From assembly GCA_001630475.1 (NCBI GenBank), contig KV419401.1, positions 124,001-188,000 on the forward strand: a stretch of 64,000 bases of DNA. Direction: 5' to 3'. Position numbers and translations under genes: made by a program. Source of the stretch: Sistotremastrum niveocremeum HHB9708 (Eukaryota; Basidiomycota; Agaricomycetes; Sistotremastrales; Sistotremastraceae). Below, in pieces: positions 1-64,000 of this stretch (within the stretch, counting starts at the first letter, position 1; the number at the start of each line of letters is the position of its first letter). The notes below the pieces were generated by a model. The model was given only the letters and a program-made list of their open reading frames with translations, was not told where the DNA came from and did no database searches.

Positions 1-2
1 TA

Positions 3-1211
3 TACCTGACATGGCCCTCGAAAATAGTGGATCTCTACCTGCAGCGCTCACGCATCCTCGATACCGAACGTTCCAATCTCACTATTCGACTCGATACGCG
101 CGAATCAGGCTCGTCTCACAGAAAGGCGAAATTGGAACGGTGGACAAAATTTCTCAGGCAGGAGATGAGCAATATTCAGCAGCTGGAGTTGAAAGCGCAC
201 TGCGAAGACAGCAACAGTGAGCTTCTCAAAGCCGTTGATATACCCGCACCTCGTCTGCAGTCATTCACCCTCCATCTCGATACTGGCATGGACTCCATCC
301 GGAGTATGTTCGATCGCCAGGCACCTCTCCTTCGCACCGCACGCCTTTATACCGACGTCCCACACGATTTATCCCCCTTCCCTGTTCTGCAACAGCTCTG
401 GCTGAGAGTAGGGGCTGATAATGCAGCGGGGGTTCTCGAAACACTCCGGAACGCCCCCATGCTCAAAGAGATCACTATAGTCGGAGCATCTGATCTTATC
501 GACCTACCGGTGCCTCTAAATCCTCGCCACCCCATTCAATTGCCGGCATGTTCTGCCCTGGCAATCAAGAGCATGACATCATGTTGGGTCCGATACATCA
601 TCTCCAATGTTGTGTGTCCCCAACTGGAGTGCCTTGATGTTTGCGAAGGCTTGGCTTCTGCGCCAGATAATCCATTTCTCGTGTCCATCTTCGCTACTCT
701 CCCATTACTCTCCTCATTGTACCGCTCGGTACCTGCTGAGCACAAGATGACGCCTGTGTACTTAAAACTCCATCAACATCAGTTCATCGTCAACATACCA
801 GGCTATCGATTCGAAACCAACTGGAATGTCTTTTTCAGGAATGACACCGTGAAGCTCGTTGATACGATCAGTAGTGCAATCGTCGCGCTCATGACGTCCT
901 TGGAACTCGAACCCGATGCGCTCACGATTGACAATTGCATTGCAAGGCCACGCAGAGATCGGCACGCTCCTCTGTTCCTGGTGAAGGCAGACCTTCACCG
1001 TGTCTTGCACCAAATTTTTCCTACTTTCTCTCCAGTGAGAGGCCTCAGCATCATGGGCTCAGTCACTCTGGTTTCACCAGCGATTCTCTCTCGTCAAACC
1101 AATCTGCCTAATCTCTCCATCGTGTGGGTCTCCCGAAAGCTCAACAAATCCAATGTGGAGGCGTTGAACAAGAGGATCACAACAAGGCAATTGCGCTTTG
1201 TGTATTGTTGA
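3..1211 (+). CDS. F-box/LRR-like protein, 3' part (5' end outside window)
   Basis: The reading frame is open from the window edge to a stop at 1211, so the N-terminus is missing. About 400 residues are visible. They begin with a Trp-containing segment followed by IVDLYLQRSR and a run of alternating hydrophobic residues (LTIRLD, IQQLELKAH, LQSFTLHLD), which is the style of the leucine-rich C-terminal half found in the large F-box families of Agaricomycetes. The F-box itself would lie upstream of the window. By family knowledge such proteins are substrate receptors of SCF ubiquitin ligases and their targets are usually unknown. No intron is needed in the visible part. The assignment rests on overall style rather than a diagnostic motif; an unrelated LRR-like protein is possible. 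Confidence 0.55.
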   Translation, partial: YLTWPSKIVDLYLQRSRILDTERSNLTIRLDTRESGSSHRKAKLERWTKFLRQEMSNIQQLELKAHCEDSNSELLKAVDIPAPRLQSFTLHLDTGMDSIRSMFDRQAPLLRTARLYTDVPHDLSPFPVLQQLWLRVGADNAAGVLETLRNAPMLKEITIVGASDLIDLPVPLNPRHPIQLPACSALAIKSMTSCWVRYIISNVVCPQLECLDVCEGLASAPDNPFLVSIFATLPLLSSLYRSVPAEHKMTPVYLKLHQHQFIVNIPGYRFETNWNVFFRNDTVKLVDTISSAIVALMTSLELEPDALTIDNCIARPRRDRHAPLFLVKADLHRVLHQIFPTFSPVRGLSIMGSVTLVSPAILSRQTNLPNLSIVWVSRKLNKSNVEALNKRITTRQLRFVYC

Positions 1212-2572
1212 ATTCATGAATGGAGTTAGGGCGACATAGCAACTATAGACAGGACTAGTGCGCAGTTGTTTCTTCATCTTTTACAATCCTATGCACGTTC
1301 ACTGTCATCTCAATTCAACGTTGTTTTGTACCGAAGCCGAAGACTGTGTTGGCTGAATTTCCGACCGTCCCTATATGCCATGACTGGATCAATAGGAAGG
1401 GGCAAAAAAAGGGTGTCGTTCGGATCTTGTGTCTTAGCATGAACACCTGTCTCACGGCCCATCAACAGAAGTAATGGGAAGGTATGACCCTACGGCCATG
1501 TTCCCAAACGTCTCTCACACGTCAACCGGCATTATGCCAGCTCCCTGCGTTCGAGGATGAGAGCCGGTCACTCGAGTGAGTTTTCCATTGCAACTTGGGA
1601 TCTAAGCAACACTGAGCAGGCACCATGACCCAGTACACGAACCTCGTGAGCTTGTTCGATATCACTCTTGTTTTGTTATTCCCTCAATAGCAGGAAATAT
1701 ATGTCAGGTCAAGCAAATCCAAGTACCAGACAAATTTTTGCTGCTCTGAAGCGAGCACCTTCGCTGCGCCTAATGAGCTACGTACACTCAGAAGGACTTC
1801 ATGAAATGTCCAACGCCAGTTGACGAAGTGCACCAGAACACAACGGCCGCAACAGCCATCAGGAGTTTGACGCCGGTTAACCGTCAACTCCCGACTGGTA
1901 TTCGCTTCCGTTGGCCAGTCATATCCGCTCGCGTCCAGAACGTTCGTGCTTGGTTACATGTCTAGGTCTGGCTGCTACTGAGCTTGTGATTGTGTAGAAA
2001 TCCTCTCACCGAGTTGCGTCAGCAATGCTTGCAAATTCTTAAGGCACAAATTGCCGCACAATAACTTCTGGCCAGTGCTTTCAACCGTCGTTAAAAATTG
2101 AATTAAATCAAATCCAGGTTCTTGTAGCTGTGAGCGTTACCATGTAAGAATTTAATGCAGGTCCCACCTTTTTTGTGTGTTTTCACGGCATTTGCGGCTC
2201 CCTTTGGATTTTTGTTGAATATAGCAGACAGGTTCTAATGAATCCACAGCATAGGCCTTCTAATCGTAATTGAAGAGTCCTATTACCTGCTGTGTGACTT
2301 ACAATGAACTGACAGTACGTCAACTGAACGTATCCGTCCACTCACTCACAAGCTCACTCAATTGTGATGGAAGCATCGGAAGCCTTGCTCTGGAGCTTTC
2401 ATAGAGATCTCGACGTGCCGCTCTCCCCATCGCACCCTGTTTCTCACCTCGAGCTGTTGGCCGTAGCTACCGGGACCTGAGAAGCTGGAAATGAAGGACG
2501 GGAATGGACAGATGACTGGGATGGCGTGACCTAGTATCACAAGCATTTAAAACTGGGACAGCCCGTAAAGTG
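1212..2572. other. Intergenic, no gene recognised
   Basis: About 1.36 kb between the F-box-like gene and the lectin TATA box. Only short frames without family features are present on either strand. The right part should contain the lectin promoter. Confidence 0.5.
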
Positions 2573-2580
2573 TATATAAG
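2573..2580 (+). promoter_or_regulatory. TATA box of the lectin gene
   Basis: The string TATATAAG lies about 212 bp before the lectin ATG. A GTAAGC...CAACAG pair at about 2631-2691 could be a 61-bp intron in the 5' leader, which would bring the TATA box to a normal distance from the mature leader. A clear TATA box fits a strongly and developmentally expressed fruit-body protein (inference). Confidence 0.5.
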
Positions 2581-2776
2581 GTGAGCGAGATGGATACATT
2601 GTCACTGCAGTACACCACCTTTCAGTGCACGTAAGCATCCTCCTGAGTTACTATCCTCTCAGCAGTTTTCATTGACTTCTTGTCTCAACAGTCCCATTTT
2701 GCGCCAGCCTTCCAATTAACAACTTCGCTATCCATCAGGTTCGTCCCGCAGCACGTCTTACGCCGACCGCTGATAA

Positions 2777-3223
<447 letters not shown>

Positions 3224-3588
3224 ACTCGAAATGCAGATGATTTTTGTAGTGTCGCTCCCTCATGTATTGCTGTGAAAAAGATCAATGAAAGTCTATGTTT
3301 GTTTGTATGGTTTATTTCTGGGAGAAGCATAAAAATGATCCACCACCGATGGTAGAGATCAACAAGGAGCAAAGAGTTCCCAAAGTACTTCATTAGCTAC
3401 ATAGCAGTCAACGCTTCTACTGAAGAGAACAAGTAAACAGACTGAGGGAGTCAGCATCGCTCACGAATTTGCCCTCGCGGCAACACCCGAACTAACAAGC
3501 GTGTGAACTCTCTGCTGAATATATCCGTCCAAGTCTTCGTCGAAATCATCGCGAGCGGCATGCCGACGATGGATTCGACGTAGATAAA
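3224..3588. other. Convergent intergenic region
   Basis: 365 bp between the 3' ends of the lectin and the tRNA pseudouridine synthase gene. No coding signal; it should hold both 3' UTRs and polyadenylation sites. Confidence 0.5.
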
Positions 3589-5088
3589 TTATTCCTCCTC
3601 GACTGCATCCTCCGCGCCAGCTTTAGCTTGAGTTTTTCGCAGCTTTGCCAACCTCCAACGTTCGTTCGTCTCCTCGATCGGCTCGTTCCTCTCTCGCTTC
3701 AATAATGGGACGTATGCTCCAGTTCTTCGATATTCGCCGCCCCCAATGGGTATATTCAAAACTTGGCCGTTGTGTACGGCTGCAGATCCTCGCGCCAGGG
3801 TGACCGAGCCCGGGTGATATGACAAAGCAGCCTTTAGAAAGTATTCGTCCAGCGTACTTTTGATTAACGACCGTTGGCGTGTCGATTCCAGATGTTGGAG
3901 CAGAATGGTGGGCAGTAGAAGACCTTCAGTATCGCTGCGAGGTTCAGCGCTGGAAAGTGGGGTTTGCCAGTCGACATCTTCTGGACGATATCCACAATCC
4001 CATAGAACCAACGGCAAGCCATCTGCCATCTGATAAACAGGCTTCGTGGCAACAATCTCGATGGCTTCATCCGTTTTCAAAGCTGAAATTGGATGTGAAG
4101 GGTCTGCATTCAAGAGAGAAGACATGACCGAAGGACTTTCCAATCCGCCTCCGATGAGGAACAGAACAGCCATGATGTGTCGTACTTGATTGTATAAGAA
4201 TGCCGTTCCGATGAGATCGAAGACCATCATGTCACTAGACACGGATGATATTTCGGCACGAGAAATAACGCGGCGGAAATTTGTGATCTGTTTGCTGGGG
4301 TCCAGCTTGCAGAGATTTCGAAAGTCATGTTCGCCTAGCAATCGTTGCGTGGCATCCCGCATGGCATCTATATCGAGCCCTGATGGCACGAAGAAATATT
4401 TATAATGACGGAATGCGCAAGAAAATCGGGCGTCGAATGAGTCGGATACTGGTGACCATGCCAGAATCCTGATCGTAGAGGGCAGAACACGGTTTAACAT
4501 GTCGACATAATTTAGTTCTGGCCGTGATGGCAAGTCTGGGGATGTTGCAGGGGTTATAAAGTGAGGGGAAGGTGGGTCTTCGACTTGAGGAGGCGGTGGG
4601 ATCTCGTTCGAAGGATCAATGTCATCGCCGAGCAATGAGAGATCCAATTCTGGAGTTGGTTCAGACTTAACGATCTTCCGTGGTGGGCCAAGTGCACTTC
4701 GAACATGCAGCGAGATGACCTGCCCAGCGGCGCTGACTCCTCGATCCGTTCGCCCACAACGAGACCAACCGCAACCGTCCATTCCGGCCCCTCGATCTAC
4801 CAAGCGCGTTTCTGATAGGGCGTCGAAGATGACTGCCTCAACTGTCGGCAAGGGTGTTGGATCGCTCTGTATGGCAAGTCCATTGTAATGCTCGCCGGCG
4901 TAACAAAATTTGAGAGCGATCTTGCGTCGAGGTTGCATGCTAAAATCAAATGCTTTGACGGGTCGCTTTGGAGGTTTTTTGAGAGCTGGGGATGGAGGAG
5001 TTGGTCGTGCTCTGCCTTCCAGCACAAGTATACGATTGATCAGGTCCTCTCGTGACCAGTCATGGTATGCAGGGGGTGTCGCCGCCAT
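3589..5088 (-). CDS. DEG1: tRNA pseudouridine(38/39) synthase, Pus3/Deg1 type
   Basis: The protein (499 residues from the preferred start) is a TruA-family pseudouridine synthase that would convert U38/U39 of the tRNA anticodon stem-loop. The core shows RRKIALKFCYAGEHYNG, then CGRTDRGVSAAGQV with the catalytic Asp of the GRTDRGVSA motif, and the second half motif FSCAFRHYKYFF followed by FLYNQVRHIM. The Pus3/Deg1 subtype is indicated by the FDFSMQPRRK start of the core and the typical 450-500 residue length; Pus1/Pus2 differ here. A 70-residue acidic and Pro/Ser-rich insertion separates the GRTDRG motif from the next block. An in-frame ATG exists 12 codons upstream (5124), but the family normally starts with a short acidic peptide running into WSREDLI, so 5088 is preferred. 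It is divergent from the LeuRS gene, so the two translation-related genes share a promoter region. Confidence 0.9.
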   Translation of the reverse strand: MAATPPAYHDWSREDLINRILVLEGRARPTPPSPALKKPPKRPVKAFDFSMQPRRKIALKFCYAGEHYNGLAIQSDPTPLPTVEAVIFDALSETRLVDRGAGMDGCGWSRCGRTDRGVSAAGQVISLHVRSALGPPRKIVKSEPTPELDLSLLGDDIDPSNEIPPPPQVEDPPSPHFITPATSPDLPSRPELNYVDMLNRVLPSTIRILAWSPVSDSFDARFSCAFRHYKYFFVPSGLDIDAMRDATQRLLGEHDFRNLCKLDPSKQITNFRRVISRAEISSVSSDMMVFDLIGTAFLYNQVRHIMAVLFLIGGGLESPSVMSSLLNADPSHPISALKTDEAIEIVATKPVYQMADGLPLVLWDCGYRPEDVDWQTPLSSAEPRSDTEGLLLPTILLQHLESTRQRSLIKSTLDEYFLKAALSYHPGSVTLARGSAAVHNGQVLNIPIGGGEYRRTGAYVPLLKRERNEPIEETNERWRLAKLRKTQAKAGAEDAVEEE

Positions 5089-5418
5089 TATTTTTCGTGC
5101 CACCCAGAGAACTCGGTTTCGCATACAACGCCGATGGCGTCAAGGTTATCTGTGATTTATAGAGGAAGACAGCCGTGTCAGTGCAGCACTGGATTCGATG
5201 TCGGCGTGATCGTACATGAAGAGATAGTCGCCGAAAAGAAATCTGACTCCGAAAACCCTCCAACCTGTGCATGTGCTAAGCACGAGTCATAAAGCATATC
5301 ATACTCTGCTGATAGAGGCACAGGGTGAATCACCATACTTGCTATCTACTCTCATCTTACCCGGCATATTGCCTTAAATTCACGATCCCTAACGTTAATC
5401 CCGAGTTATTGCAAGAAA
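5089..5418. promoter_or_regulatory. Shared divergent promoter region PUS3 / LeuRS
   Basis: 330 bp between two start codons on opposite strands. No TATA box is evident. Both neighbours act in tRNA function, so joint regulation is plausible but is inference from layout only. Confidence 0.4.
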
Positions 5419-8400
5419 ATGACCACTGCAAACCCAAACGGCCCTATAGAGCTGGCACAGGTGCATATTCCCGGGCTCTTTTGATGTTCTGGATCTCAAT
5501 CATGATTTTGTTTGAAGACAGGGAAACGAGATTTCCTGCAAGCGTTGGAGAAGAAATACCAGAAACGATGGGCGGATGAAAAACTTTTCGAAGTTGATGC
5601 TCCCCCACCAGAAGAGGGCCTGTCCTACGACGAGTTGCGAGAAAAATATCCTAAATGGCTGGGTACCTTCCCATATCCCTATATGAATGGATCTCTGCAT
5701 TTAGGCCATGCCTTCACGATCTCCAAGATCGAATTCGGTGCAGGATTTGAGCGCATGTTGGGAAAACGTGCCTTGTTTCCTATGGCTTTCCATTGCACAG
5801 GCATGCCGATCAAGGTGATCTCATTACTATCCAACAGAATCTCAGCTGACGGGATCATAGGCCGCCTCTGACAAAATTATACGAGAAATAGAGATGTTTG
5901 GACCCGATTTCGAAAACTATTCAGCAGAAGCTGCAGATCCGAAAGAACCCCTGCCGCCCGCTTCAGGATCAGCAGGTGTCCCTGTAGCCGTCGACAAAGC
6001 GAAGAAGGGAAAGGTCGCCGCGAAAGCAACAGGCTTGACCTACCAATTCCAGATCATGGAATCCATCGGTGTTCCCAGGGCAGAGATCAAAAAGTTTGCC
6101 GACCCCCAATACTGGCTGACATATTTCCCTCCCATTGCCAAAGTATGCACATTACTATTCCTTCCGCACCATGTCTACTGACTCTGGGTCGCAGGAAGAT
6201 AATACAGCATTTGGCGCCCGCATAGATTGGCGCCGATCTTTCATCACCACCGACGCCAATCCGTACTACGATTCTTTCGTTCGTTGGCAAGTCAACAAGC
6301 TGCACAAAATGAACAAAATCAAGTTTGGAGAGCGATACACTATCTACAGTCCCAAGGACGGACAACCTTGTATGGACCATGATCGGCAAGAAGGCGAAGG
6401 TATTGGTCCTCAAGAATACACTGGCGTCAAGATGGAAGTCGTTGAGTGGGGTGCGAAAGCCAAGCCGGAGGTTGAAGGGAAATTCGACGGACGACGCATC
6501 TTCCTGGTCGCAGCGACTTTGCGTCCCGAGACTATGTGGGTTCGGTTCAAGTCTTTCATTTATTCAGCGACTGACCGCAAATTAGGTATGGCCAAACAAA
6601 TTGTTTCGTTGGTACAGCCATTAAATATGGCGTGTTCGCGATCAACGATAAGGAGGCATACGTAATGACTCTGCGTGCCGCTCGCAATATGGCGTACCAG
6701 GGTATCACTGAGAACCGCGGAGAGATCAAACAGATCGGCGAGATCGAAGGCACGAGGCTGATCGGTACCCGAATCAAAGCTCCATTTGCGATCAATCCTG
6801 AGGTTTATGTCTTGCCCATGGACAACGTTCTGGCCACCAAGGTGAATACGACAGCATGGGCAATTTGATCCTATTAATCCGGACTTTTAGGGCACTGGAG
6901 TTGTGACCTCTGTTCCTTCAGATTCTCCCGATGATTTCCAAACATTGACCGACTTGCGCAAGAAGCCTGAATTTTACGGCATCGATCCAAAGTGGGCAGC
7001 CATCGACCCCGTTCCTGTTATCACGACGCCTACCTATGGCGACATGACTGCACCAGCTTTGGTCAAGAAGCTGAAGATCCAGTCGCAGAAGGATACGAAA
7101 CAATTGGCCGAAGCTAAGGAAATCGCATATAAAGAAGGCTTCTACAGTGGCACTATGATCGTTGGCGAATTCAAGGGTCTGAGTGTTCAGGATGCTAAGC
7201 CGAAAGTCCGAGAAAGCATGATCGCGGCTGGAGTCGGCTTTGCATACGCTGAACCGGAAGGCTTGGTGGTCAGCCGTAGTACTGACGAGTGTGTCGTTGC
7301 GCTGATGGATCAGTGGTACTTGGACTACGGAGAGGCCGGCTGGAAAGAAGTCGCATTGAAGTATGTCCTCCTCATTTCCGCTTCTATTTTCGATGCTCAA
7401 TGGGAACCTCAGATTGCTGGGGAAAATGAACACCTACAGTTCGGAAACACGCAATGCCTTCGAGGGTACAATGGCGTGGTTGTATCAGTGGGCCTGTGCG
7501 CGTAGCTATGGCTTGGGTTCAAAGCTGCCTTGGGACCCTAGCTTCTTGGTCGAGAGTTTGAGCGACTCGACGATTTACATGTCATTCTACACGATCGCCC
7601 ACTTGTTGCAAGGTAAACTATTTTCTCCGGTTTCTTATCAAAAATTCTCTAACACGCAGTCTTACAGGTGGTGTGATCGATGGAAGCAAAACAGGTCCTC
7701 TGGGCGTGACACCTGAGCAATTGACCGATGAAGTTTGGGATTATGTCTTGGGTCGAGCGGAGTTGCCATCACCGTCACCGATTGATCCCAAGGCAGCAGC
7801 GACCTTGCGCCACAACTTCCGCTACTTCTATCCCATGGACATCCGATCTTCCGGCAAAGACTTGATCAACAACCATCTGACGTTCTGCATTTATATTCAC
7901 TCGGCATTGTTCCCAGAAAAACTGTGGCCGTTGAGCATGAGGACGAACGGCCATTTGATGTTGAACGGGAAGAAGATGTCGAAGAGCACTGGCAACTTCC
8001 TGACCTTGAAGAATTGCGTCGAGAAATTCGGTGCCGATGCTTCGAGATTGGCATTGGCTGATGCAGGCGATGGGATGGACGACGCTAACTTCGACGAAAA
8101 GAACGCGAACGCGAATATTTTGAGGTTGCACACTTTGATCGATTGGTGTGAGGTGTGTAAATCGGGATTCTCCTTCGGCCTGTCACTGATGAACTGGATA
8201 GGAAATTGCCAAAGAAGAGGCTTCTCTGAGACATGGAAGCAAGGACACTGTTCATGATCGAGTATTCGAAGAAGAAGTGAAGGATCTGATCAACCAGACA
8301 CGTGCTCATTACGATGCGTAAGCCCTTCAACTTGTCGAACGTGCAAATCGTGCTGATCTTACATTTCCAGGACCAATTACAAGGATGCGTTGAAGACCGG

Positions 8401-9203
8401 CTTTTATGAGTTGCAGACGGCACGAGATTGGTATCGAGAAGCTACAGCTGACATTGGAATGCACTCGGACTTGGTCTTCTGGTGGATCCGGATCGCTGCG
8501 TTGATGGTCCTGCCCATCGCACCACATTTCTCCGAGCATATCTGGACGGAAGTTTTGAAGGAGAAGAGCTCTGTTCAATTGGCATTGTGGCCCACGCCCG
8601 AGAAGCCTGTCGATATCGCAGTTCTGGAATCAGGGGCTTACATGCGAGGAACAGTCAAAGCCATCCGCGATGCTGAGCTGTCCTTGACGAAGAAGAAGAG
8701 CAAAGGCAAAGAGGGCGCCTACGACCCCAGTAAACCCAAAGCGCTGCGAATTTTCGTGGCCTCGTCATTCCCGCTGTGGCAGACACAGTGTGTCGACGCC
8801 ATCAAGGAGGCTTATGATGAGAAGACTGGGCAAGTTAACGACGTCCAAGTGAGGGAAACGTTGACAAAGTTGAGCTTGATCAAGGATAAGCGAACAATGC
8901 CTTTTGTTCAAACATTCAAGGTACGAAAACTTCGCACAGAATTTGGCTACTCAATTGATCTTGACATGACAGAAACGCATCGGTCAATTTGGGGCAACAA
9001 CAGCTTTCAAGCGCACACTGCCTTTCTCTGAAGTTTCAGTCTTGAAAGACCTGGTGCCATATTTGAAAAGGACGTTGAATCTGGTGGACGCGGATGTCTG
9101 GTTGACTGAGGATACCGAGGGAAAGACTGGACCTGGCTTCACCCGACACATCATTGATTTGGCTGAACCTGGATCTCCCTCGTTTGAGTACAGGAATGTG
9201 TAA
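5419..9203 (+). CDS. Cytosolic leucyl-tRNA synthetase
   Basis: This is a class I aminoacyl-tRNA synthetase that charges tRNA-Leu in the cytosol, with the archaeal/eukaryotic LeuRS layout. I infer 11 exons. Exon 1 (5419-5460) gives [14 protein letters not shown] and joins in phase at 5518 to [15 protein letters not shown], the usual LeuRS N-terminus. The HIGH motif appears as GSLHLGHAF, the long CP1 editing domain follows with [15 protein letters not shown] (which requires the splice ACT-AT|G-TAT), then YMSFYTIAH, and the KMSKS motif as KKMSKSTGN. The C-terminus ends at FEYRNV. Roughly 1085 residues, normal for a fungal cytosolic enzyme (the mitochondrial form is shorter and bacterial-like). 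All ten introns are short with GT-AG ends. Nothing suggests damage. LeuRS also serves as a leucine sensor for TORC1 in yeast; whether it does so here is not visible. Confidence 0.95.
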
Positions 9204-9380
9204 TGTTAGTTAGAAGAGGTACCATAATAATGTGCAGTTTATCGGCCTTGTATATTTGCGACGTCGACACGCGTATGGTTTCGACTCCGTTCCAGTTTAG
9301 GTCAGGGTTTGCTCCCGGAATGTATGACGTTCAGAGTCAATCCTCAAACCATCTGCCAGGCTAGACCGTGATACGCATTC

Positions 9381-12300
9381 ATGTCTGATACGCTCTCGGT
9401 GGATGAGACGAGCACACCAAGCTCGCCGTACCGATATGCCTACAACATTGGAGACACCCCGAGGCTGGGTCAAATTCAGACCGGACTTCCCGCTGTTGAG
9501 GAGGATGTTCCTGTCCCTTCTTCGCCGCCACCGCCATTCCAACAAAACGTCCCTGCTAACCATACTGTTCCAGTACTGTCATCTCCGACGATACCGCTCA
9601 AGGAGCCCACTCCCTCAGTATTCTCTCGAGCCAGCCGTCTCAAGCATGATCTGCCACCCTATTCAAGCCGTGCGCAAGGTTCTGCAGGCCAATCCAGTCG
9701 TCGAACTGACTCCCTCTCACCCAACAAATTCATCCTTTACGAGAACAAGAGTCGCCTGTATATTGTTGCCTCGAATACCTCCGATTCACGGCACCGAATG
9801 CTCAAGATTGATCGCACATCACAAGAGGAACTCTTGATACACGAGGACGATACAATTTATAGTGGGGTACAAATGAGCAATGTACTCAAGGCATTGAAGA
9901 CAGCGAATACTCATCAAGGTGGCTTGGGGAAAGAGAGGGTGTTCTTTGGGATCGCAGGTATGTGGTTCTTAATCAGCTATGGATGTGGCTCAAGGCCCGT
10001 GTATGAAGGTTTCATCCAATTTACCGCTGGCTGGTACATGATCATTATAACGAAAAGAACCGTCGTCGCCTTATTGGGCGGCCACTACTTATATCATTGC
10101 GAAGCCACCGACATCATCCCAGTCTGCTCGAATCCAAAGATCGAGAAACCTGCAGAGGAGCAACGGTTAGCTTTTCTCAGCCATATATCTCCGAATCATA
10201 ACGATGAATATCCTGTAGCTTGATGAATCTATTCAAGACAGTAGACATGTCCAAGAATTTCTACTTCAGCTATACATATGACATCACGTCAACGCTGCAG
10301 CACAACCTTACAAAATCATGGGTTTCAGATGCCGATGGATGTGCATTCAATGATCGCTTCGCGTGGAACTATCACATGCTCACAGAACACTTTCGTTCGA
10401 AGAGTCATGAAGGCCTTCATTATCATTGGGTCGTCCCTATGATTCACGGGCATGTCGATCAAGCAAGTTCGTATCATATTGTGCGCATATGTATCGTGAA
10501 CATTGACTCTTTTCTAGAACTCACGGTTCTCGGTCGGGTTATCTTCATAACCCTCATCGCGCGACGGTCTAGGCACTTTGCTGGGGCACGTTATCTTACG
10601 CGCGGTGTCAACGATGAGGTAGGCATATTCCTAAAGGCAGAGTCATACAAGTAACGTTGTCACAGGGGAACGTTGCGAATGAGGTTGAAACGGAACAGAT
10701 CGTTTCCGAGGCCTTGACCACATCTTTCTACTCTCCGTCACCCCGAGAGAAATCGGGACAACCTGGCGACAGATGCGCCAACCCTCATTATACAAGCTAT
10801 GTCCAGGTATGCAAGTTCAATGGGATGTGCTCCGTCGGCTAACCATGCAGTTAGTATAGGGGAAGTATTCCGATCTTCTGGTCCCAAGATACGACGAATA
10901 TGAACCCAAAGCCTCCCCTGAAAAGTATGATCCTTATTTTTTTTCGGTGTTTATTTTGACCGCCTGGCTTCCAGTCACCGTCCGCGATCCATTCTTCACA
11001 CCTGCCTCTATGCATTTCGATAACCTTTTCCAGCGGTATGGAGCCCCGATCATGGTGCTCAATTTGATAAAGGTAGTTGTGTGAAGCATTTTTTGAAACA
11101 TCCTCTCATTTTTACCTAGCGAAAAGAGCCTCGAGAGTCCAAACTGCTGCACGAGTATACTCAATGCGTGACCTATCTCAATCAGTTCCTACCCGAAGGA
11201 AAGAAGATCATCTATCGTGCCTGGGATATGTCACAAGCTTATAAGCAGTACGTATGCGACACCGACAAAGTGCTGTTGAGCTAAAGTGATGATACCAGGA
11301 AAACCCAAGATGTCATCAGTTATTTGGAGGATCTGGCCGAAGAGTCCATTCATCTAACAGGCTTCTTTCACTCAGGAGCGGAACCGTACTCCCATGCTCT
11401 CAAAGAGAAAGATAGGTGCGCTAAATCTTTCCGTCTAGATTCACTGGTCGTTGACTCGTCCGCGCAGCATCCCCTACCGCAGTACGATCTCCCTTCAAAA
11501 CGGCATCTGCCGCACCAACTGCGTAGACTGCTTAGACCGAACGAATGCTGCACAGTTCGTCTTCGGAAAGAGAAGCCTCGGTCATCAACTATATGCATTG
11601 GGAGTCATCGACGAGCCCAATCTCGAATTTGATACCGATGCGATCAACATGCTCACGGAGATGTACCACGACCACGGAGACAGTATGTGGCTTCATTACT
11701 TTCCGAATGTATCTGACGCCTTTCATCTTAGCTATTGCACTTCAATACACCGGGAGTGCTCTAGTCAACCGAGTGGAGACTTATCGCCGCATGCCACACT
11801 GGAACAGCCATTCTCGCGACATCATTGAAAACCTTCGCCGCTTCTATGCAAATTCGTTCGTCGACGCCGATAAACAAAGCGCCATCAATCTTTTCTTGGG
11901 CGTCAACGGGCCGAATGCACAGCGTCCCACGTCCATAAAGAGGGGCGGGTATCGGAATTGGTTCCATGAGGAACATCTGGAGCCGCCTTATGAACAGAAA
12001 CAATCGGAGAACTATTTGGACGAAGTGGCGAGGCAAAAGAGTGACTTTTGGCCGGAATATTACCGACCGTGGTTATTCACTTCTCTTGGGAAGCATTTCA
12101 CCTACTCCATGAACAGCACGCTCAAGCTTCCTGGGTACGATTTATTCTAACATCGTCGATGTTCCTGGAGCTAATCGCTTTCTAATAGGAAAACTGCGAA
12201 AGACGTGAACTGTAGTCCGTTCCAACCACGGAATATGCATCCTCCGCGCTTGATCGAAGGCGTCCGCCGATGGATTACTGCTACACCCAGTGGAACGATA

Positions 12301-12794
12301 AAAAAAGAAAACTTACGACCTGAACGACCTATCTTTGATGACGACGACGAAGGCGAGGGTGAAATCGAGGAGCCCATAGTCCCTCGGAAACCTTTTCAAC
12401 TTTCCACGGCCACACTGGTTCCTTTATTGCTCAAACCACAAGTAGCGGAGAAAGAAGTAGACGAATATCAAAGGTCGGTCTCTCTCCCCATCCATCAAAC
12501 GCATATCGTAACTCCGTCTTCAGATATATCGAAGACCTCCATCCACCGCTCAAAGAAGACGTAGAAGATTACCAAACAGCCGTCCGATTAGCAACAGGCG
12601 ACGAACGATCTTCCCGATCAGAAAGACAGCGGGAAGCTGTGAAAGATGATTTACGACTATATGACGATTATGTGAAAGGACGAAGAGGGCTTTTAAGCTT
12701 GAGGCCTGGGGGGCTGCTCAGAGAAGAGCCGTCGTCGTTGACGCATCCTCATGAATATTATGAGAAGTGGCTTGGGAGTGGACTTTCGTTGTAG
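9381..12794 (+). CDS. FIG4: Sac-domain polyphosphoinositide phosphatase, Fig4 type
   Basis: The gene encodes a Sac1-like phosphatase expected to remove the 5-phosphate of PI(3,5)P2 on the vacuole together with Vac14 and Fab1. After a Pro/Ser-rich N-terminal tail of about 110 residues, [15 protein letters not shown] and LKIDRTS start the Sac domain in the manner of Fig4. The catalytic CX5R loop is present as [12 protein letters not shown], followed by [16 protein letters not shown] and by [12 protein letters not shown]. The C-terminal part contains the Fig4-type tail with FWPEYYRPW and an acidic [13 protein letters not shown] stretch, ending at GLSL. I count about ten short introns. Sac1 itself would have C-terminal membrane helices, which are absent, and synaptojanin would carry an inositol 5-phosphatase domain, also absent. 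It lies 178 bp downstream of LeuRS on the same strand. Confidence 0.9.
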
Positions 12795-13327
12795 GATTTA
12801 ATACTTTGTACTCGTATTATTTTTATTGGTCTCTTTCTTCGTCTTTCGGCATATGCATTACTTCCGTGTCGCCGCGTATCGCTGCGATGTTCCACTACGC
12901 GATGTCGACGACACCACCGGAGACAGCTCAGTTCCAGACGGATGTTTATCTCGCCCGAGATCTGCATCGATCGCGATGGATCTGACTCGACGAGTGATAT
13001 CATGCATGTCAGTCCGAAAGTCTGAAAGCTTATCTGCTCAGGGGCTTTGACCCTTCAGGGCTTTCACCGACTCCAGTCGTCGATCATTGCATCGGTCGTC
13101 AACTAAGGGTCATTTGATTTGAGCTCGAGAAAATACTACGATACAGCGAATTCGAAACGTCAGCGTCGCTAAACTAAACTAAAGTAAGGAAGGGTCGAAG
13201 AGAGAAAGTAAAAGAAAAGAGACATAATTGTCCATATCAAGTGTCCTATCACGTTCAGCGTCCTTGAATCAGGAGTCGTGTCAGCAAGAAAAGCAGTCGT
13301 CAAAAGCAAAATAAAAGCGTCCAGCGT
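12795..13327. other. Convergent intergenic region
   Basis: 533 bp between the 3' ends of FIG4 and the first deacetylase gene. No coding signal is recognised. The middle part is A-rich, compatible with 3' UTRs. Confidence 0.45.
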
Positions 13328-14594
13328 TCAGTGTTTCTTCGAATTGGTATTTCCACAAGCCCAAGAGCCATCCCTCGGACTAGGCTGATACGTCGTTCCT
13401 TCTTTTTTATATGGGCTCTTGCCAAGACATGTAGCCAGAGTGACCATATTGTAGCCTTTGTTTTTGAGCTGTTGCAAAAGCCATGGAAGAATATCGTGTC
13501 TAAATTTGCGATCAAATCGGATACTCTATGGTAGAAGGGAGGAAGTGCTTACGCGGTTGTTTCGTAGGTTTCGTGGTTGAGCGGGAGGATATTGTCTGGC
13601 CGGGAGTTAAGTAGGTCGGTGTATGCTTGTTCGGATTGGGAAACGGATGATCCGGTTGAGTCACCGGAGCTGTGATAGATCGCCGGATGATAAGACACTG
13701 ATACGCAGGTCATGACGATAGACTTACTCGAAGTCCCACAAAACCACTACACCGTCGTCAGTTTACAGACAATAAGATATAGCTAGAGAGCTTACAGCTT
13801 TGATTTCTGTTGGCGGCGGCCGCGCGGACGTTATCGTTGTAGTTCCCATAAGGAGGTCTCATAAACGCCGGAGAGACGCCTATGATCTTCTGTAACGCCT
13901 CTATTATATTATTCATTAGCTGAGCGCTGAACTCCGATGATGGAATAAGGTACATACGCTCGGTCCTCCACATCTGATCGTGGACATTATCCCAACTCAA
14001 CGTCGAGAGATCTTGATGTTGCCAAGTATGACTTCCGAATTGATGTCCGGCATTATACGCATGGACGACTTGACTCGCCATGTCTGGATCGTAGATGCAT
14101 GCCCCTGAAAGAAGAATTAGTTGAGTCAAGTGATATGATCGTATGGAAGGTACGTACAATTATCACCATTTCTGGAATGAATGGATAGTGTTACTTCGTA
14201 CTGAAGTAGGCGCGGAAGAAAAATGCTTACACGAAAAAGGTACCCTTTGCTCCGTATTGAGTGAGAGTATCGGAGATGTCCTCTGTTTCAGATGTGAGCA
14301 TGTGAGTTCCAGGGGTATCGGACAGAGACCCACGTTCGTAAATGTATGGACCATCATCGAATGTAAGAGCTATGCTGAATGAGGATTGTATTCGTCGCAG
14401 AGACCGGAAACGAGCTCACCAACATCGTTGTCCTGTATAGCATATTAGGTCGTGGTCAAAGTGAGACATGGGATCAATATTGAACTTGCCTTGATACAGC
14501 TGGAGTAAATGGCAGCCAGCGCACGTTTCTTGACTGGCGAGGAGAACACGGACGAGGCACAAAGTGCTAAGATAGCGAAAGAAAGTTTGAGCAT
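13328..14594 (-). CDS. Polysaccharide (chitin) deacetylase, CE4 family, copy 1
   Basis: A secreted NodB-domain enzyme that removes acetyl groups from chitin-type polymers. The start at 14594 gives a signal peptide (MLKLSFAILALCASSVFS, then a KKR site). Spliced in order the NodB motifs are all present: VALTFDDGPY (metal-binding Asp pair), SHTWQHQDL (the two metal His), RPPYGNYND (catalytic-loop Arg), WDFDSGDS and LNHETYE (catalytic His). The C-terminus is short and ends GSWACGNTNSKKH without a GPI signal. The gene is cut by many introns: a 14-nt exon at 14158-14171 (AAATGGTGATAATT) is needed to give GTFFVNGDNWACIYD, and the first intron has a GC donor (CAAG|GCAAGT). It is paralogous to the gene at 17578-18993 on the same strand. 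Family certain; substrate (chitin versus chito-oligomers) inferred. Confidence 0.88.
14158..14171 (-). other. 14-nt micro-exon in deacetylase copy 1
   Basis: AAATGGTGATAATT, read on the minus strand, is flanked by CATTCCAG and GTACGT. It supplies most of V-N-G-D-N-W between GTFF and ACIYD, and the second copy has a 14-nt exon at the same place. Confidence 0.75.
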
Positions 14595-15612
14595 TGCGAA
14601 CGATTGTTGGGGGGACAGAACAATAATTGGAGCAGGCCGTGCATGTCTCGCATTTTATATTGATTTCGAAAGCGGAATAGACTGGGCGTAAAAAGCGTTA
14701 GACAGGTCAAGCGACTGGGCTGCCCCGGCCGAGTGCGCAGGGACTGGCAGATGATTCTATGATTCATTGTTTTTCATTGAATGATTCGGGACGAGATGGA
14801 GGTAGCCAATGAGAGTGCACTGTGTCAGTTCTTGAGCGTCATCCCGGACTGACAGGAGCTCGAGCCTGTTTGCATTTTAGGCATCAGAGAACTCCAAGTG
14901 GAGCCGTGTTCGGCAAGAATCACAAGAAGAGTTCGGGTCAGATCCGAAAGTGGCTCGTGTTCGTCGACGGCGGGCATGTGCTAGTCGTCGGGGGCGGGAT
15001 GCAAGTCGTCGTCGTCGCTGCCTCGGCCAGCCAAGAGCGCGGCCGGCATCGGAGACAGAGCGCGTCTAGACTGGACGCCGACATAGGAGCTCGCCGCTTC
15101 ATCCAGCCTGCTCAGCTGCTTTCCTTGTTCGATTGAATTCATTTGTGGATCCGTCCAACGAGTAGAGCTCCGCATCTTAGACGCCCGTCATTCTCCATTT
15201 CAAGCCGGCTCGGCTCCGCAAAAAGGGCGCACGTCAGGGCTCCCCACCGTGCGAATCTGGAAATGCCGTCGCCAAGTCTTCAAAGTCGCAAACACTTGAA
15301 ACAACTACGAAAAAGGCCGCACGGTCATTTGGAAACACTTGACAAATCGAACATACAGTCTAGACAATTTCTTGCCGACGAATCGCGTCTTTGTTTGCCT
15401 CGTGTCGAGACGGGTCATGTTTTTCCCTTTTCCAGCAACTCCGAACATCCGGTAGTTATTCGCCGCCGCCGACTCGCCGGTGCTTCTTGGTGGCAGCACT
15501 TCTTGTTTACATGTACGCGCCTCACGAAATGAAAGCATTTTTTTCAGCCAATCACTTCCTCTGAATTCACCAGATTCGCACATCTCCTTTCTCCTTTCCA
15601 AAGTTCCGCAAA
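14595..15612. other. Intergenic, no gene recognised
   Basis: About 1 kb upstream of the first deacetylase. Frames on both strands here are GC-rich, Arg/Ser-biased and without family features, so I treat them as chance. It contains a GTCGTC-type low-complexity patch near 14960-15020. The left part should carry the deacetylase promoter. Confidence 0.45.
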
Positions 15613-15918
15613 ATGGGCATGAACATGTCAATTCTCGCTCTCCCCTTTTCATACCTCTCCGCCATTAATATTCCAACGCCAGTCAAGATCGTCGAAGCCA
15701 TCTTGCCTGTCGTTCAACAAGTTCCACTCCCTCCTTCGGGCAAATCGACATCTGAGAACGACGCACGTGTCAATGAGACATTGAATCGATTCAATCAGGC
15801 GTTCAGCATGGAAAATAGGTCCCTGAATCGGAAGAGTGCTTTTTTGGGCGATTGGAATGAGATGGTCGCGGGCATCCATGCGGATTCTGAGTCCACTACT
15901 ACTGTCAATGGTTCCTGA
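15613..15918 (+). CDS. Small hypothetical protein (101 aa)
   Basis: An uninterrupted frame that starts with MGMNMSILALPFSYLSAI after a pyrimidine-rich CTCCTTTCTCCTTTCC leader, a common context for fungal starts. The first 35 residues are hydrophobic with Pro kinks; the rest is polar and Asn/Ser-rich (NETLNRFNQAF, DSESTTTVNGS). I do not recognise a family. Composition is protein-like, unlike neighbouring frames, but there is no independent support. It could be a small secreted or membrane-associated protein, or noncoding. Confidence 0.35.
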   Translation: MGMNMSILALPFSYLSAINIPTPVKIVEAILPVVQQVPLPPSGKSTSENDARVNETLNRFNQAFSMENRSLNRKSAFLGDWNEMVAGIHADSESTTTVNGS

Positions 15919-16793
15919 TTCTCGAATGTATGTCTTGTGAATTCTTGTTTTGGATTTTTCTGAACTGCTGTTAGGCTTATTGCATTCTCCTCAATGTAAG
16001 TAGAGCGCGGTACGATGAAGCAGTCAGGTGGCATGCTCATCTGCTCTTCCAGCGCTGTCAATCATCTCCTCAATTATAACGTACACATGATTCAAGGCTT
16101 CCTGACCACATGCGCTCCTTAGACTTGGCAAACGAAAGCCGCTCAGTGCATTCTCAAACGTGTCCTAGATGGGACCATGAAGATCACGGACGCTGGGCGC
16201 ACACCCGTAGCATATGGCTGTGTTTATGTTCTTCATGACCCTAACGTGTAGTATAATCCGACATATCGACACACAAGCAAACCTTATCAAAACAGCCCCT
16301 CTCCCAAACATGAATATTTTCTGCAGAGCCGTTCTCTTAACTTATTCAATTCACTCAAATAAAATACCCCCTACGCCCTCAGGTCTATAACGTCAAGGAG
16401 ATTCAGAAGCAAGGTCGGCATTCATGCATGTGGAGATCGTCGAACGAAGCACAATTGCCTGGAAATGATCGAGAGCGGAGGTGCACGAGAAGTCTGATGC
16501 ATGTGCCGAACAACGCGTTCATAAATCGAGAACGGCACACAAGCCTTTTTCGAAGTTCCTCATTATCGAGTGAGGATCCTCCTCTGAACATCTCTCGATA
16601 TACATCGCTCGATTCTGATCAGAGCGAAAGTTCGATCGTTCATTGATATTCTGTGAGAGCTCCGTTCTAGGATCTTCCGACTAAGGTGTGCCTGAGCGTC
16701 GTTGCATGAGGCGAATTGAGGAACGCAATTGATAACTTGAGAAGGGATAATAGAGGCGCAGAATGCAGAGTGACTGTTCATTCACTTCAGTTC
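15919..16793. other. Intergenic, no clear gene
   Basis: 875 bp before the MITE-like element. A short Ser-rich frame at 16428-16646 (ending SLDSDQSESSIVH) is open but has no family features. Nothing else is supported. Confidence 0.4.
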
Positions 16794-16799
16794 ATCAAT

Positions 16800-17276
16800 G
16801 AGGACCCCTGGTAGTGGTGGTCGATCCCAGATCCGCGGACGGGTAAAAATCGCGCTCTCGACGAGCCGCACCCAGATTTTTGACGGGTAAAATGCCTCAA
16901 ATGTGCGAGGAACCCACGGCCATTGTTAGGGTAAAGGAAGGGGTAAATTCAGAGATTTGTGGGGAATATCATGGCCAAGCCGAGGGCCGAAGAGCGAAAA
17001 AGACTTTTATATTCAATAATCGCTCAAATTGCTCTGTAATAGGCCACAAATGACCGGAAACATCAGCGGAGCGATTTCCGGGGTCAAAACATGGTCCAAA
17101 GTGGAAATTTTGAGTTCGGAAGCTTATCGCCGGACGGGTAAAACACGCCTTCGGCCCGAGTCAGATCCGATTTTCGGGTATTTTGGGCCCAAAATCGTCG
17201 ATTTTGCGTTAGGGTAAAAGGCACCCGAGATTTGAAAATTCGGATCAGGGATATATCAGTACTACCAGGGGTCCTC
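16800..17276. mobile_element. MITE-like nonautonomous DNA transposon with perfect TIRs and TSD
   Basis: A 477-bp unit begins with GAGGACCCCTGGTAGT (16800-16815) and ends with the exact reverse complement ACTACCAGGGGTCCTC (17261-17276). It is flanked on both sides by ATCAAT (16794-16799 and 17277-17282), a 6-bp target-site duplication; because TC also precedes both copies, an 8-bp TCATCAAT reading, as in hAT elements, cannot be excluded. The inside has no long frame and carries several GGGTAAA motifs (near 16841, 16880, 16930, 17136 and 17211). It sits between the two deacetylase paralogues. Superfamily is unassigned from the sequence alone. Perfect TIRs and duplication point to a recent insertion. 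Confidence 0.8.
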
Positions 17277-17577
17277 ATCAATGCCATGCCAGAAATCCAA
17301 CAGACCTGAGCAAACAACGCGACCGAGTATGATTGCTTCGGAGATATCGTCACTAAAGCCGTTCGGGCCGCTTCGCCGGCACCAATATCGTCTCAGACGG
17401 AAACGGAAACGAGACATGCAAATCGAATAAAATGAGTCGTAACGAGAGACAATTTCCTAGACAAAGACAAGCCAGTTGTGACAAAACCCATTAAGATAAT
17501 AAATAGACAGATAAATGATTCATGTGTCGGTGCTGTTGATGGACGAAAAGTATTTTGGAGTCGTATACGTCGAGAGC

Positions 17578-18993
17578 TTAACATTTCCAGGAATCCTGAA
17601 CAAGTTTGAGTTAAGGAAGGCATGTCGAACGTGGTTGAGACTTACGTCGCGAGTACCGGGAGAATCGATGGCTGTAGATAGTGATAAAACCGAAGGCGGA
17701 TTTGTGAGGGTACTTACATAGGTACGGGTCCATTTCAAGACACTCTGCAACGGTGACGAGATCGTAGCCAGCTTGAGTCAGAAGTTCCAGAGCGTGAGGT
17801 AGAACTTGCGTCACAGTCGACTCGTAAGTTTCGTGGTTCAGAGTGAGCAAGTTCGGAGGATGCTGCTTGACGATGCCGTCGTAGAGACCGTTTGACTGAG
17901 AAGCGGAATCGCCGTCGGAATCGCCAGAGCTTGAGAGAAAATTGAAGCGGTAAAATGGAGAAGCGATAGACATTAAGAACGATCTTACTCGAAATCCCAG
18001 GTTACGACTTGCGAACAGTTAAAATGTTCACAAGAAAATGCATGAAAGTACTTACGAGATTGGCCCATACCGCCGGTGATATCTTGAACATCGGTACTGT
18101 ATTCACCTGTTCCGCAGTCAGGCCGTAGATGCAACGACTGGAAAACGACACGTACCATAAGGAGGCCGCTGGAAGGCAGGCATAACTCCTAAAATAGTGT
18201 GAACGGCATCTGTACCGCTGATGAGTTGAAGGTGTGCGGTTGAATTAAGTGTACATACCGTTGATCTGGGACAGTTCGCTTGTGACTGGCGCGCATATAT
18301 AGTCAAGGCAAAACAGAATTGATCGAGAGTAGCGCACTTTGATCATCAGAAAGCTAGGGCACAGTGAGATTTCGAAAAAACCGAGATCCTACAGGCTTAC
18401 ACTACTCAGATGAGGATGACTCCATGTGTGACTGGCGATTTGATGTCCCGCTGGAAGGTGATCAATATCGTGCAAGCAGAATCAAAGGCTTTGGCTTACC
18501 TTCATAGGACTCTATCAAGTAAGTTGTGTACGGCTCGTCGTATATGCATGCCCCTGAAACATAAAAGCGCGTCGGTGATATCGATATAGGCAAGGGGAAG
18601 TTATTTACAGTTTTTGCCATTTCTGCCGTATAGATTAGGTGAGACATCAAAGCTCCGGTGGCAAGCTGACTTACACGAAAAATGTGCCCTTGGCCCCATA
18701 GCTGTCCAACAGATCCGAAACGTTCTTGTGCCATTGATACACCCCATCGTCGGATAAACTGAAGCCAGTGCTACCATTGAGCCGCGAGAGATGAAAACGT
18801 ACACGCAACTGCGTTGGCCTGTCAATAGTTAGTATGGGCTATCGCGTCAGATTGATAGATTAAATGAAGCCACCTTCGTGCAACTCGTGTACACTGCCGC
18901 TTGCCCTCGAGCCCTCAGCTGAGGTGGCTTTGGCAAGGCGGAGGAAATGGCGGCTCCAGCGAATAAAATAAATGAGAGAAAAATCATATGCAT
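17578..18993 (-). CDS. Polysaccharide (chitin) deacetylase-like, CE4 family, copy 2
   Basis: A second secreted NodB-domain protein, paralogous to the gene at 13328-14594. The start at 18993 gives a signal peptide (MHMIFLSFILFAGAAISS). Spliced motifs include SHTWSHPHL (metal His pair), QRPPYGEYSTDV, a DFE/SGDSDGDS block and LNHETYEST (catalytic His); the C-terminus reads PGTRDDSWKC and stops at 17578. A 14-nt exon (AAATGGCAAAAACT, 18609-18622) gives GTFFVNGKNWACIYDE, at the same place as in copy 1. The first metal motif, VALTFDDGP in copy 1, reads VALSDDGV with the best splice (GTGTAC...CTTCAG): the Asp pair stays but one residue is missing and Pro is Val. Activity may be altered, or my splice may be off there. 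A MITE lies just beyond its 3' end. Confidence 0.82.
18609..18622 (-). other. 14-nt micro-exon in deacetylase copy 2
   Basis: AAATGGCAAAAACT on the minus strand, flanked by ATACGGCAG and GTAAAT. It has the same length, phase and position as the micro-exon of copy 1. Confidence 0.75.
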
Positions 18994-19566
18994 TGTTCGT
19001 GATAAAGACTGTCGTTGAAAAAGAGAGAACGTCTAAGGATGGGATGAGGAAGAGGCAAGGAGGTGAAAAGATCGTCAGAGGGGTTGAGCGTGCCGTATGT
19101 GTTTGTTTCTGTTGTGGCCATGCCGCCGGCCGGCAAGTTCGTGCATGGCCCGAGCGTGATGCAAAATTCGAACTCCGAAGGGAGGGCTCGTGTGGATTTT
19201 CCCACCTGCCAAAGTCATAGTCCTCACTCAACTCACCCACCAGCCCAGCCAAGCTGCTCACTGCAGGACGCCAGCCAGGCCGCAGTACTATATTCCCTAT
19301 AACCGTCCCGCGTACGATTATCGTTGCTCGTCGTAAGTCGTCTTCATTCGTCTTCCTACTTCATGGGACATGTAGAGGGGTTGATCAGACACGATAAGCG
19401 TCGTTCATCGTCGCGGTTTTCGCGCTGATTGTCGTGCTCGTCGCGCTCGACGGCGGCGGCGTGCTTTGTTTATTCCACTTCTCCTCCTCGCTCGTTCTCT
19501 TCATTTAATCTTTCCTATCTCTTCGTACGCTCTCTGGACACTTCTAATACCCCATCGTGCGCACAG
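18994..19566. promoter_or_regulatory. Divergent promoter region between deacetylase 2 and NHP6
   Basis: 573 bp between two start codons. The NHP6 side carries repeated CGTCG/TCGTC units (about 19320-19460) and a pyrimidine-rich tract just before the ATG, both common in promoters of highly expressed basidiomycete genes. No TATA box is clear. Confidence 0.4.
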
Positions 19567-20138
19567 ATGCCTAAAGAAGCCAAGCCCAAGGTAAGAGTTT
19601 CAACTTGATGTCTCAGATACGCATATATGCGCCTCTTCTGTCCTTTATGTGTTCTGACATTGTCTTTTCTTGTAGAGAAAGGCCGCCGAGAAGGTTGAGA
19701 AAGCTCGTTCTTCCAAGAAGAAGGATCCCAATGCCCCTAAACGCGCCCTCTCTGCGTACATGTTCTTCAGCCAGGACTGGCGAGAGAGGATCAAGACTGA
19801 GAATCCCGATGCTGGCTTTGGTACGTTCTCTTGTCTTGCCGTCACAATTGCATTGGTTTGACAGCGTTGCGTGTTCAGGGGAAGTCGGCAAACTGCTAGG
19901 TGCAAAGTGGAAGGAGCTCGACGAGTCCGAGAAGAAGGTTTGTCATTGTTTACTCTTCGTACTCGGTGACCCTATATCTCTTCTACAGCCCTACATTGAG
20001 CGTGCTGCAAAGGATAAGCAGAGAGCTGAGGAGGAGAAAGCCGATTACGGTGTACGCCCTTTTCCTGAACTGATTGATAAATCTCACTGATTTCCCGATT
20101 AGGCCAAGGCTGGCTCTGGCGATGATGACGAAGAGTAA
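19567..20138 (+). CDS. NHP6: HMG-box chromatin protein, NHP6 type
   Basis: A single-HMG-box architectural protein of roughly 110 residues that bends DNA and assists the FACT histone chaperone. Exon 1 (19567-19590) encodes MPKEAKPK and joins at 19676 to [21 protein letters not shown], the basic tail of NHP6. The HMG box follows: [18 protein letters not shown], then [38 protein letters not shown] and ADYGAKAG, ending in an acidic DDDEE tail. Five exons are inferred, all with GT-AG introns. The length, the basic N-terminal arm and the lack of a second box identify NHP6 rather than larger HMG proteins. Very secure. Confidence 0.93.
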
Positions 20139-20605
20139 ATAATACCCTGGCTGGCACGATTTAAGGATCTGCTCGCTGTTATCTGGAATATAGCACTACG
20201 TCGCTTGCTCGATTTTTTCGTTTCTCTAATGCTGTACGGTCTGCCCTAATCTCTAGTTTACTTGCCCTGTGATCGCTATCTGACCTTCTCCGAACTGTGA
20301 CTTGTGACTGTACTTTCACCAGCGAAACAGCTTTGTGATACTATCGGTAGAGTCCACGCTCTGGATGTATATAGGCTGCTTACCTATTTCTGATGTTGAT
20401 GTTGTACTGTGAGGCGACGGTTGTAGTGTTTCAATAAAATGATCTATGCTGCGTACGGATGATGATGACGACGGCGTGATGTTTGTGCCTTTTGGGGAGC
20501 AGGGCGGCACTCGCTTAGACCGACACGAACCACCATGAGCAACACAGAAAATAACGAAGAACCCGGAGCCGTTGGTCACTCTCTCTTCATTACCACCAGT
20601 CTCTT
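20139..20605. other. Intergenic, no gene
   Basis: 467 bp between NHP6 and the sterol-transfer protein gene. No coding signal; it holds the NHP6 3' UTR and the promoter of the next gene. Confidence 0.45.
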
Positions 20606-22204
20606 ATGTCTTCAAAGGCTGTTCCTGCAGGTCAGAAAGGCAGCTGGACGTCGTTTCTCAAAGCGTTCGTACTAGTGATGTCACTGTCGTCTGACCCAAG
20701 CTAATCGCTCATTCCCCACAATCCAACAGAATCGCTTCGTTCTCTGGCGACCTCTCTTCTTTGACTGCACCTCCTTTCATCCTTTCGCCTGTTTCATTAA
20801 CAGAATTCCCAGGTTAGTCGAACCCACCACCCCATCGTCTCGATCGACTGACTGACAAGTGTACAGCGTACTGGTGTGAAAGACCGGAACTCTTTGCAGC
20901 CATTTCGTCTGGCAAAAATGAGGAAGAGCGAGCACTCTTAGTACTCAAATGGTTCATCGTATGTGTGCTGGTCGCTGATTCTCGAAAGATGCCATGACGA
21001 TACGCACAGAGTACGTTGAAAGGACAGTACAGCTCACGCAATGAGAAGATGGGTAGTGAGAAGAAACCTCTTAATCCTGTCCTCGGAGAGTAGGTCTCTT
21101 CTCTTATCACATGCCCTACCTCCACCAACCTCTGCCCAGAGTTTTCTTCGGTACCTGGCCGGATCGGGATGGGCGAGGCGAGACCAGACTTATCGTTGAA
21201 CAAGTCTCGCATCATCCTCCCGTGACCGCATACCATATTCAAAACGCATCGAAGGGTGTCACTCTTCAAGGGCATTCTGCTCAGAAGACGAGCTTCTCGG
21301 GAGGATCAATCGTTGGTGAGTAATCGCCAGTGCTAAACTCTTGTCAAGCTGATGGCTTCTACTCAGTGAAACAAATTGGACATGCCATCCTCGATGTGAA
21401 GCTGGAGAGCGGGGTCTCTGAAAAGTATCTGATCACTTTACCGACATTGAACATCCAAGGAGTATGGTTAGGTTCTCCATACACAGAGTTGGGAGGAAGT
21501 TCGGTCATTCAGAGCTCGTCTGGTTGGAATGCATCTGTAAGTTCTTTAACAAGACACTAAAACGCATTCTGACTGTGCGAACAGATTGAATACAAAGGCA
21601 AAGGATACTTTTCTGGAAAAGTTCATTCGTTTAAAGCGACCCTCTCACACCCACATTCACATCATCACCCACACGTCGTCGAAGGACAGTGGAGTACGAC
21701 ATCAACTCCAAAGACCAATATCTCATCTTCTCGCGTCTTGGAGAGAAATGGATGCTTCACGGACGTGAATGGACCCAAGGAAGAGGTTACCGTCAAGTCC
21801 ATTGAGGAACAGGGGCCTTGGGAGAGTAGAAATCTATGGAAGGTCGTCAGCGCTGGTATCAGAACTGGTGATTTCGACACTGCTGCAAAAGATAAATCTC
21901 GCATTGAGGTTCGTTGTCAGCATCTCTTAATCGATCCCTGCTAATGCCATATATTCTGTCTGCAGAACGAACAACGGCAGAGGAGAAAGGATGAACGGGA
22001 AGCTGGTACTTCGTGGGATCTTCTATATTTCGATCACGTCGACGAAGATCCCATATGTAAGCGTCTCCCGTACTTGCCAAGCGAAGTAAATATTAACTCG
22101 CCATTATTATAGACGAAAAACTGGCTGCAATGGGTCAGATCGTGCCAGCAACAGAGGATGGCTACATCCTCAAGGACGCACCACTTCCCCACCCTCCACG
22201 ATAA
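20606..22204 (+). CDS. KES1: Oxysterol-binding protein, Kes1/Osh4 type
   Basis: A short OSBP-related protein that exchanges sterol and PI4P between membranes. The start [20 protein letters not shown] joins across an intron to [20 protein letters not shown], the usual Osh4-like N-terminus with its lid. The family signature EQVSHHPP is present, preceded by VFFGTWP and followed by VTAYHIQNA. Later blocks are [22 protein letters not shown] and [15 protein letters not shown], which close the beta-barrel core; the end is PLPHPPR. A His-rich loop ([10 protein letters not shown]) sits before VVEGQW. There are no PH, ankyrin or FFAT parts, which separates it from long OSBPs. About 400 residues in several exons, intact by eye. 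Confidence 0.92.
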
Positions 22205-22834
22205 GAATGCACATTTTTGTATTTCTTGTTCTCCCCTCTATATATCCTTCATGCTGCTTGCGGTTGAATTGGACATCACTAGTATTTGAAGCATCGCATA
22301 ATTGATATTTGTAGTAATACCATAGATAAATGACTCTCCTTCCGCGAATCGAAGTTCACCTTGGCCTGCACGGACCCTCAGAAGCTGGTACATTACCACA
22401 AAGAGGGGAAAGCTTGTAATTTAAGTTGTAAAGCAAGAAAAATTGGTTCCGCGAAGTGTGTTCGAGCTTACGTAATGGCGGCGATAAGACTTTCGTTCCA
22501 CTTTCTTCCTCACTTCAAAGGCTTGGACGATCAACATTCATCTGACCATCGACGCGACCTGCTCTGTCGATGATTTAACTGGTTCTGTAATTACTGGATC
22601 ACCAATGATCATCGTACGCCTATGACAGTTTCGCTCGTCAGCATCTCCCCACTTTGAGAGCTACTCGGTCACTTATGCAGCAACAGTGCTTTGTCCGCAG
22701 TCACTTATGGGTTGAGCCGTGAACTGCGTAGCGGCAGCAGGAGCAGCTCTATAAATCTGCGCGGATGCTCATACAATCGATCACGAACTAAGACTTGCGC
22801 CCCAAAGCGACGACCCTTTCAGTTGCCAGCTACT
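22205..22834. other. Intergenic, no gene
   Basis: 630 bp between the OSBP gene and the first aminopeptidase. No frame with family features; it should contain the aminopeptidase promoter. Confidence 0.45.
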
Positions 22835-25800
22835 ATGAGCGAGACGTCGTTCAGGCTCCCAACTAATGTCACACCCGTGCACTATGGTCAGTGTCAAACA
22901 TGTACCTTTCTCGTCTGTCCTCACTGACCAGAAATGCATTTGATAGATCTCACTCTCCGGACAGATCTTAAATCGTTGACGTTTGACGGCTCTGCGTCCA
23001 TTGAGTAAATTTGTTTTTCTGCTAGATGGTCCAAGCGTTCCTGAGTTGTTAATAGGCTAGAGGTTCACGAAGATTCCTCTACAATCGCATTCAATGCTCA
23101 CGACGGTCTTGTTCTTGGCGATGTCACAGTCATTGGGACTGCACAAAGATGCCACAGAGCCATGGTATCTGAAAGAGCCAACGAAAGAGTTACCCTCAGC
23201 TTGGACCCTCCTCTTCCCGCGGAATCGAAGGCCCTAGTGAACTTGAATTATAGTTCGCAGTTGCGCACAAGCATGGGGGTAGGCTACAGTCGGTTCACAT
23301 AGTCTCCTTCTTACTTTCTCCTACAGTATCATTACAGCTCTTATGAATCTGATGGTCAAACCGTTTTCTATACCGCCACAGAATCTGCCGTAAGAGCGCT
23401 TCCTCGCACTTTGTCTTCACCTGTTCAATAGTTTACAGCCAATATATGCGCGAGCTGTGTTCCCATGTATGGACGAACCGTCACTGAAAGCGACATTCGC
23501 TATCCATATGATATCGAGGATTGGAACAGTCAATCTCAGCAACATGCCCGTCGAGTCTGAAGAGCTCTGTGACTCAGTTAACACCAAATCTGGGGTCTTG
23601 ATGGGGGCGTATTCGTTCCTATTGGCTAAGCTCAGGTTGGGCGGTGGAAGCGGATTGAGCGGTGGCTCTTCCGGAGATGCATGGAAGACAACGAATTTCA
23701 AGACCAGCCCAAAGGTTTGTCCAAGAATATTATCCTCACGGATCCGGAATTCTAACTGTGTAACAAAGATGTCTACATATTTGGTAGCCTTTGCAAACGG
23801 ACCCTTCGAATTTATCGAGAGCTCGTATAAAAGTCCTATTAGTGGAATGGTTCGACCTCTTCGTATCTACGGTAGGTCTCGCATCGTACATGTTTTGATA
23901 GTCTCCTCATCCGGTTCTTTTCTTAGCTACACCAGACATTATACAGCAAACGCAATGGGCATTGGATGTTACTACTCGAGTGGTACCTCTTTACGAGAAA
24001 ATGTTTGACATCGAATTCCCACTTCCAAAATTGGACACTGTTATTGTGATTGAGATTATAGCTGTCACAATTCGTCCCTAATAATTCTTATCAGGCTTCG
24101 AATTATTTGGGCGCGGCAGAAAATTGGGTAGGTTTATATTTGCATCATCGGAGATCGCATAGTATCTTAAATTATGGGCAGGGCTTAATCACTGGGCGCG
24201 CTTCCGACTATCTCCTTGATCCGAGTAGAGCAGACATCAGTTCAAGAAAAGCTATAGCTGCCATCCAAACTCATGAAGTTGCGCATCAGGTGCGATTTTT
24301 CAGATTATTCACCATCTCAGTCATCTGACGCGCAAGATAGTGGTTTGGGGTATGATCTCACTCCCTTATTACCTCGGGGGCTCTTCAACTGATTCCGATA
24401 AGGATGTGGTGACCATGGAATGGTGGGATAATCTGTGGCTCAACGAAGGTAGTTCACAAGGAATCCCGGCACAGATAAGCTTTGAATTTGTGAACAGGAT
24501 TCGCAACTATAGTGAGTGGATCGGGTCAAACGGCTCACGTAATAATTGACGTGTAATAGATGGGTGACATGGTGATGTTGAGTGAGTCGGTGTCGCCATC
24601 AGTCACTGTTTATCATTAATTTGATTCAGATAGGTATACCTAGGCATTTTCGTATCGCAACCTTCTCTCAATGAACAACAGGATCGAACCAGATTGGAAC
24701 GTCTACGCCGAATTCGGAGCTAAACAGCAAAGTGCAGCCTTGGCGCTCGATGCTCGTAAATCTTCGCATCCCATAGAGGTCGCAATCGAAGATCCCAACA
24801 TGATAGGCCAGGTCAGTTGGATGCCGTTTGTTGTAACTCCCTTTAAACGTGCGTGTAGATTTTCGATTCCTTATCCTACTCCAAAGGCGGTTCGGGTATG
24901 TGTTGTTATCCTATGAGAATTGTCGGCATAACCTTGGTGATGGCAGTCATGCGTATGCTCTCTGCATACCTTGGTGAAGAGGCTTTCTTGAAAGGGGTCT
25001 CCGTTTATTTAAAGAAGCACCTTTTCGGTAACACCGTCACGAACGACCTTTGGGATGGCATATCCGAAGCAACAGGTGAGTTTGAAGTTGGTCCGAAATA
25101 TTATAGGTTATCGATGTTTTATAGGACGTCCAATTCAAGACATAATGGACAACTGGATCCGCAAGGCAGGCTTGCTTCTCGTTCGTTATCCGTGCCCACA
25201 CTTACATTGAGCTACGATTCAGACTGGGTACCCCATGATCACAGTGTCTGAATCTTCCGGAGGCATCCATGTTAGACAAGACCGGTTCTTACTTCATGGC
25301 GCCGCAGATGAAGCAGATAATGAGACCATTTGGTTCGTGTCGTTCGCCGTTTGACTCAATTACTTCCTAGCTAAACGGCACCTCAGGCAGATCCCTTTGT
25401 CAATCACAGCCTCTGGAGACGACCAGGCCTCGGCCGTGCATCGAGACTTTTTGATGATTGATCGCGAGATCTTTATCGAGCTGGATGTCGAGAAGCCGTA
25501 TAAGCTGAATGGCGGCAACACCGGCTTCTGTGAGAAAATTTCGTTCTTGATGTTGGGGTCTTCGACTCAAACGTCCACAGATCGAGTCCTTTATGATGCA
25601 GATCGTGCTGCCGTAATTGCAGCTGAACTTGGGTTACAGCCTTCTGTTTTCGTCCTCGAAGATCGCATCGGATTCTTGTCTGATTCCCTGGCTCTTGCTC
25701 AGGCCTCTTATTCAAAGACGAGCGACTTTCTGAAATTTGTTCATCTTTTCCGGCATGACAAAGAACGTGAGCGCTCTACGTGTTTTGTTCATTCAATGTT

Positions 25801-27047
25801 TCTGAGTACATACAGATTTAGGATGGCGGCAAATGACCAACGGGCTTATAGAAGTGTCAAGCCTGTTCTGGGAAGACAAGGGCGTGCAAAATGGTCTTCA
25901 GGCATTCCAAGCAGTAATGAGATCTAACAGTTCGTCTTATCTCGCACTGACTAAATTCTCCAGTCTCTGTTTTCGCCCCTCGTCAAGCGTCTGGGTTACG
26001 ACAATGATGATAGTGACCATCCAGATATCATTCAACTCCGCACTCTGGCCATCACTCAGGCTGCCAATGCCGGCGTTATAGAGTAAGCTTCTAGATCGTC
26101 TTCGTCTTCCTAATATTGACCGATGCATTAGAGTGATCCACGAACTTCAGAGACGCTATGCGGCATTCTCCTCTGGGGAGCAGGGCGCGATCTCTCCTGA
26201 CTTACTCCTACCGACGTTCAAAACCGTGAGGTTCACACTTAAATTGACGTGTCCCAACTCAACCGTACTGTAGGTGGTCCAGCATGGAGGATTAAAAGAA
26301 TGGGAGGCTATGAAGAATATCTTTCGTGGACCCTCAACCCCAAATGCATCCGCCGCAGCTCTGTCGGTCCAATCCAATCCATGCCTTACCTGATTCATTC
26401 ACAACCTTTGTAGTAATGCCATGGCGTCCACGCGGGATCCCAATCTAATAGAGAAGACCTTGGCGTTCTTGAAGTCCGACGTCTTTGGGCAAGATCTCTA
26501 CAGATTTTGGAAAGCTTTACGAGATAATCCTTTCGCGAGAAGAATCGTCGCCAAGCATTTCTTCCAGAATTTCGACCATGTAACTGTCCCGTCTCGTTGG
26601 AGCATCCTGACACGAAATTTACGACATCTCATAGATCGCCAGTAAATACGATGGTGACGTCAACATTTTCTCAAGAGTCTTGGCAGTGAGTACCTCTCGA
26701 TTTAATTCAAAATTCGGTGCCGTTGACTTCGTTGCTTTGCTGAAGGCGACTTTCGACCGGTTCTGCACAAAAGCTGACATCGAGGAAGTCGAGGCATTTT
26801 TCAAGGTCGGTACCGTAACATCAGCCCTTCTTGGACGATGCTCACATACGTGCATATAGGAACGAGATACCAGGGTTTATTCCCTGGCACTGGCTCAGAC
26901 GCTCGAAATCATCCAAATCAATACTCGTTGGAGGGCGGTAATTATGTTTGATTCTTTGACAATGTCAATTGCTAAATATGTTTTTAGGAGAGCCTGGAAG
27001 ACGTGGAAACCTGGCTGACCAAATGGAGATTGTCCGAGGGCGTATAG
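22835..27047 (+). CDS. M1 zinc aminopeptidase (Ape2/Aap1 type), copy 1
   Basis: A gluzincin aminopeptidase that would trim N-terminal residues from peptides. The start MSETSFRLPTNVTPVHY is joined to DLTLRTDLKSL. Family blocks then follow: RAVFPCMDEPSLKATF, MSTYLVAFANGPFE, LPLPKLDT-like text, the substrate motif, HEVAHQ (HExxH), WFG, DVVTMEWWDNLWLNEG with the third zinc ligand Glu, then MRMLSAYLGEEAFL and a helical C-terminal domain ending WRLSEGV. The GAMEN motif is GAAEN here (codon 24116-24118). The zinc-site region is cut into tiny exons: 9 nt (24341-24349, WFG), 14 nt (24498-24511), 22 nt (24560-24581) and 4 nt (24630-24633). One later intron appears to use a GC donor (CGCAAG|GCAGGC, about 25172). 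More than 20 exons in all. It is followed directly by a paralogue on the same strand. No frame break was needed once these exons were used. Confidence 0.87.
24341..24349 (+). other. 9-nt micro-exon coding W-F-G, aminopeptidase copy 1
   Basis: TGGTTTGGG lies between ...AAGATAG and GTATGATC. It restores the invariant HExxHQWFG block in phase 0 at both ends. The same 9 nt occur as an exon in copy 2 at 29022-29030. Confidence 0.8.
24630..24633 (+). other. 4-nt micro-exon ATAG, aminopeptidase copy 1
   Basis: ATAG lies between TTGATTCAG and GTATAC. Splicing TTG-A to AT-AG to G-ATC-GAA gives L-N-R-I-E-P-D-W, matching the conserved L-D-R-x-x-P-E-W of the family. Without it the frame cannot be carried to the next exon at 24682. 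Confidence 0.7.
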
Positions 27048-27394
27048 GGACTGTTGTTGGCCCGATCGCCTTCAACGAGTTTAAGCGCCCTCTGAACTGT
27101 TTCTGCTATAATTCAATATCTTGGATTATGATCAATGAAATATTAGTCAAATTTAAGTTTCCATACCTCCATCATGTACTAGGACTGGGGATGAACGTAT
27201 ACCAGTACTATATGGAAGTCTGTAAATATAACTCGGCGCAGTCCCTGTGGGACGGACCGTGAGCGGCTTCAGGATGACCTTGAATATGACAACATCCGCT
27301 GCATGTGCTCTCGAGATCATCATTGCCTGCGCATTTGCTGCGTTGCAGAAGCACCCATTGCTTTTAAACGCGGAAGAATAGAGCAATCATCCTC
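27048..27394. other. Short spacer between the two aminopeptidase genes
   Basis: 347 bp with no coding signal; it must serve as terminator region of copy 1 and promoter of copy 2. Confidence 0.45.
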
Positions 27395-30300
27395 ATGCCA
27401 GTGAACGCGCAAGAAGGTGCGGTCGCTATGAGTGCAGCCTCGAGCCCATACAGACTCCCAGGAAATGTCAGGCCCGTACATTATGGTAGAGACAGTGTTG
27501 ACGAAGAATTTGCGTACGATGCTGAATGCTGCTTGCTAGATTTGAACATCAAGACAGACTTGGAGTCCTTGAGCTTCCAAGGCGTTGTGGTTGTTGAGTA
27601 ATCGATTTCACCCCAGTTTCTACTCTACGGCTGACGACCTCGCAGTCTCGAAGTCTCAGAAGAAACTTCTGAGATCGTTTTCAATGCAGCAGAGGACATC
27701 AAATTGAATGCCATAGTTCTTCATATTCAATCACAATCGCTGGAGAAGGAAGACCTTCAATTTGGTACGGACCTCGATCCTCAATACGAGCGTGTCACGA
27801 TACGCACTCGCAAACCTCTTCTTGAGGGCTCAAAGCCTCAATTGACTATCGTATTTGGGGGGAAATTGAGTGGAAGCAGTCTTGGTGTATGCCACATTCG
27901 ATCCAAAAGCCATTGTACTGAACGCAGACTAGTATCACTCAAGTTCCTATCAAGTCAATGGAACACAGAAACATTGCTCCGTCACGCAATTTGAGGTATG
28001 TCACTTTACTTTCATCGAGTTGCCCATCTGCACATGCTAATACTTTCCCAGCCCACCTTTGCGAGAAGAGCATTCCCATGCTGGGATGAACCCGCCTTCA
28101 AGGCCTCCTACAAAATCACTATGGTCTCCCGAGAAGAAACTGTCAATATTAGCAATATGCCGGTTGCGTCTGAAAAAGCTTACACCTCTGCTCAAGCAAC
28201 TGGAGGCTATGGCATTTGGTCGACACTGTCATCCGCCTTCAGCTATCTCACCTTGAGGAAGGGCGCCGAACCTCAGAGTGATATCAAAGCTTTTAGTTTG
28301 GGCGATGGGCGATGGAAGTCGACCGAATTTGAGACCAGCCCTGTGGTACGTGTGCTCTCATGATGGTCCAGTTTGGCTATCTTATTTTTCACAATGTAGA
28401 TGTCGACATACCTCGTAGCATTTGCGAATGGGGACTTCAAGGTCGTTGAGGACTCATACACTAGCCCTATCAGCGAAAAAGTGATACCTGTCCGAGTTTA
28501 TAGTACGCCTCCACTTTACTTTCCACTCTTTGCGATAGTTAAATCACGTCTTTCAGCTACTCCCGATGGTGAAGGCCAAGCCGAATGGAGCTTAAATGTC
28601 TCGAAAACCGTCATGCCTTTGTACGAGAAGGTCTTTGATGTTGAATTTCCACTACCGAAGTTGGATACCTTGGTGGTGCGCTGATTATACCTGCATCTTC
28701 GTTTCATTGAGCTAATTCCTTCGTCAGGCAAACGATTATCATGGTTAGTGTCTTTCTCCAGGCTTCGGTTCAAGCGCTTAAGCTCTTCAACTGATTAGGC
28801 GCGATGGAGAACTGGGTAGCGCGCTACTTAAATCATTGGTGGCACTCTCTAATAGCCAATTAGGGTCTCATTATCGGCCAGCCCAATGTTTACCTTATGG
28901 ATCCAAATAAGCCAGACTTCAACACCACCCAGCGAATTGCTGAGGTTCAAACCCATGAGATAGCACATCAGGTAGGCATCACTCATCGAGAGGTGTTGAG
29001 ATCGGGACTAAATCATATCAGTGGTTTGGGGTATGCGGCTTCTTTTTGCACACTGATTTCCGTTGACCTGAATCAAGAACATCGTGACAATGTCCTGGTG
29101 GGATAACCTGTGGCTCAACGAAGGTAGGCCGCGTGGGCTATTATGGCCCTTTCAAAAGCTCATCATTGTGGCCAGGTTTCGCTACCATAGTCAGTTCATC
29201 GATCATTCCTTTCACGCCTTTTGATTTTACATCATGCTAGATGGGTGCCTTGATAATATTGGGTGAGTCATACAACATTGCATTGACAGACCGGCCAGAC
29301 AATTTCTTGTAGACAGGTATGGCCTCGAGGCTTCCTGGAGGTCTCTTTCTGAGCTTGCCTTGTAGGGTCAAACCCGAATGGAATTCGTCTGCAAGGTTTC
29401 TTATCAGCCAGACCTCTGACGCCTTAGCGTTGGATTCCCGAAGATCCTCGCATCCTATCCAGAACCCTGTTGATAATCCAAACGAAATCAAGCAGGTATG
29501 ATGAGCGTGATATTCTCGGATGCCCTTCGATCTAATACAATATATGTCCAGCTTCTCGACCAACTGACTTATGCGAAAGCCGCTTCCGGTAAGTTGTCTC
29601 GCTGAATAGATGTATCATCTTTATTCACGATTGAATCGTATAGTTTTGCGCATGCTATCAGCATATGTCGGGGAAGAACAGTTCCTAAAGGGTGTTTCGT
29701 TGTATTTGAAGAAACATTTATATGGCAATAGCACCGCCAACGACTTATGGGATGGGATCGCTGAAGCTACAGGTGAGAATATATCAGACTTGACTCTCGT
29801 CTTCTTATATCTGGTCGCACAGGACTGGATATTCGGTCACTGATGGATAACTGGATCACTAAGGTATTTCTTCTCTACCTGATTCAATGATCAATTGTCG
29901 ATTTCGTTTAGATCGGCTACCCTGTTGTGACCGTAACGGAGAAGGAGTCGGGTGTTATACACATCAGGCAAGACAGATTCCTGGTCGATGGTTCTCCATC
30001 TTCCGAGGAAAACAAGACGCTGTGGTATGGATCCGATATAACCTATCTCACCTTGTGTCTGACCAAGGACAGGAACGTTCCCCTCTCGATTTTGACCTCT
30101 GACGAGATTTTCAAAAAATCAACCGCGCAGCACACGCTGTTGGACCAACGAGAGACAGACATACAGCTAGACACGACAAAACCATTCAAGCTCAATGGCG
30201 GGAGTACCGGCGTTTGTAAGTCCCTAGTATGATCTTTGCCCAAAATTAAGTAATGTAATTTCTTTCAGATCGCGTGCGCTATAGCACAGAACGCGCCCAA

Positions 30301-31737
30301 GCAATCGCAAAAGAAGCGGCTAAAGAGGATTCAATATTCAAGACTGAAGATCGAATTGGACTTGTGTCTGACACCCTAGCTCTTGCGCAAGCATCGCTCT
30401 CGGACACGAGCAGTTTGCTCAACGTCATAGAATTGTTCAAAGACGACAAAGAAAGTAAGCATCTCAAATGAATACTCCTCCATTCGTTTGAATTGATGCG
30501 TCTGGATCAAGATTTGGGATGGACTGCTATGAATGACGCAATCACAAAACTCGTCAATATTTTCTGGGAAGATGAGGAGTTGTCGGAAGGGCTTCGCATT
30601 TTCCAGCAAGTGAGTTAATTTTAAGTTCATTGAGATACGTTTGATTTAGCGAATGACCAGTCATTGTACGCTCCGATTGTTGAGAGACTGGGCTATGACA
30701 ATCAGGATGACGAAGCCGTGGACGTGAAAGGACTGCGAACACTGGCAATAGCAAGAGCGGCTGCCGTAGGAGAACCTAAGTAAGCTCGACCCTCTCATGG
30801 TACTCTTCCCCGATCTCATCCCCTTGTAGAGTAGTCAAAGAGCTTTTGTCCCGCTGGAAAGCGTACAATGAAGGCGACGAGAGCGCCATCCCAGCGGATA
30901 TTCTCGGGGCTACTTTCAGAGTGGTGAGATCGCTCGGTGTTGTCCTACTTCGTTATTAAAATGGATGATCAGGCGGTCGAACATGGCGGTCGCGCCGAAT
31001 GGGAGACTATGAAGAAGATATACGAGTCAGGCTCTTCACCGGCCACGCACTTACCAGCCATGTGTGTTGCTCTTCCTCTTCACGATGATCTCTCCCTGAA
31101 TGAGAACTTGCAGCGGTGGGATGTGTAACTCGAAAGATCCCGAACTGATCAAGGAAGTTATCGAGTATACCAAAAAACCGCTTCGTACTCAGGACTTCGA
31201 CTCGTTTTGGATTACTCTTGCCAATAATCCATTCGCCAGAAGAATTTCGATTGACTATACATATGAGAACTTTGATGCTGTGAGCTCGGGTCTGTTCACA
31301 GGCTCGACCACTTGCTTACTAGTAACCCGCTCCAGATCACGGAGCGGTTTGGAAGGGGGTTCAATACCATGAAAAATATCATCGAGGTATGTGACAAAGC
31401 CTCCGCCTATCGAAAGTGTTTCTAAACGCGTTATTCATCGGATAGAGCACATTTGGAAAGTTGACAACCGAAGAAGACGCGACTAAACTGGAGAGTTTTT
31501 TGGAGGTGGCTACTGTTCGGCTCCATTCAGCATAAGCCCTCTGATCACAGGACTTATAGAATAAAGACACCGCTGGGTATAACATGGCTGTAGCGCAAAC
31601 GCTGGAGTTGATTCGCGTGAATACCAAATGGCGGAAGGTGCGTGCTTGTTCATCGACATTCTCAGGATAACATTGACGTGTCATAGAATGCAACCGAGGA
31701 CGTCAAGGGGTGGCTGGATGAGAGAAAGATGATCTAG
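27395..31737 (+). CDS. M1 zinc aminopeptidase (Ape2/Aap1 type), copy 2
   Basis: A full second M1 aminopeptidase. The first ATG (27395) gives MPVNAQEGAVAMSAASS; an inner ATG at 27428 matches the start of copy 1 better. Blocks in order: SPYRLPGNVRPVHY, DLNIKTDLESLSF, TQFEPTFARRAFPCWDEPA, MSTYLVAFANGDF, the standard GAMEN motif (A-N-D-Y-H-GAMENW), HEIAHQ, WFG, NIVTMSWWDNLWLNEG, then FATIMGALIIL, DRVKPEWN, LRMLSAYVGEEQFLK, and a C-terminal helical domain to DERKMI. Tiny exons are 16 nt (28728-28743), 17 nt (28799-28815, GAMENW), 9 nt (29022-29030), 14 nt (29176-29189), 22 nt (29241-29262) and 4 nt (29313-29316). All residues needed for zinc and peptide amino-end binding are present, so this copy should be active. 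Confidence 0.9.
29022..29030 (+). other. 9-nt micro-exon coding W-F-G, aminopeptidase copy 2
   Basis: TGGTTTGGG lies between CATATCAG and GTATGCGG, at the same place as in copy 1, right after the HEIAHQ exon. Confidence 0.8.
29313..29316 (+). other. 4-nt micro-exon ACAG, aminopeptidase copy 2
   Basis: ACAG lies between TTCTTGTAG and GTATGG. TTG-G + AC-AG + G-GTC-AAA yields L-D-R-V-K-P-E-W, exactly the family consensus. An alternative that ends the first intron after ACAG and reads on from GTATGG is also open for 15 codons in this copy, but not in copy 1. Confidence 0.75.
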
Positions 31738-32027
31738 CGTGTTATGGAAGCGTTCGAGATAGTCACGTCACGATTGTGCAAATGGAAAATCAAAATGCAA
31801 ATGATCGGCACAAATTACAAAAGGCTTGTAGAAGAAATGTAGTGGCAGACATGTTGCTCTGGCCCACAACACTCAGCCAATGCCTCGATATCCTAGCTCG
31901 AATCCCACCTCCAACTGCAAATTACCTCAGAGCTTCCGATGTGATAATAAACGCGGCGACGACGGTTGCAGTTGAAGAGCGCGTGACATCGCGTGCTGTC
32001 ACAGAGTGTGCTTTCAGTTCCACCGTC

Positions 32028-33024
32028 ATGCCAGGTCCCCGCAATCGCAACAAGCAGCGAAAGCTTGCCATTAAAAAAGAGAAAGCAGCGGCCAAATCAA
32101 AGACTGTCGTTGAACCCCCTCCATCTAGCCCTTCCCCTCCTCCTTTGCCCCAAACTCAGCCGCTGCTTGAGCCTAGCGACAGCCGCGAGAGCTCGTATGA
32201 ACCTGACGTTCAGACGCCTCTTGAAGAGAGACAATGCGATCCAATCATCCAGGCTCCTAGAACTCCTTCGCCAGTGCAGTCGTTGCCTCCACCACCGCCG
32301 ACCAAAAGCTCCCTCCCATACATTCATCCTGATGATCCGCTACCGATGCCATGCGTCCATGACCCAGGCAATGGTCCTCGAGTGAAAGACCTATTCGCTT
32401 TCATCGAATCTGCCTATGCGACAAAACCTACGCTGGATGATCCTCAGTGCAGGGAATATTACTATCAGGATGTGCTGGATTTATTGGTGGAGCTGCTACC
32501 TCGAGAGACGGCCGTGGTACGTTTTCCTTCATTCAGATCCAATCATATAATCTCAATTTTATCACAGATCCTGTGGTATAACAAGACCCGACTGAATGCC
32601 CGTATCTGTCCTACTTGCAGACGTTTCTACAAGATCGGGCAGACGTTGCCCACGCATGCTATGGAAGCGCCGCTTGATGAGAAATCAAAGCCTCTTCTTG
32701 AACAGGAGCAGACTTTAAGCGGGATCTGTAAGAATTTGATCAGCCATCAGGGACATCACCGTTTGCTAAATCGCCTCCGCAGGTTCATTCTTGTGCTTTG
32801 GCGTTGCTGTCTATAATTATCCAGGGACAGTGGATGCGTGGGGATTGCCAGGATGGGAGATGGACGACGCCACTCGGGACCTTCTAAATGCACCGAGCCT
32901 CGGAGCGCAAGACGAGGGCCTTGGCCTATTAGTCAAGTTGTCGAGATTAAACGACCCTGGCTTCCAAGACTTGCTCACTGCCATGGACGACGAAGAGAAG
33001 GAAGCCGATCTGAATAGAAATTAG
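32028..33024 (+). CDS. Hypothetical protein with basic N-terminus and Pro-rich region
   Basis: Three exons are inferred (32028-32516, from 32568, and a last exon to 33024) giving about 300 residues. The start MPGPRNRNKQRKLAIKKEK is strongly basic and could act as a nuclear or nucleolar signal. It is followed by a Pro/Ser-rich low-complexity stretch (about residues 30-105) and then by a folded-looking part with DLFAFIESAYATKPTLDDP, YYYQDVLDLLVELLP, ICPTCRRFYKIGQ and GVAVYNYPGTVDAWG. The single CPTC pair is not enough for a zinc finger. I do not recognise the family, although composition, splice sites and Trp/Tyr content support a real gene. The frame is open further upstream, but 32028 gives the best start. 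Confidence 0.6.
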
Positions 33025-33083
33025 GGTAACTAGTCGGAGTTTTGTATTAGCCTCCGAAGAAAACAGCTTCGTTCATTTGTAGT

Positions 33084-34845
33084 GTGCACACGATGCAAAG
33101 TGAACCCGAGTCCGGATCAGCGACCAGTATTGACGACCAGAGAACCCCAAGAGCGCAGCCATCAATTATCACCTTACTTGATGACAATCCATCCCAGCTA
33201 AGCTTAGCTTCAACATCCACTCGCTCGACCCCGACGCTCGCTACCGAACCTTTGCTTTCTCTCAACGCTACTCCCACCATGTCGGCTGCTACACTACCAT
33301 CGCCCATATCTGCCCAAGCCTCCTCATCACGACCAAGCCGAAGTACGAGCTCCAGATCACGAGCAGCCTCCACATCAACCCTCAAACGATCAAACGGCAG
33401 CACCAAATCGACATCAGAAGCGACCGTGAAAGAAGGGACTTCAGCTTCAGGTTCAACGCCACCGGTCCCCAATCGCCAGACTTATCGCACAGTACCTAAA
33501 CTTCCTGAAGGCGATGTCGAAGAATGTCCGCCAACGATGATGTACTGGTCGAAAGCTCCTGTCTATGGTACAATACCTCGTAGAGGGCTCAAGTGCCACA
33601 CAGTGACTTTGGTGGATAATACGGCATGGATGTTTGGAGGAACGAATCTTATCTCCTCATCTTCCAGTGCAGTTGAAACACCAGAGGCAGGGTGTTGGGA
33701 TGAAGTGTGCGTCCAATTCGTATCGTCTTTCATACCCGTTCTCACCTTCGACCAGATATACATTCGATACAGGTTCCGCCTCTTTTCACAAACTCCAGAC
33801 CAGTTTCTGAACCCTTATCGCAGATACTATGCAATGGGGTCATCCATTAATGCACGGTGACTTGCCACCGCCATCAAAGGGCCACACAGCTACTCAGATT
33901 GAGCGTCGGATATTTGTTTTCGGCGGCGGAAGGGGTACACAATACTATGATACGCTGTATTATCTCGTATGTCGTCGTCTTACCTACCCATGCCTCCCTG
34001 ACTCTGATCCCAGGACCCACTATATCGCAAATGGACTCTAGTGACCTATCCCGAAGGTGCCATCAAACCCAGTGCTCGTCGATCACACGCAGCAGCAGCA
34101 AAGGGTAGTAAGCTGTATATCTTTGGTGGCGGAACAGGCGGCACGGCTCTGAACGATTTATGGTGTATCGACCTCACGAAGATCGACAACCGAAACGGAC
34201 ATGTTCGATGGGAAAAGATCGATGTGCAGGGTGACAAGCCACCCGCACGGGGATACGCTTCAATGTGTATCGTTCAACATCATATCATCATCTATGGAGG
34301 AAGTTCGAGAGGGGAATTTCAGAGCAGTGATATGTGGATGTTTGACACGAGTGCGTTTATCTATTCTTTCCTCGATGACGAGGATGGCTGAGCAGAAACG
34401 CAGACCTGAGTACTTGGCATGAAATTCAGGCGCCTGGAGGAGCCCCACGAGCTGCACACTCGTGTGTACAAGTCGGGTCATGTCTTTTTATCTTTGGGGG
34501 CCTGCTAAGAGAAGACAGCGGTGACGGATTTGTCCTGTTCAACCTAGGTTCGGAGGCTTCTTTCAGTCCTGGTCCTGAATTCTAACTTCTTGATCATTAG
34601 TCACTCTAAGTTGGGAGGCCTTGCCCACAAGAGGAACACCACCACCAGGCACACGAGCTTTCCATCAGTGCATCCTTGTAGATGGTCGGATGTTTATCAT
34701 CGGTGGACTGGAAGGCCGGAAGCTTCAGCACGACGTGTACATTCTCGACTTGGCGACATATGCGTATTATCCTCAAGTTACAAACTTCGATATTAATTTG
34801 AATCCGCCCCTTGAGCAGGAGGAAGTAAGCTCAAATTATTTCTGA
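33084..34845 (+). CDS. Kelch-repeat protein
   Basis: After a Ser/Thr-rich disordered N-terminus of about 130 residues, the protein has five or six Kelch blades: RGLKCHTVTLVDNTAWMFGG, SKGHTATQIERRIFVFGGG, ARRSHAAAAKGSKLYIFGGG, ARGYASMCIVQHHIIIYGG, RAAHSCVQVGSCLFIFGG and TRAFHQCILVDGRMFIIGG. Each has the Kelch diglycine and a spaced Trp/Tyr. Exons include a 17-nt one (33756-33772) that joins DEV to YTFDT and DTMQWG. Kelch propellers bind proteins; among fungal homologues the layout resembles Tea1/Kel1-type polarity factors, but the C-terminal coiled coil of those is missing, so the exact role is open. The gene follows the Pro-rich protein gene by about 60 bp on the same strand. Confidence 0.85.
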
Positions 34846-35019
34846 TCTCAGTTTCTTTTTGGTTTAGTTATGGGTTTTAACAGTATGAAGATACCCGGGA
34901 TGATATACAGTAATGCAGATTAATGCTTGATTCGTTTGGAGGTAATACAGTGATGATGGTTTCATTGCTATGCGATGCGACTTCTTCTGCTTGATTCCAC
35001 TTCTTCAATATGTTCTCGA

Positions 35020-35921
35020 TCATGCGTCATTGATGGTGCGACTGCGCTCGTCCGTCTCGTTCTTGGCCGCAACAGATTGCGCTTGAGCTGCCAAACTGCC
35101 ATGAGGAGGTCGATACCCCAGGGCTTTATGCTCGACGGATTCGAGTGTATTTGCAAGATCTACACCCCGAGTTAAACCGATGATCTCCTTAAGAAAATCG
35201 TCACGGACCTTTCGTCACAGGTGTACCCTCTGCTATCTCTTTCAATCCAGGTGCTATCTCGTCAAGCGTGCGATTTCCTCCGTCTTGTGCATTTTGCGCA
35301 GCGGCAGCTTGTACTTGGGCAGATACGGAGCCTGAGCAGACCAGCATCAGGGTGCGAATCTTGAGAAGAGAGTGAATGATACGTACCCGGTGGGGGACGG
35401 TGCCCCATGGCTTTATGTTCTGCGCTTTGGATAGTACGCGCGACGTCTGATTTTGTGGTTAATATATGCGCATATAACGGAACCAAATTGCTTGCCTTCT
35501 GTGATTTTCCCTGTCACCTCCTCTTTCTCATGTTTGCTGATGACTGATTGAGCTTGAGCTGCGAGAGAACCGGGTGGTGGCCGATATCCAAGACTACAAG
35601 CAGTCGGGATGGTGCTGATATTAGGATGGGTGCAAATGCTCACGCTTTATGCTCCGCAGACATAAGTTTACGGGCTTGATCTAAGGACATGGTGAGATCT
35701 CATTGATGCTTGTTAGATAGATGTATGCGAACCTTTGGATAAGTGGTTGACGTCGATTTCAGGGACCAACCCAGGCTCTACGGTCTCATTCTTTCGCTCA
35801 GCACTACAGGTCGCGTATTAGGCGTCTCCTTTATCATTGTATGGATGGAAAAAACACACATTATACGCTCAGCGTCTTTACGGGCAGCGATCTCAATTTC
35901 AGTAATGGTTTGCGTCGACAT
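35020..35921 (-). CDS. SMP (seed maturation protein)-domain protein, three repeats
   Basis: Spliced on the minus strand, the gene starts at 35921 (MSTQTITEIEIAARKDAERI) and carries three copies of an SMP-type unit: AEHKALGYRPPPGSLAAQAQ, AEHKAMGHRPPPGSVSAQVQ and VEHKALGYRPPHGSLAAQAQ, each preceded by an Ala/Leu helix and followed by a polar segment (KHEKEEV, QNAQDGG, KNETDE). SMP domains are known from late-embryogenesis-abundant proteins of plant seeds and also occur in fungi; they are hydrophilic and tied to desiccation or stress tolerance. An ATG at 35690 lies inside the acceptor region of an intron, so it is not the start. The last repeat depends on splicing out GTCCGT...GTGTAG; unspliced, the protein would stop after repeat two. 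A TATA box sits 121 bp before the ATG. Confidence 0.78.
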
Positions 35922-36462
35922 ATTGGAAGTTTTAAGGTGTAGCAATTGGCGGATGAAACGCGCGTCCAGAGAACGAAAAAGTGATGATGGAGTACAGAAG
36001 AGAGAATGGTGGGCTATGTCGCGGATCCATGCTGATTCATCCTTTATATACTTTTTGAGTGCCACCTGCACGAGTGGAGAGGTAGAAGTAATCTCCACTT
36101 TTGGCGTTCATCTGACGTCAACGTTGCACGCGACACGCTCTGGGGATGCATATGCAGGCATCGTCGCTGCGTTGTTCGCGAACGTCGGATCGACTGTGGT
36201 TTGCTTGACCAGCACCAATGTTGGTAGCGGGTGAAGGAAAGGAAGAGATAACAGTGGATTACGTAACAAAAGGGCAGATACTAAGATAGTCAATAACTCA
36301 TATATATATATTATAAGATAGTATATAGATGAGATCGGGATGGGGAATGGGCCAACAATCGTCGTGCCAGTGATGTCCAATATAATCTTGAGCGACAAGG
36401 GCACGGACTCGGAATGTTGCTATAACGCGAACACCATCGCCGCAATCATTCGTCGACTGTTC
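35922..36462. other. Promoter of the SMP gene and 3' region of the MYND gene
   Basis: 541 bp. The left part carries the TATA box of the SMP gene. A (TA)n run near 36299-36325 is simple repeat. A hydrophobic frame on the minus strand (36108-36404) passes through this repeat and I do not accept it as a gene. Confidence 0.45.
36042..36050 (-). promoter_or_regulatory. TATA box of the SMP-domain gene
   Basis: TATATAAAG on the minus strand, 121 bp upstream of the start codon at 35921. Confidence 0.55.
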
Positions 36463-38797
36463 CTAGACTTCGATGACAGGCGATTTGCAATGCTGCTTGT
36501 GCTTTGGCCAGTCATGTCGCTGACTGATTATGCGCAGAGAAATCAGAATCAAAATAGACAAAGACGGGGTGCTTGACTTACCAGTCTTTATTACAATATA
36601 ACACGAGTTTACAGCGCGTACAGTTGTGCAAGACAGCAGTCGAATACCCGCACCACGAACAGCTGTATAACCTGACTTGTTTCTTGTTCGGCGTCCAAAT
36701 TAGGTACGGAGTTCTCGTCGCGCGGGTGAGTTCTCCGTTCGCAAGTGTTTTTCCAACCGGATCGGCATAGAAATCTTCAGGCAATTTAGCTTCGTGAGGA
36801 GCGACATCGGCTATGACTGCGAAGAACGTTTCCCATCTAGCCCCTTTGTCCCAGTTGGCCATTATAGCCAACCGTGCTCGCTTGATCCACGTGTCAGGAG
36901 GAGGCTGCTCCCAGATGAACTCGTAGATTTCTTCAGTAAGCTGATATTGATCTAGCAGACCCTAGCACCCGAGGCATGTCAGAGAAATACAGAAAATCAT
37001 GCATTGAAGATCTCTCACCGAAATTTCATGAAGATCGGAGCTCAAGTCCAATCCGGCCACAGTCAACCCGAGAATGATATACCGATCCAAGGCGTCCAGC
37101 ATGTACTGATAGTCTGGAGGAGCACGTTCGACGATGATTCTGAGATCATGAAAAGCAGTCTTCAAGTATGCAATAGCCTTATCCCAGATAGGACTATATT
37201 GGAGAGCGTGGGAGAGCTGACCGGTCGCAAAGGTCATAGCTGCGCAACCCCTGTAATAATGTAATTCCCAGAAGATATAAGGTGGAATATCGGTGCACTC
37301 CAGACCCTTTTCGGCCCATATGATGGTGGAAGCATCCAATTTCCTCGCCATGACCCAGTAAAAGAATGGATTTCCAGGATCTCGTAAGATGCCCGCAAGA
37401 GCTGCATGGTCTGCACCCTTTCGGTTACCCATCCGCGCGCAATAATGGGTGTCGAGGATATCTGCCGCATCGTGATCGTTCTGGGCACGCATGGCACGTG
37501 CACATTCCGGAAGGCAGTCTACCAAACGACGGCCCGTGAAAGGGGGTGAAGTTGAGACGACGGGATCCTCATTGACAAAGTACGCGCAAACCAGACCACA
37601 AGGCAACATGTCTGACAGCAGAAATTGTTCTGCAAGGGTTTTGCCAAGTTTGATGAGGTCACCATCCTTGCGGCACTCAATTGCGGCCTCCTTCACTACG
37701 CCGAGCAGTTTTGATAGTGCGTAGGATACACACTTGTCGAGACCGTAGCGCGTCATGGCTTCACTGATTTTCGGAGGCAGTTCGGTCTCGAGTCCGAAGT
37801 TCTCGATGGTATGGGTCGTTTGATGTGGCACTTGTGGGGTGAGGGTATAGTATAGTTGTACTATGCTGTGCATCCCACGACATCTGATTGCGAAGCATGA
37901 GCTTCTCAAACAGGCAACAATGAAAGCAATGGCATCTGGGCTCTGGGCCAAGGGCTCCTTGAAATGGCGTGCAGACCCTAGGACAAATAGGCATAGGATA
38001 TGATGGAGATCCCACCAGTCGAAATGAAGTTGACCGTTGACCTCCATGTGGTCCAATGTTAATTGAACTGCCTTGTCATACATGGCTGGTTGTACAGGAG
38101 GTTCGCAACCACATGTCGGCCTGGGACTGCAGGGAAAAGCGGAGAAGAGGTGCGCGAGGACGGAGATGCACGTGAATGCGTTTTCCACGTCCATCTTATT
38201 GGACGGCGAGGCCAGACATTTTTCAAGCACTTCGATCAGGACGGGGACCGTCTCGAAAACGACCTGGTATGGTATGTTGCCGTGATGATGGGTGGCATCG
38301 TGAAGCATTCCCAATGCAGCACCCGCAATAGTGGGTTCGCGCACCACTGCTAGAACCTTTTGCAAGCAGCTGCAATCTGAAGTGGGTATAGTCAACTTCC
38401 CGCATGATTGAGATGAATGATATTAATGGCTTGTGGCGGACGCACTCGGCCTACGTACCCTCTTCAAACAATTTATCCCTCAGATGTACATCACCGGCTA
38501 TCCTTCTAAGAACTGCAACGACGCCAGCCATCACTTTCAGATCTCCCGGACTATCGTCCCAGCAGTCTTCCAGTTTGGAAAGAACAGCCTTGAAGTTCTT
38601 GTGCACCAACTTGAATCCATATCGGTGCGATAAGTCTATGTCTTGATTCAGCCACGGCGAATGTCTGAGTGATTTAGAAACGTACTAATTCTGTTTGTCT
38701 TGCATATCGTGTCCGCGGTGCCCTCCCATCCTAGAATTTCAGCTGGTACGACGTCCTTCGGAGCTGTCTGTCGAATCCTGGGTTGTATCAAAGCCAT
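36463..38797 (-). CDS. MYND zinc-finger protein, copy 1
   Basis: Inferred exons run from 38797 (MALIQPRIRQTAPKDVVPAE) through LSHRYGFKLVHKNF and a long central exon to the C-terminal MYND finger. The finger reads CSWCGYSTAVLHNC, CTRCKLVLYC, then NKDCQRHDWPKHKQHC once the last intron is spliced at ATAATCAG|TCAG, so the Cys/His set is complete; the protein ends SPVIEV. The roughly 600-residue part before it is all-helical in appearance (LVVLIEVLEKCLAS-like repeats), reminiscent of ARM/HEAT packing, but I recognise no named domain there. MYND fingers bind proline-rich peptides in partner proteins. This layout, long helical region plus C-terminal MYND, is common in expanded families of mushroom-forming fungi with no known role. 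A paralogue follows at 39366-41726. Confidence 0.82.
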
Positions 38798-39365
38798 TGG
38801 TGATGGTGGTGGCCACAGTCCGAATGGGATTGGATTTCTATCCTAATTCCTCGGCGAAGGCTCGAAAGCACGGTATATGAGGCTATCTTCGAGAGTTGTT
38901 GTTGTTTTATCTCCAGCATTTTTCAGGTTAAAAAAGTGACCCAGAGTGGGGCCTGATCAGGGCTGATTGCGCCTGAACAAGCCTGAGCGCTGCCGAGAAT
39001 GCCGATGCTGGCTTATTTCTGCAAAAGTTTCTTCTTTTCGACCGGAAATACCATGTCGGTCCTCTCCCGCTCGAGGGAAATTCTGTTCGATCATGTCGTC
39101 CTGGACTCGTCCATCACTCGAGTACTCGCTGTTGACAATGATTTCACGGATTTCAAACAGCGGGATACTAATTACAAAACTGGGGATATTATACTAGCAC
39201 TACTAATCATACTTCGACTCAACAATATACTCATGTTGTAGTGAACGCGAGTCCCTAAGACGTTAACGTTTTATGTAGATATCAAGACAATATCAAAACT
39301 CAGCGCTCATTAACCTAAACTATAATTCTCGAAAAGTGATCTGTTGTGTGACCCGTCGCGTCAAG
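38798..39365. other. Intergenic between the two MYND genes
   Basis: 568 bp, AT-rich in its second half (39150-39340). No gene is supported. It must hold the promoter of MYND copy 1 and the terminator of copy 2, since both run on the minus strand. Confidence 0.45.
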
Positions 39366-41726
39366 CTAGAGCTCTATCTCGGGAGATGTGCATTCTGCCT
39401 TATGCACACTCCAGTGGTACTTCTGACTATAGAACAAAGTGAGAATATCGGACTGCCAGCGTGTGTAAGAGCAGTTACCAGTTAGCATCACAATAGCGTG
39501 CTTTCCCACAACGCGAACACTTCCGCATGACAGCGGTGGAACTATGACACCAGGAGCACTTGTAGAGTTTGATTTCTCTGTTGTTCGTGCCCCTGACCGT
39601 GGATGCTTCAGAATGTTCGCGAGGGACATCCTTCTTTGCCATCGACTGCAGTTCCTCAGAGTCGATCGCCAGAGTCTCCGTCAGAGCTTTCTGTTGTAAG
39701 TTAGCTAACCACGGTAAAATGTCCGATGTTCTCTCGATAAAGATGTCCCACTCCTTCGCGGCCTTTGGAAGTTCGCGCATTATGGTCGTTCTCACGCAAT
39801 TCATGAGCGTGATCGGAGCAGAGTTCTCAAAGAAGAATGCATGAATTTCTTCTGCGAGCTTGTACTTCTCCAGAATATCCTGTTGGTATCCATTTTTGTT
39901 AGGCTGTCATGACCTTGCATAAGTATAGGAAAGACTTGACTGTTATCTCCGGTAAATCTGGGCTGAATTTAGGACCATTTAGCACAATGCTGAGAATGAT
40001 GAACTGATCCAGTGCAGAAAGCATGTCCGTCGCATCAGGAGGAGCGCCTTCGATGTAGACCTTCATATCTTCATGAGCACATCGTAAGTAGGCCACGCCC
40101 TGTTCTAGTCGAGCTGGGTCCATGACAGCGTTCTCGAGCTCGGTAATTGCACGGGCCAACGCGAAGGATCCTCGGCTGAAAAGTAGTTCGTAGTAAATGA
40201 TTCCTTGGTTATTCTCGCATTCTAAGCCCTTTCTGACGGCGTCGATGGATTGGGTACCGTGAGTGCGATTCAGGACGTAATAAAAGAACGGTATCGTGGG
40301 GTTCCGAGAAATAGCGGCCCTAGCTAAGTCTCCAAGAGCGTCCAATTTGCTAGGCCCATGTGCCCGGAGATAATGAAGTTCTACGATGTCCGCCGCATCA
40401 AGTTCATTCTCTGCGCGTAAAGCAAGAGCAGCGTGATGCAAGCTTTCCCGCCAATCACTAAAGGGTACTAGCTTGGGTTGGCTAGCATCTGTGGAGTCGA
40501 GAACGCCGCAAAAGTGTAAGCTTCCAGCCCGGGGAATAATCTCGGCGAGAGATCTGCCGTACACCAAAAGGTCACCATCTGTGGTGCATTGCTCGGTAGC
40601 GCACAGCATGTCTTCGTACGCTTTGAGCTTCACCTCAATATGACAGTCCTCAGCACCGTAAGACGACAGCGCCTCCTGTATCTTTTGAGGGGGCGTCTGT
40701 GTTATTGCTCTCTCCATGACGGCGAAGGTGATCTCAGAATGGCGAGCTGTCTTTTTGTGGCGATCAATGTCTTCCAAACGATACACCCCCAAAACCCCCT
40801 GACCTCTGAATGCGATGGAAGGACTTCGCAAACAGGCCGCCATAAGTCTGATTGCGTTAGGGTGCTGGTGAAAGAGATCTCTTGCAACGGAAGGAAGTTC
40901 GGTTATCATGGTGACACCATGTATAAGTTCATTCCAAGTAATATTTAGGCCCTTGGCGCGGATACGGTCCAATGCCAGCGGCAGGATCTTGTGAACTCGA
41001 AGTTGTTCAAGTCGAGAAGGCGAGGTAGGACACCAAGATGCCGTACGAAAAAGTGACGTGAACATATGGCAGATGATCGGAAGGCACTGCTCTACTCCGT
41101 CATCGACCCAGTCCGCTGGTGGGTCCAAAGAGCTTTCGAGTACTCGAACAATGGCAGGAAGTGTTTCCACAGCGAGAAGATCTGGGATATGAGGTCCTCC
41201 ATGATGGCTGGCGGTATGGAGGGTTTCCAATGCGAGACCCCGGGTGGTGGGATGACTCAGACTCATGACGATCTTCGATACAAATGTAGGACCTGGCCGA
41301 TGTGAATCAGCAAATTGTGTGTTCAATGAACCCTAGATCCTCAAACCTGAGTTAAGCATCTTGTCCCGCAAGAGCACATCGGGAGCTATCCTGCCGAAGA
41401 TCACCAGGATGCCGCCTATCACCAAGACATTTCCTTTATTTTCGTTCCAACACTTGCTTAGTTGAAAAAGCGTATACGAAAAGTTTTTATGGAGCTCCTT
41501 AAACGCTGTGCGATCGGATAAGTCTGTGAAGTGGCTCTGATATTAGGGTCACATAGCTGAAGGAAAAGTATCACTCGCCAATTTTCAGTCTTCTACAGAT
41601 GATATCTGCGCTTTTCTCCCAAGAGTTAACCTCCAAAAGTTCTTGCGTAAGTGCATTGAATGGCGTTTCGTGACAATTGGGGCAGGTGACGCAGGTCAGC
41701 TTCTGCCGACCATTCCTGCTCTGCAT
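39366..41726 (-). CDS. MYND zinc-finger protein, copy 2
   Basis: A paralogue of the preceding gene with the same exon plan. The start at 41726 (MQSRNGRQKLTC) leads to EVNSWEKSADIICRRLKI, joined through what looks like a GC-donor intron (ATTG|GCGAGT) to DLSDRTAFKELHKNF, which aligns with NLSHRYGFKLVHKNF of copy 1. The large exon (39899-41292) is helical. The MYND finger is CSWCHSSTAVMRKC, CSRCGKARYC, DANCQKYHWSVHKAEC, requiring a last intron at the same position as in copy 1; the end is TSPEIEL. The N-terminus has an extra CVTCPNCHETP with four metal-type residues (C, C, C, H) that copy 1 lacks. Confidence 0.8.
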
Positions 41727-42204
41727 GCGATTTTCCCGACGACCCATCTAGACGGGAAAGTTGGTGTTTTTCGTTACTACCGGGTTTCTTTGGCGGAGAC
41801 TCTTCAGAAAGAGACTGATGTCGATGGTTGTTTGTACATTTGATCCTAACTGGATGTCTTCATGCGAGATCAGCGTGATAGACATGTCGAGGCCGCAATT
41901 GGAAGTGAGAGGCCTGCTGGAATGTCAAAGCACCGGCAAGCAAACCGGCAATCGTTTGAGGTTTCAATCTCCGAAGGGAATACAAATCTGGTGGCATTTA
42001 GAATAAATTTTATTTTGAAACACAACACTACCAGAATGTTCAACACGGTCTCCCTACCAGTGCTATATTCGGGGGAGAATATCTTTAGGAATGTACAACT
42101 GATTAAGGATGAATCGGGATGATCAACCGCCCCTCAAAATCCGGGAACCAAACCGCGGCCGGCATCCGTTTCATATCTTCCGGTATAATAAAGACTAATA
42201 TCGA
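41727..42204. other. Intergenic, no gene
   Basis: 478 bp between the MYND copy 2 promoter side and the RTT106 3' end. No coding signal seen. Confidence 0.4.
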
Positions 42205-43776
42205 CTACAGCGAATAGTTTGATCCTGCATCGTCTTCCTCCGACTCGACCTCAGCTTTCTCCTTCCGCTTTCCCTTGCCCTTCGCACTTGAACCCGCACC
42301 TAAGTCTTCTTCAACCATATCAACAACCATGTCCATCGCAGCCTTAGACATTTTCGGCATAGCTCCAGGACGAAGGAGTGGATGAAGAGCCTCGTCAAGA
42401 GGGCCATCGGCATCGTCTCCTTGGTCTTCAGTGTCTTCATCATCCGCGTCGTCGTCGTCACCTCCTCCATCTGAATCTTCATTGCTCGAACCAGACGAAG
42501 GCGAGCCGCCGTCTGAATCAGAGTCGGCTTGGAAGTCCTCATCGTCACTCTCCTCGCCCAACGCTTCGAGATCATCTTCTTCCATATCAGCATCGGTTGC
42601 TTTCCCTTTACCCTTGTCAAGTTTCTTTGGAGCCTCGTCTTCGGTAGCCGGAGTCGAAGCAGATGCGCTCTTCGACTTCTTCCCATTCCCGAAGAACTTC
42701 TCGTGTCTTCTGATCCATCCGGTGACAACGTCCATCTCCTTGCCTTCAATGAGTGAGAATTCGGTGATGGCTCCTCCACCCGTGTCGTCTTCGTCTTCCT
42801 CGACATCATCGCCAGCTACGTCGGACCGCTTCTGCAGAGCAATGGTGAAATTCCGTCCAGACGGACTCACAGTCCATACACTCTGAAGCTGAACCACTGG
42901 AATGAACTCGCAAGGCTTCTTCTCCCCAAATAAGACGCCTTGTTTGAAGAAATAAAGATGTCCATCCTTGGCTCCTTTATAGCAGTCGATGCAAGCAAGG
43001 CCAGCTTGCGAGACAAAATGAGCCGCGTTATGCTCTATAAGCGGTAAAGTGGAAAGGTGTGAGAGGAATCGTCGAAAGAGAGGTTCCGTTTGTGTTCCCT
43101 TGGGGTGAGTTTCCGAAACTGGTGTGTTGTTAGGAAACGATGTGGTCTTCAATGGTGCGGTAGATGTGGCATCGACAGCAAAGATGACCTGCTCTGCAGG
43201 CTTTGTGTCTGAATAGAGCACAACTGTGATAGAAGGCTTTGGCTTCTTTGGTGTGGGTAAGAGGAAAGCGCGGTCGTATGAGGAAATCGTAACGCTAGCT
43301 TCTCGGTCTCCGGATGACTGGTTCGTGAATATGATGGAGTTGGTGGTGACCGTAATATCGACCTTTTTGCGTATGGGGGAGGTGACGCTGATAGCGTGAA
43401 GTGTAAAGAGCTTTTCAGAATCACCCCCGGACGATGCTTCGTCGCCAGAGTCCAACTTGGCTTTCTTCCCATTAGTATTGTCCGCGCCAGGGACCGCATC
43501 GTCCTCTCGGGCGCGTACATGGATCGGCCCATTCAAATTTTGGAGAGCTCTCTTAAAGCTCTCTTGTGCAGCACGCCATTCTTCGAGCTGGTGCGCATTT
43601 CCATTCTCGGTTGCCGTGCCAGCAGGTATGTCACCTAGGACGAACCGCAGAATATTCTCCAGTAAATTTTGAGACCCCGGGGTTGATGCAAGTTCTGCAT
43701 ACTGAGGCGTTTTCAAGACTGATGGGCGATATTTTGAGAGCTCGTCAAAATAATTGACGGATGGTGGCAGGGACAT
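42205..43776 (-). CDS. RTT106: Histone chaperone, Rtt106 type
   Basis: A 523-residue single-exon protein with a tandem PH-like histone-chaperone core (Rtt106/Pob3 domain). The core is recognisable from KLFTLHAISVTSPIRKKVDI, through IISSYDRAFLLPTPK-like text and IECYKGAKDG-like text, to FFKQGVLFGEKKPCEFIPV and SGRNFTIAL. The C-terminal 150 residues are extremely acidic (runs such as DDDDADDEDTEDQGDDADG), followed by a basic patch GKGKRKEK. Rtt106 binds H3-H4, preferring H3K56ac, in replication-coupled nucleosome assembly and heterochromatin silencing. Pob3/SSRP1 would be longer with an additional N-terminal domain, so Rtt106 is favoured. Opposite-frame long ORFs across the acidic region are shadows. 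Confidence 0.83.
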   Translation of the reverse strand: MSLPPSVNYFDELSKYRPSVLKTPQYAELASTPGSQNLLENILRFVLGDIPAGTATENGNAHQLEEWRAAQESFKRALQNLNGPIHVRAREDDAVPGADNTNGKKAKLDSGDEASSGGDSEKLFTLHAISVTSPIRKKVDITVTTNSIIFTNQSSGDREASVTISSYDRAFLLPTPKKPKPSITVVLYSDTKPAEQVIFAVDATSTAPLKTTSFPNNTPVSETHPKGTQTEPLFRRFLSHLSTLPLIEHNAAHFVSQAGLACIDCYKGAKDGHLYFFKQGVLFGEKKPCEFIPVVQLQSVWTVSPSGRNFTIALQKRSDVAGDDVEEDEDDTGGGAITEFSLIEGKEMDVVTGWIRRHEKFFGNGKKSKSASASTPATEDEAPKKLDKGKGKATDADMEEDDLEALGEESDDEDFQADSDSDGGSPSSGSSNEDSDGGGDDDDADDEDTEDQGDDADGPLDEALHPLLRPGAMPKMSKAAMDMVVDMVEEDLGAGSSAKGKGKRKEKAEVESEEDDAGSNYSL

Positions 43777-44260
43777 AGGGGAGCTCTAAGGGCAGGACAT
43801 ATCGGCTTCTATATCCGACATATTTTTTTGCTTCCGTTCTTGGTTCCCTTTTGCAGGCAACATTTTAGGCATCGCAATAGGACTCACAACGCTCGCTACA
43901 CTGCGCGTAACAATGTTCGTTGATCATTGACGCATCTCTCTATATCTTCACGGGCTTTGTCTCATCGTGCTCTATATTCCCAACCAACTCAAATATTATT
44001 TCTGTGACGACAATCCCAAACCTGTGGGACGCCACCTTGAACGCAGAAGGCCTACACGTGGTGCAACAAGCTTTATTCTTATACGGTTTCACGCTTAGAT
44101 CACTAGGAGCTCAGGCCGTTATGCAGTGAGCTTCGACATAGGGGCACGTTGTAGCCCGGTCGCCGGCATAAGATGTGTGCACCGCACTCGGCTTCGCTAT
44201 ACCTTGTATCCCCACCCATCCACCTCCATTCATTAACGATCCTGTCTCGATTCCGCGGTC
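43777..44260. other. Divergent promoter region, RTT106 / kinase 1
   Basis: 484 bp between two start codons on opposite strands; no coding signal or clear TATA box. Confidence 0.4.
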
Positions 44261-45800
44261 ATGCCAGCTCGGACTTGCGATAGCCATCCTCACGCATTCG
44301 AGGACTTGACAGATCGAATCACCTTCAACCCCGACACAGCCACCTTCATCGGCTCTGGAGGTTCTTCAGATATATACAAGACAACTTTCAATGGCAAAGA
44401 TGTGGCAATCAAAGTTTTCAGAGATATACTTGTGAGGAGAGAAGAAAAACGGCGTTTACTGGCTAGGGTACGTCTTCGAAACTCTTGGATGGAGCGTCAT
44501 TCTGACTGATCTGCAGAGGATCAATGCTGAAACGAAAGCATGGTCGATCATGAAGCACAAAAATATCTTACCCTTCCTGGGTGTCTTCTTTTTCCGTGGC
44601 GGACATGGATTGGCAGGAAGTTCAATTACGATGTTTTCGCTTGTGTCGCCTTGGATGAAGAACGGGACTGTGACTGAATACCTCCGGCATCAATCGACCA
44701 AAAATCGTCCGCAGGTCCGCATAGAACTTGTATGTGATTATCAATTATGCATATCGAAACACTCTAATTGTAGAATCTACCAGCTAACTGATATTGCCAA
44801 TGGCCTTACTTACCTTCATTCGCACGGGATAGTCCACGGAGATATTAAAGGGGTGAGTAATACCTTATATCCTCTGCTTTAAGGTCTCTGAAGATCATTC
44901 CAGTGTAACATACTTGTCTCGGATGACGGAGCAGCACTTCTGGCCGATTTCGGTTTGGCCAAGCGTACGGAGACGAACTCGACCTCTATGAATGATGCCG
45001 ATACTTCCACCAACAATGGTCCGAGGGGTACTATCCGCTGGATGGCACCGGAACTAGCATGTGCTGAGAGTGCATCCAACCCAACTCGAGAAAGCGATAT
45101 CTGGAGCTTTGGTTGTGTCGTTCTCGTGCGTCCATCACTATGAGTATTCATACTGAGTACTTATGACCTCTGGAAACAGGAATTGATAGCATCCGTCCTC
45201 CCCTATGAAAAGCGCAGAAACCCTTTCAATGTCATACACGCGATGATGCATCACGAGCCACCCGCCAAATGCGAGAAATCCAAACCTGACGAAAATGCCC
45301 TCGGCATCGCGTCCGGAATCCCTATCTCATTTCACAAATATCCTACTCTGTGGGCGTTATGCCAGTCCTGCTGGAATTTCAATCCAGCCATTCGGCCGAA
45401 TTGCAAAGTGATCTTGGAGAGCCTACATGAAGCTGCCGAATTTACAAACTCTCTGCTTCGCGGGTTGAATACTGGAGCACCGCTGACGGACAGCGTTCAG
45501 TTGAACGGCGGTCGGATTGACTCCAGTCTGCCTTTTGATCCCTGTCGACCGTTCCAAGATTTCAGTTTCCACTTCGATCCCTCGACGCATCCTCTTTTCC
45601 AAGGGGCGACGATCTCGACGTCGCCTTTCGAAGACTTTGCTCTCTCCTTTGATCATTCCACGCTTTTCGAAATGCCTGAAGAGCTCTCCGAATCTCACAA
45701 TACGCGGGACCTTCGGGCGACGCCGTCAGAGCCATTGCACGATTTCGATGCTTTCGCCTTCTGCCCGACTCCGCAACCTCGTGCAATATGGGCACAATAG
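44261..45800 (+). CDS. Protein kinase, basidiomycete TKL-like type, copy 1
   Basis: A compact protein kinase of about 450 residues. Motifs: a glycine loop IGSGGSSDIYK, VAIKVFRD with the ATP-binding Lys, IMKHKNILPFLGV, the hinge SPWMKNGTVTEYL, the catalytic loop HGDIKGCNIL (HGD instead of HRD), LADFGLAK, and GTIRWMAPEL, then ESDIWSFGCVVLELI and IRPNCKVILESL. After the kinase fold there is a Phe/Asp/Ser/Pro-rich tail of about 120 residues (repeats of F-E-D-F-A-L-S-F-D type) ending IWAQ. Such kinases, close to tyrosine-kinase-like families by hinge and RWMAPE sequence, are expanded in mushroom-forming fungi; targets are unknown. Five exons are inferred, intact by eye. A paralogue follows on the same strand. 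Confidence 0.85.
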
Positions 45801-46546
45801 GGGTCTCGCTCTATTTTCGGTCCTGCAATGCAGATTCCAGGATACTGATGCAATCTCGTTTTTCTTTTTTTTTCACCAGGACGTTAGGTCCTTATTGTCA
45901 GGGACAGCTTCTTCGGATGTACATTGGGTAAACCCGAAAAACCAATTTCCTAATCTCTAATCTACTACATGTACTACTATATTCTGTATCCGACTGGAGC
46001 CTTTATGCTGATAAAGGACTCAAGAACTCCGTCCATGGGCTTTCAGACTGCCTTCAGAGAGCTATACGAGATACTGAAGCCGTTTTCCAAATTCCAATAT
46101 TATTCTTGATTTTCGTTCCCGGAGTTCGGCATGTCATCATGGCCGGTTCCCGAATCTGTCGAGCTGTCGCCATGAAACCATGGATGCGCATAATGGCTCC
46201 AGTCATCGTGCAGTACACAGCATGCCACAATCTCATTCACATAGCTATCTCGATGCCCACACTGGAGCGCTATGCGAGGATAGTACCTCTATACGCTCTC
46301 CCTCATATTATGAAGAGACAAGGTCGGAGAGCTGGTTGGAGCCAGCGCTCACTGGCAGCTCATAGTTTTCGTCAACTCGAATGGTTTCATGACACTTGAG
46401 CTCAGCCTGAGCTCATGTACACTCGGCGGGACGATAAATAGCCTTGCCAATAGGTGGCACAGTCCCTCAGCCGCGCGAGCTTGGACTCTTGCACTGCTTT
46501 GAGTCTCTCTTCCATACTGCCCATCTTTCCACAACGTGTTCGACGC
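45801..46546. other. Intergenic between tandem kinases
   Basis: 746 bp. A short His/Ser-rich frame (46180-46365, MDAHNGSSHRAVHS at its start) is open but unrecognised and too short to call. The right end holds the promoter of kinase 2. Confidence 0.4.
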
Positions 46547-48196
46547 ATGGCGACCAATCGTCAGAAGCTTGCACCAGGAACCAATTATCGAGACTTCCAG
46601 GATTTGACGGGTCGGATAACTTTGACACCAGATTTTGCAGAGTTCTCTGCGACAGGAGGGTCTTCCTATATTTATCGAGCCACTTTCTCTGGCATGAATA
46701 TCGCAGTCAAGGTTTTCAGAGATGTGCTTGTCACAAGCGAAGACAAACGGTATGCTTTAGCCAAGGTACGACGTTTCTTCGTGTCAATCACATTGAACAC
46801 AGGTAACCGTCTATATGGCAGAAGATAGCTGGCGAGATGAAAATGTGGTCCAGCGCCCGACATGAAAACATCCTACCTTTCTTAGGTTATTGTTTTTATG
46901 GCGCAGACCGTGGCGCCAAATTTGATCCTCATCATCACCATCTCTTTTCGTTGGTCTCTCCTTGGATGGAGAACGGAACTGTGATCGATTATCTCCGGTC
47001 CCCTTCTACGTCAAATGTGCCTCAAATTCGCATTGACTTGGTGGGTGATGGTTTGAGTCCCAAGGAATCCGTTTATTGATCTGAGGTTTAGCTAACTGGC
47101 GTCATGAATGGCCTGTCGTATCTTCATTCGAACGGGATTGTCCACGGAGACATCAAAGGGGTGAGCTACCGTGCTCTCTGTTTTTCGTCTTAATTTGATG
47201 GTGTGACAGAGTAACATTCTTGTCTCGGATGATGGAAAGGCGCTCTTGGCCGACTTCGGCCTAGCTCGGCTTGTGGACAACGATGACGAGCTGGCTTCCA
47301 CCACGGCCGGTCTCAGAGGCACCATTCGATGGATGGCTCCGGAAGTAGCTTGCGCATTGGGCCGCTCTTCCAATCCTGCTCGCGAAAGCGATATCTGGGG
47401 CTTCGGGTGTGTCGTGCTTGTGCGTTGATCTTTTTCCATCTCGTCTGAGGATTCAAACATTGCATCTTAGGAAATAATTGCATCCCTGGTGCCTTATCAG
47501 GAGCGCAGGCGGCCGGTCAGTGTCATATGTGCTATGCTGCAACATGAACCACCCGCTCGATATGATAGAAAGATGCCTGAAGAAGAACAGAATGATCATG
47601 AATTACGTACCAAACTCGCTGCATTTGAGAGATACCCCCGTCTCTGGGAACTTTGTCAAGCTTGTTGGGATTTCGTTCCCGCTTCACGACCAACTTGCCA
47701 GATGATACTTGAGGTCCTCCACAAAACCTTCGAAGTGCAAAGGCCGCAAACCCAGCCATCGACTCCTCGGCCACCACAGGGAGAGGTTCAGGCCACCAAG
47801 CGTGTTGGTGAACCTAGTGTGCCTCCCTTCCCTCCAGTTTCGCCTTCCGATCCCCAGCTCTGCTCAACTCGGCCACTTTCTCGGCATGAAACGGCCATCC
47901 TGGCCGCCTCGTCGCCTGAGGATCCACTTGACCTGAACCACACTGATTTCCAAACTTGTGAAGCCTTCATTTCAGTCAAAACTGTTCACAAGTTTGGGTT
48001 GTTTGGGTTGTTACGCGCTCGTGGTCAGGCGCGTGCTCTGCCAGACCCGACGAGGCGTTTTCAAAGGTTTGAAAAGTTTCAGTCACACAAGTCATCTTGT
48101 CGCACTGCCGTTGGTTCCATTTTCAGCGGTACAACGAGAGAGTGGATTTTCGAGGCGCACGTGTCTGTGATGACTAGTAAGCAGCACGTATATTAA
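46547..48196 (+). CDS. Protein kinase, basidiomycete TKL-like type, copy 2
   Basis: A paralogue of the gene at 44261. The start MATNRQKLAPGTNY is followed by LTGRITLTPDFAEF, an altered glycine loop SATGGSSYIYR, IAVKVFRD, ENILPFLGY, SPWMENGTVIDYL, the catalytic loop HGDIKGSNIL, LADFGLARL, GTIRWMAPEV and ESDIWGFGCVVLEII. All catalytic residues except the first glycine(s) of the loop are kept. The C-terminal tail differs fully from copy 1: it is Pro-rich at first (RPQTQPSTPRPPQ) and then basic (FGLLRARGQARALPD). The inner ATG at 46547 is preferred to the in-frame ATG at 46454, since the extra residues do not look conserved with copy 1. Exon plan equals that of copy 1. Confidence 0.83.
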
Positions 48197-48569
48197 TTGG
48201 GCGGCTACTCCTGGCTCTCGACTTGCTATGTATTACAATTCCAGTTTCTCATTTCACTGTAATATCCCAGTGTTACTGTCTCATGCATAAAATTCTTGAG
48301 ACGATTGCATGTATTTATCACTGTGATCATAGGTAGTATATGACCTCCCAGAACTTCCGTACACTTTAATTTTCAACTTGAAGCCTTAGACACTTTCAGT
48401 GGAGACCTAGTAAATCCATCAGTTGGGTCTATTTATCTGCAAGACCACGAACCCCTTCGGAACCCATTCCATTGGCGTGTGCCTTTTCGAAAGGACCAAT
48501 TCTGATGACCCGCGACTGGGTACTGATTTCTCCCCCCTATATTCGGATCCGCGTCAGCGGAAGCATAAA
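48197..48569. other. Convergent intergenic region
   Basis: 373 bp between kinase 2 and the DUF6534 gene, which runs toward it. No coding signal. Confidence 0.4.
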
Positions 48570-50397
48570 TCAATTCAATAGCTTGTTGACTTCTACGTCA
48601 TTCTGTTGCGCGTGCTCCAGGCTTGAAGAACTTTCAGGCTTATACGTCCAAGGAATCACACGCGCAATTCTGGCAGAATAAGGCGCTCTGATTGATGCGA
48701 AACTACTAGTGGAAGGCTTGTGTTTGTGAGTTCGGAATATCTCTGCATCTCCGGTTTGCTGTTGCTTTCGAAGATCGGAGCGGGTGTTGAGGCTGTTTGG
48801 TATAATGAACAGATCAGCAAACTGATGGCCTCCGTAGGATAGTACTCACGAGGTCAGAACTGATGCGACATAGACTGTGCTGAGGGTATCAGAGCGCGAA
48901 GATTTTTGGAATGAGCAGTTCTTGCCTTTACTAAGAGCCTCAAACACGGCGAGATATGCCAAGCTATTTGGGATGGTGAGGAACTGTTTTGCCACTAAGT
49001 GTCCTATTCGGATGAGTAATTGTGTCAACCTACAAGCACCATCATCACGATATCCAGGACACTTCCACCGATACAAAGATTATTGAACACGGTCGAATGT
49101 TAACAAATTAAAAGCCTACGAGGTTAGAATGCCATTCTTGATGGTGTAATAGAAGAGACGTGAGAGGATGTTATCAGTCCTGTAGAACGAGAACATGGCA
49201 TTCGGTCAGTCCGGGGAGCCCGCCACTTTCAGCAAAGCATCGCACTGTTGGAATCCGGTTCGCGACTTGCGCAGAAAATAACACAAGCCGCCGGCAATGG
49301 TAATATCTGTGCAGACAATCAAAACGACCGCCACTGTCACCAAGGTCTTCTCTTGTGCCGCGAATTCGGGCCAGAATGGGAGCCGGAAGCTTATGGATTC
49401 TTAGTACATGGACATGCTCCGGAATGTACAACCCACAGCTTGATGGTCAGTGCTATGAAGTTATTTAGATTCAGGTTTTTTAAACTTTTAGATACGCACC
49501 TAACAGACTCCCTAATGTGACACGTGAGTGGCAGAAAGCAAACCTGTTCGTTTCTCACACCTATGCTCGCCAACTCCATAACAGCCTTGACGTGAAACAC
49601 TGAGATGTGAATTTATCCTTTGTTGCTGACGTTTCGAACTTACAATCGGTGCACAGACGACCCACTTGTATCCAGTGCTCACTAGATCAAACTCGGTTAG
49701 CTCGGATCTATAAAAAACCTGCAAACTGATGTACATACTCTTCCATAGTTTGATGACGAAGAAAGCGTGGCAAATAAGCCCCGAGAACATCTTAAAGTGC
49801 TATCAGCGTCATATCCACCGATATTTGGCGTTCATACACTCAATGGTATGGTAAGCTTGTGAACCTCAAATAAATGAGCCTGAAACTGATAGTGGAAGTA
49901 GACTTACATCGCACGACCTGTCGATGTCTTTAAATAAATTTACATATCCTCACGAGACCCTCTATGACTTGCCAAATTGTTCTCAACAGCAGTCCCGGAT
50001 TGGAAATGGCCGAAGTGAAATAAAACCATAGGAAATGCCAGCAAAACGCTAGGTGCACGCATTCGATGATCCTGCGAATATGTCAAACTCCGAGCTTGCT
50101 TTACTGAATAGGTCAGGAAGTCTACATAAGTACTCCTATCTGAGAGAAATTCAGTATCATCTTAGCAAACAAGACACGGCGAATTTACAGACCATCGACT
50201 TTAGGGACCACGCATCGCTTGAAAACGCGCGGAAGTATGCAATGCTTTGAAAGGTAGTAAAGCCGTGTAACCTGATGAGTCGACAGTCACCCTCTGTAAT
50301 GACATTCTTTACAAAGGGGGTGGTCTCACAAGGTAGTCACCAAAACACCAATGAGGAGTATTCCAAAGGACGAACTGAGGGCAGTAGCGATAGTCAT
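48570..50397 (-). CDS. DUF6534-type seven-helix membrane protein
   Basis: About ten short exons, spliced by hand on the minus strand, give a protein of about 320 residues with seven predicted helices. The start MTIATALSSSFGILLIGVLV is followed by LLHGFTTFQSIAYF, IGVLMIIECVHLAF, SGLICHAFFVIKLW, then DITIAGGLCYFLRKSRTGFQ joined to RTDNILSRLFYYTIKNGILT, and YVASVLTSLNTRSDLRK near the end. The sequence L-C-Y-x-L-x-x-S-R-T-G-F followed by T-D-x-(I/L)-L-x-R-L and the LN(S/T)R end are typical of the DUF6534 family, large in Agaricomycetes and of unknown function. The tail is Ser-rich and polar. No frame break was required, though several splice choices are uncertain (for example AGAGG|GTCTCG near 49950). 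Confidence 0.72.
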
Positions 50398-53300
50398 CTT
50401 AGCGGACGATCAAGGAAGGCGATCACGATTGCCTCGAGTCTTCGGTTTATGTAGTCAGATATGCGTCCTTCGGATCAGTACGATGTCCTCCGGGAGGCCG
50501 CAATAGTTGAGCCCGTAACGCTTCTTGGGAAGAATTTCGTATCCAGCAGCGAATTGACGGATGAGCATGCGAGACCGGTGCCATCATCACCTGGCTGCGG
50601 TACTCTCGAAGAAGTTGCATATCGGATCATATTTCGGATCACGTCGACCTGAGGGCTTCTCTGATCTTGCTATTGCTCTGTGAATCCTTAAGCTTGGAGA
50701 TGAGACAGTGCGGGTCCTAGACCTGAAGCACTTTGGAATGATTCGAAAAGAATCGCTCATTAATGTGCAGACTTCGTGAATTGTCCTGCGTCTTTGGAAT
50801 TCAATAAGACAAATACTAAATGAGACCCGAATTTACTATCAACTTGCCTCAAAAATAACTTTGGACCGTGAGCGTCATTCGTGGGCATTGCTGATGGCGC
50901 CGTTACAGTGGCACTTCCAAATCCGGTAACAGCCTCTGCAATCGAACAACGATCACGTAACCTGTCCTTTCTGCTCATAGCCGTCATTAAGTTTGCTTTC
51001 TCTAGATGTCGGTAGAATGACTTGAATCTCGTTTATTATCTGGCATTCTGATTAAATTTATTCGTTAAATGATCTCAATCGGAACTGCGTTCTCCGTACC
51101 AGAAGATCCTGTGCCAGTCCGAGTCTCAAGATCTTTGACATGCGACTATTGGATAAATCACAACAGCGGGACGAATATGACAAGTGACACGATGAAAGAC
51201 TTTGAAAACGCGACGGAGAATCTTACTTCAGCGATAGACAACAGCAAGATACGAAACAGGCAAATACCATGGGAAATACCTCGAAGAAGATGATGGCACA
51301 CTCTCGAACTCATCTCTCACCGTGGAGTGGGTGTCATATCATGCTTCGGAGTTCGCCTTGTTTTATCATTCTCGCTTATCCCAGGGCTACAGCCACTCTC
51401 GAGGCACACGTTTATCGGGCAGCAGGGAAGGTAGCTCAAAGGTGTCTTGATTAACTAAGTATCCGGTAATGCTTCGATGGGCGAGGAGGAAAGGAACAAT
51501 GAGAAAGAATATGTAGTCGTTGAACGAGACACAGAGATAACAGATTGTGTAGCCACGCAATCGAGCTGAAAGGGCGTGATGGCATCAAACTTCGGGTCAC
51601 GAGCGGGGGAATAAAAATCAGACACTGCGGAAGTAGGTAGTTCCGAGCTCACACGTCTTGACATGAGAATGAAAATAGGTGCACTCGTAGTAGGTCAAAT
51701 CGGCGGAGAATGTCGACTTGGATAGGGAAGTGAAGTGGCAGAAAGAAGGGTGGTGATGTTGTTAGGGAGGCGAGCGCTCGACCGATACACGTTCATGATT
51801 CACCTTTTGGTCCTACTAAGTAACTGTAGGACATAAAGTCCATGTCATTACCAAAGCATACACAGATCACGATAGGAAAGGTGCGTTCGAGAATCAATCA
51901 GCACTTTCAGACGAAATAAGGCCGTATGGAGATTTTGTTCACTGGCGATGCATACGAGAGCTGCGAGAGAGGGATGGTGCAAAATACAGCAGGGAATGGA
52001 GGCATTAGAGGAGATTTCTGGATGGGCCCATGGGTGATGAATTCGCATACATGTAAGGAGCCTGAGACCAGAACCTTCTGCTGGAAACATGCACTTGCTC
52101 CTGTCCGTAGAATAGACACCCGAGTCTCAAGTACCCAGAATATGACAGCAAGATACATTGCAGTGAAAAGGCCAGAGATAAGCATGAGGAGTCTGATCAA
52201 TTGCAGCAGTCAACCTCCATGGCCGGATGTTCGCAACATCTGGCCATGATGGAACCAGTTGTAAGATTATGTAAGCGTTATCCAAACAAGCGCCGTCCCT
52301 TTCAGATCGCTCCTTTTTGTATCCATTCAGCTGCTGGACATCATTCATCGCTCAAGGTCACAGTTCCCTGGGGACTCGAAACAACGGATTGGTGTCTATA
52401 AAACATGCCAATTTTGAGCTCTGTTTCCCTTGATCCTTCTCGACTTTCACCTATAGTGGAGTACAGGGCTCGCTGTTTCGTGCAAACGAGACATTCTGGT
52501 ATTCATATTGGGACAACCCGAATTAATGGCCACTCTATCCCTCATCCGCGTATCCCAGTATTGCTCATGAAAACCATCTCAAACCGCATAGCTCAAACGA
52601 ATGCAATCTTTGAGCGAACGGATAATATCCAGTGCACCGAACCGCGCCCGGTCCCAAATGCACCTGGTTTCACCATTATTCACCTTGCGTCGCCTATACT
52701 CGAGTACCCTCTATAGGTTGGATCTGGTCCACAATTTGTTCCTTCATTCGATAACGAATATCGTACGGCCCGCGCTTGTTTTCAGCCTTTGCCTGCAACC
52801 CAAACCCTTCCGACGGCTGGGGTACCTGGCTTCTGCCACGGAATGCGGAAGTCCTCTAGTCCTGGTTTCTCCAGTAACAAGCCGGATCTGATGTGCACGA
52901 AAATGTCGTCACCGATTATAAATATACTCTGCGAGCCTCTCCGTACTCTCGGCAGGAGCAAATTTGTCGTTTTGAGTCTGAACCAACGGAGAGTCCTTGT
53001 AGGTCGTCGCTGTCGCATCCTATCATTGATCAAGGCTACCACTATGATCATCGTGAGGACAAGAAAGCAGGGCATGGACGCTTATACGTTCCTGGGGTAT
53101 TCCATTCTTCCAATCAACAGACCAACCGGATTGGGTTTTGCACCCTCGCGATCTTCTGACGCCTTTGAGCTTCTTTCGCCTTCAGATTCTGGCATTTCGC
53201 GATCGGCTTCTGATACCCTCCTGACTCGCCGCTAATTAAAGACTATGAGTATAGTGCTGCCTCGGAGGAATCTCGCTACACTCCACATCGATCATGGTGT

Positions 53301-53557
53301 TCGGCCCGCTCTTCCTGACGTTGATACACTGCTATCTTCACCATCGCAAATTCGATGCCGGCCATGTCCATGTCCTTCTGGTCATCTGGAAGAATTCAGG
53401 ATGCCCACTTCCGTGACGGACTCCTCACGGTTATCCGCTTCCTTATCCGCTCTTCCTTCCTCAAGCCTTCGCGATCAGCAGGTTCTTGCTATTTCGTCTC
53501 ATATAGAGAAGCATTGCGGGATGAGAAACTTTGCGCTTCGTCTTCCTACACCCCACA
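50398..53557. other. Unresolved 3.1-kb region, possible decayed or heavily spliced genes
   Basis: No complete gene could be built. Suggestive pieces are a hydrophobic stretch on the minus strand at about 52085-52190 (LLMLISGLFTAMYLAVIFW), which could be a helix of another DUF6534-like gene; a plus-strand frame at 51069-51290; and a plus-strand frame ending in a Ser-rich tail (SPSDSGISRSASDTLL) at about 53155-53235. They may belong to one or two intron-rich genes or to relics. The last 300 bp should hold the transporter promoter. Confidence 0.35.
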
Positions 53558-55439
53558 ATGTTGGACGAAAAGCAGGGCGTTCAGCTTTCTGAGAAGGTCT
53601 CGAACCCAGAGCATACTGAGCTCCCTCTCAAGCCAGATGCCAAGGTCTTGAACACTGCCAAAGACTCTCGCCTCGCTCAGGCCTTACTCGAAGAACGCCC
53701 CAACCTCCTCTCAAAGAACAGCATCAAGCTGTTCTGCGTCCTCTTCGTCTCATACCTCTGTTCGGCCCAGAACGGTTTCGATTCGAACACTTTCGGTGGT
53801 GTTTCTGCTCTTCCTGACTTCAAGGCCCAGTTTGGCACCAACATTGCATCGACGACTGGATTCCTCGCCGCTATCTACATTATTGGCAATGTCATCGGCT
53901 CCTTCGTCGCTGGTCCTTGCGCTGATCGATGGGGACGAAAAGTCGGCATGTTCATCGCATCTTTCATCACCCTGATTGGGGCGATCGTCCAAGCGAGCGC
54001 GGAGAACAAACGGGATCTCATCGCAGGTCGCGTTGTGCTCGGTGTTGGTACTGTAATGCTGGGCCCTAGCGCTCAGAGTTACGCGGTTGAGATGTCCCAC
54101 CCTGGTTATCGTGGTCTGATGGTCGGCGCGTTCCAAGCTTGTTTCTTTTTGGGAACCAGTAAGTTTTTCGTTCACAGCGACGCAGCATGGACTGACGCGT
54201 TTCATTCGCTAGTTATCTCAACATGGGTCGAATATGGTCTATCGTTCAACAACAGCGGGTCTACCATCAACTGGCGTCTTCCGATGGCCTTGCAAGCCCT
54301 GCCCTCTATCGGTGTCCTCCTTTTTGTCTACTTCATCCCCGAGTCCCCTCGTTGGTATATGGCTCAAGGACAACAGGAGAAGGCTCGTGCTATCCTAGTG
54401 AAGTGAGTACATTCGGATTCTTTATTCGCGTTTTCTCATTACCAATCAGGTATCACGGAAACGACAACCCCAACAGTAAAATTGTTCAACTCGAAATGGA
54501 GGAGATGGAGGAGGTTATCTCAACCACCGGCTCTGATAAGCGCTGGTGGGATTATACGGCTTTGTACGTTTGTTCACCTCACTGGTTGACTATATTAACC
54601 TCATCGACAATAGGTTCAAGTCTCGCAGCGCTCGTCATCGGACGTTCATTGTGCTTTGCGTCGGTTTCTTCGGACAACTCGATCTCCCTCCCACGTCATA
54701 CTACTTCCCTCTCATGGTATGCCTTTTCTCGGTAAAGTTTATCGTGAAACTCATCATATGAACAGGTCCAAACGGCGGGTATCACGTCGACACGTTCTCA
54801 ACTCCTATGCAACGCCCTCCAGACACCCATCATGATGATTTCAACGCTCGCCGGTATCCAATTCATCGATCGTTGGGGTCGTCGTCGGATGCTCATGACC
54901 TCATCCGTCTGCATGACTATCTGTGTCGCGATTATCATCGCATGCACAGCTACTCAGACGGGCCACGCAGCTATCGGATTGACCGGGATCGCGTTCATAT
55001 ACGTGTTCCTCGTTGTCTTCGCCTTCGTTTGGACGCCTTGCCAGGCGCTTTACCCCACGGAAGTTCTGACCACCAACACCAGAGCTAAGGGGCTTGCTCT
55101 GAACGGCCTCTGGATGAAGTAAGTTCTCTTCTTGTTGAACTCATGCCACGCAATACTGATATTCGGCCAGCATTATTTCCTTCATCAACACCTATGCCGC
55201 TCCAGTTGGCATTACGCGTTCCTCTTGGCGATTCTATCTCCTCTATCTCATCATCGATGCTGTTGGCGTGATCGTGATCTACTTCACTTTCGTGGAGACA
55301 CGTGGAAGAAATCTCGAGGAGTTAGACGCTATATTCGATGACCCTCATCCTGTGACTGCCAGTCTGGCCATGCAGAAGGTTGTTGTCAGAGAAGACCAAA
55401 TGGGTGGTGTCCTTGTACAGGAAGATGAGAAAGCGTGAT
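53558..55439 (+). CDS. MFS sugar transporter
   Basis: A major-facilitator transporter of the sugar porter family with about 540 residues in six or so exons. The start MLDEKQGVQLSEKVS is followed by a cytosolic tail and 12 predicted helices. Sugar-porter signatures are clear: CADRWGRKVG after helix 2, then GRVVLGVG, SAQSYAVEMSHPGYRG, PESPRWYMAQGQ before the central loop, DRWGRRRM in the second half, and VETRGRNLEELD at the end. The N-terminal half resembles fungal lactose/hexose permeases of the plasma membrane (QNGFDSNTFGGVSALPDFK). Substrate cannot be read from the sequence. It runs into phosphomannose isomerase, separated by only 112 bp. Confidence 0.9.
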
Positions 55440-55551
55440 GTCTGTAACGATCTATTTACAAGAAATTTGTATTCTACATGTACTGCATTATTGTGTACAT
55501 TTGTAAGCTTGAGGGGTATCCTATTGTAACGACTATACGAATTCTATTGTT

Positions 55552-56891
55552 TTACTCAATGACCGTTGACCAATACATCTCTGTATTCTCCGCGGTAGCT
55601 TTGATTTTGATGCCTTGGTTTGCAGCAACGAAGACGACAGCGCCAGTGTCCAATTGTAGAGGCTCAGCATCGCACGTACTGACGACTGCCGAACCCTGCA
55701 CGACGATACCGATACTGGGTCCTTTGGCGGGGAGCAGTATATCATCGTCGCCTTCCTGGCTCAATGTGGTTCTGAGCACGGTAAATTCTTCGAGAGGGGG
55801 ATTGTAAGCGATCGTCCTTCGTGATCGCGATCCCGGGTACGATTCGTGCGGTAAAGCGAAGTCCTTGGCGGCTCGCGATGTGTAGGTGAGCATCGCAGAG
55901 AATGTCTCGGGGTCGCGATCAGATGCGGGACAGAAGGCGCTATTGACGACATTGTCGGATATGGCCATACATTCGACGATATCTATTATTTTGCGTCAGT
56001 ACTTCAACACGAAAGGAACGAAGAACTTCTTACCTCCTTCAAGGTATGCATGCGCTTCATCTGCGCCAATATAGATCGCCTCACCCTTCTCCAGAGTTAC
56101 GAGGTTCATGAAGAACGGGGCGATCAGGATGCCGACATCACCAGGGTACTGTTCGTTCAGCTTCACCACCACACCCGCAACCTCGTCGTTCGGGTGTTCT
56201 TTGCACCTCGCTACTAGACTCTCGATAGTGCCTTTGAGTTCTTCCTCCGGGGTTTGAAGGAGAGTCGATATAACTTCTTTCATGGACTTTCCCGGGTCCT
56301 TGTCGATGAGATCGTGGAGTTCTGGAACATACTTGACGAATTGACGGATTTCGTCAATTGGTCGGAACCCAACAAAACCCTTGAAGGGTGATAGTGCGAG
56401 AGCGATCTCGGGTTTGTGGTTGGAATCGACAAAATTTTCGGCATCCTTCTTGTTTAATTTCTCTGCAAGACGTTTATCGGGATGCGCTTGGAGAGGCAAG
56501 GCCTTTCGTATCGATAGGATTTTGAAAAGGAAGGGAATTTCAGGAGTTGGGTCATTGAATTTATCTATGACGTGATTCCCTAGATAATGCGTAGGATTGG
56601 TGGCAAGAAGCGATTTGAGGTCGAGGTATGTCGAATCGTATAATGAAGATGGACCATTTGGATGAGTTCCCATCCATATCTGGATAATCAGTTAATACAC
56701 CAGACGTAGACAGTGTGTACTATGCTTGCCTCGGCGTAACTGGTATTTTCGTCCAGTTCAAACTCGGGGCCAACGGCAGCTGGAGCAAGACGAGCTACTA
56801 GCGACTCTGAGCCTTGCTTTCCCCAGTCATAAGTTTGAGTAGAGCATTTAAGTCGGACAACGCTGAGCGTGGCGTTTGTTGTGTCGGACAT
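55552..56891 (-). CDS. PMI40: Mannose-6-phosphate isomerase, type I
   Basis: The cytosolic zinc enzyme that interconverts fructose-6-P and mannose-6-P, feeding GDP-mannose for cell-wall mannoproteins and glycosylation. Motifs: TQTYDWGKQGSESLVA at the N-terminus, YAEIWMGTHPNGPS (joined across an intron), KILSIRKALPLQAHPDK with the zinc-binding Gln and His, HKPEIALALSPF with the zinc-binding Glu, and DEAHAYLEG joined across an intron to DIVECMAISDNVV with the last zinc His. The end is MYWSTVIE. Total about 415 residues, normal for the family. Four exons inferred, intact. It converges with the sugar transporter, which is suggestive but not evidence of a pathway link. Confidence 0.93.
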
Positions 56892-57623
56892 GATGGTGGA
56901 AGAGTAGAAAGAAATTGAGCTCCCCCGTCAGTCGCTGGAAGATCATTTCAGGTTCGTTGGAGAGAGGCATGATGTCATCGACGACACAGCTCTACGCTTC
57001 CAGATGTAGTCATTAAGAATATTTTGTTGCACTCAGCCGTTATCGACAACAGTTAGCTTGAAGAAAATGCAGAGAAATAATTGGGGGATGTGGCTAAGGT
57101 CAGGAGTCGTCGGATGCATTTTGAGCCTCCCAGTCGCGGCAGGCGCCAGATGACCTGCCAGTGCTCTTAGACAACTCCTTTGCTCATCACGCTAATGATG
57201 TTGAAGCCCGCGGCAGAAATTGGAGTTTTCATGACTTCTCGTGATGCAACTCATCTCAGCACAGACGGTGTAAAGAGCGGCATCCATCTTCATCCTTTTT
57301 TTAAACGGACACCGCCATTGGACCGGAACGGTCATCAACACAGCTTCGCTGCGGACCTCGTTGTAATGGGCAGACGAAGGCGTGGGCGAAGGGGCTGCAA
57401 GAATGTGATACTCAAAACGTTTACCACTCTCAGTACATCTCCTTACGGAGGAAGATACCATTGTTGTGAAAGGTACGAAATAACTTTTCTGAAACCGTCA
57501 GAAATCTTTTGATGGAGATTCACAGGCGGTGCGAAGACTTAGAAATTTGCCTGCCATCCATTGCCTTGAAGACCTTCTTCCCCATATTCCAAGGTGGTTC
57601 TGCCACACTTCCGTCGACGCCTG
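56892..57623. other. Divergent promoter region, PMI / TPR-CHAT
   Basis: 732 bp between start codons. A frame at 57180-57512 has no family features. The TPR-CHAT frame is open back to 57570 but has no ATG before 57624. Confidence 0.4.
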
Positions 57624-60600
57624 ATGGGCGGTTTGCCTAGCTCATCGAGGAAGGTCTCTTCTCGTGAGCAGCAATCAGAGGATGAAGATGCCACCCTCCA
57701 GCATTTCCGTGTCATTTTACAAAATCCAAAAGCGGACGCCACAAACCGACCTAAAATACTTCACGATTTAGGAACGGGGTTGCTAGCTCGATTTGACAAG
57801 CTTGGAAGGATCAATGACATCAACTCTGCTGTGGACACCTTTGCGGAGGCTCAAAAAATTGTTCCCTCGACTGATGCAGAACAAGCTGCCTGTCTCACGG
57901 ACCTTGGTGTGGCGCTGGCTCGTCGATATGATCGACTCGGTCGAATCGCTGATATAAACGAGGCCGTCGAAAAGCACTCCGAAGCTGTTAAATATACGCC
58001 ACGAGACAGCAACTATCTTCCCAGTCGACTGGATAATCTGGGATCCGCGCTCCTTTCTCGATACCTCAAGACTGGTGACCCCAAAGATCTTGAAGATGCC
58101 ATCGAGCGGACTGGGCGAGCAGTCGATTTCACTCCCAGTGATTCTCTCAGTCGACCTGAGTTCCAGAATCATGCCGGTACGGCGTTGCTATGCCGTTATC
58201 GACGCTTCAACAGAGCCGAGGACCTTACCTTAGCCATTGAACGACTCAAGGAAGCCGTCGAGTTGGTTCCCCAAGGTAGTCCTCATCGAGCCGCGTTCCT
58301 CGGCGACCTCGGAGGTGCATTACACGACCGCTTCGCTTGGCTAAACAATGAGCCCGATATCAATGCAGCAATCGAGTGTCGTCGTGAATCTATGGCTCTG
58401 TCGCCCGAGGGGAGTCCTCAGCGAGCGCAGAGCGTGAGCAGTCTGGCCGATTCCCTGCACACCCGATTCCATGCATTCGGCCAAATCATCGACATCAACT
58501 CGGCTATCGAGACATTCGAGGAAGCGCTTGAGCTGTACGACCCTCTGGACGCCAATCGTCCCGGAATTATCGACAACCTGAGCAACGCACTTCTTGCTCG
58601 CTTTGACGCTACGGGCGAGCTCGAGGATGTCGAGTCCGTCATCGAGAAAATGCGAGATGTGGTGGATGATACTCCGATTGAAAGTATTGACCGACCTCGC
58701 TATCTCAACACGCTAGCCCGTGCACTGCTTCGTCTTCATGGTCTGCTCGGGGACGTTCAAGTTCTCGATGATGCTATTCGGCGTCTGCAGGAAGCTCTCG
58801 ATTTCACGTCCGATGATAATGCAGAGCGACCTCGACGCTTAGCAGAGTTAGGAAATGTATTGCTCCTGCGCTTCAACAGCCTTCTTGGGGATATATATCA
58901 TATAGCTGGTGCCATTGACGCGCTGCTGGAAGCTACCACTCTTGTGGCTTCTGGCAGTTTGAGTCAAGCTCAGTACCTTCACGATCTGGGACGTTGCTAC
59001 CTGGGTCGATTTGACAAGCTTGGCGAAGTTAGAGACGTCAACTGCGCCATTCAATCCCTCACTGATAGCATTGCAAATGAGCTTGTGGCAGACGGCACCC
59101 GTGCCGTCGTGTTGAACGACCTAGGAAATGCCCTGTTACGGCGTTCAGAATGGCTAGGAGACATCGACGACTTGAACGTCGCCATCGACCAGCTAACTCA
59201 AGCCCTGGATTTGACTGCCCTGGACAGTGCACTTCGTCCCCAATATCTAAGCGATTTAGGATCCTCATTGCTTTGTCGTGTCCGGCGAACCGGACAGAAA
59301 GCAGACATCGATCGCACCATACATTACCTCAGTCAAGCAGTCGGCTTCATTCCAGCGGATAACACTGACCGACCAGTTTGGTTATGTAATCTGGGTACAG
59401 CTCTATTACGACGCTGGGAGATGGCCGACGACATACATGATCTCAATGCGTCCATTGAGAGATTGGAAGTAGGGCTCGATCGGATCCGTATCGACGATTC
59501 ACTTCGACCCGGATTTTGTTCTGCCTTGGGCAATGCTTTAATGGCTCGATATCGTCGCTTGAACGGGCTTCGCGATATCAATCACGCCATCAGACGTCAC
59601 AAGGAGGCCGTTGACCTCGCCCACATCGAGAACCCCCGTCGATCTGCATTCCTCAATAATTTAGCAGAGTCGTTATTGAATCGATATCAATACCAAGGCG
59701 AAGTGCACGATTTCCGGCACTGTGTCGAGGCTTACCGCCTTTCGGCCATTTCTCCCTACGGAAAGCCTCACCATCGGCTAAATGCAGCAATTCAATGGGC
59801 AACTTTCATGCATGATGCGAATCTTCTGCAAGTGGCATCTACTGCATATGACCTGGCATTCGACTTGTTACCTCAAGTCGTTTTTATGGGGTCGAGCGCT
59901 AAAAACCAGATCTCCCCATTGGTGCCCAAGATCCATTCGCTGGGACGCGATGCAGCTGCTTGCATGCTTGCGCGAGCCGCTTCAGAACCTGAGCTCGCGC
60001 AGAAACATGCATCTCGGGCCGTAGAGCTCCTAGAGGAAGGACAAACGATAGCCTGGTCCCATGCGTTCAGGCTGAGGCAGGAGATCGACCATCTGCGGGC
60101 CGTTGACCCACAACTTGGTGAAGATTGCGACCATTCCGGAAACGTATTGGCACAGAGCTGTTTCCGAGACCCCCACGATCAATTCCCGGAACTAGATGGT
60201 CTTCATTATCGGCGTGCTCTCGAAGACTGGGAGGACCTCGTTCGAACTATTCGTTATATCCCAGGCCTTGCCAATTTCCTTCTTCCGCTCAAATTTGAAA
60301 CGCTCCGACATGCAGCTGATCGTGGGCCGGTTATAACGATCAACGCTAGCAAGTATAGGGTCGATGCAGTGATCATCCCACCTGCAGGCGAAGTGATATT
60401 GCTGCCAATACCTGAGGTGTCGATGTCGGACATAACGGATTTCGCAACGAAGCTGCAACAAATCTCGGTCTACGGCGATTTGCGACACTCTTACACATGG
60501 ATTGAAGAGTCAGCATCCGCAGAAGAGATTATGCAGGAAGTTTTGACGAAAACATGGAGATTATTTGGCAAGCCAATCCTGGATAAAATGGAACAAGCTC

Positions 60601-61391
60601 GATTATATGACAAGGATTCTTCATCTCCGACCCGTGTGTGGTGGAACCTGACCGGACCACTCGCCTCACTTCCCATTCACGCTGCATCTCCGCCTCCATC
60701 TGAGCCCAATCCCGGAATGATGGAGTCTGTCATATCATCATATACCTCATCGTTGACCGGCCTGGTGGGTGCTTCTGGTTCAAAGTCTGTACCCCGAAAG
60801 ATGCTTGTCGTCGGGGCCCCAGAAACTATTGGAGAAGGAGAACAAACAGTAGTGGCCGGAAATGAACTTGAACCGATCCAGAAGCTTACCGCTGAGGAGA
60901 TTCGGACCATCAAAGCAGAAGATGCACGTCTTCTTGACGTATCCAGAGCTCTCTCAGAGTATACATGGGTACACTTTGCATGCAGCGCAGTCCAAGATCC
61001 CAGTGATCCTCTGAAGAGCGGATTAATCCTTGCGGACGGTCTACTGCCGTTATCACGCATGGCGCAACCTCCCCTGGCTCAGGCACAGTTTGCTTATCTC
61101 TCCTCATGTCAATCGGCCACTGGATCGACTCAACATCCAAATGAAGCATTTCCACTAGCTTCGGCGATGCAATTCATAGGATTCCGCGGTGTTATCGGAA
61201 CGTTATGGTCTGTCGGGGATGACCATGCGCTCAAAGTCTCTGACAAAGTTTATGGTGACCTCTGCGAGGCTACCGATGAAGCTGACGCTTCGAAGGCGGC
61301 GTTCGCTTTGCACAAGGCCATACTACACCTGCGTGATGAGATAAAAGCTCCGCTGACTGATTGGGTACCATTTGTGCACTTCGGTCTATGA
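57624..61391 (+). CDS. TPR-CHAT protein (caspase-like domain with 15 TPR-like repeats)
   Basis: A 1255-residue protein without introns, starting MGGLPSSSRKVSSREQ. Residues about 40-720 hold 15 in-register repeats of about 45 residues, each with the pattern L-x-D-L-G-x-A-L-x-x-R-(Y/F)-x-x-x-G-x-x-x-D-(I/L)-x-x-A-I-E-x-x-x-x-A-(V/L). These form a long TPR superhelix. The last 390 residues are a CHAT domain (caspase-like, clan CD protease fold): NLTGPLASLPIHAAS, MLVVGAPE, YTWVHFACSAVQDPSDPLK, LSSCQSATGS, EAFPLASAMQFIGFRGVIGT, LWSVGD and DWVPFVHFGL. The predicted catalytic Cys is present (about residue 1162), but the His of the usual FACHG is Ser (residue 1121, AGC at 60984-60986). In bacteria such proteins are proteases set off by partner signals; fungal ones are abundant, mostly unstudied, and some are effector parts of NLR-like proteins. 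Confidence 0.88.
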   Translation: MGGLPSSSRKVSSREQQSEDEDATLQHFRVILQNPKADATNRPKILHDLGTGLLARFDKLGRINDINSAVDTFAEAQKIVPSTDAEQAACLTDLGVALARRYDRLGRIADINEAVEKHSEAVKYTPRDSNYLPSRLDNLGSALLSRYLKTGDPKDLEDAIERTGRAVDFTPSDSLSRPEFQNHAGTALLCRYRRFNRAEDLTLAIERLKEAVELVPQGSPHRAAFLGDLGGALHDRFAWLNNEPDINAAIECRRESMALSPEGSPQRAQSVSSLADSLHTRFHAFGQIIDINSAIETFEEALELYDPLDANRPGIIDNLSNALLARFDATGELEDVESVIEKMRDVVDDTPIESIDRPRYLNTLARALLRLHGLLGDVQVLDDAIRRLQEALDFTSDDNAERPRRLAELGNVLLLRFNSLLGDIYHIAGAIDALLEATTLVASGSLSQAQYLHDLGRCYLGRFDKLGEVRDVNCAIQSLTDSIANELVADGTRAVVLNDLGNALLRRSEWLGDIDDLNVAIDQLTQALDLTALDSALRPQYLSDLGSSLLCRVRRTGQKADIDRTIHYLSQAVGFIPADNTDRPVWLCNLGTALLRRWEMADDIHDLNASIERLEVGLDRIRIDDSLRPGFCSALGNALMARYRRLNGLRDINHAIRRHKEAVDLAHIENPRRSAFLNNLAESLLNRYQYQGEVHDFRHCVEAYRLSAISPYGKPHHRLNAAIQWATFMHDANLLQVASTAYDLAFDLLPQVVFMGSSAKNQISPLVPKIHSLGRDAAACMLARAASEPELAQKHASRAVELLEEGQTIAWSHAFRLRQEIDHLRAVDPQLGEDCDHSGNVLAQSCFRDPHDQFPELDGLHYRRALEDWEDLVRTIRYIPGLANFLLPLKFETLRHAADRGPVITINASKYRVDAVIIPPAGEVILLPIPEVSMSDITDFATKLQQISVYGDLRHSYTWIEESASAEEIMQEVLTKTWRLFGKPILDKMEQARLYDKDSSSPTRVWWNLTGPLASLPIHAASPPPSEPNPGMMESVISSYTSSLTGLVGASGSKSVPRKMLVVGAPETIGEGEQTVVAGNELEPIQKLTAEEIRTIKAEDARLLDVSRALSEYTWVHFACSAVQDPSDPLKSGLILADGLLPLSRMAQPPLAQAQFAYLSSCQSATGSTQHPNEAFPLASAMQFIGFRGVIGTLWSVGDDHALKVSDKVYGDLCEATDEADASKAAFALHKAILHLRDEIKAPLTDWVPFVHFGL

Positions 61392-62177
61392 CGGTATGGG
61401 CTCTATCACCGATAATACCGGTTCGCTAACGATGCTTTTTTGCTTAGATTTTTCTCGCATGACGGCAATGACGCATGTTAGAACCTCGACTTCACCCTAT
61501 CCATGAGCAGCAGCTTCATCAAATTTATCACGATATATTTCGGCTGGTCGGCATGCCGCCATTTTTGACTGAAATACACTTGATTTTCTGTCAGTGAGGA
61601 GCGCGCCAACGGGTGCTGTCATGCTGTGCATGGGAAGGAGGGTAATTTGGTTCACCTTCAACTTTCAACGCCAGTTTCAGCCTTTGAAAGGAAAAGTGTC
61701 GCAGAGCGTGATGTCATTTTTGCCATTGGTGAGACCTCGGGTGCGGGGAGTGCGGGGAAACGGCGGGGCCGCGTCCGCTTGCCGCTCCATAATCTGGAGA
61801 AAATATTCTCAGGTTCTGAGACCTCGAGACAGTTCTCTGCGCTGACAATGTTCAAGACTTGTATATCGTAGTGTAGTCTTTATCAATCAATCTACGTAGA
61901 TGGAAAACGTAGTGGCTGCGTGACGGAGCTGTGTGCTTGCAATGCCGCTGTTTTGCCAGCGTCGCCCCGCGTGTGTATGGACAGATAGATACCATCCTTG
62001 ATTGGACTATCATACGACATCATCTACGCTTGTATCATTTAAAGTAAGACACCAACTGTTGGACGCGGTTGATTCCATCCCTCATCGGAGCCCTCGCAAC
62101 CAGGCCACACTCGCCTTGTCCCCACGCCCATAGCCTCTTCCTTGTTCCTCCAAGCTTAGAGCCGCCCACCTACAGCC
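61392..62177. other. Intergenic, no gene
   Basis: 786 bp with short frames only; nothing recognised. Confidence 0.4.
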
Positions 62178-62520
62178 ATGTCCATCGTCCGTTCCACTCT
62201 TGCTCGCTATCTTTTCCCTAATGTGCGCTCTCTTCTTGCAACTGTGGTGGTGGACTCCGTTGACCCTGACTCCCTTTTTCAGACACCAGACGCGCCAAGC
62301 GCGCTCTCTGTACCATCCTCTGTTGTAACACCTGTACCCACATCATCATCGAGACCGCCAGTATCGGTGAGTAGTCATTGTCTCTCATCGCGAAATCGGT
62401 TTCAAACGGAGAACATCACAGCGAGCCTCATCGACGGCCTCGACAACATCCCAGTCAGACCAACCAAAGACAACCGCGTCGAGTTCATGGGATTTCCTCG
62501 TCCATGGATCGCTCCTATGA
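62178..62520 (+). CDS. Small Ser/Thr/Pro-rich hypothetical protein
   Basis: Begins MSIVRSTLARYLFPNVRSLL after a pyrimidine-rich leader, then becomes Ser/Pro/Thr-rich (SVVTPVPTSSSRPPVS). A 55-bp intron GTGAGT...ATCACAG would join VS to RASSTASTTSQSDQPKTTAS and the protein would stop at 62520 after about 95 residues. I do not recognise a family. The start could be a mitochondrial-type leader (Arg-containing, amphipathic). Splice signals and composition favour a real small gene over chance, but support is limited. Confidence 0.4.
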
Positions 62521-64000
62521 TCATGACCCCATCGGCTTGTCATTGTTCCATCTGTATTCCATCCGTGTACCCGTAGACCACCATCTCTTCTCTCCATCCC
62601 TGCCTTCATAATCCCTGCTTTCCTGCTTTTCCTTTTCCCTTGCATCTGGTTTTCTGTGTCGCCACGATCATTATGTATCCATCTGGGTTTTGTGAAGGAA
62701 ATGTGTCCATAACATGCGTCTCAGCCTATCCGCACGAGTCTCGTGTATGCGGCCAGGTCCATGATCGCGTGGCTCCTTCCCTAAATACCTCACGACGACC
62801 CCGCCATTCTTGGCAGATGCCCGTACTATACTTTTTACTGTAATTTCGTGGCATGTAGTTTCATTACATTGTGGCATTATCGTGTTTTCTATACACTTGG
62901 GTCGCATCTCAAATCTGATTGCTGATGGAACGCCGTGGAACATGCTGCGGACCAGACCAGACCGAGTACCTCAGTACGTACTACCGAGAATCACATATAC
63001 ATGTGCTCCTCAGGTACCTGGCGTGCAAGTGATTAACCGACGCTGAGTTGTCTGGGCTAGACAGTTCGCACAGAATCCGAAGCAAAGCAAGCGGCAAAGG
63101 TTGACTTGTAGACTGAGACGACTGTGTATGGGGCAAGGGAGGGCGAGAGCGCTCTAATTTAGTGAGCCGCTGAGGTGAAGCTGATCGCGCTCTGGCGGCA
63201 GCGCCAATGTGAGCGCATTTTCTGCACGAGCCTTCAGCCAGCTTCGAAAACGCGAGATATGACACCAGTTCGATCATTAGGTTTCGTAATGGCCCTGCTC
63301 AGATGGCACCATGGCGGAAATCCCGAGTCGCACCAGCATGTCTCTTGAGGTAATCGCCAGTTTCCTTTCCGATCTCAATATTGTCATCGGTAGAGTGTCA
63401 GCGTGTATGGTATGATATAAGGCCGATGTATCACTCATGAACGCACGAGCTTCATGGACACACCCTGCCTAAGATTCGGCCGACAGCATGATGAGTGGAG
63501 TGGCAAAGTTCGAGGAAAATCTTCAAACGCAGATCCTAGACTCTCAGGCTCTCCAGAAGTCCAAGCAGAAAACATAGATGCGGAGATAAGGTAAAAGAGC
63601 CTCGAGTTCAAGATTGTTGCCAACCCCGCGTTGTCCATTTCGCAAGCTTCAACTTATAAGCGCCCGAGTGCCGAAGATGCCGAAGTCAAGTTTCCCACGT
63701 ATTCAAACAAGGCGCAGTCGATGTTTGAGCGAATGGAACTTTCGGACAGTGCATGAGATTGTCTTGTGCTGGCATGGAAGATTGACCAGACGATGGGCGC
63801 ATATATGTGTGAACCTTCACTGTATGAATTTTGAATTTTACTGCGGATGCCTCGTGGTCTATGAAGATGAAGCCTGAGTCAGCTTGGCAACTCGCCTTGA
63901 GACGCGGTGCTTGGGAGGATATACCAAGGTCAAGTACGAAGATCAATCTCGGAGAGCGAGTCGTTCGCAACCTGCGCCCATATCCTGATCTCGAGGGGCA
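62521..64000. other. Gene-poor right end
   Basis: About 1.5 kb with short overlapping frames and no recognisable product. At the very edge, on the minus strand, PLEIRIWAQVANDSLSEI is open and might be the beginning or a middle exon of a gene continuing beyond 64000. Confidence 0.35.

Follow-up and report, generated by a model that had tools for sequence, protein, structure and literature searches.

In an intact M1 aminopeptidase gene, the tetranucleotide ATAG at positions 24630-24633 (forward strand) very probably forms a 4-nt microexon that is constitutively included and spliced by intron definition. The evidence comes from the sequence, the reading frame, conservation among paralogues, intron lengths and splice-site scores. 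Positions refer to the window, i.e., the whole 64,000-nt stretch of DNA that was analysed (G000:C8:124001-188000), which is contained in a genome of 34.7 Mb. The short, closely spaced introns point to a fungus, probably a basidiomycete.

Three aminopeptidase copies and their gene models

The gene carrying the quartet, copy 1, occupies 22835-27047 on the forward strand; the aligner model covers 22838-27032, and the start ATG and stop TAG beyond it were placed by eye. It is followed on the same strand by a tandem paralogue, copy 2, at 27428-31737 (extended models), and a third copy (L013) lies on contig C1. Identity to copy 1 is 49% for copy 2 and 55% for copy 3. Two exon searches (E up to 10, best candidates scored) revealed no other place in the genome beyond these three copies. 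A Pfam search of the genome found further, more distant M1 relatives on contigs C29 (L001) and C14; the M1-like open frame on C14 presumably resembles TAF2 and is of no help for the microexon question. The scan of viral contigs returned no relatives.

Gene models were built with a small purpose-written spliced aligner, with two doubtful residues masked. With the single intron that the aligner then places at the quartet, copies 1, 2 and 3 have 29, 29 and 30 exons, respectively, and the microexon adds one to each. The copy 3 model falls short of the start codon, and the models of copies 1 and 3 end a few codons early. In copy 2 the aligner kept 30025-30072 as coding (48 nt, a multiple of three, stop-free); judging by eye from the other copies, this segment probably represents an intron, which would bring copy 2 to one intron above the count.

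With the 4-nt exon included, the coding sequences of copies 1, 2 and 3 are free of stops over 901, 934 and 907 codons, and match PF01433 with 224.2, 225.9 and 235.3 bits (cut-off 27.7). The zinc motif of M1 enzymes is HEXXH-X18-E, and H339, E340, H343 and E362 are invariant in the three-copy alignment. Their exopeptidase motif, GXMEN, is present as GAMEN in copies 2 and 3 but as GAAEN in copy 1 (24110-24124), a replacement that may alter the exopeptidase activity. Copy 1 has a single 33-nt exon here (24095-24127), where each of the other copies has two, measuring 16 and 17 nt in copy 2 and 19 and 17 nt in copy 3; this difference we read as an intron lost or gained. Copy 1 also contains a GC-AG intron (25166-25222, GCAGGC...TTCAG, 57 nt), whose counterparts in copies 2 and 3 use a GT donor. 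Upstream of the aminopeptidases, at 19600-22210, two genes can be recognised by eye: one is HMG-box-like, and the next is oxysterol-binding-protein-like, with an EQVSHHPP motif.

The probable 4-nt exon in its reading frame

The quartet lies just after the zinc-binding site of the enzyme, in a region of very short exons. In copy 1 these are a 9-nt exon at 24341-24349 (TGGTTTGGG, W-F-G after HEVAHQ), a 46-nt exon at 24403-24448 which holds the second zinc ligand Glu, a 14-nt exon at 24498-24511 (F-A-T-I) and a 22-nt exon at 24560-24581 ending in TTGA. A 48-nt intron (24582-24629, GTGAGT...TTCAG) separates the latter from ATAG, and another 48-nt intron (24634-24681, GTATAC...AACAG) separates ATAG from a 130-nt exon at 24682-24811 that begins GATCGAACCAGATTGG. 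The original prediction had given the exon borders and the TTCAG|ATAG|GTATAC arrangement exactly as we found them; the donor at 24582 is GTGAGT. The join TTG-A|AT-AG|G-ATC reads L-N-R-I, with N-R spread across the two junctions, and the segment L-N-R-I-E-P-D-W is in frame.

Both paralogues are arranged alike. In copy 2, the 22-nt exon (29241-29262) is followed by a 50-nt intron (29263-29312, GTGAGT...TGTAG), the quartet ACAG (29313-29316, read D-R) and a 49-nt intron (29317-29365, GTATGG...TGTAG), all on the forward strand, and the join reads L-D-R-V. In copy 3 the quartet is ACAA (L013, 2567-2570), giving L-N-K-I. The length, codon position and phase of the 4-nt exon are thus the same in all three paralogues of this one genome; in each of them it is preceded by an acceptor AG and followed by a donor GT, both paired with canonical sites, and the zinc-site exons have identical lengths throughout (9, 46, 14, 26 as 22+4, and 130 nt). 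Sequencing or assembly error can be dismissed, as three separate copies agree.

If ATAG is skipped in copy 1, the frame shifts and a stop is reached at residue 406, 44 residues past the second zinc-binding Glu (362). With the first intron kept, the stop falls at 387, and with the second kept, at 379. Across the three copies, loss of the exon or retention of either intron produces a stop 17-48 residues past the second zinc Glu; inclusion of the microexon would thus be required for an enzyme. Intron retention was rejected as an explanation. Skipping truncates the protein in every copy; however, shifting the donor by 4 nt also preserves the frame. The claim that a direct join fails in frame therefore holds for the GTGAGT donor only, since a donor at 24586 (GTGA|GTCGGT) joins in frame across a 96-nt intron.

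Intron lengths, splice signals and rival readings

The 4-nt shift provides the main rival, in which one intron (96, 99 and 104 nt in copies 1, 2 and 3) takes the place of the microexon; we consider this rival improbable. Its donors would be GTGA|GTCGGT, GTGA|GTCATA and GTGA|GTGGAT, and the two residues in question would become S-E, G-E and S-E; in copy 1, joining 24585 to 24682 yields L-S-E-I-E-P-D-W. In its favour, the frame is kept in all three copies with one intron fewer, and for this reason the aligner chooses it in all three when the two residues are masked. Yet an in-frame GT at position +5 follows automatically from any GTNNGT donor.

The intron lengths speak for the microexon. With it, the flanking introns measure 48+48, 50+49 and 53+51 nt. 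In the first run, 70 of 73 introns were 46-60 nt long (mean 51.3, sd 2.97), and the remaining three were the single-intron reading's own; in the extended models 82 of 85 fall into this range, with the same three exceptions. The lengths within 22835-31737 and L013 are remarkably uniform, as if set by a ruler. For comparison, three of eight actin/tubulin loci were kept as controls (L094, L095 and L100), whose 28 introns span 47-64 nt and include one GC donor. We left out L096 and L097 (25-26% identity, alignments meaningless) as well as L098, L099 and L101 (34-40% identity to beta-tubulin); among these, introns measured 47-61 nt in L098 and L101, and 47-67 nt plus one of 134 in L099.

Splice-site scores point the same way, albeit unevenly. 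The first donor is GTGAGT in all three copies and scores at or above 59 of 69 others. Among second donors, GTATAC of copy 1 is weak, with only 4 of 69 others at or below it, while the corresponding counts are 21 for GTATGG (copy 2) and 36 for GTTAGT (copy 3); 10 of 70 other acceptors score at or below that of the copy 1 second intron. Of the 70 other introns, 54 have a branch-like YTNAY site, as do four of the six introns flanking the microexons; the search for YTNAY found none in the downstream introns of copies 1 and 2. The upstream introns carry strong signals, whereas the downstream intron of copy 1 is weak. The donors required by a single intron are weak too: only 2 of 69 others score at or below those of copies 2 and 3, and 11 for copy 1.

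Splice sites and intron length were combined in one score, which was applied to solutions with introns of at least 40 nt. Its donor and acceptor matrices were built on the other introns, its length term had a flat tail of 5%, and the intron rate was set at 1%. Among 10, 9 and 5 in-frame, stop-free solutions (copies 1, 2 and 3) the microexon ranks first each time. Its lead is 9.5, 17.7 and 17.3 log2 units over the single intron and 4.2, 2.8 and 14.7 over the runner-up, margins that vary with the scoring choices. The proposal of ATAG as an exon is supported: by intron lengths, combined score, position and phase, a 4-nt exon explains copy 1 and its two paralogues best. A 1-nt exon that would restore the prokaryotic spacing of 12 residues was rejected, as the listed in-frame solutions with introns of at least 40 nt contain none.

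Recursive splicing through a zero-length exon, in which the shifted donor is first joined to the AG of ATAG or ACAG and the following GT then serves as donor, would generate an mRNA identical to the single-intron one. It is the third-best solution in copies 1 (-6.9) and 2 (-4.6), where the necessary AG|GT is present; but it relies on the weak donors, yields S-E or G-E, and is impossible in copy 3, as ACAA leaves no AG ahead of the GT. We regard it as extremely improbable. The same is true of the notion that the copies differ in structure, with copy 2 using a 54-nt intron (29263-29316) and the next 49 nt as coding, and copy 1 a 54-nt intron (24590-24643) followed by read-through. Although these solutions are the runners-up, 2.8 (copy 2) and 4.2 (copy 1) units behind the microexon, copy 3 has no matching one, and long unconserved insertions would be placed beside the zinc site. 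Finally, that copy 1 is a decaying pseudogene with an accidental 4-nt match is hardly credible: its second-intron signals are weak, it has a GC-AG intron and GAAEN instead of GAMEN, yet it keeps 901 stop-free codons across 30 exons, HEVAH with the second Glu and a PF01433 match of 224.2 bits, and both paralogues share its arrangement.

The residues encoded by the microexon were compared with prokaryotic relatives (best 80 of 239 matches), in 79 of which the motif was readable (L068 being missed). The first residue was D in 35, A in 31, E in 11, S in one and Q in one; the second was H in 42, Q in 12, R in 8, K in 7, A in 5, W in 2, and N, F and Y in one each. E, which a single intron would place second, occurred in none of the 79 read among the best 80 of 239, and S or G in the first position in one only. 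On the other hand, N in the first position, as in copies 1 and 3, was also found in none of these 79 prokaryotic relatives. Summed over the copies, the homologue columns favour the microexon over a single intron by 5-10 bits, mostly owing to copy 2, while copies 1 and 3 gain 0.4-1.6 bits each; the gain in the Pfam match is 0.6, 1.1 and 1.1 bits for copies 1, 2 and 3. Overall, the microexon is weakly favoured by the homologue residues. The conserved L-D-R-x-x-P-E-W block that had been invoked is matched literally by copy 2 (LDRVKPEW) but not by copies 1 and 3, and in the 79 relatives it mostly shows D, A or E followed by H, Q, R or K, in a segment one residue shorter. The spacing from FA to P is 12 residues in all 79 relatives read and 13 in the fungal genes under either reading, which indicates a one-residue insertion in the fungal segment; some other fungal M1 sequences probably share the 13-residue spacing.

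The arrangement exceeds what chance would give. For each copy, the stretch between the outer exons was shuffled 20,000 times with dinucleotides preserved. A 4-nt exon that was in frame and had both introns within 46-60 nt appeared in 1.3%, 1.9% and 3.3% of shuffles for copies 1, 2 and 3; the residues it encoded also fitted [DNE][RKHQ] in 0.07%, 0.18% and 0.12%. The product over three copies was computed but carries no weight, because paralogues are not independent. Between the copies, the flanking introns themselves are hardly more alike than shuffled sequences (identity 0.57-0.62 versus shuffled means of 0.54-0.56, sd 0.03-0.04). Since position, length and phase of the microexon are shared by the paralogues, it most likely predates the gene duplications.

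Proposed splicing and comparable exons

Given the very uniform short introns, we infer that splicing proceeds by intron definition, in which each intron of about 50 nt would be recognised across its own length, with little demand on exon length. Four nucleotides would hardly accommodate the 3' splice-site complex and U1 snRNP together, which makes sequential removal of the two introns most likely. The upstream intron with its GTGAGT donor would be removed first; the quartet would then be fused to the 22-nt exon, and the next donor would have a normal exon context before the downstream intron is removed. The exon might have originated by intron gain at a proto-splice-like site, ACAG|G, located 4 nt from an existing intron.

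A more far-reaching idea, which we find rather doubtful, is that in this lineage an intron ruler of about 51 nt leaves exon size almost free and that the 4-nt exon serves as a built-in on/off switch, with splicing efficiency setting enzyme output. If so, the enzyme would be truncated or altered just past the zinc site whenever the exon is skipped or one of its two introns is kept and, in copies 1 and 2, also when the AG that closes the exon is used as acceptor. The microexon itself predicts mRNAs containing TTGAATAGGATC (copy 1), TTGGACAGGGTC (copy 2) and TTGAACAAGATC (copy 3), while a single intron predicts TTGAGTGAGATC in copies 1 and 3 and TTGGGTGAGGTC in copy 2. Moreover, the microexon predicts a tryptic cut before IEPDWNVYAEFGAK in copy 1, which the single intron does not.

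The original prediction regarded 4 nt as close to the known lower limit for an exon. This was too strict, as 1-nt exons have been published: a constitutive one, experimentally demonstrated, in Arabidopsis APC11 (PMC4674806) and one confirmed by SRA reads in the Fusarium CYP621A P450 (PMC12940212). APC11 resembles our case as a constitutive exon of a few nucleotides or less, but is a plant gene with 1 nt; the Fusarium exon, likewise an ultra-small fungal one inferred from frame and homology, is 1 nt long and belongs to an ascomycete and another gene family. The rarity of the exon was overstated as well. Human MPC1 and TNNI1 are reported to contain constitutively included 4-bp microexons (PMC9929638). 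These too are nuclear exons of 4 nt, not a multiple of three, and constitutive use is described there and inferred here; however, the MPC1 exon is set in long introns and is accounted for by exon definition via a 67-nt upstream region (PMC9929638), whereas both introns here are about 50 nt. A 4-nt exon is also described in plant RECQ3 (PMC8831610).

Closest in gene family is the plant Peptidase M1, with adjacent microexons of 5 and 12 nt (PMC8831610), and the same is reported for Zygnema M1 (PMC11096116). These are again tiny exons of an M1 peptidase gene overlooked by annotation, there with RNA-seq support; they differ in length and phase (phase 1 for the 5-nt exon, phase 0 for the 12-nt exon) and in lineage (PMC8831610, PMC11096116). 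Among fungi, the P450 genes of Phanerochaete chrysosporium, a basidiomycete, are described with many microexons and short introns of 45-55 bp (PMC1184071). The shortest exon reported there is 6 bp, and those microexons are said always to encode whole small peptides of 2-10 aa, unlike the 4-nt exon here (PMC1184071). In Trichoderma virens, Xlr2 contains a switch-like, glucose-regulated microexon that is absent from gene models (PMC11121469); the likeness lies in a fungal microexon being overlooked, and the regulation is a feature of Xlr2. Cryptococcus introns are described in PMC3990503 and PMC5851062, the latter giving an average of 65 nt. The open-access papers searched yielded no basidiomycete exon below 6 nt, and one may still be in print. 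This kind of exon is already known.

Tiny exons are known from other organisms, yet easily overlooked. Contrary to the earlier expectation, a gene finder would not necessarily call this gene broken: it could produce truncated enzymes, or, via the donor 4 nt downstream, an open frame with two false residues, and because that wrong frame is open the error can go unnoticed. A similar error is described in plant annotations, where a neighbouring exon is extended instead of a microexon being recognised (PMC8831610).

The same genome offers further examples. The actin gene L094 (G000:C25) contains a 5-nt exon, GTTAT (1295-1299), and a 6-nt exon, TTGCCG (1448-1453), which are needed for the near-invariant actin residues VIDNGSG and GFAGDD; its product is identical to a yeast actin in 333 of 375 residues. 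Both exons persist at intron penalties of 4-16; at penalties of 20 and 25 the 6-nt exon persists, and the first residues are lost along with the 5-nt exon. Exons of 9, 46, 14, 22 and 4 nt amid introns of 46-60 nt, together with the 5- and 6-nt exons of actin, would make a clean test system, suited to exploring the lower size limit of exons under intron definition and the order of removal of crowded introns. A second actin-like gene, L095 (G000:C25), has a 10-nt exon (2494-2503) and a 19-nt exon; at higher intron penalties the former is swapped for a single 111-nt intron. Two adjacent tubulin genes on the same strand were observed at G000:C3 1165548-1168716.
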